Source: an uncultured Chloroflexota bacterium (GTDB lineage: Bacteria; Chloroflexota; Anaerolineae; Aggregatilineales; Phototrophicaceae). From it: 33,178 nt of DNA. The notes below the pieces were generated by a model that was not told the DNA's origin, did no database searches, and worked only from the letters and a program-made list of their open reading frames with translations. Location: the NCBI GenBank assembly GCA_903864435.1, contig CAIPFY010000080.1, positions 1 to 33,178 on the forward strand, written 5' to 3'. The translations under genes and the position numbers were made by a program. Positions 1 through 33,178 of this stretch are shown here, one piece after another (within the stretch, counting starts at the first letter, position 1; each line of letters begins with the position of its first letter).

Positions 1-72
1 CCGACAACAAACACGCGATTGAAAACAGTCAGCCCCGTCTTATTCTGCTTCAGGGCACAGTATCCCCCCACC

Positions 73-724
73 CTACTCGCGCACGATCTGGTGTACCCGT
101 TGCGGGGATAGACCGTATTCGCGGGCGAGGTCAGCGAGTTTTTCACCGGCGGCATGGCGCAAGCGGATGAGTTCGTTGCGGGAGCGTTCTGTTTTCAGGC
201 CGGTATGCTCAAGCAACCACACGCTCATCCGCTTGAGTGACTCGCCCCATGACAGTCCACTGTCCCCAAGTCCCGTTGGGGCTATGATACGGTACAACCC
301 TTGAGAACCGCTGTTAAAGCGGTTTTTCATTTCCTCGCTCATCTCATCGGCATACAGACTCGCCCTAAGCTGGACAAAGGGTTCAGCCCATGCCTTGATC
401 TTGAAGCTAACAATCCGCTTTGAACTCAAATCGTACACGATCTTCTCAAACAGACTGTGCGCCAGCAGCTTCTTATCTTCGCCCGTAACGACGTTCCAAT
501 ACTCGTGAAGGCGATTGATGAATCCCTGTGCTGCTGTCAACTCAAGTTTGATCTTCTGGCGATCACTGGTACGCGATTCCCATAGGGTGATTTGTCGTTC
601 GTTATCATCTTTCAGGCGGTGGTATTCTTCGGATTCCATTTCGCCACTCGTAAACATCTCTCGTATGTTTTTCAGGGCAAGTCTATGTTTGGAGATATTC
701 ACTCGTTTCTGTTCTTCAAACGCT
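73..724 (-). pseudogene. Large serine recombinase, C-terminal fragment
   Basis: The reading frame ends at 73 and covers about 215 residues of what looks like the C-terminal half of a large serine recombinase. There is a charged helical stretch near the N-terminus, then a segment with the typical 'LLAHSLFEKIVYDL' pattern seen near the end of such enzymes. A short helix-turn-helix (KLADLAREYGLSPQRVHQIV) closes the protein. The catalytic N-terminal resolvase domain, with its serine nucleophile, and most of the zinc-ribbon region are absent. Upstream of about 724 the frame runs into sequence belonging to a winged-helix gene on the other strand, so the gene is broken there. The family is inferred from the C-terminal pattern. 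It could also be the tail of another site-specific recombinase. No function is expected. Confidence 0.6.
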
Positions 725-988
725 ACCACCCCGCACAAGCTCAACGCTACGGATTGGCGCGTCTACAACACCCTGAAGCAGCTATGCCGCACGACACCGC
801 TGGTCTTGAGTGCCGCGCTTTATGCAGCCCACGCAGAACGCAACAAGGCGACCATCACCTGCGCCCTGCGCAAACTGGAACGTGCCGGTTTGGTGGAACG
901 GGAGGGACATGGCACGCGCACCGTCGGCTGGCGCGTGGTACTGGATGCCGCCGCTGCGCCGATGGCAGCACTGCCACAGGCGGCGTAG
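722..988 (+). pseudogene. Winged-helix repeat protein, C-terminal fragment
   Basis: An open frame of about 89 codons without its own start ends at the TAG at 986-988. It encodes one winged-helix-like domain that starts 'LNATDWRVYNTLKQL' and continues through 'ALRKLERAGLVEREG', a recognition helix and wing of MarR/IclR-like layout, into an Ala/Pro-rich tail. The first third is nearly identical to the third domain of the fragment at 31035-31617. The upstream part of the gene is replaced by the recombinase fragment on the opposite strand. This copy supplies the natural C-terminus that the right-hand copy lacks. The DNA-binding role is inferred from the fold pattern only. Confidence 0.55.
731..836 (+). 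repeat. 106-bp direct repeat, left copy
   Basis: This block matches 31512-31617 in the same orientation with 8 mismatches that I can count by eye (about 92% identity). It encodes the start of a winged-helix domain. To its left the sequence switches to a recombinase fragment, and to its right the winged-helix gene continues to its stop. Confidence 0.9.
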
Positions 989-1182
989 GGGGTAACGCGA
1001 TAGGCAGAAATGTTATTCGATAGTCCGTGAGAGTGGGATAAGACAGCGCGACTTTTTGCTCCAGCGTTTGAGTCGCTTCTTGAGTAATCCGTGCATCAGC
1101 GATGTGGTGCTACTATGTTTTCCGCGACCCCACCGTGCATACTTGGCACAAGCATAATTTTTGCAACTTGAAAGATTGGGAT
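989..1182. other. Intergenic, possible degraded coding remnant
   Basis: This stretch separates the winged-helix fragment from the end of the GDPD gene. Minus-strand frames here look weakly coding (for example 'THRSTL'-like and Lys/Arg-rich pieces around 1013-1120), but they are broken by stops and I recognise no family. A weak 6-bp inverted repeat (CTTGAA at 1167-1172, TTCAAG at 1182-1187) overlaps the GDPD stop codon. It has no T-run, so I do not call a terminator. Confidence 0.3.
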
Positions 1183-1941
1183 TCAAGCGGAAAGCAGGCG
1201 TTCTGGCGTATCCGAACAAATCCCATCCACACCTAATCGTTTCAGTGCCGCGATTTCGGATAGACGTTCTTCATGCCAGCAAATCACACCCAGCCCCGCC
1301 CCACGCACTCGCCCCAACCAATCCCCTTCGATGAGCATTTGGTGGGGCTGCGGTGCGACATTTTCCCAGCATGGATGAACGTAATCGCACTTCACAGCGG
1401 ATGCCAGCGCAACCGGGTCAATATGTATGGAACTGAACAGAATGGATGTTTTCAATAAAGGGTAATGCACTTTGATTTCAGCCACATAGTCCGGGCGAAA
1501 TGAGCCAGCGATGGTATAGTCAACAAGTCCTTCGTTGACCAGATTCCCTATCACTATCCCGAACGCTTGAACGCTAAGTTGCTTGATATCCAAATACAAA
1601 CCCAATTTGAGTTGTCTGCACTGTTGCACAGCCATTTCAAAAGTCGGTATCGGATTACCTCGTTCTGTGGTCAGGTGGTGCAAATCAGCTAACGTCAATT
1701 CCTCAAGGTTAGCATCAACGCCATATAAACGTTTTAGACTCGGATCGTGCATCAGAACCGGATGATGATCCACTGTGGCGCGAAGATCAAGCTCAACCAT
1801 ATCCGCCCCCAATTCAGCTGCTTTGACGAGTGCTTGCAAAGAATTCTCCGGCGCATATGCAGAAGCACCGCGATGGGCAATCCGCAGCGATTCGGTGCGC
1901 AAGTGGGCGGCAAGAGGTGTGAAATCGGTACGCGAAGTCAT
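1183..1941 (-). CDS. Glycerophosphodiester phosphodiesterase (GDPD) family
   Basis: This 252-residue protein is a complete GDPD TIM barrel. It has HRG at residues 23-25, PEN at 31-33, the metal-binding ELD at 50-52 and HD at 65-66, and ends with the usual 'GVDGICSDTPERLL' barrel strand. The family hydrolyses glycerophosphodiesters to glycerol-3-phosphate plus an alcohol, using a divalent metal. No signal peptide is visible, so it should act in the cytoplasm, as UgpQ does on imported diesters. The ATG at 1941 overlaps the stop of the DUF692 gene by 4 bp (ATGA), which decides the start over an ATG three codons upstream. It is the last gene of operon 1, suggesting that it processes the transporter's cargo. 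The exact substrate is not known. Confidence 0.85.
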   Translation of the reverse strand: MTSRTDFTPLAAHLRTESLRIAHRGASAYAPENSLQALVKAAELGADMVELDLRATVDHHPVLMHDPSLKRLYGVDANLEELTLADLHHLTTERGNPIPTFEMAVQQCRQLKLGLYLDIKQLSVQAFGIVIGNLVNEGLVDYTIAGSFRPDYVAEIKVHYPLLKTSILFSSIHIDPVALASAVKCDYVHPCWENVAPQPHQMLIEGDWLGRVRGAGLGVICWHEERLSEIAALKRLGVDGICSDTPERLLSA

Positions 1942-2750
1942 ACGCGGCAACCTTCCAAAAATTCACGCACCCGATCAATCTGGGCGATCAAAGTAGGCTC
2001 ATCCACTTCTTCGATTTCTAGCGTAACCGCTTCAGCAGGTGTGCGATCCAGCACCCAATCCAACCATTCCAAATCATCTGTACAGACCGGTTGGTGCAAA
2101 TCAACACGCTGCCCATGCTGCCAACCGGGGCGGTTGAAATGAACTTCACGCACTTTATCCAGTGGCATCGCATTCAGGTAACGCTTCACATCACCGTTCC
2201 ATTCCGGCATGTTCCGGGCGCTGATGCGTGCATGCCCCAGATCAAGGAGCATCCCGCAGCCAATATCAGACAGCAATTCGGTGAAAAAACCCGGTTCACA
2301 GATGTACTCGTAAGCATTCGTGGGATGGTAGTTGAAATTTTCCAGTAGCAGGGGAATACCGGCCCATTCCTGCAATTGCTTGCCATTCTTGAGGATATTC
2401 GCGGCAACCACCTCGCGTGTTTGAAGATGTTCCTGATCCGCTTCGCGGTACGGGCCGTGCCGATGCGCCTGTGGTTCTGCACTCGCACCGATTCCGGTGG
2501 ACAGCCACGAACACTGAATGCAATCGAGAATCGTGCGAGTGGTCGCCATTATCTTCTCGTCGAATGGATTACCATAGTTCAACCAGAACGAATCGGATAG
2601 ATCATGCAGAAGCAATGGTTTATGGGGCAGTACAGCTTCGAGATGCTGCGTACCAATCTGCCCATACCACACAATATAGTCCACGTTTAGCCGATTCTGA
2701 GCAACCAACAATGCCGCTGTACGTGAGATGGAAACGCCCAGACGAACCAT
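1938..2750 (-). CDS. DUF692 (MbnB-like) TIM-barrel protein
   Basis: This 270-residue protein matches the DUF692/UPF0276 pattern of xylose-isomerase-like barrels. The 'LLLENFNYHP' strand (Glu137) is followed by 'GCGMLLDLGHARISA' (Asp170, His173), then 'VREVHFNRPG' (His204) and 'VTLEIEEVD' (Glu245), all candidate metal ligands. His49 is another. Characterised relatives such as MbnB are multinuclear iron enzymes that modify cysteines in small peptides, usually beside a DUF2063-type partner and a precursor peptide. Neither partner is visible here. The gene follows the ATPase stop by 1 bp and overlaps GDPD by 4 bp, so it is translationally coupled within operon 1. A longer upstream start would overlap the ATPase gene heavily. 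Its role in a transporter/GDPD operon is unknown, and it may instead be an isomerase-like or phosphoester-related barrel. Confidence 0.7.
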   Translation of the reverse strand: MVRLGVSISRTAALLVAQNRLNVDYIVWYGQIGTQHLEAVLPHKPLLLHDLSDSFWLNYGNPFDEKIMATTRTILDCIQCSWLSTGIGASAEPQAHRHGPYREADQEHLQTREVVAANILKNGKQLQEWAGIPLLLENFNYHPTNAYEYICEPGFFTELLSDIGCGMLLDLGHARISARNMPEWNGDVKRYLNAMPLDKVREVHFNRPGWQHGQRVDLHQPVCTDDLEWLDWVLDRTPAEAVTLEIEEVDEPTLIAQIDRVREFLEGCRV

Positions 2751-2751
2751 A

Positions 2752-3843
2752 TTAAGCCATTCCTTGCAGCGAAAGCTGTGGCACAGAACCGGCATGAACT
2801 TCAATCGGCGTTTGGTGGTCGCGGAAGATGGTGTAACGAGTGGGTTGCAGCGCCAGAGTGGTCGCCTCGCGCACATCAACTGCTTTGGGAAGATAAACCT
2901 TCAAAACTCCCATGTGTTCCGTCCTAACCAATACCTTGCGATAATGACCGAGGTCAATGACATGTTCGACTTGACCATTCCATGCGGCATCACTGCCAGA
3001 AGGCACGATGGCTAAATCTTCGGGGCGCACCGCAAGGGTTACATCACCTGAATATTCGTTGCCAGAAGGCACAGGCATCCGGTACGAGCCAATAATGATC
3101 TCTCCGCCGTCTTGATGGGCGGGTAGCAGATTCATCACGCCGATAAAATCTGCCACAAACAAAGTCTGCGGCTGTTCATAGATGCGACTGGGGTGATCCA
3201 ACTGCTCAATGCGCCCTTTGTTCATGACAGCAATCCGATCAGCAAGGCTGAGGGCTTCTTCCTGATCGTGGGTGACAAAAATGGCTGTGATATTTACTTG
3301 TCGTTGAATGCGGCGGAGTTCTTCGCGCAAGCGCACGCGCAGCAGTGCGTCAAGGTTGCTGAACGGTTCATCTAGCAGGAGAATCTTGGGTTGCAAAACC
3401 AGCGCCCGCGCAAGCGCAATACGCTGCTGTTCACCGCCGGAAAGCTGGGAAGGAAACCGCTTGCCATAGGCAGGTAATCCCACCAATTCCAGCGCCCCTT
3501 TGACCTTTTCATCAATGTCCTTGCGCGAAAAGCCATGCAGTCGTAAACCGAAAGCAATGTTTTCGTAGACGCGCATGTGCGGCCACAGGGTATATTTCTG
3601 AAACACCATCGCAGTCGGTCGCTTATTGGGCGGCAGCATTCCGATCGAACGATCATCAATACGAATATCACCCGCTGTCGGTTCTTCAAAGCCAGCGATC
3701 ATCCGCAAAGCAGTGGACTTGCCACATCCAGACGGCCCCAGAATACACAGGAACTCACCATGATTGACATGGAGATTCATTTCATGAACGGCAACAACAT
3801 CTCCAAACTGCTTGCGAATCTGATGTAAAGAGAGTGTGGACAT
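2752..3843 (-). CDS. ABC importer ATPase (PotA/FbpC/PhnT type)
   Basis: This 363-residue ATPase powers the operon 1 importer at the inner face of the membrane. Walker A is GPSGCGKST (about residues 36-44). It also has a Q-loop (MVFQKYTLWPHMRV), the signature LSGGEQQR, Walker B LLLDEPFSNLD and the H-loop VTHD. A C-terminal TOBE-like domain (about 240-363, with 'LAVRPEDLAI') is typical of the spermidine/iron/2-aminoethylphosphonate and sugar importer ATPases. ATG 3843 fits the family N-terminus ('MSTLSLHQIRKQFG') and lies 4 bp after the permease stop. The next gene starts 1 bp after this one ends. The substrate cannot be read from the ATPase. Confidence 0.9.
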   Translation of the reverse strand: MSTLSLHQIRKQFGDVVAVHEMNLHVNHGEFLCILGPSGCGKSTALRMIAGFEEPTAGDIRIDDRSIGMLPPNKRPTAMVFQKYTLWPHMRVYENIAFGLRLHGFSRKDIDEKVKGALELVGLPAYGKRFPSQLSGGEQQRIALARALVLQPKILLLDEPFSNLDALLRVRLREELRRIQRQVNITAIFVTHDQEEALSLADRIAVMNKGRIEQLDHPSRIYEQPQTLFVADFIGVMNLLPAHQDGGEIIIGSYRMPVPSGNEYSGDVTLAVRPEDLAIVPSGSDAAWNGQVEHVIDLGHYRKVLVRTEHMGVLKVYLPKAVDVREATTLALQPTRYTIFRDHQTPIEVHAGSVPQLSLQGMA

Positions 3844-3847
3844 GTCG

Positions 3848-4690
3848 TTATACTCCAAAGCCAGCTGTGAGATAGCCACCACGAAGAAGCCGATTGGCGA
3901 AAAGTAACAGGACAACGGAAGGCGCAAACAGTACCAGCGACAAAATAGCGCCAAATTGGGGAATAGGCTGATTGTTGATGAGAGGGAACATAATGACAGG
4001 GATAGTCAGCACATTCGGCGCACCGATCAACAGAGCACCATAGGTTTCGTAGAATGTATTCACGAATGTGAGCAGCAGTGCAGCGAAAAGCGCAGGAAAC
4101 ACCATAGGCAATGTGATCTGGATAAAAACCTGCAATGGTGAAGCACCCACATCCAGCCCAGCTTCCTCTAATGCCCGATCAACACCCTGAAACGCGGCTG
4201 TGGGAATCCAGATCATCAACAGTAGCGTGTTCAACAGCTGAATGACGACCACCCCCGCAAACGTGCCCACCAGTTTGAAGCGGAAGAAAATCACGGCAAT
4301 GGCGATATACAGCCCAAAACGGGGGAACGCATTCGTGAACAAAAAGGACAGCAGCAGCCCTTGCTTACCACGAAATTGCAGTCGTGCGAAAGCGAATGAG
4401 GCAGGAAGGCAAATCACCGCCGACAACACCGTGACGAGGACTGAGAGCGCGATGGAATTCGGCAATGCACGCCGAATGTCCGCGCGCGAGAGCGTTTCCA
4501 TCCAAAAGTCCAGCCCCCATTCGGTAGGCAACACGGATGGATAGCGCCATTTAATAGCGAATGCCCACAACAGAACCGTCAAGATCGGCAAAACGATTCC
4601 AAAGATAAGGCCGATCAACCAGAGAATACCTATCCCTTCACGCCGGAAGAAGCGAATGAAGGGAATTGAGGTTATGGTGACAGTAGTCAT
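3848..4690 (-). CDS. ABC importer permease, second subunit (operon 1)
   Basis: This is a 280-residue integral membrane protein with about six hydrophobic segments. The first is at residues 17-40 and the last just before the 'RLLRGG' C-terminus. The cytoplasmic EAA loop reads EEAGLDVGASPLQVF and is the contact site for the ATPase. The family is the binding-protein-dependent permease class of Pot/Fbp/AEP-type importers. It starts at ATG 4690, 2 bp after the upstream permease gene ends, so the two are co-translated and should form a heterodimeric pore. An upstream in-frame ATG at 4756 would lie inside the neighbouring gene and is rejected. Confidence 0.9.
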   Translation of the reverse strand: MTTVTITSIPFIRFFRREGIGILWLIGLIFGIVLPILTVLLWAFAIKWRYPSVLPTEWGLDFWMETLSRADIRRALPNSIALSVLVTVLSAVICLPASFAFARLQFRGKQGLLLSFLFTNAFPRFGLYIAIAVIFFRFKLVGTFAGVVVIQLLNTLLLMIWIPTAAFQGVDRALEEAGLDVGASPLQVFIQITLPMVFPALFAALLLTFVNTFYETYGALLIGAPNVLTIPVIMFPLINNQPIPQFGAILSLVLFAPSVVLLLFANRLLRGGYLTAGFGV

Positions 4691-4692
4691 TA

Positions 4693-5577
4693 TCAACCCT
4701 TCCTCACCCGTTCTCCCGAAACCGATTGCACATAGACCAGACCAACCAGTGAGCAAATAAGGAACGTGATTACGGCCTGCGTCTCGGCTTCGAGTGGTTG
4801 CTGATAATCTTGCAAAGTGCGCTGCATAAGAACACCCATCGTTTGAGGCGCTGCCGGCCCCAGTAAATAAGGGATTGTGTAAGCGCCAAACATGCTGATG
4901 AAGTTCAGGCAGAATGCAATCAGTATCGAACGGCGCATGAGGGGAAGGATAATCCGTGTAAAAATGTACCAGCGATTGGCACCAATATCCTGTGCGCTTT
5001 CGATTAAGCCGTTGTCAAGCTGCCGAAGTCCCGCAAGGAGAATAAGAACGGTGAACGGAATCGCTTCCCAGATGAGGCCAATGACGATCCCTTCAGGTTT
5101 TACATACGGGGAATAATAAGCGTCCGCTAACAGCGGGCTGACCTGATAAATCAGCGTTTCAAATAGTCCCCGACCACGAACAAAACGAATCAGGGCATAA
5201 GCGGACATGATTCCCGGCACAAACATGGGAAGCAGGCTAATCATTTGAACCCCTGTAGCAATGCGTGATGTGTTAAACCGCAAGTACAAGGCCAATGGGA
5301 AGCAAATCACAAACAGCCCAAGCAGAGATTCTAGTGCTATTTGAATGGTAAAGATCAGGGAAGTGACAGAGGTTTTATCTGCGAAGAACATCTCATAACG
5401 TGCCAAACTGAAGGCGCCTGTTTCGGCATCGGTGAGTGTTCGCAGGGTTGACTGAAGCGCCGGGAAAAAGATCAGACCAAAAACCATCAAAATAGGAGGT
5501 GCGACCAGCAAATAAGGAAGCACCGTGCTAAAACGACTCTTGGAATGCGGGGCTGGTTCGGTTTGTGAAGCAGTCAT
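4693..5577 (-). CDS. ABC importer permease, first subunit (operon 1)
   Basis: This is a 294-residue membrane protein. A short polar N-terminus (to about residue 20) precedes the first membrane segment (LPYLLVAPPILMVFGLIFF). About five further segments follow, with the EAA loop ESAQDIGANRWYIF near the C-terminal third. It pairs with the next permease. The start at ATG 5577 gives a normal family N-terminus and lies 14 bp past a strong intercistronic stem-loop (5592-5623). Sequence further upstream would add a polar leader and read through that hairpin. It belongs to the same operon as the binding protein at 5643-6791. Confidence 0.9.
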   Translation of the reverse strand: MTASQTEPAPHSKSRFSTVLPYLLVAPPILMVFGLIFFPALQSTLRTLTDAETGAFSLARYEMFFADKTSVTSLIFTIQIALESLLGLFVICFPLALYLRFNTSRIATGVQMISLLPMFVPGIMSAYALIRFVRGRGLFETLIYQVSPLLADAYYSPYVKPEGIVIGLIWEAIPFTVLILLAGLRQLDNGLIESAQDIGANRWYIFTRIILPLMRRSILIAFCLNFISMFGAYTIPYLLGPAAPQTMGVLMQRTLQDYQQPLEAETQAVITFLICSLVGLVYVQSVSGERVRKG

Positions 5578-5591
5578 ATGTGGGTTCCATA

Positions 5592-5623
5592 AACTCTCTC
5601 TTCGCGTGTGCGAAGAGAGAGTT
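5592..5623 (-). promoter_or_regulatory. Intercistronic stem-loop between binding-protein and permease genes
   Basis: This is a perfect 14-bp inverted repeat (AACTCTCTCTTCGC and its complement) with a 4-nt loop. It lies 19 bp beyond the binding-protein stop and 14 bp before the permease start. It has no following T-run, so it looks like an mRNA-stabilising or partially terminating element that would make the binding protein more abundant than the permeases, as malE-malF and similar gaps do. Confidence 0.75.
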
Positions 5624-5642
5624 GAGAGTAAAACGAAGTGAA

Positions 5643-6791
5643 TTAGCTGTTGGGGTCGATGTTGGTAGCGACAGTCTCGTACCAAGCCTTCGTCAGCAGG
5701 GGGTTGTAATCCCCACCCGGCCAAGTCGGGACATTATCGGTAATCACGCTGTTGAAACGTTCCTGAAGTTCAGGCGACAACATATCCCAAGAAATCGCCG
5801 GGAAGCCGCCGATCACTTCCACAACCAGAGACTGACCCGCAGGGCTGAGCATCCAATTCACGAAGTCCTGCGCCCCCTTCAGGTTCGCTGCATTCTTGGG
5901 AATGGCGAGGTGCGTATAGCCACCGGGCATAGGCAGGTCGCTGAACTGGAGAATCTTAGTGGTTTCCGGCAGGAAACCGCGATTGATACCCTGAATGGCC
6001 TGATCCGACCACGCCGAAATCATACTCACTTCACCAGAGGCAAACAGTTCCAGAACCGGATTGTTGCCAGCGGGGTACGCGCCATTGTCATAAATAGATG
6101 AGTGGATATCTTGCAAAAGAGCCATCGCTTCGGGGAAATACTTGTCCGCAAGGCTCTGGTCAAATTCGGGTGTCCAAACCGAGGGGTCTTTGCCCGACAC
6201 TTCATACACAGCGCGGCGGACGAAGTTCCCACCGCTGCCACCCTTGTCGGGACGGCAGTAGACAAACTGACCGGGGTTAGCCTTGATCCATTCCAGCAGT
6301 TCCGCAAATGTCGCCGGAATATCTTCTTCAGCGATCATTTCGCTGTTGTAAGCGATCAGAACCTGCGAACCACGATAAGCAGCAGCCAGCGGGGTCAGGC
6401 GCGTAGCCGCATCAATTACATCCGCCAGATTAGGAATATCTTCGACGGTCGGTTCGTACCACAGACCCGCTTCAATCGAAGATGCAAAACCGCGAGGATC
6501 AATATCCATCACTTCGACCATAGGATCGTCGCCACTGGTTAGCGCAGCGATAGCACGGTCAATAATGGGTTCATCGCCAGCAGCACGCGAGTTAGTGAAT
6601 TGAACAGTGTACTGGGGATATTCCGCTTCAAAAGCCGGAATAACGACGTTCTGGAACCAATCGGTGATGTTCGTGTCACCACTGCTATACAGATTGATAA
6701 CCGACTTCTCCTGAGCATGCACACCAACAACACCCAGCGCCAGCATCAAGCCCAACACGATTGCGCGAACGATCCATTTGCTCAAACGCAT
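5643..6791 (-). CDS. Extracellular solute-binding protein (YnjB/iron/AEP-like), operon 1
   Basis: This 382-residue secreted binding protein captures the cargo of the operon 1 importer. Residues 1-28 form a Sec signal peptide (basic MRLSK, hydrophobic core, then GVHAQ). No lipobox cysteine follows. The mature part has a periplasmic-binding-protein fold pattern: 'VINLYSSGDTNITDWFQNVV' at the N-terminus, 'YNSEMIAEEDIPATFAELL' at the hinge and 'GAQDFVNWMLSPAGQSLV' near the C-terminus. It resembles the family that includes YnjB, iron, thiamine and 2-aminoethylphosphonate binders rather than classical maltose binders. The start at 6791 has a GGAG ribosome site 5-8 bases upstream, and the longer frame to 6857 lacks one. 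It is the first gene of operon 1. The ligand is unknown. Confidence 0.88.
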   Translation of the reverse strand: MRLSKWIVRAIVLGLMLALGVVGVHAQEKSVINLYSSGDTNITDWFQNVVIPAFEAEYPQYTVQFTNSRAAGDEPIIDRAIAALTSGDDPMVEVMDIDPRGFASSIEAGLWYEPTVEDIPNLADVIDAATRLTPLAAAYRGSQVLIAYNSEMIAEEDIPATFAELLEWIKANPGQFVYCRPDKGGSGGNFVRRAVYEVSGKDPSVWTPEFDQSLADKYFPEAMALLQDIHSSIYDNGAYPAGNNPVLELFASGEVSMISAWSDQAIQGINRGFLPETTKILQFSDLPMPGGYTHLAIPKNAANLKGAQDFVNWMLSPAGQSLVVEVIGGFPAISWDMLSPELQERFNSVITDNVPTWPGGDYNPLLTKAWYETVATNIDPNS

Positions 6792-6923
6792 CACCTGCTC
6801 CTTCACTTGATAAGACAAACCGGAAATACAAGCACTCTCACGCAGACAAAAAAACAATAGCCAGGAAATGTAAAGGCCTTAATAAGCTGATACGAGACTT
6901 TTGCGAACGATTGTTGAAGATTG

Positions 6924-6952
6924 CTTATAGAAACCTGCTGAAACCTTCAAAA
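6924..6952 (-). promoter_or_regulatory. Candidate promoter for operon 1
   Basis: On the minus strand a TTTTGA -35-like hexamer is followed after 17 bases by TATAAG, about 130 bases upstream of the binding-protein ATG. The 240-bp gap 6792-7031 is the divergent control region for operon 1 and the GDPD-like gene at 7032. It is AT-rich, and I see no clear operator palindrome in it. The call is by eye only. Confidence 0.3.
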
Positions 6953-7031
6953 TCGCTTATTACTTTAATAATGGGTGCCATGTCACACTGCGTAAGGTAA
7001 GTACTGTTGGCAAAGAACGAGGCTGTCTCTC

Positions 7032-7940
7032 ATGCCTAATTTCCCATTCCATCTCCCACTCATTGTCCACCACATGGCGGCACCGCATGACGTATACCCG
7101 CCTAACTCACTAGAAGCGATTCAAGAATGTCTGGACACACATGCACCATTCATCGAAATTGATGTGACTGCGCTGGCTGCAACCGACTACCTTCTGGTTC
7201 ACGATCCGGTGCTGCAATCCGAAACCACCGGGCAAGGTGAAGTTAGTAATTGTAAACCGGAGCAAACGCGCCAGTTGAAACTCACCCGCAACGGTCAGCC
7301 AACGGCCTACACGCCAGCACTGTTGAGCGAGGTAGTGGATTTGTTTGTGCAAAGCGGTGGGCAGACTCGCCTTCAAATTGATTTTAAGAATGTGATGCCG
7401 ATGACCGACAATGAGATTCTTCATCGGCTAGTTAGTATCATTGAGCCGTTAGAAAATCGTGTGATTGTCAGCACCGGGGCCGACTGGCATCTGCGCCGCC
7501 TGCACCGCATCGCGCCATGGCTCGATCTAGGGTTCGACATTCATTTCTATGTGGATTGGCGGCTACCGGACGACGAGATTGATCCGCGTGTTCCTCCCTT
7601 CAAACAGGGTGCATACGCCTATTGGGACGATCATGTGCTGGCGTTTGAAAAACACTGGCCTACACCTGTCTACCTCGCGGAACGCTGCGACAATCTTGTA
7701 GATAGTGTGCCGTTCGTCAGCACCTTCTACATTGACCACAAATTGATTGCACGTTCACTGGATGATGGTTTCAACTGGGCCATCGCCCTGCACCAGCGTG
7801 GTGTGAAGTTGGATGCCTGGACTCTTGATAAAGGGAATACTGTAGCGGAAACTAATGCGCGGCGGTTGCTCGAAGCTGGCGTTGACCAATTCACAACCAA
7901 TACGCCAGCAGAAATGGCTGAACTGCTCACACAGCACTAA
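7032..7940 (+). CDS. Divergent GDPD-family protein
   Basis: This 302-residue protein has the overall GDPD pattern but an altered catalytic region. The canonical HRG is HHM (residues 13-15) and the catalytic PEN reads PPN (23-25). The metal-binding EID (42-44) and HD (57-58) are kept. The C-terminal strand 'KLDAWTLDKGN' and 'GVDQFTTNTPAEMAELL' are standard. No signal peptide is visible, so it is probably cytoplasmic. It is transcribed divergently from operon 1 and has an AGG-type ribosome site (near 7016). The loss of the Glu suggests changed chemistry or a non-hydrolytic role. It could act on a different phosphodiester or simply bind one. Its length, slightly above the family norm, comes from an insertion around residues 165-200. 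Confidence 0.75.
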   Translation: MPNFPFHLPLIVHHMAAPHDVYPPNSLEAIQECLDTHAPFIEIDVTALAATDYLLVHDPVLQSETTGQGEVSNCKPEQTRQLKLTRNGQPTAYTPALLSEVVDLFVQSGGQTRLQIDFKNVMPMTDNEILHRLVSIIEPLENRVIVSTGADWHLRRLHRIAPWLDLGFDIHFYVDWRLPDDEIDPRVPPFKQGAYAYWDDHVLAFEKHWPTPVYLAERCDNLVDSVPFVSTFYIDHKLIARSLDDGFNWAIALHQRGVKLDAWTLDKGNTVAETNARRLLEAGVDQFTTNTPAEMAELLTQH

Positions 7941-7948
7941 ATAAAATA

Positions 7949-7978
7949 ATCCGGGGCTGCAAAAATCCAGCCCCGGAT
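7949..7978 (-). terminator. Intrinsic terminator between convergent genes
   Basis: An 11-bp perfect stem (ATCCGGGGCTG/CAGCCCCGGAT) with an 8-base loop lies between the converging genes ending at 7940 and 8004. On the minus strand it is followed by TATTTTATTTA, a good U-tract for stopping transcription of the CehA-type gene. On the plus strand the tail is not T-rich, so it would work less well that way. Confidence 0.8.
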
Positions 7979-8003
7979 ACTTAAGTAGCCAAATTAGCTG
8001 GCG

Positions 8004-9350
8004 TTAGCGCCACCCCTCACCCATGAAAATCGGATTGGTGATAGCACGCATGTAGCCATCGGCGGATCGCACGGTGGCGATGCACCAGCGGGCATCAGGG
8101 TGATGCAGCGTCCAACGGTGTTCGCCCGTGAGGTTTGCAATCAGAGTCGTCTGCGTATTGCCATTCACAACAATTTCGATGCAATCATCTTTGGAGCAGC
8201 CTTGCCAGCGAAGATGAAGGTCTAGCGTGTCTGTGATTGCACAATCACCCATCATTAAGTCTGGCGCAGCTGCGAATTCCAACTGCGGCCCTGCGCTCAA
8301 ATACAAATGCCCCTTGCGGATGGCATCGAGAATAGCTTGTTCACTACGCTCAATCGCATAAACAATATTGAATCCCGGTCGTGGGTCAGTCAGCGGACGA
8401 TGAATATCGGTGCCGGCTGTGGCGACCATCCGGTATCCCGCATTGAGCCAGTCATACCACAGGCGCAAGCCCTTTTCATTGCCACTTTCCCCATCCCAAA
8501 CGCTGTTCCAGATTTCGACACAGCGTGCATTTCCCGGCATCATATCCAAATATTGCCAGTTGCAACCTGTACAATAAGGATCGCCGATGCTGTGTGGGTG
8601 GGCGATGATAAACAATCCCCCATCCTGCATCACCTTCTCAGCCAACTGGGGCATCGTCAAGCCGGATGCACCCACACGCCATTCCTGCCAGCGCCGTACA
8701 CCTAGCGCAAGCGCATGCCCATAATAGGTGGTCAATTCGGTGCCGCCCATTGTCAGCAGTGCCCCGCTTGCCAGACGATCCATCTGGGCTAGGCCGGATA
8801 CGGTGTTGTGGTCTGTCAATGTCACAAAATCGAGATGATTCTCCAACCCGTATTGCACAAGGTCTGGCACATCCCATTTGCCATCCGAATGCAAGCTGTG
8901 ACCGTGCAAATCACCCCGATACCAGCCTGTGCCACGAGTAGTCAGAAAAGGCGCTGGTGGGAATGGTTCGATCAAAGGAAGTGGTTCATCACTCGTTTCG
9001 ATATCGAACCAGTAGCTCATCGTGTCCAATGGCTGAATCCGATGCACATCCACCCACACCGTCCATGTACCCGGCGGCAGAGTCCCTTGGATATAGCCGG
9101 GGGTCGCTTCAACCGCCGAGAGTACGATATTTCGATCCGGGTTATTATGGCGTGCGCCGCGAGCGCCTATCGGATCAAATAGAGTGAGACTGAGATCGTT
9201 ACCAACCAATTGCCCTAAAGATTGTTTCGGGGTGTAATCAAAATGAATCATTAAACGAGTGGCTCCTTCTGGAACCACAAAAGTATGCGCTAGATGCGTT
9301 TTGGATTGGCGGTAATCCAGCGCACCGCTCAAATGGTATTGCACAAACAT
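8004..9350 (-). CDS. CehA/McbA-type PHP metallohydrolase (copy 1)
   Basis: This 448-residue protein has two parts. Residues 1-120 are a beta-sandwich-like region ('VEATPGYIQGTLPPGTWTVW'). Residues 140-440 are a PHP-type catalytic domain with the metal motifs GDLHGHSLHSDG (146-157), TDHN (179-182), a later IIAHPHS and the AGTDIHR end motif. The family includes PHP phosphoesterases and the CehA/McbA carbaryl hydrolases, which cleave phosphoester or ester bonds with divalent metals. No signal peptide is seen. The start has a GGAG site directly upstream (GTGGAGC-ATG). It shares its domain order and the 'EATPGY' segment with the gene at 15632, so the two are paralogues. The natural substrate is unknown. 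Confidence 0.8.
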   Translation of the reverse strand: MFVQYHLSGALDYRQSKTHLAHTFVVPEGATRLMIHFDYTPKQSLGQLVGNDLSLTLFDPIGARGARHNNPDRNIVLSAVEATPGYIQGTLPPGTWTVWVDVHRIQPLDTMSYWFDIETSDEPLPLIEPFPPAPFLTTRGTGWYRGDLHGHSLHSDGKWDVPDLVQYGLENHLDFVTLTDHNTVSGLAQMDRLASGALLTMGGTELTTYYGHALALGVRRWQEWRVGASGLTMPQLAEKVMQDGGLFIIAHPHSIGDPYCTGCNWQYLDMMPGNARCVEIWNSVWDGESGNEKGLRLWYDWLNAGYRMVATAGTDIHRPLTDPRPGFNIVYAIERSEQAILDAIRKGHLYLSAGPQLEFAAAPDLMMGDCAITDTLDLHLRWQGCSKDDCIEIVVNGNTQTTLIANLTGEHRWTLHHPDARWCIATVRSADGYMRAITNPIFMGEGWR

Positions 9351-9383
9351 GCTCCACTAATGGCTATTGGATAGAAAAACACA

Positions 9384-9710
9384 CTATCCACCGGTCATCC
9401 AATGTGTGATTCCAATGATTACCACTTCGTCGCTAAGAGCGATAATGGCGCTTTCTTCCTTCGGGTCAAAGGTGATTAGTGTTCCGGGACCACAGCGTTC
9501 TTCCGTCTTTTGTGTAAGGCTTTTCAACAAGGCATCCCCCGAAACCACCACGAAATAACGGGGTTGGTAGGGGCTGTGCAGGTCGTCAATCTCTTGACCT
9601 TTTTGGAGTGTGTATCGGCATATCCGACCAATCTGATCGGTCATCAGATAATGGGTGTAAGGGCCAAATGCACTGAAGACCAAATCATCTGTCATGTGAA
9701 TGGTTTTCAT
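9384..9710 (-). CDS. Small cupin-like protein
   Basis: This 108-residue protein has the length and strand pattern of a single cupin barrel. 'YTLQKGQEIDDLHSPYQPRYFVVVSGDALL' (split by a short loop) covers the first half, and 'GPGTLITFDPKEESAII' the second. The classical metal-binding histidines are sparse, so it may bind a small ligand rather than a metal. The ATG at 9710 has an AAGGTG ribosome site 4 bases upstream. It lies 33 bp upstream of the CehA-type gene on the same strand and probably shares its transcript. The function is unknown; a sensor or accessory role is possible. Confidence 0.55.
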   Translation of the reverse strand: MKTIHMTDDLVFSAFGPYTHYLMTDQIGRICRYTLQKGQEIDDLHSPYQPRYFVVVSGDALLKSLTQKTEERCGPGTLITFDPKEESAIIALSDEVVIIGITHWMTGG

Positions 9711-9733
9711 GAAACACCTTTAGCATGTTAGGG

Positions 9734-9751
9734 TGTGGTTCGACAACCACA
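9734..9751 (-). promoter_or_regulatory. Palindrome upstream of the cupin gene
   Basis: TGTGGTTCGACAACCACA has perfect 7-bp arms and a 4-bp centre, and lies 23 bp before the cupin ATG. It could be an operator or a leader hairpin for the cupin/CehA transcript. No second copy was noticed. Confidence 0.3.
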
Positions 9752-9852
9752 ATCTCAATAGACGGCAAACGACAGGGAACATAACGCTCATTGATTAACA
9801 ATGAAGTCAGTTTGCATTGTGGCACATAGCCAATCAGGTTGAATTCAATTAA

Positions 9853-9960
9853 TCACCACTTCACATCATGCCCTTTGCACAAATTGGCGATAATATCTTT
9901 CACCTCCCTAGTCGGCTCATCCGTTATCCGGTAGCTACGCTGCGTGAAAGGTAATGCCAT
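9853..9960 (-). CDS. Possible 35-residue small protein
   Basis: A short frame starts at ATG 9960 behind a GGAG ribosome site (GGAGC-ATG) and ends at TGA 9853. The peptide begins MALPFTQRSYRIT and is mostly polar, with 'EVKDIIANLCKGHD' near its end, which would form a helix. I do not recognise it. It lies within the 454-bp gap 9711-10164, which otherwise holds only candidate control sites. It may be a real small gene or chance. Confidence 0.2.
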   Translation of the reverse strand: MALPFTQRSYRITDEPTREVKDIIANLCKGHDVKW

Positions 9961-10032
9961 GCTCCAAATCTACTCCTCGCTGCTAAACCTTACACCCCCC
10001 CGAATCGCACCCACAATCAAGCCACCTAAACA

Positions 10033-10050
10033 AACCTGTACGGTCAGGTT
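10033..10050 (+). promoter_or_regulatory. Candidate operator upstream of the regulator
   Basis: AACCTGTACGGTCAGGTT has perfect 6-bp arms around a CG centre. The core shares ACCTGTACG with the complement of the palindrome at 10146-10155 and its flank, so the two may be bound by the same GntR-type dimer. Confidence 0.4.
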
Positions 10051-10145
10051 ATCCAGCTTATAGGCTACAGAACTTAACTGCGTTGCTGGATTCACTTAAT
10101 CATGCCTTGTTTATGGCTTAACATAATCAGGATACCATACCTACA

Positions 10146-10155
10146 TGTACGTACA
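10146..10155 (+). promoter_or_regulatory. AraR-like operator core at the regulator start
   Basis: TGTACGTACA is a perfect palindrome ending 9 bp before the regulator ATG and touching its AGGTG ribosome site. The Bacillus AraR operator consensus has the same ten-base core, and the gene downstream has the AraR domain order. Autoregulation by blocking the leader is the likely use. Confidence 0.5.
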
Positions 10156-10164
10156 GGTGTTCAC

Positions 10165-11295
10165 ATGACCACATTCGAACTCATCCGCAACAGCTCACTC
10201 CCCCTACACATGCAACTTCTGGACGAGCTGCGTCACAAAGTAGTTACCGGCGTCTTGAAACCGCATGAACGACTGCCCGGTGAATGGGAACTGGCATCAG
10301 AACTGAACATCAGTCGTGCAACGGTACAGAAAGCTTGGCATGCAGCCGAAGAGGAAAATTTGCTCTATCGCATTCCGGGAAAAGGCACATTCGTCGCAGA
10401 GCCTAGACCTCAAGTCAGCGAACGCAATACCATTGCGATGATCGTCCCGGATTTTCGCGGCACTTTCGCGGTTCAACTCCTCAGCGGCGTCGAGCGCATC
10501 CTGCGCCGCAACGGTTTCACCGTTCACCTTTCTGCTACTGAGTACCGGGTGGATGAAGAAAATCGGTTGCTCCAGCAAATGCTTGACGATGGAGTGCGCG
10601 GTTGCATCCTGTGGGCGATGAATGCTCCGCATAGCGATCGCCTGCTCAAAACGGTGGGACAGGAAATGCCCATTGTACTCATTGATCGCCCGGTGAAAGG
10701 CATTAAGCTGCCGTGTGTGACCAGTAACAACTATATGGGCGGACGGCTGGCCGTCGAGCATCTCATCGAGATGGGACACGAGAACATCGTGTTCTTGGGG
10801 CGGCCCAATCTTGAATTATGGACGGTGCAAGAACGCCACCGGGCTTATCAGGATGTTCTGCGCGAATCGGGGCTGCCTGTGCATCCACCGGTGCTGATCG
10901 GTGATGAACACGAGTTAAGTTCATACGATGCCTATGTGAACGCCGACGAAACGGTGCTGGCACCCCTCATCAATGTGCTGCGATCTCCAAAGCGCCCGAC
11001 AGCCATCTTTGCGGTGAATGACTGGATGGCGATGCGCGTGTTCCGCGCCGCCCATATGGCGAATGTCCGCATTCCAGATGAGGTATCGCTGGTGGGGTTC
11101 GATAATCTGGATGTCAGCGAATACATGGTGCCGCCGCTGACTACCGTCGCACAAAACACGGATTTACTCGGTAGCGAAGCCGCACGGCGCTTGCTCACCC
11201 TTATGGAAGGAGATCAGCCCGAAGAAACCATCACAATGGTTCCCCCCCATCTCACGATACGTCAGTCTGTGAAGAATCTAAAAAATGCGACTTAG
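10165..11295 (+). CDS. GntR-LacI hybrid transcriptional regulator (AraR-like)
   Basis: This 376-residue protein joins a GntR-type winged helix (residues 1-75, with 'RLPGEWELASELNISRATVQ' as the DNA-reading part) to a LacI/periplasmic-binding-type sensor domain (about 85-376, with 'AVEHLIEMGHENIVFLG' and 'EVSLVGFDNLDVSEYM'). This is the domain order of AraR-type repressors, which release DNA when a sugar or similar small effector binds. ATG 10165 is chosen over 10102 because it has an AGGTG site and gives the standard GntR N-terminus. It lies just upstream of operon 2 on the same strand and probably controls it and itself. The effector is unknown. Confidence 0.88.
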   Translation: MTTFELIRNSSLPLHMQLLDELRHKVVTGVLKPHERLPGEWELASELNISRATVQKAWHAAEEENLLYRIPGKGTFVAEPRPQVSERNTIAMIVPDFRGTFAVQLLSGVERILRRNGFTVHLSATEYRVDEENRLLQQMLDDGVRGCILWAMNAPHSDRLLKTVGQEMPIVLIDRPVKGIKLPCVTSNNYMGGRLAVEHLIEMGHENIVFLGRPNLELWTVQERHRAYQDVLRESGLPVHPPVLIGDEHELSSYDAYVNADETVLAPLINVLRSPKRPTAIFAVNDWMAMRVFRAAHMANVRIPDEVSLVGFDNLDVSEYMVPPLTTVAQNTDLLGSEAARRLLTLMEGDQPEETITMVPPHLTIRQSVKNLKNAT

Positions 11296-11309
11296 TGCTT
11301 ATTACAAAG

Positions 11310-11319
11310 GCTGTACAGC
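11310..11319 (+). promoter_or_regulatory. Palindrome in the leader of operon 2
   Basis: GCTGTACAGC is a perfect 10-bp palindrome 15 bp after the regulator stop. It shares the TGTAC half-site with the two sites upstream of the regulator, so it may be a weaker operator in front of the binding-protein gene. Confidence 0.3.
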
Positions 11320-11327
11320 AATTTTGC

Positions 11328-11357
11328 GGCAGGTTGAGCGTGCACCTCAGCCCTGCC
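11328..11357 (+). promoter_or_regulatory. Leader hairpin before operon 2
   Basis: GGCAGG pairs with CCTGCC and, inside it, TGAG with CTCA, giving about 10 bp with one small internal loop. No T-run follows, so it is more likely a leader structure than a terminator of the regulator gene. A second small inverted repeat (ACAATC-AG-GATTGT, 11367-11380) follows. Confidence 0.35.
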
Positions 11358-11397
11358 ACACCCGGCACAATCAGGATTGTCTAGTGAGGAGCAACAC

Positions 11398-12771
11398 ATG
11401 TTGAAGCGGTCGTCGGTTCTGTTGAAGGCGGTGGCATTGTTCGTGCTGGTCGCCGTATTGGGTATCAGCCTAGTCAATGCGCAGGAAGCAGTTACCATCT
11501 CGATCACCGGTGTCGGCGGTGCCGAACTGCAATGGGTGACGGAAACTGTCAAGCCCGGTTTTGAAGCCAAAATGGCCGAGGCTGGCACACCTGTTACGGT
11601 CGAAATCGTGGACAGCAGCAATCTCAGTGGTGAAGAACTGAAGCAGCAGTACGTGCTGGACATGTCGGTTGGCGAAGGTGCCGACCTGATGGGCTTCGAT
11701 GGCTTCTGGCTGCCGGAATTCGTGGATGCCGGCCTGCTGAAGCCGTTGAGCGAACTGGTTGGCGAAACCTATAAGGACTGGGAAGGCTGGGCGCAGATTC
11801 CCGCTGCCGTTCAGGAAATCATGAGCTATCAGGGTGTTCAGTACGGCATGCCGCGTGGCACCGATGCCCGTGTCATCTGGGTCAACAAGGAAATCCTCGT
11901 GCAGGCTGGTCTGGCCGAAGACTGGCAGCCCGCAAGCTGGGCGGAACTGTTGGACGGCGCTCGCGCCATCCGTGACAACGTTCCCGGCGTCGTGCCTATC
12001 CAACTGAATGCTGGTACCGCAATGGGCGAAGCCACCACCCTTCAGGGCTATCTGATGGCGCTGCTGGGCACTGGCAGCTACATCTATGACTACGAACAGC
12101 AAAAGTGGGTTGTCCGCAGCCAGAACATCCTCGATACCCTCGAACTCTACAACGCCATCTACAATACTGATAATCTGGGCAATGCCCGCTGGCAGTTGGC
12201 GCAGAATGGTCGCAACCAGTCGTTCGAGGCCTTCTCGCAGGGTACCGTTGGTATGCTGGTCGAAGGTGACTACTTCTGGCGCTCGATCCTGAACGAAACC
12301 GGCGACTTCCCGATGGAAAATCGTGATGCGCGTGTCAGTTTCGTGAAGATGCCTGCGCAGGAAGCCGGCAAGGGCTGGCGCGGTCAGGACTTCGTGACCG
12401 CTTCGGGCGGCACGGGCTTCGCTCTGAACGGTGGCACGGAGCATCCCGCCGAAGCATGGGCGCTGCTGACCTACATGTACAGCGCCGATACGCTGGCCGC
12501 GCTTCAGGCCATCCAGCCCCGCATCCGTTCGCGTCTGGATGTGCCGGTCACTGGTGATGCGACCATGAGCCGCATCGTCACCGATGCTCTGCCCCTGACC
12601 CAGATTCGCCCGCAGCTCCCCGACTACAATAAGGTTTCGGAACAGGCTCGCCTGATGACCGAACGCATTGTTTCGGGCGAAATGACTCCGGCGGAAGCGA
12701 TGGAAGTCTACGCGGTGGCGGTGATCGAAATCGTCGGTGAAGAAAATACCATCAGCCTACCTGTGAACTAA
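11398..12771 (+). CDS. Extracellular solute-binding protein, family 1 (operon 2)
   Basis: This 457-residue secreted protein is the ligand-capturing part of the second importer. Residues 1-29 form a Sec signal peptide (MLKRS, hydrophobic core, then VNAQ) with no lipobox cysteine. The mature part matches family 1 sugar binders: 'MSVGEGADLMGFDGFWLPEF', 'YGMPRGTDARVIWVNKEIL', 'GTVGMLVEGDYFW' and 'HPAEAWALLTYMYS'. The ATG at 11398 has a GAGGAG site 6 bases upstream. The gene is richer in G+C at third positions than its neighbours, consistent with high expression. It opens operon 2 and is followed by a stem-loop. The likely ligand class is an oligosaccharide or glycoside-like solute, by family only. 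Confidence 0.9.
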   Translation: MLKRSSVLLKAVALFVLVAVLGISLVNAQEAVTISITGVGGAELQWVTETVKPGFEAKMAEAGTPVTVEIVDSSNLSGEELKQQYVLDMSVGEGADLMGFDGFWLPEFVDAGLLKPLSELVGETYKDWEGWAQIPAAVQEIMSYQGVQYGMPRGTDARVIWVNKEILVQAGLAEDWQPASWAELLDGARAIRDNVPGVVPIQLNAGTAMGEATTLQGYLMALLGTGSYIYDYEQQKWVVRSQNILDTLELYNAIYNTDNLGNARWQLAQNGRNQSFEAFSQGTVGMLVEGDYFWRSILNETGDFPMENRDARVSFVKMPAQEAGKGWRGQDFVTASGGTGFALNGGTEHPAEAWALLTYMYSADTLAALQAIQPRIRSRLDVPVTGDATMSRIVTDALPLTQIRPQLPDYNKVSEQARLMTERIVSGEMTPAEAMEVYAVAVIEIVGEENTISLPVN

Positions 12772-12794
12772 TACGTTCCTCAGTCAATCAAGCC

Positions 12795-12822
12795 TTGGGG
12801 GTGGACAAATGTTCACCCCCAA
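12795..12822 (+). promoter_or_regulatory. Intercistronic stem-loop after the binding-protein gene
   Basis: TTGGGGGTG and CACCCCCAA form a perfect 9-bp stem, extendable through a G-T pair and ACA/TGT. It lies 23 bp past the stop of the binding-protein gene. An alternative permease start (ATG 12809) would sit in its loop, so translation probably begins at 12842. It has no T-run. Confidence 0.7.
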
Positions 12823-12841
12823 CCTCCGCAGGAATCACGCT

Positions 12842-13744
12842 ATGCAGCAACGAACCGTCCTCTCTCGCCCGATCAGCCTCGCCTTCATCAGTCCGGCATT
12901 CATATTGATTGCCCTATTTCTGATCTACCCCTTCTTTTCGATCTTTTCGATGAGCTTCACCAATCAAGCCCTGACGGGGGCAGCCGCAAAAAACCCGCAG
13001 TACGTAGGATTGGACAACTATGCTGAACTGCTGGACTTTGATACGTGGATGACGCGGGGTGAATTCGGTTCCAGTATTCTGATTACAGCGCAGTTTGTAC
13101 TCGGTTCGGCCTTAATCGGTCAGGCAGGCCTCGGCATGAGCATCGCGCTCCTGTTTTATCGCCGCAACGATCTGCTCCGACATCTGGTGTATACGCTCGC
13201 CATCATCGCATGGATCACGCCGGATGTGGTGATCGGGTTTGCGTGGTTTGCATTCCTCGACCCGAATACTGGAACGTTGAATAACATTTTGGGGTTATTC
13301 GGGCTGCCTGCACAGGACTGGTTGCTCAAATTCCCGATGTTAAGCATTATCGCCTTTAACACATGGCGCGGGACAGCCTTCTCCATGCTGCTGTTCACCT
13401 CCGCGCTCAGCGCAATTTCGCCATCCTATCTAGAAACCTCGCAGGTCATCGGCGCTTCCCGCTGGCAGCAGTTCCGGGACATTCTTCTGCCCATGCTGCA
13501 TACCACGATCGCAACCGATTTGATCCTGATTACCCTGTGGACATTCAACACATTCACTCCTTATCTGCTCACCGGAGGCGGCCCCGGCTACCAAACCGAA
13601 CTCGTTTCCATCTACACCTATCGCATCGGCTTACAGAACTTCGAGTTTGGTCGCGGTAGCGCAGTCGCGGTGGCGGTCATGCTGATTAATCTAGTGCTGG
13701 CAAGCGTCTATCTGATCGTCAGTCGCGCAAGGAAAACAAAATGA
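12842..13744 (+). CDS. ABC sugar-type permease, MalF-like (operon 2)
   Basis: This is a 300-residue membrane protein with six predicted hydrophobic segments. The first (FISPAFILIALFLIYPFFSI) starts near residue 15. The EAA loop reads ETSQVIGASRWQQF and the last cytoplasmic residues are RARKTK. It is the first of the two pore subunits of the family 1 sugar importer. ATG 12842 has an AGGA site 8 bases upstream. The next permease starts within its stop codon (ATGA overlap), so the two are coupled. Confidence 0.9.
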   Translation: MQQRTVLSRPISLAFISPAFILIALFLIYPFFSIFSMSFTNQALTGAAAKNPQYVGLDNYAELLDFDTWMTRGEFGSSILITAQFVLGSALIGQAGLGMSIALLFYRRNDLLRHLVYTLAIIAWITPDVVIGFAWFAFLDPNTGTLNNILGLFGLPAQDWLLKFPMLSIIAFNTWRGTAFSMLLFTSALSAISPSYLETSQVIGASRWQQFRDILLPMLHTTIATDLILITLWTFNTFTPYLLTGGGPGYQTELVSIYTYRIGLQNFEFGRGSAVAVAVMLINLVLASVYLIVSRARKTK

Positions 13745-14565
13745 AATCGGGATGGTTGGCGCGTGTTCTTTCCAATATCCTCGGCGTGGCATTAGCTTTG
13801 TTCTTTCTCGTGCCTATGCTCTGGTTCGTCTTTGCCCCATTCAATGAGCATGCAACCCTGTCGGTTCGCATCCCGGAGAATTTCACGCTCAACAATTTTC
13901 AGGTGGTTTTTAGCAACGAAACCGCTGTCAGGTCGTTGCTGCAAAACAGCGTCATCATCAGCGGCGGCGTGATGGTACTCACCGCGCTGATCGCCACGCT
14001 GGCCGCCTATGGGTTCTCACGCGGGTCGCTGCCCGGACGGGAGATCATCACCTATATTCTCATCCTATTCTCGTCTGTCGTAACGGGAACAGCCAGCTTA
14101 GTCCCCATTTTTGTGCTGATCTATAACCTCGGCATGTTTAACACCTACCAGGGTGTCATTCTCGCTACGGTAGGGGGAATGCTGCCGACATCTATTTTCA
14201 TCATGCGCGATTTCATAGATGGTCTGCCGCGCTCTTACGAAGAAGCAGCTATGGTCAGCGGAGCGAGTCCCCTGCAAATTTTCCGCGATATTGTGTTCCC
14301 CACGCTGCGTCCCGGCGTTCTGGTGGTGGCGGTTATGGCCTTCGTCAGCGGGTGGGGCGCGTTCCTAACCCCCCTCATCCTCATCCGCAATGCCAGTATG
14401 CGTCCAGCCTCCATCGCCTTCTACCAGTTCTACAGTGACGAAGGCAGCCCGAATATCCCGCTGGTTTCCACCTATGCTGTTCTCTATACGCTGCCCGCAC
14501 TCCTGCTGTACCTATTCATTAATGCACGCTATGGCTTCCGCTTCTTCGGAGGAATTAAGCAGTAA
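13741..14565 (+). CDS. ABC sugar-type permease, MalG-like (operon 2)
   Basis: This is a 274-residue membrane protein with six hydrophobic segments. A short basic N-terminus is followed by 'VLSNILGVALALFFLVPMLW'. The EAA loop EEAAMVSGASPLQIF lies near residue 170. It pairs with the MalF-like subunit. The start overlaps the upstream stop by 4 bp and has an AAGGAAA site. Its own stop overlaps the ATPase start by 1 bp (TAATG). Confidence 0.9.
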   Translation: MKSGWLARVLSNILGVALALFFLVPMLWFVFAPFNEHATLSVRIPENFTLNNFQVVFSNETAVRSLLQNSVIISGGVMVLTALIATLAAYGFSRGSLPGREIITYILILFSSVVTGTASLVPIFVLIYNLGMFNTYQGVILATVGGMLPTSIFIMRDFIDGLPRSYEEAAMVSGASPLQIFRDIVFPTLRPGVLVVAVMAFVSGWGAFLTPLILIRNASMRPASIAFYQFYSDEGSPNIPLVSTYAVLYTLPALLLYLFINARYGFRFFGGIKQ

Positions 14566-15635
14566 TGGCTTCACTGAATCTCACTCAACTCCGACGGCAT
14601 TTTGGTACGGTGAAAGCCGTTGACAACATTGATCTAGCGGTCAATGATGGACAATTTGTGGCGCTTCTTGGGCCATCCGGTTGCGGCAAAACCACGACTC
14701 TCCGCATGATCGCCGGTCTGGAACTACCTGATTCTGGCGAGATCAAAATTGGCGAGAAGCCGGTCACACATCTTCCCCCCCGTGATCGGAATATTGCGAT
14801 GGTCTTTCAGGATTATGCGCTGTACCCACACATGACCGTAGCCGAGAATGTGGGCTATCCACTCAAAGTGCGCAACGTGCAAGCTGTGGACATTCGCGCC
14901 CGTGTGAACAATGTCGCGGAACAACTTCAAATCAACCATCTGCTCGAACGCCGCCCCAGTCAGCTTTCGGGTGGGCAACAACAGCGCGTGGCACTGGCGC
15001 GGGCAGTCATCCACAAGGCGCAGATCACACTCTATGACGAACCCCTGAGCAACTTGGATTCTAAGCTGCGGCTTGAAGCACGGGCATTCCTGAAGCACCT
15101 CCAGCGCGAAGTGGGTGTCACATCTGTCTACGTCACGCACGATCAGGCCGAGGCGATGGCGCTGGCCGATCTGATCGTGGTCATGAACGATGGCAAAATC
15201 ATGCAGGTTGGTAGCCCCAAAGACATTTACCAGACTCCCGCAAATATGTTCGTCGCCGGGTTTATCGGCAGCCCACCTATGAACCTGATGGCCTGTACGG
15301 TAGATGCGGCAACCCGCACCTTGCGCTTCGGGGATAATCTCGCGCTCCAGTGGCAGCACGATCTTCCGCAGGGGGCGCATGGACAAGTGACCTTTGGTAT
15401 CCGTCCCGAATACGTATCCATCCGACCCGCAGGTGAACCGGGAACACTGGATGCGAAGCTCTACGTGATGCAAATGTTAGGCAGCGAATCGCTCATCATG
15501 CTGCATGTCGGCAATCAACTGGTTTCGGCACGCCTGATCGCGGACGATCTGCCTGAACTGCCTGAACGGGTCGGGATCGCGCTCGATCAAAAGCGGGGAT
15601 TCTTCTATGGAACTGATGGGAATCGCCTGATATGA
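14565..15635 (+). CDS. ABC sugar importer ATPase (UgpC/MsmX type)
   Basis: This 356-residue ATPase has Walker A GPSGCGKTT (about residues 35-43), the Q-loop MVFQDYALYPHMTV, the signature LSGGQQQR, Walker B LYDEPLSNLD (the usual hydrophobic run here ends ITLYDEP) and the H-loop VTHD. A C-terminal regulatory TOBE/OB region follows, with 'VTFGIRPEYVSI' near residue 280. This is the CUT1 class that energises uptake of disaccharides, glycerol-3-phosphate or glycerophosphodiesters. The gene overlaps the permease stop and the next gene's start, showing tight coupling. The substrate is not readable from the sequence. Confidence 0.92.
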   Translation: MASLNLTQLRRHFGTVKAVDNIDLAVNDGQFVALLGPSGCGKTTTLRMIAGLELPDSGEIKIGEKPVTHLPPRDRNIAMVFQDYALYPHMTVAENVGYPLKVRNVQAVDIRARVNNVAEQLQINHLLERRPSQLSGGQQQRVALARAVIHKAQITLYDEPLSNLDSKLRLEARAFLKHLQREVGVTSVYVTHDQAEAMALADLIVVMNDGKIMQVGSPKDIYQTPANMFVAGFIGSPPMNLMACTVDAATRTLRFGDNLALQWQHDLPQGAHGQVTFGIRPEYVSIRPAGEPGTLDAKLYVMQMLGSESLIMLHVGNQLVSARLIADDLPELPERVGIALDQKRGFFYGTDGNRLI

Positions 15636-17014
15636 ACGAGCCGATTCATCTCACGCTAACCGGCACGCTTCAGCCCGATCAAATGCTGACGTATGTGCAT
15701 CTGCCCTTTACCGTTCCAGAAGGGGTTGATCGCATTCAGGTGGCCTATGCCTACGATGCGATGATCGGTTCTGACCCCGGACTCACGGGTGGAAACACGA
15801 TTGATATTGGCCTCTTCGACCCGCGTGGCATCCACTTTCTAAACACTGGCTATCGAGGTTGGAGTGGCAGCGCCCGCCGCGAATTCGTCGTGGGCAGAAA
15901 AGAAGCCACGCCCGGCTATATGCCGGGGCCGATCTTCGCCGGAATATGGCACATCTGTTTAGGTGCATATAAAGTCGCAGACGAGGGCTGCCATTATCAG
16001 GTGAACATTGACCTATATCCGGCCTTTGACAGCTCACAGGTTGACTTTCCTGAACGCCTGCCGCTGGACAACGCAAAAACAACGGCGGCCTCTGCCGACG
16101 GTTGGTATGCGGGTGAACTGCACTGTCACACCGTCAACAGCGATGGCGACTCGACCACCGAAGAAATTATCCAACAGGCCGAAGCACTCGGCTTGAACTT
16201 TCTCGCCATCATGGATCATAACAACCTGACGCATCAGGTTGATCTGAACCGCATCCAGTCCTCGCTGATTCTCATCCCCGGTTTTGAAGTGACCACGTAT
16301 TATGGACACTGGAATATCTGGGGCGATGGAGAATGGGTGGATTTTCGCATTCAGAAACCGGATGATCTGGCACAGGCCATTGCCTACGCACGTACTCAGG
16401 GGTATCTGATTTCCTGCAACCATCCGCGCCCCTACGGGCCGGACTGGGAGTTTGCCAGCGTAGAAGGCTACACCTGCGTCGAAGTCTGGAATGGCCCGTG
16501 GGAACTTTCCAACACTGCCTGCCTCGCCTTCTGGGAAGCTCGCCTCAAGCGCGGGGAACGTCTGTCAGCCGTCGGCGGCAGCGATCATCATTTCAGCCAC
16601 GAACCCCACATCGCACAATTGGCGCATCCGACAACCGTCGTTTATATCCCGCCGGATATGCCACCCACCGCCCGCACCATACTCCATGCCATTCGCGCCG
16701 GTCACTGTTTCGTCACCGAAGCGCCGGATGGCGCACGGCTGACTCTGCGGGCGGGCAGCGCCATGATGGGCGACTCGCTACCCCGGCCAGACGGCGACCG
16801 AGTGACGCTCGAACTGAGTGTGCGGAACGGCACAGGTGGTCGCCTTCAGATTATCACGACCAGCGGCGTAATTGTGGAAACCGACATCACCGAAAACGCG
16901 GTAGAATGGTCGCAAGAGGTGCGATTGGACAACAGTCCGTATGTACGCATCCAACTCGTTGACGCGCACTATGGTCAGGTACGCGCCTTAACCAATCCGA
17001 TCTATTTTGACTAA
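15632..17014 (+). CDS. CehA/McbA-type PHP metallohydrolase (copy 2)
   Basis: This 460-residue protein shares the layout of the protein encoded at 8004-9350: a beta-rich N-terminal region (about 1-130) and a PHP-type domain. Metal motifs are GELHCHTVNSDGD (161-173), MDHNN (194-198), a later SCNHPRP (about 261-267) and GGSDHHFS near 315-322. No signal peptide is visible, so action in the cytoplasm on imported cargo is likely. It overlaps the ATPase gene by 4 bp (ATGA) and is followed after 24 bp by the DUF5054 gene. The family cleaves phosphoesters or carboxyl/carbamate esters with divalent metals. Which of these applies here is unknown. Confidence 0.8.
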   Translation: MNEPIHLTLTGTLQPDQMLTYVHLPFTVPEGVDRIQVAYAYDAMIGSDPGLTGGNTIDIGLFDPRGIHFLNTGYRGWSGSARREFVVGRKEATPGYMPGPIFAGIWHICLGAYKVADEGCHYQVNIDLYPAFDSSQVDFPERLPLDNAKTTAASADGWYAGELHCHTVNSDGDSTTEEIIQQAEALGLNFLAIMDHNNLTHQVDLNRIQSSLILIPGFEVTTYYGHWNIWGDGEWVDFRIQKPDDLAQAIAYARTQGYLISCNHPRPYGPDWEFASVEGYTCVEVWNGPWELSNTACLAFWEARLKRGERLSAVGGSDHHFSHEPHIAQLAHPTTVVYIPPDMPPTARTILHAIRAGHCFVTEAPDGARLTLRAGSAMMGDSLPRPDGDRVTLELSVRNGTGGRLQIITTSGVIVETDITENAVEWSQEVRLDNSPYVRIQLVDAHYGQVRALTNPIYFD

Positions 17015-17038
17015 ATCCTCTTGAAAAATGGATAGACC

Positions 17039-19051
17039 ATGACACAGACCGCTTTGGACACCGAGTCTATTGACCGGATTCGCCTTGTTTTCAAGACTCA
17101 TCTCGATCTGGGTTTCACCGATTTTGCGAATCGGGTGTATCGCCACTACATGGATCATTTCATTCCTGCGGCAATCCAGCTTGCCCACACCGTGCGCGAA
17201 CAGGGCATGGAAGAGCGTTTTGTGTGGACAACAGGTTCATGGTTGATCTATCACTTTCTCGAAGAAGCGTCGCCCGCAGCGCGGAAACAGATGGAAGATG
17301 CTATTGCCGCAGGTGACATCACATGGCATGCACTGCCATTCACCATGCACTGTGAAGTCATGGATGCTGGTCTGTTCCGGTTTGGCTTGAGCCTATCGAA
17401 ACGATTGGATGAGCGCTTCGGTCATACCACTATTGCAGCAAAAATGACCGATGTTCCCGGTCACACCCGGAGTATTGTCCCCTTAATGACCGAAGCCGGC
17501 ATACGGCTGCTGCACATCGGCGTGAATGAAGCGTCTACGATGCCGCACGTTCCGCCCGTTTTCGTCTGGCGCGATGAGGCCAGCGGCAGTGATATGCAGG
17601 TCATCTACGAACACCATTACGGCGGATTGACACAGGTCAACGGTCTAAAGGACGCTCTGGCTATTCATATGACAGGCGACAATATGGGGCCGCCAACGGT
17701 GAGCGCGGTACAAGCCATCTATGCCCGTCTCCGTCAGCAGCATCCCGCCGCCCGGATTATCCCTTCTACACTGGATCACTTCGCCGCCGCGCTGGAAGGC
17801 GTGAAGCATCAGCTTCCAGTCATCACGGATGAAATTGGCGACAGTTGGATTCATGGTGCAGGCACCGATCCGAACAAAATGCGCCTGTGGCGCGAATGGG
17901 TACGCCTGCGCCGCGAAATCGTCCCGCAGGCGCAGACTGCGGCGGAAGCGAATGCCCTGTTCGCCTTTCAGGATGCGCTCCTATGCGTGGCCGAACACAC
18001 TTGGGGGATGGACACCAAACTGCATCTGGCCGACTGGCAAGCCTATACCGCCAGCGAACTACGCGCCGCCCGTACCACTTCCCCCTTTCTGAAAATGGAA
18101 TCGTCATGGGAAGAACAACGGCACTACCTCGATCAAGCAGTCACCGCGCTGGAAGGTACGCGCTGGCACACCGCAGCAACCGCCCTCGCACCGCTGCCTA
18201 CCCTGCCCGCTGCCGCCGCTGTGCCTACAAGCGAGATGAATTTCAGTACACCGCTATTCGACATCACATTGGATACTGAAACAGGCGCGATTAGCCATCT
18301 GGTCACGCGCCATGATGGGGAAACATGGGCATCACCGGATCACCCGCTGGCTGTTTTCGGCTATCAACTGTTCGACCAGAGCGACTATGATCGCTTCTGG
18401 GACGAATATATTCAGGGGAAAGACCACGAATCGATTGTGGCTTGGTCGCAATACGACTATGGTAAGCAGGGCGTCGCAGGCAAATCGGCCCATATTCCGC
18501 TGTCGCCCGCCCACCTCATCCGTTGCGCGGTTGAGCAGCAGACGGACAGACTGCTGGTGATAGCCCAACTGGCATTCCCCTCAGAATGGACGGAATACTA
18601 TGGAGCGCCGCCGCGAGCCACACTCACTTATGGAATCAATCACAACCTGCCTCAAATAGACATTCACTTGGCATGGAGCAGTAAACCAGCCAGCCGACTT
18701 CCCGAAGCATTATGGATGTCCTTTTCGCCACTCGTACAGAATGGTGAATGGCGATTCGAGAAGCTCGGTCAGTGGATTGACCCCCTGAAGGTCGTCTCTG
18801 GCGGCAATCGCGGCCTACATGCAGTCTTTGACCGTGTTCGCTGCACACACGCCAACAAACACTTCACGCTATATACCTACGATGCACCATTGGTCGCACC
18901 GGGCGCTCCATCGCTACTGCGCTTTACCAACCACCTCCCTGATCTCAATCGGGGTGTGCATGTCAACCTGTGGAATAACGCATGGGGGACGAACTTCCCA
19001 CAGTGGTTAGAAGGCGATTCGAGTTTCCGTTTCCGAATGGAATGGGCATAA
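17039..19051 (+). CDS. DUF5054 protein, GH38-like alpha-mannosidase fold
   Basis: This 670-residue protein has a glycosyl-hydrolase-38-like N-terminal domain. The HLD motif (His21, Asp23) lies in 'LVFKTHLDLGFTD', a WTTGSW strand follows at 63-68, and 'MTDVPGHTRS' carries a candidate nucleophile Asp138 and ligand His142. DEIGDSWIHG (about 264-273) follows. Residues from about 390 form a beta-rich C-terminal part. The DUF5054 family is related to alpha-mannosidases, but I know of no characterised member. No signal peptide is visible. The gene closes operon 2, 24 bp after the CehA-type gene. It probably acts on the imported solute in the cytoplasm, perhaps cleaving a glycosidic link. The ribosome site is weak. 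A role in a phospho-glycan pathway is only inferred. Confidence 0.75.
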   Translation: MTQTALDTESIDRIRLVFKTHLDLGFTDFANRVYRHYMDHFIPAAIQLAHTVREQGMEERFVWTTGSWLIYHFLEEASPAARKQMEDAIAAGDITWHALPFTMHCEVMDAGLFRFGLSLSKRLDERFGHTTIAAKMTDVPGHTRSIVPLMTEAGIRLLHIGVNEASTMPHVPPVFVWRDEASGSDMQVIYEHHYGGLTQVNGLKDALAIHMTGDNMGPPTVSAVQAIYARLRQQHPAARIIPSTLDHFAAALEGVKHQLPVITDEIGDSWIHGAGTDPNKMRLWREWVRLRREIVPQAQTAAEANALFAFQDALLCVAEHTWGMDTKLHLADWQAYTASELRAARTTSPFLKMESSWEEQRHYLDQAVTALEGTRWHTAATALAPLPTLPAAAAVPTSEMNFSTPLFDITLDTETGAISHLVTRHDGETWASPDHPLAVFGYQLFDQSDYDRFWDEYIQGKDHESIVAWSQYDYGKQGVAGKSAHIPLSPAHLIRCAVEQQTDRLLVIAQLAFPSEWTEYYGAPPRATLTYGINHNLPQIDIHLAWSSKPASRLPEALWMSFSPLVQNGEWRFEKLGQWIDPLKVVSGGNRGLHAVFDRVRCTHANKHFTLYTYDAPLVAPGAPSLLRFTNHLPDLNRGVHVNLWNNAWGTNFPQWLEGDSSFRFRMEWA

Positions 19052-19173
19052 GAGAGCTTATTCTGTCGGGCGAGTGAATGAACGCCACCCATTCAAACAG
19101 AGGTGTTTACATTCGCTTAAATACGCTTTAACAGGTGCGGGGTATGGTCTGCATACATAGAGGACTGTGCCCC

Positions 19174-19383
19174 ATGAACCACCTTGAGAACTGGTCATTC
19201 TTTGGACTAACTACCGTATCTGCCATCGTCTGCCTGCTGTTTGCAGCAGGGATGGCGCAATCTGCTACGCCGGATACCGCAGTCTGGGAGCGCGAATCCG
19301 GCACATTGGCTCTCGTGGGGCTATACCTGCTCTTATTGGCGCTAGGTGAGCGTGTTAAGCACCTCCTCCGCAAGCCCGAATGA
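19174..19383 (+). CDS. Small two-helix membrane protein
   Basis: This is a 69-residue frame starting at ATG 19174 behind an AGAGGA site. Two hydrophobic stretches, 'FFGLTTVSAIVCLLFAAGMA' and 'TLALVGLYLLLLALG', are separated by a polar loop, and the tail is basic. I do not recognise the family. It overlaps the 3' end of the convergent FAD oxidoreductase gene by 42 bp. That is unusual but not impossible. The hydrophobic pattern and ribosome site argue for a real gene. Confidence 0.45.
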   Translation: MNHLENWSFFGLTTVSAIVCLLFAAGMAQSATPDTAVWERESGTLALVGLYLLLLALGERVKHLLRKPE

Positions 19384-20472
19384 GCGCGTCATCCCCGATC
19401 CGCCCAATCCATTCACAATCGTCACATTCGCTTCTGGTCGCAGAATCAGTTCACTCTTGTCTTTGAGCATCGGATAGATACCATGCCAGCGTTCCGCGAT
19501 TTCAAACGTGGGCGCTTGTGCAAACCCTTGTAGGTAGCTCATCATCGCCTGATTGATGTCCTCACGATCAAACGGATCAAACGTCTGACCGTATTCATGA
19601 TGATCGCCAATCGTAAGTTCACCCAGCGCAGTCTGGGACAACAACACATGAATATGATTTTGGCGGTGGAATGGCAGTTCTCGTTCTACCCGTTCTTTAT
19701 AGTCCGGGAACGAAGGACAGGCCGCGAAATAGGGATAATGCACCATCGTCAACCCGGAACACAGATTCGGCCCCAGCATCCATCCGTTAGGCTGCGGTTT
19801 CGTCCGCAACATTTGCAGTTTGCAGCGATAAATGCCGCTGCTGGCATATTCCTGCGGGTACAACGTTTCAAAGTCTGCGCCGCTGCATACAAAAACCTGA
19901 TCGGCCTGCCAATTGCCCGTTGTGGTTTCGATGCTCGGCAGCGAAATCCCCGTAACCAACGTGCCAAAGCGCAGTTCAACCCCGTACTCGCGCTGCAACC
20001 AGCCCGGTATGCCCCGAATGGCCTGCCGGGGGTCAATATTCACTTCGGTACGGCTCCACAACGCCCCTTTTAGCCCCTGTGCTTTGACCGCAGGACTCTT
20101 TTCGAGCGTCTGCTCTGGTGTCAAAATCTGGCAGTATTCATGTGCTTCCGGGTTCACGCGCAGAAATTCTTCAAAAAGATTCATTTCGTCGTCCGCATGA
20201 GCCACATGCAGCGATCCGCATTCGCGGCAAAACAGATCAGCGCCGCGTCCCGCTTCTAGCCAGATTTCGCGGCTACGCAGTGCCAGTTGCAACTCGTGCC
20301 CGCTTTTGCCAACAATCCACACCTGACCAAAATTGCGGATGGAAGCGCCTACTGCCGGATTCGTGCGCTCGAACAAAACCACTTTCAAGCCGCGCCGCGC
20401 TGCCGCCAACGCATGAGCCAACCCGACTATCCCCGCACCGACCACAGCCACATCCACTTTAGAGGAAGCCAT
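19342..20472 (-). CDS. Phosphonate-cluster FAD-dependent oxidoreductase (TIGR03364-like)
   Basis: This 376-residue flavoprotein of the DAAO/glycine-oxidase superfamily has the FAD-binding 'VAVVGAGIVGLAHALAAARR' at residues 8-27 and the closing 'NGLGGSGMTRSFGLAEEVL' motif near the C-terminus. The family recurs in phosphonate catabolism clusters. Members are thought to deaminate aminoethylphosphonate or its N-alkyl derivatives oxidatively to phosphonoacetaldehyde. Here it lies 14 bp after phnX, whose substrate is phosphonoacetaldehyde, and no phnW transaminase is present, which fits that role. The ATG at 20472 has an AAGGAA site. It is the last gene of the phosphonate operon. The substrate is inferred. 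Confidence 0.8.
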   Translation of the reverse strand: MASSKVDVAVVGAGIVGLAHALAAARRGLKVVLFERTNPAVGASIRNFGQVWIVGKSGHELQLALRSREIWLEAGRGADLFCRECGSLHVAHADDEMNLFEEFLRVNPEAHEYCQILTPEQTLEKSPAVKAQGLKGALWSRTEVNIDPRQAIRGIPGWLQREYGVELRFGTLVTGISLPSIETTTGNWQADQVFVCSGADFETLYPQEYASSGIYRCKLQMLRTKPQPNGWMLGPNLCSGLTMVHYPYFAACPSFPDYKERVERELPFHRQNHIHVLLSQTALGELTIGDHHEYGQTFDPFDREDINQAMMSYLQGFAQAPTFEIAERWHGIYPMLKDKSELILRPEANVTIVNGLGGSGMTRSFGLAEEVLNTLT

Positions 20473-20486
20473 TCATCCGTTCCTTG

Positions 20487-21311
20487 TTAGGGTTGTTCAC
20501 CAGACATCAAGCGAGTGTTGATTTCTGCCAATACCGGCGGCAAATCCGCAATGCTCCGAATGACATAGTGGGCACCCGCATTCAGCAAGCGTTCCTCAAT
20601 CAGACGCAGCCGCGCTTGTAAAACATCCCGGCTCAGGGCAGAAGCATCCGCCTCGCTCAAACCGAGTTCATTGCCTGATTGAGTCACCCCCACAGTCCAC
20701 GTTCCCGCATTCAATCCTTCTTCAATGTCCGGTACGGTATCGCCTATCTTGACGAAAGCGGCGAGTGGAAACACATCTAAATGGATGGCATTCTGGTAAA
20801 TCATCCACGGCGCGGGGCGGCCAGCCGGTACCACACTGGGACAAACCGCAGCATCCGGGATATAACCTTGTTGAGCAGCCACAGGCATCAAAGCGTTCAA
20901 AATGGACTGGCTGTAACCTGTAGTGGAGCCGATTTTCAGCCCCATCTCACGGCAACACTTGATCGCTTCGCACGCACCCGGTATCAAATTCGCGTACTGC
21001 AACACTGCGTGCGTCTGTACGGTGATGGATTGGCGATACATGATATTAATATCCGCCTCGCTGCAATCAGTCCCCTGAACGGTACGCCAATGCGCTGCGA
21101 CTTCTGGCATACGGGCGATTGCACGGATATGATCGCGCTTTTCCAACCCCATCGGGGCACGCGCCTGTGCGATGCTGATTTCAATCCCCCGCTGCCGAAA
21201 CACTTCGATGAACACCGCCACAGGCGCAAAACAACCGTAGTCAACCGTTGTGCCTGCCCAATCCAAAATGACGGCTTTGAGAGGTCCCGAATAGGTGGTG
21301 TGTGAGTTCAT
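20487..21311 (-). CDS. phnX: Phosphonoacetaldehyde hydrolase
   Basis: This 274-residue HAD-superfamily enzyme splits phosphonoacetaldehyde into acetaldehyde and phosphate. The nucleophile Asp17 is in [12 protein letters not shown]. The cap-domain motif [12 protein letters not shown] carries the Schiff-base Lys58, which separates true PhnX from phosphonatase-like hydrolases. '[13 protein letters not shown]' and '[16 protein letters not shown]' supply the phosphate- and magnesium-binding loops. The length matches the Bacillus enzyme. Its start overlaps the transferase stop by 4 bp, and the FAD oxidoreductase follows. It gives this operon a second, hydrolytic route to phosphate beside C-P lyase. 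Confidence 0.93.
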
Positions 21312-21970
21312 GAGCCATACTTTTCGATAAACTGTTCGACGTGATTCAGATCATCCAGACGTTCTTTCAGCGTTTCATGATTCCAATCCCACCACGCAAT
21401 CTCGAACAGTTTCTCGATAATACGATCGGAGAAACGTTTGCGAATGGGCTTTGCCGGCACACCGACTGCGATGGTGTAGGGAGCCACATCCTTTGTGACC
21501 ACAGCGCCAGAACCAACCACCGCACCAGTGCCAACCTTCACACCCGGCATCACAATGACATTGTGCCCTAACCACGTATCATGCCCGATTGCGCACTGGT
21601 GCGAGCGCCGCCAGTCGAAAAAGTCGGCATCGTCCTCACCAAAACCGTACAACTTGCGGCGATAGGTGATGTGATGCAGCGTCACCCGTTCCATCGGATG
21701 ATTGCCGGGATTAATCCGCACATGCGAAGCAATATTGCTGAACTTGCCAATTTGGGTGTAGATAATCTGGTTATCGCCGGCGGTGTAGCTGTAATCATCG
21801 AGCGTGGTTTCCACCAGCCAACTATTCGCTCCCACCTCTGTCCATTCACCAAAGTAGCAATCTTTAATCAGCACGCCTCTGTGAAAAACAGGCTTCTCAC
21901 CCAACGGCTGGGTAGCCAGCGTGGCGTTATGGTCGCCTTCGATATGCTGCGCGATATGTAACAGTGTCAT
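21308..21970 (-). CDS. Phosphonate-cluster hexapeptide-repeat transferase (TIGR03308-like)
   Basis: This 220-residue protein has a left-handed beta-helix built from hexapeptide repeats ('[19 protein letters not shown]', '[20 protein letters not shown]'), like xenobiotic and maltose acetyltransferases. A variant found in phn operons is named only as a phosphonate-metabolism transferase. The '[20 protein letters not shown]' segment is the acyl-acceptor region of the fold. It overlaps phnM and phnX by 4 bp each. It may acetylate aminoalkylphosphonates, as PhnO does with an unrelated fold, but this is unproven. Confidence 0.8.
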
Positions 21971-23160
21971 ACAGTCACCTGTTCCGCGAGTTGCGATAAC
22001 CGCGCCATGTGCGCGTCCCAGTAAATCGGATGTCCATCCCGCAGCACGGCACGAATACGGGGATGATCGGCAGATTCTTCAACCAGTACCAGATCAGCCT
22101 TCAAGCCGGTGGCGATTCGCCCACGATCATGCAACCCAACCGCATCCGCCGGATTTTGAGCGATCAATTTCACAGCTTCATGCAGCGGCAATACCCCATC
22201 TCTTGCCAGTTTGAATGCAACTTGTAGCATCGCAGCCGGGTAATAATCCGTCGCCAGAATATCCACCACTCCCGCATGGATAGCATCCATCGCGCTCAGA
22301 TTACCGGTGTTGGAAGCACCCCGATAGGCATTCGGCGCACCCATGATGATGTGCATTCCGTGTTCACGGGCAGCCTGAGCCGCTTCCAGAGTCACCGGAA
22401 ATTCGCTGATGGTCACACCTAACGCCTGCATCTGTTCAACCTTCGCCTGTTTGTCGTCATCATGCGAAGCAATCGGGATATGCGCAGCATTTGCCAAACG
22501 GCAGACTTCGGCGGCCACTTCCCAGTTTCGGGGTTCATCAGCCACTTCCTGCATCCGTTCCACCATCTTCTCTTTGACTTTGGCTTCTAGCACATCGCGG
22601 GGAATGCCCATCCATTTTTCCATGAAATCCACATAGCGTTCCAAATTGGAATACTGACCCTGCCCCGGCGTGTGATCCATCAGGGAAACCAGATCAATCA
22701 GATTCTCGTTGAGCAGTCCTTCCAAAATCGGCGCAGTCTCAGGATTAGTAATCTCAAAGCGAGCATGAACACGGAAATCCACCATGAGCTGATCGCGCTG
22801 CCGCCGGATCACCCGGATAATCTCGGTGGCCTTTTCTTGCGTTCGCAGATCGTTCTGATGCCATGCGAAACCCACTGCCGCAAATGAGGTGGTGATGCCT
22901 GTTCCTGCCAACCGCTTATCCAGTTCGTAAAGCGCCATGTCCACCGGAAAAAAAGCGTTGGGACGCGGCTCAATATCGCGTTCCAGCATGTCGCCGTGCA
23001 AATCAATCACGCCCGGAATGAGTGTCAATCCGGCGGCGCTCAAGCCCTGCCCGCTAAATCCCCCTTCGATGACCTCCGCAATGAGCGTCCCTTTGATGTT
23101 GATAGCTCCGCGATCAATCACACGGTCAGGCAGCACCAGTTTCAAATCAGTCAGCCACAT
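21967..23160 (-). CDS. phnM: Ribose 1-methylphosphonate 5-triphosphate diphosphatase
   Basis: This 397-residue amidohydrolase-fold enzyme removes pyrophosphate from the 5-triphosphate intermediate of C-P lyase in the cytoplasm. Metal motifs are DLHGDMLE (about residues 53-60), [13 protein letters not shown] and ATDYYP. All are in the expected order, and the length matches the E. coli enzyme. The start overlaps the end of phnL by 14 bp and the end overlaps the transferase by 4 bp, so it is translationally coupled. It belongs with the C-P lyase block. Confidence 0.93.
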
Positions 23161-23854
23161 ATCCCACTTCCTCTTGTGATGCCGTCAAACGAATTTCGGA
23201 GTCGATTAAATGCTGAATGTCTTCGGGATGATGAAAGACACCGATCATCGCTACGCCCTGCGCTTTTAATTCGGAAAGTCGGTTTTGCAGCGAGTTGCGC
23301 GTAGCTGCATCCAGAGAAGCGGTTGGTTCATCCAGCAGCAGCAGGCGGCGGGGGGCGATCAAAGCGCGGGACAGATTGACCTTTTGCTGTTCCCCCCCCG
23401 AAAAAGTGGTTGGATAGGCCGACCATAAGGCTTCTTTCAAGCCAAACGAGTACAGCATTTGCCGTGCCTGTTCCAGCGCCTGCTCCCAGGCCATACCGCC
23501 GTCCACCAGTGGTTCGGCCACCAGTTCCAACGCGCTCACACGCGGGCGGGGGCGCAAGAATTGGGTCACAAACCCCATTTCCTGACGGCGCAGCAGGGCA
23601 ATGTCCACATCTGCCGCATTCGCCAGATCAATCACGCCCAAAGCCGAGTTGAACAACGCTCGCCCGCTGGTTGGCACGTAGGTGCGGTATAAGCAGCGCA
23701 GCAGCGACGACTTACCAGCGCCGTTCGCCCCCCCAACCAGCACGAACTGCCCGCTTTCCAGCGAAAAAGATAGGTTGCTAAACACCTCGATCTCGCGCTG
23801 GAGATGGTCAATGTAAAAACGTTTCGTGAGCAGAGTGGCTTCGAGCAGTGGCAT
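23147..23854 (-). CDS. phnL: C-P lyase ATP-binding protein PhnL
   Basis: This 235-residue ABC-type ATPase is not part of a membrane transporter but joins the C-P lyase machinery. It has Walker A GGANGAGKSS (about residues 41-50), the signature FSGGEQQKVNLSRAL, Walker B LLLLDEPTASLD and an H-loop 'GVFHHPED' like the FHD of other PhnL proteins. The ATG at 23854 is chosen because it gives the family N-terminus and lies 13 bp after the phnK stop. Longer starts overlap phnK. PhnI-dependent chemistry in E. coli requires PhnG, H and L. Confidence 0.9.
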   Translation of the reverse strand: MPLLEATLLTKRFYIDHLQREIEVFSNLSFSLESGQFVLVGGANGAGKSSLLRCLYRTYVPTSGRALFNSALGVIDLANAADVDIALLRRQEMGFVTQFLRPRPRVSALELVAEPLVDGGMAWEQALEQARQMLYSFGLKEALWSAYPTTFSGGEQQKVNLSRALIAPRRLLLLDEPTASLDAATRNSLQNRLSELKAQGVAMIGVFHHPEDIQHLIDSEIRLTASQEEVGYVAD

Positions 23855-23867
23855 CCGGTTTACTTTC

Positions 23868-24692
23868 TCACAACTTGGCATGAACAAGCTGCTGGGTATA
23901 GGCATCCTGTGGGTCTTCAAGAATCTGATCGGTCAAACCCTGTTCCACCACACGACCATGGCGCATGACCATCACCCGATCAGCTAACGTGCGAATCACG
24001 CCTAGATCATGCGAAACGAGGATGATGGTCATGTGCCGTTCACGCTGTAAGCGTTTGAGCGTATCCAGCACCAACGCTTGCACAGACACATCTAACCCGG
24101 TCGTTGGCTCATCTAACAGCAGCAGCACCGGACGCAGCGCCAACGCCTTCGCCAGTTGGACGCGCTGCTGCATCCCCCCAGACAGCACACGCGGGGGGTC
24201 ATCCATCCGGTTTAGCGGGAACTCCGAAATGGACAGCGATTCGCGGGCGGCTTCGCGCAGGGTGGCAAAGGTGCGCTCACCGGTCAGCAACAGTCGTTCC
24301 GCAATATTGCCGCTGCTAGTGAAGCGCATCCGCAAACCGAGATGCGGATTCTGGTAAACCACACCAATGTTCATAATCTGCACTTCGCGGCGGCGAAACC
24401 GATCCAGTGCGAACAAATCCTGACCTTCCAGCACAGGTGTGTTTAACAAGTAAGTACCGCTGTCAGCTTGCTCCTCCAGATTGAGGAGCCGCAGCACGCT
24501 CGATTTGCCCGATCCAGACTCGCCCACAATCCCCAGCACTTCGCCGGGATAGGCTTCCACATCCACATCCGCCACCGCCTGCACCCGACCATAACGCTTG
24601 TGCAAACCGATGGCGCGGACAATGGGCGGGGATGTGACCAGTTGCGGTGGTTCAAATCGGGGGGATAACGGGCGGCTTGAGGTATCCAGCAT
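23868..24692 (-). CDS. phnK: C-P lyase ATP-binding protein PhnK
   Basis: This 274-residue ABC ATPase binds the PhnGHIJ core in E. coli. Walker A is GESGSGKSS, the signature LSGGMQQRVQLAKAL, Walker B LLLLDEPTTGLD and the H-loop VSHDLGV. A proline-rich leader of about 30 residues precedes the ATPase domain. ATG 24692 is used because upstream frames lie deep in phnJ. Even so it overlaps the phnJ 3' end by 41 bp, which is the extra C-terminal tail of that PhnJ. Confidence 0.9.
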   Translation of the reverse strand: MLDTSSRPLSPRFEPPQLVTSPPIVRAIGLHKRYGRVQAVADVDVEAYPGEVLGIVGESGSGKSSVLRLLNLEEQADSGTYLLNTPVLEGQDLFALDRFRRREVQIMNIGVVYQNPHLGLRMRFTSSGNIAERLLLTGERTFATLREAARESLSISEFPLNRMDDPPRVLSGGMQQRVQLAKALALRPVLLLLDEPTTGLDVSVQALVLDTLKRLQRERHMTIILVSHDLGVIRTLADRVMVMRHGRVVEQGLTDQILEDPQDAYTQQLVHAKL

Positions 24693-25590
24693 GATAGAAA
24701 TCCCCCTGATCGTCGTAGTAAGTTGCACCAGATTGCGCTGTGTCGGCCAATTTATTGGCGTAGCCGCTGTCTGAAAGCTCGTATTGCGAAGTACCATCTT
24801 CTTGCGGGAGTTCGTTCATAAACTTGTTTTGAACGCCGGTGGTTTTGCAAACCCACCCCTTTTGGTCTTCCACCTGAAATGGCACATCGTTGAATTCCAG
24901 CGGGTAGACATTAGTATAGGGAGGGACGGCGTAAAGGCGCTTCTCGCGCCCTGCCGAAAGTAACGTCAAGTGGGCGGCCTGATGCAGCTTAGGCGTATCC
25001 CAGCGCGGAATGGGGCTGGGGCTGATAATGTAGCGCCCATTCACCAGTGACGGATAGCTCGCGCCCTGTATGTACTGCCGGTAACGAACCAACTGTTCAT
25101 ACAGCAACAACCACATCTGCCCGTAATCGGCATCGGCGTGCAGTTGATGCGCTTTGGACATATCGGCAGTCACCCCGCGCAGAGGTTCCGGGTCAGGCAC
25201 TTGCAGCACCAGTGTTTGACCTTCCAGCATAATTTCTTCGGGGATGCGGTGGCGGCTTTGCAAAATGGTCGCCTGTAGCGTGTCAATCGTAGTCTTAGCG
25301 CCACTCATCGTAGTAATGAACCGGCGCAAGTTAGCCGCATTCACCGAGTCATCCGCGCCCTGATCGATCACCTTCACCACGCTTTCCGGCCCCACCAGAC
25401 TCAGCGTCACCTGCAACCCGCCCGTCCCCCAACCGCGTGCAATCGGCAGTTCGCGGCTGGCATATGGCACTTGATAACCGGGAATCGCAATCGCTTTCAG
25501 AATGCGGCGGCGCAATTCGCGCTTGGCATGGGCATCCAAGAACGCATAGCTGTAGTCCTGCCGCTGCTGTGCCAGATCAGCGAGTTTCAT
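24652..25590 (-). CDS. phnJ: C-P lyase subunit PhnJ, lacking most Fe-S cysteines
   Basis: This 312-residue protein aligns with PhnJ, the radical SAM enzyme that breaks the C-P bond, through the usual conserved blocks 'IPGYQVPYASRELPIARGWG', 'VIDQGADDSVNAANLR' and 'GREKRLYAVPPYTNV'. In E. coli the cluster and thiyl residues form a C-x2-C-x21-C-x5-C motif (Cys241, 244, 266, 272). Here the matching positions read Cys248, Thr251, Leu272 and Ala278, and the flanking residues still align in frame ('TGVQNKFMNEL', 'ELSDSGYANKL'). No frameshift or alternative cysteine codons explain this. A tail of about 35 residues, ending in a Pro-rich stretch, overlaps phnK. The protein may be inactive as a lyase, use other chemistry or form a scaffold. 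Confidence 0.9.
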   Translation of the reverse strand: MKLADLAQQRQDYSYAFLDAHAKRELRRRILKAIAIPGYQVPYASRELPIARGWGTGGLQVTLSLVGPESVVKVIDQGADDSVNAANLRRFITTMSGAKTTIDTLQATILQSRHRIPEEIMLEGQTLVLQVPDPEPLRGVTADMSKAHQLHADADYGQMWLLLYEQLVRYRQYIQGASYPSLVNGRYIISPSPIPRWDTPKLHQAAHLTLLSAGREKRLYAVPPYTNVYPLEFNDVPFQVEDQKGWVCKTTGVQNKFMNELPQEDGTSQYELSDSGYANKLADTAQSGATYYDDQGDFYHAGYLKPPVIPPI

Positions 25591-26693
25591 GGTTGCACCT
25601 GCTGCATGTTTTCATGGTTAGACTGCGGCGGCGGCGTGTCGTTGGTATAGAAGGTTGAAATCACCTTGCGCACCGAGTCCATACTGCTGGCAAAAGTTAC
25701 ATAGTGCGGCAGTTTGAAATGGATGCAGAAGCCGGATGACTCCACCGGTTCGGTGTGATACATCACGAATTCTTCCTCATGCGCCGGATGCGGCTCACGG
25801 TTGTTCATCTCCATATCCAGCGTGGAGGCCGCGATCAGCTTCACTTCATTCCAGCCCAGTGTGGCGGCAAAACCCAGTTGAAAACTGCTTTTGCCATCAT
25901 CACCACCGCTGGAAATGACTTCTGCTTGGCTGACGCGCACCCGCCCCGCGCTGAACACCTCACCTGTCACCGGATGCCGCAGCCCCACTTCGGCATAACC
26001 CAAACGAAGCTCATTGACGGTAGGGTGGATCAGGCCGTAACCGCGCATGCTGGCATACCCCAACGCCAGCACGCCGCCCGTATCGGCACGCGCTAATGCC
26101 TGTAAGCGGTGGGCGCGGGGTGCAGGGAACAGCACCACGTCCGTTGTCACATCAGGCACTGCCGCTGGTTCTGTCTGGTCAGCATCCAGCGCCGGCAGCA
26201 ACCCCTGCGAACGCTGCCAATCGGCAACTACCGGATACGTGGGAGGTGCGGGATTTTCGGCCTGCGGCGCGGGCGGCGCGTCATCTTCGCGGATTCCATC
26301 CAGCACATCCAACCGCAGCAAACGATGGCTGTAATCCAACGTTGGGCCAAGCACCTGCCCACCGGGAATATCCTTAAAGGCAGCCGAAATGCGCCGCACC
26401 GTCAAGACTTCGCCTGCGGTGACTGGTTCGGCATAGGCGAGGCGCGGTTGCGTGGAACGATAAGCACGCAGCAGCAAGACCGCCTCGTATACATCACCAC
26501 CGGTCTGCGCCAATGCCAGCGCCGCCAACTCTGGCGAATATAATGATCCTTCACCAATGACCTTATCCAGCAAAAAAGGAAGCTGTTTCTGGATCAGTTG
26601 AATCGCTTCCGGGGTCAACTTGCCGAGCATAGCTTGATAGAACTGCTCAGCATGTTGTATGGCATCTTCGCCACCGCGTGCTGCTACATACAT
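25587..26693 (-). CDS. phnI: C-P lyase subunit PhnI
   Basis: This 368-residue PhnI is the nucleosidase-like subunit that, with PhnG, H and L, swaps adenine of ATP for the phosphonate. Typical stretches are 'MYVAARGGEDAIQHAEQFY' at the N-terminus, 'RGYGLIHPTVNELRLGYAEV' in the middle and 'HYVTFASSMDSVRKV' near the end. The length is close to that of the E. coli protein (about 354). A Pro/Ala-rich insert lies near residues 140-160. It overlaps phnJ by 4 bp and follows phnH by 14 bp, consistent with stoichiometric synthesis of the core complex. Confidence 0.93.
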   Translation of the reverse strand: MYVAARGGEDAIQHAEQFYQAMLGKLTPEAIQLIQKQLPFLLDKVIGEGSLYSPELAALALAQTGGDVYEAVLLLRAYRSTQPRLAYAEPVTAGEVLTVRRISAAFKDIPGGQVLGPTLDYSHRLLRLDVLDGIREDDAPPAPQAENPAPPTYPVVADWQRSQGLLPALDADQTEPAAVPDVTTDVVLFPAPRAHRLQALARADTGGVLALGYASMRGYGLIHPTVNELRLGYAEVGLRHPVTGEVFSAGRVRVSQAEVISSGGDDGKSSFQLGFAATLGWNEVKLIAASTLDMEMNNREPHPAHEEEFVMYHTEPVESSGFCIHFKLPHYVTFASSMDSVRKVISTFYTNDTPPPQSNHENMQQVQP

Positions 26694-26707
26694 AACCGGC
26701 TCTTTTC

Positions 26708-27259
26708 CTAAGTGCTGCTTCGTTCCACTTGCACACTGCGCGGCAGTCCCACAATGCGCTGTTCATCCACGAAATACACATCCCAACCCAGCGGGTAGCG
26801 GCAAACTGCGCTCCGTAACAACCAGAAATCAGCCGGTATGCCATCCAGTTGTATTGTCTGCTGCCCCAAAATGCCGGGGCCATGCAGGATGTACCCTGCC
26901 CCGATCCCGATCTGGCAGCCAATCACCAGCGTAGATGCTGCATCCGGGTACAGCAGCGTGCCGGTGCTGCACTGATGAAGCCCATCGAGATTTGCCGCGT
27001 CCAGCACTGGATAGAAATGATAGGCCGCTTTCGCTGCCGGCTGCGCTCTGGCACCGGTCTGTGCAAGGTTTTCCGCGATGACCGCATCGGGTGTGAAATA
27101 GCTGGTTTCCAGATCAAGCAAAGTCACGCCAATCAGCGACAGCGCATGACCATCTGCTGGCAGCGTATAAACACGCCCCGGATAGCTCAAAGCCCACATC
27201 AGCGCCAAAAAGGTATCACGCGCCTGTGCTTCCGATGGGGTATAAGCCGGTACAGCCAT
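26708..27259 (-). CDS. phnH: C-P lyase subunit PhnH
   Basis: This 183-residue core subunit of the C-P lyase complex carries the usual 'ARDTFLALMWALSYPGRVYT' start, a central 'LLDLETSYFTPD' strand and 'LHGPGILGQQTIQLDGIP' before the C-terminus. The length is near the family norm (about 194). It shares one base with the phnG stop (TGATG), so it is coupled to it. No catalytic site is known in PhnH; it is structural in the PhnGHIJ core. Confidence 0.9.
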   Translation of the reverse strand: MAVPAYTPSEAQARDTFLALMWALSYPGRVYTLPADGHALSLIGVTLLDLETSYFTPDAVIAENLAQTGARAQPAAKAAYHFYPVLDAANLDGLHQCSTGTLLYPDAASTLVIGCQIGIGAGYILHGPGILGQQTIQLDGIPADFWLLRSAVCRYPLGWDVYFVDEQRIVGLPRSVQVERSST

Positions 27260-27681
27260 CAGAATGTCTCCATTTCGATGCGGGTCGCTTCCACCTGCCG
27301 CAGAAGTTCGTCATCGGTTTGCTGCTGTTCGGTTTGTTGGGTGTGAATAAACTCCTGAATACGCTCAGTTGCAATATCTGCACGCAGCGCCGCATCCAGC
27401 AAAGCAATCGCTACTGCCTGTAGCAAATCTCGGCCCACAACCGCCGCATAGCCTTCGACACCGTTCTCCAGTCGCACCCATGCTTCTGCCACCAACACCT
27501 CGCCCAGATGAAACCGTGTTCCCTGCGCACTATCGGTATAGGGGAGCATAACCAACCCCGTCCGGTTTTCCAGTACAGAAACACTGCCCAGTGCAGGGAT
27601 TACGTCATCAGCCAGTTCTTTCACCCTGCCGGATGGAGCATGAGTCAAAGTGGACAAATCGTGAAAATGAACCGCATTCAT
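27259..27681 (-). CDS. phnG: C-P lyase subunit PhnG
   Basis: This is a 140-residue PhnG, recognised by 'RFHLGEVLVAEAWVRLENG', 'VVGRDLLQAVAIALLDAALR' and the 'VEATRIEMETF' C-terminus. The start at 27681 has an AAAGGA site 9 bases upstream and clears the stem-loop at 27718-27744. The open frame continues to 27750 but would translate that hairpin. The N-terminal 25 residues are diverged from typical PhnG. It opens the gene block for the C-P lyase core, downstream of the transporter genes. Confidence 0.85.
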   Translation of the reverse strand: MNAVHFHDLSTLTHAPSGRVKELADDVIPALGSVSVLENRTGLVMLPYTDSAQGTRFHLGEVLVAEAWVRLENGVEGYAAVVGRDLLQAVAIALLDAALRADIATERIQEFIHTQQTEQQQTDDELLRQVEATRIEMETF

Positions 27682-27717
27682 CAAACGAAATCCTTTAGAA
27701 GCATAATTGAGCATGAA

Positions 27718-27744
27718 GGGGGAGTGTTGCAATAACACCCCCCC
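27718..27744 (-). promoter_or_regulatory. Stem-loop between phnD and phnG
   Basis: GGGGG-A-GTGTT pairs with AACAC-C-CCCCC around a 5-base loop (one mismatch). It lies 32 bp past the phnD stop and before phnG. As in the two other operons, it has no T-run and sits directly downstream of the binding-protein gene, so it may stabilise the phnCED message or reduce read-through into phnG. Confidence 0.65.
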
Positions 27745-27775
27745 TCCCATTTCATTAGTCGCTAACGAAGAGTAT

Positions 27776-28819
27776 TTAGCGTTTGGTCAGATCCAAATCC
27801 AGCTTTTCAGCGATGACGCGCAGGGGGTTGTACAGCGCATCAATGTTGGGCAGGCTGCTGTCAATAAGGGTCGGATCCATGTAGAAGCGGGTGATGGCAT
27901 CCACATTGGCCTGATCGTTGGCGATATTCAGCAGGGCGGCCTTCACCGCGTCCTTGAAGGTCTGGGGCAGGCTTGTGCTGACCGCGAACGGGGTCTGGGG
28001 GATCAACGGCGACTGATGGAAGACGGCGATGTCGCCTTCGGGGCATTCATCGTAAATCTTCATGATCTGTTCTTCGGTCATGACCGAGTGGAACGGATTC
28101 TGCGACTTATCTTCGCTGGTGATACCGCAAATCTTCAGACCGGCTTCCTTCACCTGATCCACGAGGTTGTCATCGAAGGTCGCGCCGGCAACGGTTGTGC
28201 CATTGGCAACCGCCAACACAGCCGACGGGTGGTTGCCGGCGAAAGTCGCGGTGAAGAACGTGTCCAGCTGATCCTTCGAGTCGAAGGTCATCGCGTTCAT
28301 GATATCGGTCGCCGGAACCAGATAGCCGCTGGTTGAAGCGGGATCGGTAAACGCGAAGGTCTGGCCCTGAAGATCGGCAATACTCTTGATACCCGAACCC
28401 TTCTTGGTGAACATCAGGCTGTAGTAGCCGGGGATGACACCCAGATTCACGGTCGTGCTGTAGTTGCCAACGGCAATCGCTTCAGCATTGGCGATCTGCG
28501 CGGCCAGTGTGTACGAGAACGGGCCGACTTCAAACGCATCGGCACGACCGGCACGCATGGCTTCGACTACAGCGTTGTAGCTGGTGCCGGTGATGATGAC
28601 CGTGCGCACGCCGAGGGTGGTTTCCAGATACGAACGCAGGGGTTCAGCCGCTGCAATAGCCTTCTCCACATTGTCGCCCGGATACACACCGATGATAAAG
28701 GTCTCCGGCCAACCGGTACGATCCACAGGTTCCGGTGTGGCTTCCTGCGCCGCCACCAGACCCACACTCAACAAAGTCACAACCAACAACGCCAGCAAAA
28801 CCAAGCTCAACTTCTTCAT
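27776..28819 (-). CDS. phnD: Phosphonate-binding protein PhnD
   Basis: This is a 347-residue secreted phosphonate binder. Residues 1-24 form a Sec signal peptide (MKKL, hydrophobic core, then VAAQ) without a lipobox cysteine. The mature part has the PhnD hallmarks 'GTSYNAVVEAMRAGRADAFE', 'GPFSYTLA' and 'TFAFTDPASTSGYLVPA', which form the phosphonate pocket. ATG 28819 has a GGAG site 7 bases upstream. It is the third gene of the operon, after phnC and phnE, and is followed by a stem-loop. Confidence 0.92.
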   Translation of the reverse strand: MKKLSLVLLALLVVTLLSVGLVAAQEATPEPVDRTGWPETFIIGVYPGDNVEKAIAAAEPLRSYLETTLGVRTVIITGTSYNAVVEAMRAGRADAFEVGPFSYTLAAQIANAEAIAVGNYSTTVNLGVIPGYYSLMFTKKGSGIKSIADLQGQTFAFTDPASTSGYLVPATDIMNAMTFDSKDQLDTFFTATFAGNHPSAVLAVANGTTVAGATFDDNLVDQVKEAGLKICGITSEDKSQNPFHSVMTEEQIMKIYDECPEGDIAVFHQSPLIPQTPFAVSTSLPQTFKDAVKAALLNIANDQANVDAITRFYMDPTLIDSSLPNIDALYNPLRVIAEKLDLDLTKR

Positions 28820-28871
28820 TCAGCATCTCCTGATTTACGTATCAATAACGATTGCTCACCACTACGCCGTG

Positions 28872-29774
28872 CTAAATAAATCGCTGGCGTAGATAGCTGC
28901 TGAAACGATCAATGATGGTGACAGCGATCACCAGCACAAGAGCTGTCCCCATCAACTTCTGATAGGCGCTGGTTCCCATATACTCGAACAACTTGTACCC
29001 CACGCCCCCCGCCCCGACATAACCGAGGATGGTGGCGCTGCGCACGTTATGCTCGAAATACACAATTGAGTACGAAATAAGCAGCGGGAGCGCCTGCGGA
29101 ATCACACCGTAGATGAACACTTGAATGCCCCCGGAACCGGTGGCACGAACAGCCAGTACCTGCTGCGGATCAATCTGCTCGATAGCTTCCGCATACAAGC
29201 GGGACAGCGACCCAATCGTGCTGAACACCAATGCGAGTACACCCGTGAATGGGCCAAGCCCTACAGCAGCGACAAACAATAGGGCATAGACCAATTCAGG
29301 AATGGAACGTAGGAAATTGAGAACAAAGCGAACGGATTGGTAGATCACTGGATGCGGGGACACGTTGCGTGCAGCCAGCAAGCTGATGGGCATGGCGACC
29401 AGCACCGCGCCAACTGTGCCAATCACCGCCATTTGCACCGTTTCAATCACGCTGGATACCACCACCGGCCAACCCAGCTCCATCTCAGTGCCCAAAATGT
29501 TGTAAGTCACTTTGGTTCCGCGCATCAGTTCAAATTCAGGCGGGAACATGCGTGAAACCAGATCGCCCATCGCGCCAAGTGCGTCGAACACACCGCGAAC
29601 GCGGTTAATTTCGCTTGGGCGAGATGCGTTCCAACTCCACGCCAAAATACCCATCAGAATTACGATCAGCAACAATCCACGTAGCGTGATCGAGGGAAAT
29701 GGACGAAGCAGTTTCTCACGAATTACTTCCGGGTTTACAGGAGCAGAGGGTAACAGGTGTCCGGGAGTGGTCAT
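28872..29774 (-). CDS. phnE: Phosphonate ABC permease PhnE
   Basis: This is a 300-residue membrane protein. A long polar N-terminus (to about residue 28) leads into 'LRGLLLIVILMGILAWSW', and about five more hydrophobic segments follow. The EAA-like loop around 'AVRATGSGGIQVFIYGVIPQ' matches phosphonate permeases. There is only one PhnE, so it should form a homodimer. It starts 2 bp after the phnC stop. The phosphonate family is clear; the range of phosphonates carried is not. Confidence 0.9.
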   Translation of the reverse strand: MTTPGHLLPSAPVNPEVIREKLLRPFPSITLRGLLLIVILMGILAWSWNASRPSEINRVRGVFDALGAMGDLVSRMFPPEFELMRGTKVTYNILGTEMELGWPVVVSSVIETVQMAVIGTVGAVLVAMPISLLAARNVSPHPVIYQSVRFVLNFLRSIPELVYALLFVAAVGLGPFTGVLALVFSTIGSLSRLYAEAIEQIDPQQVLAVRATGSGGIQVFIYGVIPQALPLLISYSIVYFEHNVRSATILGYVGAGGVGYKLFEYMGTSAYQKLMGTALVLVIAVTIIDRFSSYLRQRFI

Positions 29775-29776
29775 CG

Positions 29777-30598
29777 TTAAATGCCCCCTACAGCCTGATT
29801 AGAAACAACCCCTTGCCAACCCATGTTCTGAGCCGGAGTCTCGACTAAGGGATGCGTATGCTTATCAAAGCGATAGATGCGATCCAGTATCGCAGAGGTC
29901 AAGCCATCTGGTGCGCCATCATAAACCACTACGCCCTGCGCGATGCCGATAATCCGGTCACAGTATTCTTTGGCAAGTTCGACATGATGAATGTTAATCA
30001 GCGTGAGTACGCCAACTTCGCGGGCAACCCGCGCTAAATCGGCCATCACCTGCTGCGAGAGTTCAGGGTCAAGGCTGGCAACGGGTTCATCCGCCAGCAG
30101 AATTTTAGGTTCCTGCGCGATGGCCCGTGCAATCGAAACACGTTGTTTCTCGCCACCCGACAAGCGATCAGCGCGGAAAGTGGCGCGATGTAGCATATTC
30201 ACACGTTCAAGGCTCTTGAGCGCAAGCTCACGATGCTCGCGGCTAAAATAGCCCACGAAACTACCAATGCCTGTGTTATAGCCTAACCGCCCGGTCAACA
30301 CATTGGTAATCACCGGCAGCCGTTCAACAAGGTTGTATTCTTGCCAGATGAAACCGATGTAGCGACGCGCCTTGCGAAGTTGGCCGCCACCCATCGCCGT
30401 AATGTTTTCACCATCCAACAACACCTGTCCGCTGGATGCAGGCTGAAGCCCGTTAATGCAGCGCAGTAGAGTGGATTTGCCCGCACCGGAACGACCAATA
30501 ATCGCCACAATTTCTCCGGCGGAAGCCTGCAAAGAAATGGACTTCAGAGCTTCGTTCCCATTCGGATATATAACTTGCAAATCTTTGACTTCGAGCAT
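29777..30598 (-). CDS. phnC: Phosphonate ABC ATPase PhnC
   Basis: This 273-residue ATPase has Walker A GRSGAGKST (about residues 37-45), the signature LSGGEKQRVSIARAI, Walker B ILLADEPVASLD and an H-loop region 'INIHHVELAKEYCDRIIG', all typical of PhnC. ATG 30598 gives the family N-terminus (MLEVKDLQVIYPNG). The open frame reaches 30676 but that part is upstream leader. It is the first gene of the 13-gene phosphonate operon, with about 130 bp of control region behind it. Confidence 0.9.
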   Translation of the reverse strand: MLEVKDLQVIYPNGNEALKSISLQASAGEIVAIIGRSGAGKSTLLRCINGLQPASSGQVLLDGENITAMGGGQLRKARRYIGFIWQEYNLVERLPVITNVLTGRLGYNTGIGSFVGYFSREHRELALKSLERVNMLHRATFRADRLSGGEKQRVSIARAIAQEPKILLADEPVASLDPELSQQVMADLARVAREVGVLTLINIHHVELAKEYCDRIIGIAQGVVVYDGAPDGLTSAILDRIYRFDKHTHPLVETPAQNMGWQGVVSNQAVGGI

Positions 30599-30730
30599 TG
30601 GATAAACCCCATACTTTCGGCGAAGGTCATCGCCTACCAGCGGGACGATGAAGCCACTGTAACAGGGGTATATCAAGTGAAAGTGAAATGTTATTTAAGA
30701 ATGTAGACTTAAACACAAGACAAAACTTAA
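30599..30730 (-). promoter_or_regulatory. Control region of the phosphonate operon
   Basis: This 132-bp gap precedes phnC and is AT-rich. On the minus strand it contains the tandem TTTCACTTTCACTT followed by GATATA about 75 bases before the phnC start, a possible promoter with a repeated control element. No phnF-type regulator gene is adjacent. The exact hexamers cannot be fixed by eye. Confidence 0.35.
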
Positions 30731-31030
30731 CGAGGCGCTGACTTAGCCATTGAAGCAGCGTGGGTTCCTACCACGCTCATGCAAGCGGTCTTGAGCACCC
30801 GTGCGGGCGGTGATGTGGTGCTGGTGGGGAATCAGCCCGTGAGTAAGCAAATTTCACTGGATTTGATCGAGCAGATGATGCGCCGTCAACTCAACATGCA
30901 CGGCTCATGGATGTCCTACTCCGCACCCTTCCCCAGACGGGAATGGTCAGGATCATTGGCGCTAATGCAGGCCGGAAAGCTCGCGCTGGATGCGATCATC
31001 TCGCACCGAATATCACTATCCGAGCTAATG
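30731..31030 (+). pseudogene. Zinc alcohol dehydrogenase (GatD-like), internal/C-terminal fragment
   Basis: An open frame without start codes for about 100 residues matching the Rossmann half of medium-chain sugar-alcohol dehydrogenases: 'GADLAIEAAWVPTTLMQAV', 'GGDVVLVGNQPVSKQISLDL' and 'LDAIISHRISLSEL'. The zinc-binding N-terminal half is missing, a stop codon lies just upstream of 30731, and the frame loses similarity at about 31030 where a winged-helix gene begins. It is a leftover piece with no expected activity. Confidence 0.65.
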
Positions 31031-31034
31031 GGTA

Positions 31035-31617
31035 GGACGCGACTCGTCGGCGATGCGGGCATCGTTGCACCGTCTGGTGTGGGTCGGCGCTGCCGCCGTG
31101 AGTTTCATCACCCGTAAAAAGTTGGGCTGGACACCCGTGCAGGCTGTCGGGGATGTGATGCGGACTGAAGTCGCTACCACGCTGCCAAAAGCGCCCTTCA
31201 AGCCATCTGTTCCGCACAAACAGCCCGTTCTGCCGTGTCCCGCCCTTGCCCCCGCTCCCACCCGCAGTCGCTTCAACGCAACCGACGCGCAGGTCTACGC
31301 AGCGCTGAAGGCCTTGTACGCCAAGATGCTTACGCCCATTCGTGCGACCACGATCGCCACGCAGATCAATCGCTACCGCAACCCGACCCGCGAATCCCTG
31401 CACCGCCTGATGCAGATCGGCGCGGTGAGCATGTGCCATATAAACGACTTCACTTTTGGCTTGACACCGGTGTGCGAAGTCGGCGACCCGCTGCTGACCG
31501 CCACCACTACCCCGCGCAAGCTCAATGCTACGGATTGGCGCGTCTACGATACCCTGAAGCAGCTATGCTGCACGACGCCGCTGGTCTTGAGCGCCGCGCT
31601 GTATGCAGCCCACGCAG
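31035..31617 (+). pseudogene. Winged-helix repeat protein, internal fragment
   Basis: This frame holds one partial and two further winged-helix-like units. Unit 1 (partial) contains 'SLHRLVWVGAAAVSF' and 'LGWTPVQAVGD'. Unit 2 starts 'FNATDAQVYAALKALY' and has 'SLHRLMQIGAVSM' and 'GLTPVCEVGD'. Unit 3 starts 'LNATDWRVYDTLKQL' and is cut at 31617 by a kinase fragment on the other strand. Linkers are Pro/Thr-rich. The gene has lost its start (replaced by the dehydrogenase piece) and its end, which survives in the copy at 722-988. The family is not known to me; a multi-unit DNA-binding protein is inferred. Confidence 0.55.
31512..31617 (+). repeat. 106-bp direct repeat, right copy
   Basis: This is the partner of 731-836, in the same orientation, with about 92% identity. 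Its left side continues naturally into unit 2 of the winged-helix gene. Its right side switches abruptly to a kinase gene after CCCACGCAG, where both sequences share a few bases of microhomology. Confidence 0.9.
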
Positions 31618-31890
31618 CCAGCGCATCACCAAATACGCACCATTGGGATCGCGCCAGTAATCATATAAAGGAACGATATGGAGGTGTTCCAACCGGGCGA
31701 TAATCTGCGCTTCGTTCTCAAATCGGCGCACAAAATCTGGCTGGCTGGCGAAACCGGGGAGGATAATTTTCACAGCAACTTCGCGCCCAACCGTACTTTG
31801 CGTCGCTCGATAGACCGCCCCGAACCCGCCCGCCCCTATCCGCTCGCACAGTTCATAGCCCTTGATGATCTGTCCGCTGAGATCGTCCAT
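31611..31890 (-). pseudogene. Ser/Thr protein kinase, N-terminal fragment
   Basis: The frame from ATG 31890 encodes the first part of a PknB-type kinase. The glycine loop IGAGGFGAVY is followed by VAVKI with the ATP-binding Lys, then FENEAQIIARLEHLHIVPLYDYW and 'GAYLVMRWLRG' at the hinge. After that the gene runs into the winged-helix fragment, so the catalytic HRD loop and DFG motif are missing and no activity is expected. A start further upstream (31938) is possible but less typical. Confidence 0.75.
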
Positions 31891-32047
31891 CGCCGCATAT
31901 ATGAATAATCGCATTATAAGGGTTTTCGAGGGCTGCACAGCCGGGACTCGACCTTTTCCCTACCTGCCTATCCCACCATTTCGTCCACATAATGCGGGTA
32001 TCGCAGCTTGCACTCGGCGACTGCGTTATCGAAAGGACTCGGAAACC

Positions 32048-33178
32048 ATGAACGCTGGCCGATTCATCGCCCAACTGCTGTTGATCGTCACCCTATTGCT
32101 TGCGGGGCATGTGCAAGCGCAATCGCATTTCGATGCAGAGTCCCACCTTCAGCAATTGAATGCTGCACTGGCTGAAAACCGATTCTTAGATGCGTATGAT
32201 GAATTTTTCCAGATCAACGACAGTTCCCCCGCAGCGGTGAAAACCATCTATGAGTCCGATCCGCAAACCGATGTAGACCGGGTGACACAAGCCATCTTCT
32301 TTGCGCAGACAGGTCGGGCTGATGATGCACTTGCAGCGGTGGACAGCCTGCCGGAAAGCGTGTCCGCCCTGCTGATTCGTGCCGTCGCTACTAATTTACT
32401 CGACCAGCAGGACGTTTCCGATGCGGCGCTGACGCAGGCCGTTGACCTTGCCGACGATAATGCACAGTTTTACGGGCTGATCGCCAATGCCGCCTTCGTC
32501 CATTTCGATGTTGAGCGCATGATGACCTACAGCACCCACGCCCTCGAAATCCAGCCCGATCTGGCGCTGGCACTGCACGCACATGCGCTGGCAAACCTGT
32601 TGTTGGGCGAGTTGCCAACCGCACTGGCAGATTCCAGTCGTGGATTGGAACTTGACCCGGAATTTTATGGCTTTCACACCCTGCGAGCGAACATTTTCAT
32701 GGCGTTGGGGCAACCAGATGATGCCCACGCGGAACTGGATGCCGCCCTTGCGCTGAACCCCGATTCCTCGGTTGCCAACGGTATACGTTCGCGAGTCAAT
32801 GCAGCGCTAGGCAACATGGAGGCCGCCACACGCGATTTTGCAGCGGCGGTGAACGTGAAAACGGTTGAAATTGTGGATGGCGGGGCGCTGAGTCTAGAGG
32901 AGTCCACGTCAGCGACTATGACCCTCGGAAGGACGTTTCATCTGGCGTTTGACGGAGAACAAGACCAGACCGTGACGCTATCGGTGACGAGCGATATCCC
33001 CGGCGCGGTTGACCCAACCCTCTTGCTGCTCAGTCCCGAAGGTGTGCCGCTGACCTTCAATGATGATGCCGGTGACGACACAATGGACGCTTCTATCGAA
33101 GGTTATGCGCTGCCGGAAAGCGGGACGTACACCATCGTGGTGTCCTATGCCAATGGGGGCAGCGAAGGCGATCTGACC
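32048..33178 (+). CDS. Secreted TPR protein with PPC-like C-terminus, partial
   Basis: An open frame of 377 codons runs from ATG 32048 off the right end of the window. An AAGGA site lies about 13 bases upstream. Residues 1-25 form a Sec signal peptide (MNAGRF, hydrophobic core, then HVQAQ). Residues 30-270 are alanine-rich helices in TPR-like pairs ('ALEIQPDLALALHAHALANL', 'LELDPEFYGFHTLRANIFMA', 'LALNPDSSVANGIRSRVNAA'). From about residue 280 a beta-rich region with 'DPTLLLLSPEGVPLTFNDDA' resembles the pre-peptidase C-terminal (PPC) domain of exported proteins. It lies head-to-head with the kinase fragment. The function is unknown. Confidence 0.75.
   Translation, partial: MNAGRFIAQLLLIVTLLLAGHVQAQSHFDAESHLQQLNAALAENRFLDAYDEFFQINDSSPAAVKTIYESDPQTDVDRVTQAIFFAQTGRADDALAAVDSLPESVSALLIRAVATNLLDQQDVSDAALTQAVDLADDNAQFYGLIANAAFVHFDVERMMTYSTHALEIQPDLALALHAHALANLLLGELPTALADSSRGLELDPEFYGFHTLRANIFMALGQPDDAHAELDAALALNPDSSVANGIRSRVNAALGNMEAATRDFAAAVNVKTVEIVDGGALSLEESTSATMTLGRTFHLAFDGEQDQTVTLSVTSDIPGAVDPTLLLLSPEGVPLTFNDDAGDDTMDASIEGYALPESGTYTIVVSYANGGSEGDLT

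Follow-up and report, generated by a model that had tools for sequence, protein, structure and literature searches.

Genes and features of the window

The window, that is, the whole stretch of 33,178 nucleotides that was analysed, carries the genes phnC-E-D-G-H-I-J-K-L-M and, after them, genes for a hexapeptide transferase, PhnX and an HpnW-type oxidoreductase. Neighbouring genes overlap or lie no more than 52 bases apart (Table 1). The phnGHIJKLM set of a C-P lyase system is present, PhnK and PhnL being best matches below the NCBIfam cut-offs. Profile matches and gene spacing agree with the earlier note, which had described the rest of the C-P lyase operon as intact and tightly packed. For phnP and phnN only weak matches were obtained in the window genome (32 and 40 bits, with cut-offs of 272 and 156). 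Among 45 genomes searched, PhnP exceeded its cut-off in none and PhnN in three, and no sampled Chloroflexota genome passed, canonical ones included; full-length PhnP-like matches of 77-120 bits were present in several. The arrangement of the hexapeptide transferase, PhnX and HpnW-type genes downstream of phnM (19342-21970) suggests a combined route that would also take aminoethylphosphonates. Counting the window, phnX was found near 6 and HpnW near 4 of the 88 variant loci described below.

Table 1. Positions of the phn genes and of selected PhnI and PhnJ residues in the window
Feature	Position	Strand	Basis
HpnW-type FAD oxidoreductase	19342..20472	-	TIGR03364 446 bits, above cut-off
phnX, phosphonoacetaldehyde hydrolase	20487..21311	-	TIGR01422 340.5 bits, above cut-off
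phn-associated hexapeptide transferase	21308..21970	-	TIGR03308 278 bits, above cut-off
phnM, ribosyl phosphonate triphosphate diphosphatase	21967..23160	-	TIGR02318 419 bits, above cut-off
phnL, likely start Met 23854	23147..23854	-	best NCBIfam match TIGR02324 229 bits, below cut-off of 256.3
phnK, likely start Met 24692 within phnJ 3' end	23868..24692	-	best NCBIfam match TIGR02323 217 bits, below cut-off of 302.85
phnJ variant, 312 aa, one Cys (C248)	24652..25590	-	PF06007 399 bits and Cys count
PhnJ variant-specific C-terminal tail	24652..24744	-	tail motif in 84/88 variants vs 0/61 four-Cys
PhnJ region of former cluster ligands C248, T251, L272, A278	24755..24849	-	alignment columns, codon coordinates
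PhnJ Q130 = E. coli Gln124	25201..25203	-	88/88 and 61/61
PhnJ R113-H114 = E. coli Arg107-His108 (bound ribose cyclic phosphate contacts)	25249..25254	-	88/88 and 61/61
PhnJ G38 = E. coli Gly32 (proposed glycyl radical)	25477..25479	-	88/88 and 61/61
phnI	25587..26693	-	PF05861 381.5 bits
PhnI C323-x-H325-x4-H330, zinc-ligand His (E. coli His328, His333) and extra Cys (E. coli Val326)	25704..25727	-	
phnH	26708..27259	-	PF05845 106.7 bits; TIGR03292 above cut-off
phnG	27259..27750	-	PF06754 84.2 bits; TIGR03293 above cut-off
phnD, phosphonate-binding protein	27776..28819	-	PF12974 169 bits
phnE permease	28872..29774	-	PF00528 69.9 bits and operon position
phnC ABC ATPase	29777..30676	-	PF00005 117 bits and operon position

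Cysteine columns of the window PhnJ

The Pfam profile PF06007 matches the window PhnJ over residues 12-281 (E 8.7e-120, cut-off 25 bits, profile positions 2-272 of 275), and E. coli PhnJ (4xb6/7z15) was alignable to residues 12-282 with HMMER, so that the proposed identity and the in-frame alignment hold. The columns of E. coli Cys241, Cys244, Cys266 and Cys272 correspond to C248 (codon at 24847-24849), T251 (24838-24840), L272 (24775-24777) and A278 (24757-24759). The protein has thus lost the proposed thiyl residue and two of its three cluster ligands, as had been read from the sequence at the outset, and in place of the CX2CX21CX5C set of the canonical radical-SAM C-P lyase the window PhnJ has C/T/L/A. 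Since these ligands and the thiyl residue are missing, the published radical SAM/Cys272 chemistry, as described, is beyond this protein. Cluster ligands at other PhnJ positions were considered and rejected, because C248 is the only cysteine of the whole protein and there are therefore no alternative cysteine ligands in it. A search of the window genome (5.39 Mb in 464 contigs, 94.5% complete and 4.9% contaminated) found no other PhnJ, canonical or variant, and a search of viral contigs found no relatives of the window PhnJ.

In a broad alignment of 121 distinct full-length PhnJ rows, from which one partial PhnJ (L025) was left out, the cysteine-poor pattern was found in 93 rows, and sequencing error was therefore rejected as its cause. 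The cysteine loss in the window gene is real, but it is the state of a widespread clade and not the oddity of one gene.

Residues lost and kept in the cysteine-poor clade

The cysteine-poor PhnJs, called variants here, form one clade, represented by 88 distinct loci whose records are titled Chloroflexota, Deinococcota and Proteobacteria. Locus comparisons were based on loci of at least 9 kb with a distinct phnJ start (88 variant and 45 canonical), to which named plasmid loci (7 and then 8 more) were added. At most the first ligand is retained in 87 of the 88 members and two of the four cysteines in one. At E. coli position 241 the variants have C (84) or D (4), at position 244 S (49) or T (39), at position 266 L, V, I or A throughout, and at position 272 G (44), A (26), one of V/M/L/I/W/Q (17) or, in a single Bradyrhizobium row (L130), Cys. 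All four cysteines are present in each of the 61 PhnJs outside the clade, and no PhnJ with three of the four was seen among the 88 variants and 61 four-Cys proteins. Three variants (L072, L083 and L086), each the sole PhnJ of its genome, have no cysteine at all.

The columns of the loss are under constraint, being S/T in 88/88 and L/V/I/A in 88/88 variants. A tail motif, G-x-[TM]-[YWF]-[YF], was found in 84 of the 88 variants and in none of the 61 others, in line with the suggestion that the extra C-terminal tail is part of the change. Gly32, Gly47, Gly49, Arg107, His108, Gln124 and Asp229 (E. coli numbers) are invariant in 88/88 variants and 61/61 four-Cys PhnJs. The clade therefore keeps the Gly32 of the canonical radical-SAM C-P lyase in every member, as well as the PhnJ ligand-contact R/H/Q (88/88) and the PhnI zinc histidines (144/144) of a C-P lyase system. 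In the E. coli complex, Arg107, Gln124 and His108 are described as touching the bound ribose cyclic phosphate, Asp229 as one of the PhnK contacts and loop 37-49 as lining the pocket (PMC9947105). At the start of this pocket loop Tyr replaces Phe37 in 86/88 variants and 5/61 four-Cys PhnJs, and D235, G266, S273 and D274 are kept in 88/88 variants and in 57 to 61 of the 61 others.

The 12 closest pairs gave dN/dS values of 0.010-0.084; for 634 pairs with dS of 0.1-1.0 the median was 0.22 (C-terminal part 0.30, highest 1.49), values that saturation may blur. An AlphaFold2 model of PhnJ from 39 rows was weak (mean pLDDT 56.7, with residue blocks 241-300 at 72-83), and in a Foldseek search with it the top hit was E. 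coli PhnJ (query TM 0.58, rmsd 8.0), which confirms the family only. Because this model and that of PhnI are weak, residues are not placeable from them.

Distribution and origin

PhnJ was present in 37 of 400 genomes drawn evenly from the phylum of the window, the window genome counted. The sequences at all PhnJ sites were read, and 12 of these 37 genomes have the cysteine-poor form, the rest being four-Cys; the window genome itself aside, the cysteine-poor proteins are about 68-74% identical to the window PhnJ. Among 289 genomes drawn from the class of Rhizobium tropici, PhnJ was found in 48 and a second copy scoring variant-like in 2 of these, one of which is the centre of the draw, picked for having the variant; the variant form is therefore a minority in that class. 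A GTDB genome scan with a variant-specific query gave 187 relatives, of which the best 80 were taken, a selection that is no measure of how common variant PhnJ is. Record titles among these best 80 include Anaerolineae, Oscillochloris, Deinococcales, Rhizobium tropici, Celeribacter and Salipiger. Members on plasmid records were found in Mesorhizobium AR07, Sinorhizobium B11, Rhizobium 11515TR, Microvirga VF16, Nitratireductor OM-1, Haematobacter massiliensis OT1 and Thermus thermophilus HB8 and SNM1-1. Two contigs filed as Bacteroidetes and Pleurocapsa MAGs (L067, L068) have Chloroflexota rows as their nearest PhnJs and are probably misbinned.

In a PhnJ tree from the columns ahead of the C-terminal domain, a single branch (SH-aLRT 96) separates the 88 variants from the other PhnJs, and the four-Cys proteins of Methylibium, Thiothrix and Marinobacter adjoin them (support 86). 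PhnI and PhnK trees, with a smaller canonical sample, gave the same split. Within the variants Thermus branches first. With E. coli taken as the root, which is assumed, the cysteine loss would be derived and a single event; lying on one branch, it therefore offers no independent replication.

E. coli PhnJ (PDB 4xb6, 7z15-7z19) and the variant belong to the same family, with about 45% identity, and have in common the pocket residues, Gly32, the PhnK-contact Asp229 and the partner subunits. Unlike E. coli PhnJ, the variant retains just one of the four cluster/radical cysteines (none of them in four members and two in one), has a longer tail with its own motif and mostly carries Tyr for Phe37. 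The plasmid four-Cys PhnJs of Thiothrix, Methylibium and Marinobacter, which form the sister group, have Tyr at Phe37 in 4/4 loci and the PhnI cysteine described below in 2/4; unlike the variant, they possess all four cysteines and lack the tail motif. Canonical PhnJ has been likened through CX2CX21CX5C to radical SAM enzymes with unusual C-terminal cluster motifs, such as ThiC (PMC7916636), whereas the variant, without this motif, is not placeable among them.

A cysteine at the PhnI metal site

A PhnI sequence could be obtained for 85 of the 88 variants. H325 and H330 are present in all of the 144 PhnI sequences, and C323, two residues ahead of the first zinc-ligand histidine, in 83/85 variants and in 2/59 PhnI of four-Cys systems, namely those of Thiothrix and Methylibium. 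In the window PhnI it is the only cysteine; both Thermus proteins have Ala at this position. A first comparison had given C323 in 98% of 85 variant and 0% of 45 canonical PhnI, an exclusivity that was lost in the wider sample. Relocation of a cysteine into PhnI was accordingly demoted as an explanation, since the residue occurs in two four-Cys systems and is Ala in Thermus; the relocated cysteine is not proved, and C323 as a replacement thiol for Cys272 is only suggestive. It may have predated the PhnJ loss and made that loss tolerable, being neither needed nor enough to explain it. The Tyr at Phe37 of the PhnJ pocket loop is spread over the two classes in a similar way and is open to the same objection. 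In the AlphaFold model of PhnI the span of C323 (residues 303-336) has pLDDT below 50. A new cluster in another subunit was rejected as well: with columns counted at 40% Cys or more in either class, no variant subunit has three or more Cys columns.

Gene neighbourhood and copy number

The complete phnGHIJKLM set in one orientation was found in 74 of the 78 variant loci with enough flank. Beyond the phn core, transporter, regulator and transferase, no dedicated accessory gene recurs widely near variant loci (at most 14/88 or 16/88), where neighbour ORFs were called greedily in GC-rich DNA and antisense shadow ORFs were also listed. In 14/88 variant and 0/45 canonical loci a gene for a PfkB-family kinase is found no more than 9 kb from phnJ (e.g. 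L055:17556-18350; L059, L109, L115 and L118 are among the others), and perhaps this kinase acts on a ribose product. A gene for a xylose-isomerase-like TIM barrel (PF01261; e.g. L053:18598-19362) is near 16/88 variant loci and 1/45 canonical loci. PhnN is encoded near only 6/88 variant loci; in three Haematobacter genomes with the variant as sole PhnJ, a phnN over the cut-off lies about 3.1 kb from it.

Of the genomes of the best 80 among the 187 relatives, 39 have, as assembled, no PhnJ besides the variant (18/50 and 21/30), 39 have a second full-length PhnJ of canonical score (31/50 and 8/30), and in two more (G420, G748) only fragments stand beside the variant. Second copies were called canonical by score (at least 467 bits), and 20 that were fetched read as four-Cys. 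Judged by record title, the sole-copy genomes among these 80 comprise three Haematobacter and the genomes from outside the Proteobacteria; since many are MAGs whose completeness is not stated, the absence of a second copy may in some cases be false. In these 39 genomes and the window genome no canonical PhnJ was therefore found that could act in trans, and in the 39 genomes of the best 80 with a second, canonical-scoring copy the variant could have a different job. Haematobacter massiliensis OT1, unlike the sole-copy strain, carries both PhnJ kinds on one plasmid, the four-Cys copy included. In a Marivita MAG (G420, the genome of L104) two fragments of a broken PhnJ (C11:89814-90197) are found some 12 kb away from the intact variant gene.

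Proposed mechanism and alternative explanations

The reading that we favour is a complete C-P lyase whose PhnJ has neither an iron-sulphur cluster of its own nor Cys272 and which would cleave at the conserved PhnI/PhnJ metal site; on the sequence comparisons above, its chance of being right is put at about even. Phosphonate would be imported by PhnCDE and coupled to ribose triphosphate by PhnGHI with PhnL, PhnM would trim the coupled product to the 5-phosphate, and the C-P bond would be cut at the metal site of PhnI H325/H330 and PhnJ R113/H114/Q130, opened by the PhnK/PhnL ATPases. The PhnJ C-terminal domain would serve as a metal-less scaffold, with its ligands replaced by Ser/Thr, aliphatic residues and mostly Gly/Ala and with a new tail, and the extra PhnI cysteine, seen in all variants examined except the two Thermus, would be the best candidate for the thiol of E. 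coli Cys272. What the comparisons show directly is the anatomy of the sequences, their conservation, the set of genes and the phylogeny; the persistence of C-P cleavage, the metal site as its place and any role of the PhnI cysteine are all points that we infer. Making the PhnJ substrate is the known use of PhnM. The C-P lyase pathway is reviewed in PMC10574752. More tentatively, and with slightly less than an even chance, this would be a second, Fe-S-free C-P lyase in at least three phyla, cutting at the PhnI/PhnJ metal site, with the cysteine of the PhnI C-x-H-x4-H motif replacing Cys272 in most members. Formation of the normal product is supported by the nearness of phnN to the variant (about 3.1 kb) in the three Haematobacter genomes that have no other PhnJ, and countered by the rarity of phnN and by the lack of a clear phnN or phnP in the window genome.

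The cluster-free lyase is ranked as the most likely explanation, followed by a structural role of the cysteines, a complex without lyase activity and activation in trans. The structural explanation, which is considered unlikely, holds that the four canonical cysteines are mainly a metal knuckle, that both forms share chemistry at the His/Zn site and that the published roles of the cluster and of Cys272 are wrong or not general. Metal-less copies of a structural site are known from the C+/C- pairs of zinc-ribbon ribosomal proteins. The PhnJ substitutions resemble packing in place of metal, with S/T, aliphatic residues and mostly G/A at the former ligands and with D235, G266, S273 and D274 kept, and the C-terminal blocks 241-300 have pLDDT values of 72-83 in the weak variant model. 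However, reconstituted E. coli PhnJ reportedly forms methane in a SAM-dependent manner that requires the cysteines, and the presence of all four in 61/61 PhnJs outside the clade, with no three-Cys form, is stricter than a structural knuckle needs. On the structural side stand also the distance of about 30 Å between the cluster site and Gly32 in E. coli structures (PMC9947105, PMC7916636) and the mention of a zinc atom tied to the four cysteines (PMC11978286). Loss of the cleavage step, with a complex that binds phosphonates, phosphite or phosphate esters or couples them to ribose, is judged rather improbable. The parts that are missing are exactly those needed by the published cleavage chemistry, a canonical-scoring full-length copy accompanies the variant in 31/50 and 8/30 of the best 80 genomes, the PfkB-type kinase is confined to variant loci in the comparison above (14/88 vs 0/45), and C-P cleavage in the window could fall to PhnX. 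Yet the pocket residues, Gly32 and PhnM are retained, the variant is the sole PhnJ as assembled in 39 of the 80 genomes, and phnX is near only six variant loci, the window's included. The earlier note had left open a variant lyase or a non-lyase complex. Of these two, the variant lyase is favoured by the unvarying metal-site residues and Gly32, by the retention of PhnM and by a phnN close by in three sole-PhnJ genomes.

It is also conceivable, though very improbable, that a separate activase or Fe-S protein, with its gene at another place in the genome, makes the Gly32 glycyl radical and that a PhnJ cluster is unneeded, much as pyruvate formate-lyase activase generates a glycyl radical on its partner enzyme. 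An invariant Gly32 in a PhnJ without the means to ligate a cluster would fit this. Against it, no true-strand gene family beyond the phn core, transporter, regulator and transferase occurs in more than 14/88 or 16/88 variant loci, and conservation of Gly32 may serve the fold alone. A degenerating pseudogene or a sequencing error would account for the missing ligands of the known cofactor, but both are refuted by 93 distinct cysteine-poor PhnJ rows, full operons in 74/78 loci, constrained columns and low dN/dS in the closest pairs.

Relation to the literature

C-P lyase is thought to need four cluster-holding cysteines, yet the window genome and many others carry the full machine without the cluster site; the accepted mechanism is therefore either incomplete or not the only one. 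Breakage of the C-P bond has long been a puzzle, as the cluster site and the radical glycine are about 30 Å apart in E. coli structures, a problem laid out in PMC7916636. A natural family with the substrate site but without the cluster site separates the two, and its members include Thermus thermophilus HB8, Rhizobium tropici and Oscillochloris. If the more tentative reading of a second, Fe-S-free C-P lyase is true, such an enzyme would be less dependent on a supply of iron and on protection from oxygen than the accepted one.

No description of a PhnJ without the four cysteines was found in the open-access literature (most subscription papers lie outside this scope). The four cysteines of PhnJ are checked for, and two major clades are spoken of, in PMC11978286. 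The finding is relevant to surveys of phosphonate use and aerobic methane. In one survey, sequences were verified or removed by conserved residues (PMC9381506), in one paper PCR primers are placed over the four-Cys region of PhnJ (PMC12413358) and in another C-P lyase is linked to iron (PMC6852614); a cysteine-poor family may therefore be missed or misjudged.

Additional observations at related loci

Canonical Chloroflexota PhnK (L192, L195, L047 and L048) has an extra N-terminal four-cysteine insert (CxxC...CxxC), which may bind metal; Cys occupies its four columns in 47-51% of 45 canonical PhnK and in 0/77 variant PhnK. Loss of a PhnK cysteine (0/77 variant vs 44/45 canonical) was dropped as a marker of the variant because E. 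coli PhnK has Phe at that position. The genome of Microvirga sp. VF16 (G442; L057 and L133) gave ten PhnJ matches, which by score seem to include both kinds; plasmid pMVF16-1 carries nine of the ten. On a plasmid of Nostoc ATCC 53789 (L217), a gene annotated as a phosphonate-degradation HD-domain oxygenase (1148-1708) stands immediately before phnJ, in the usual place of phnI.
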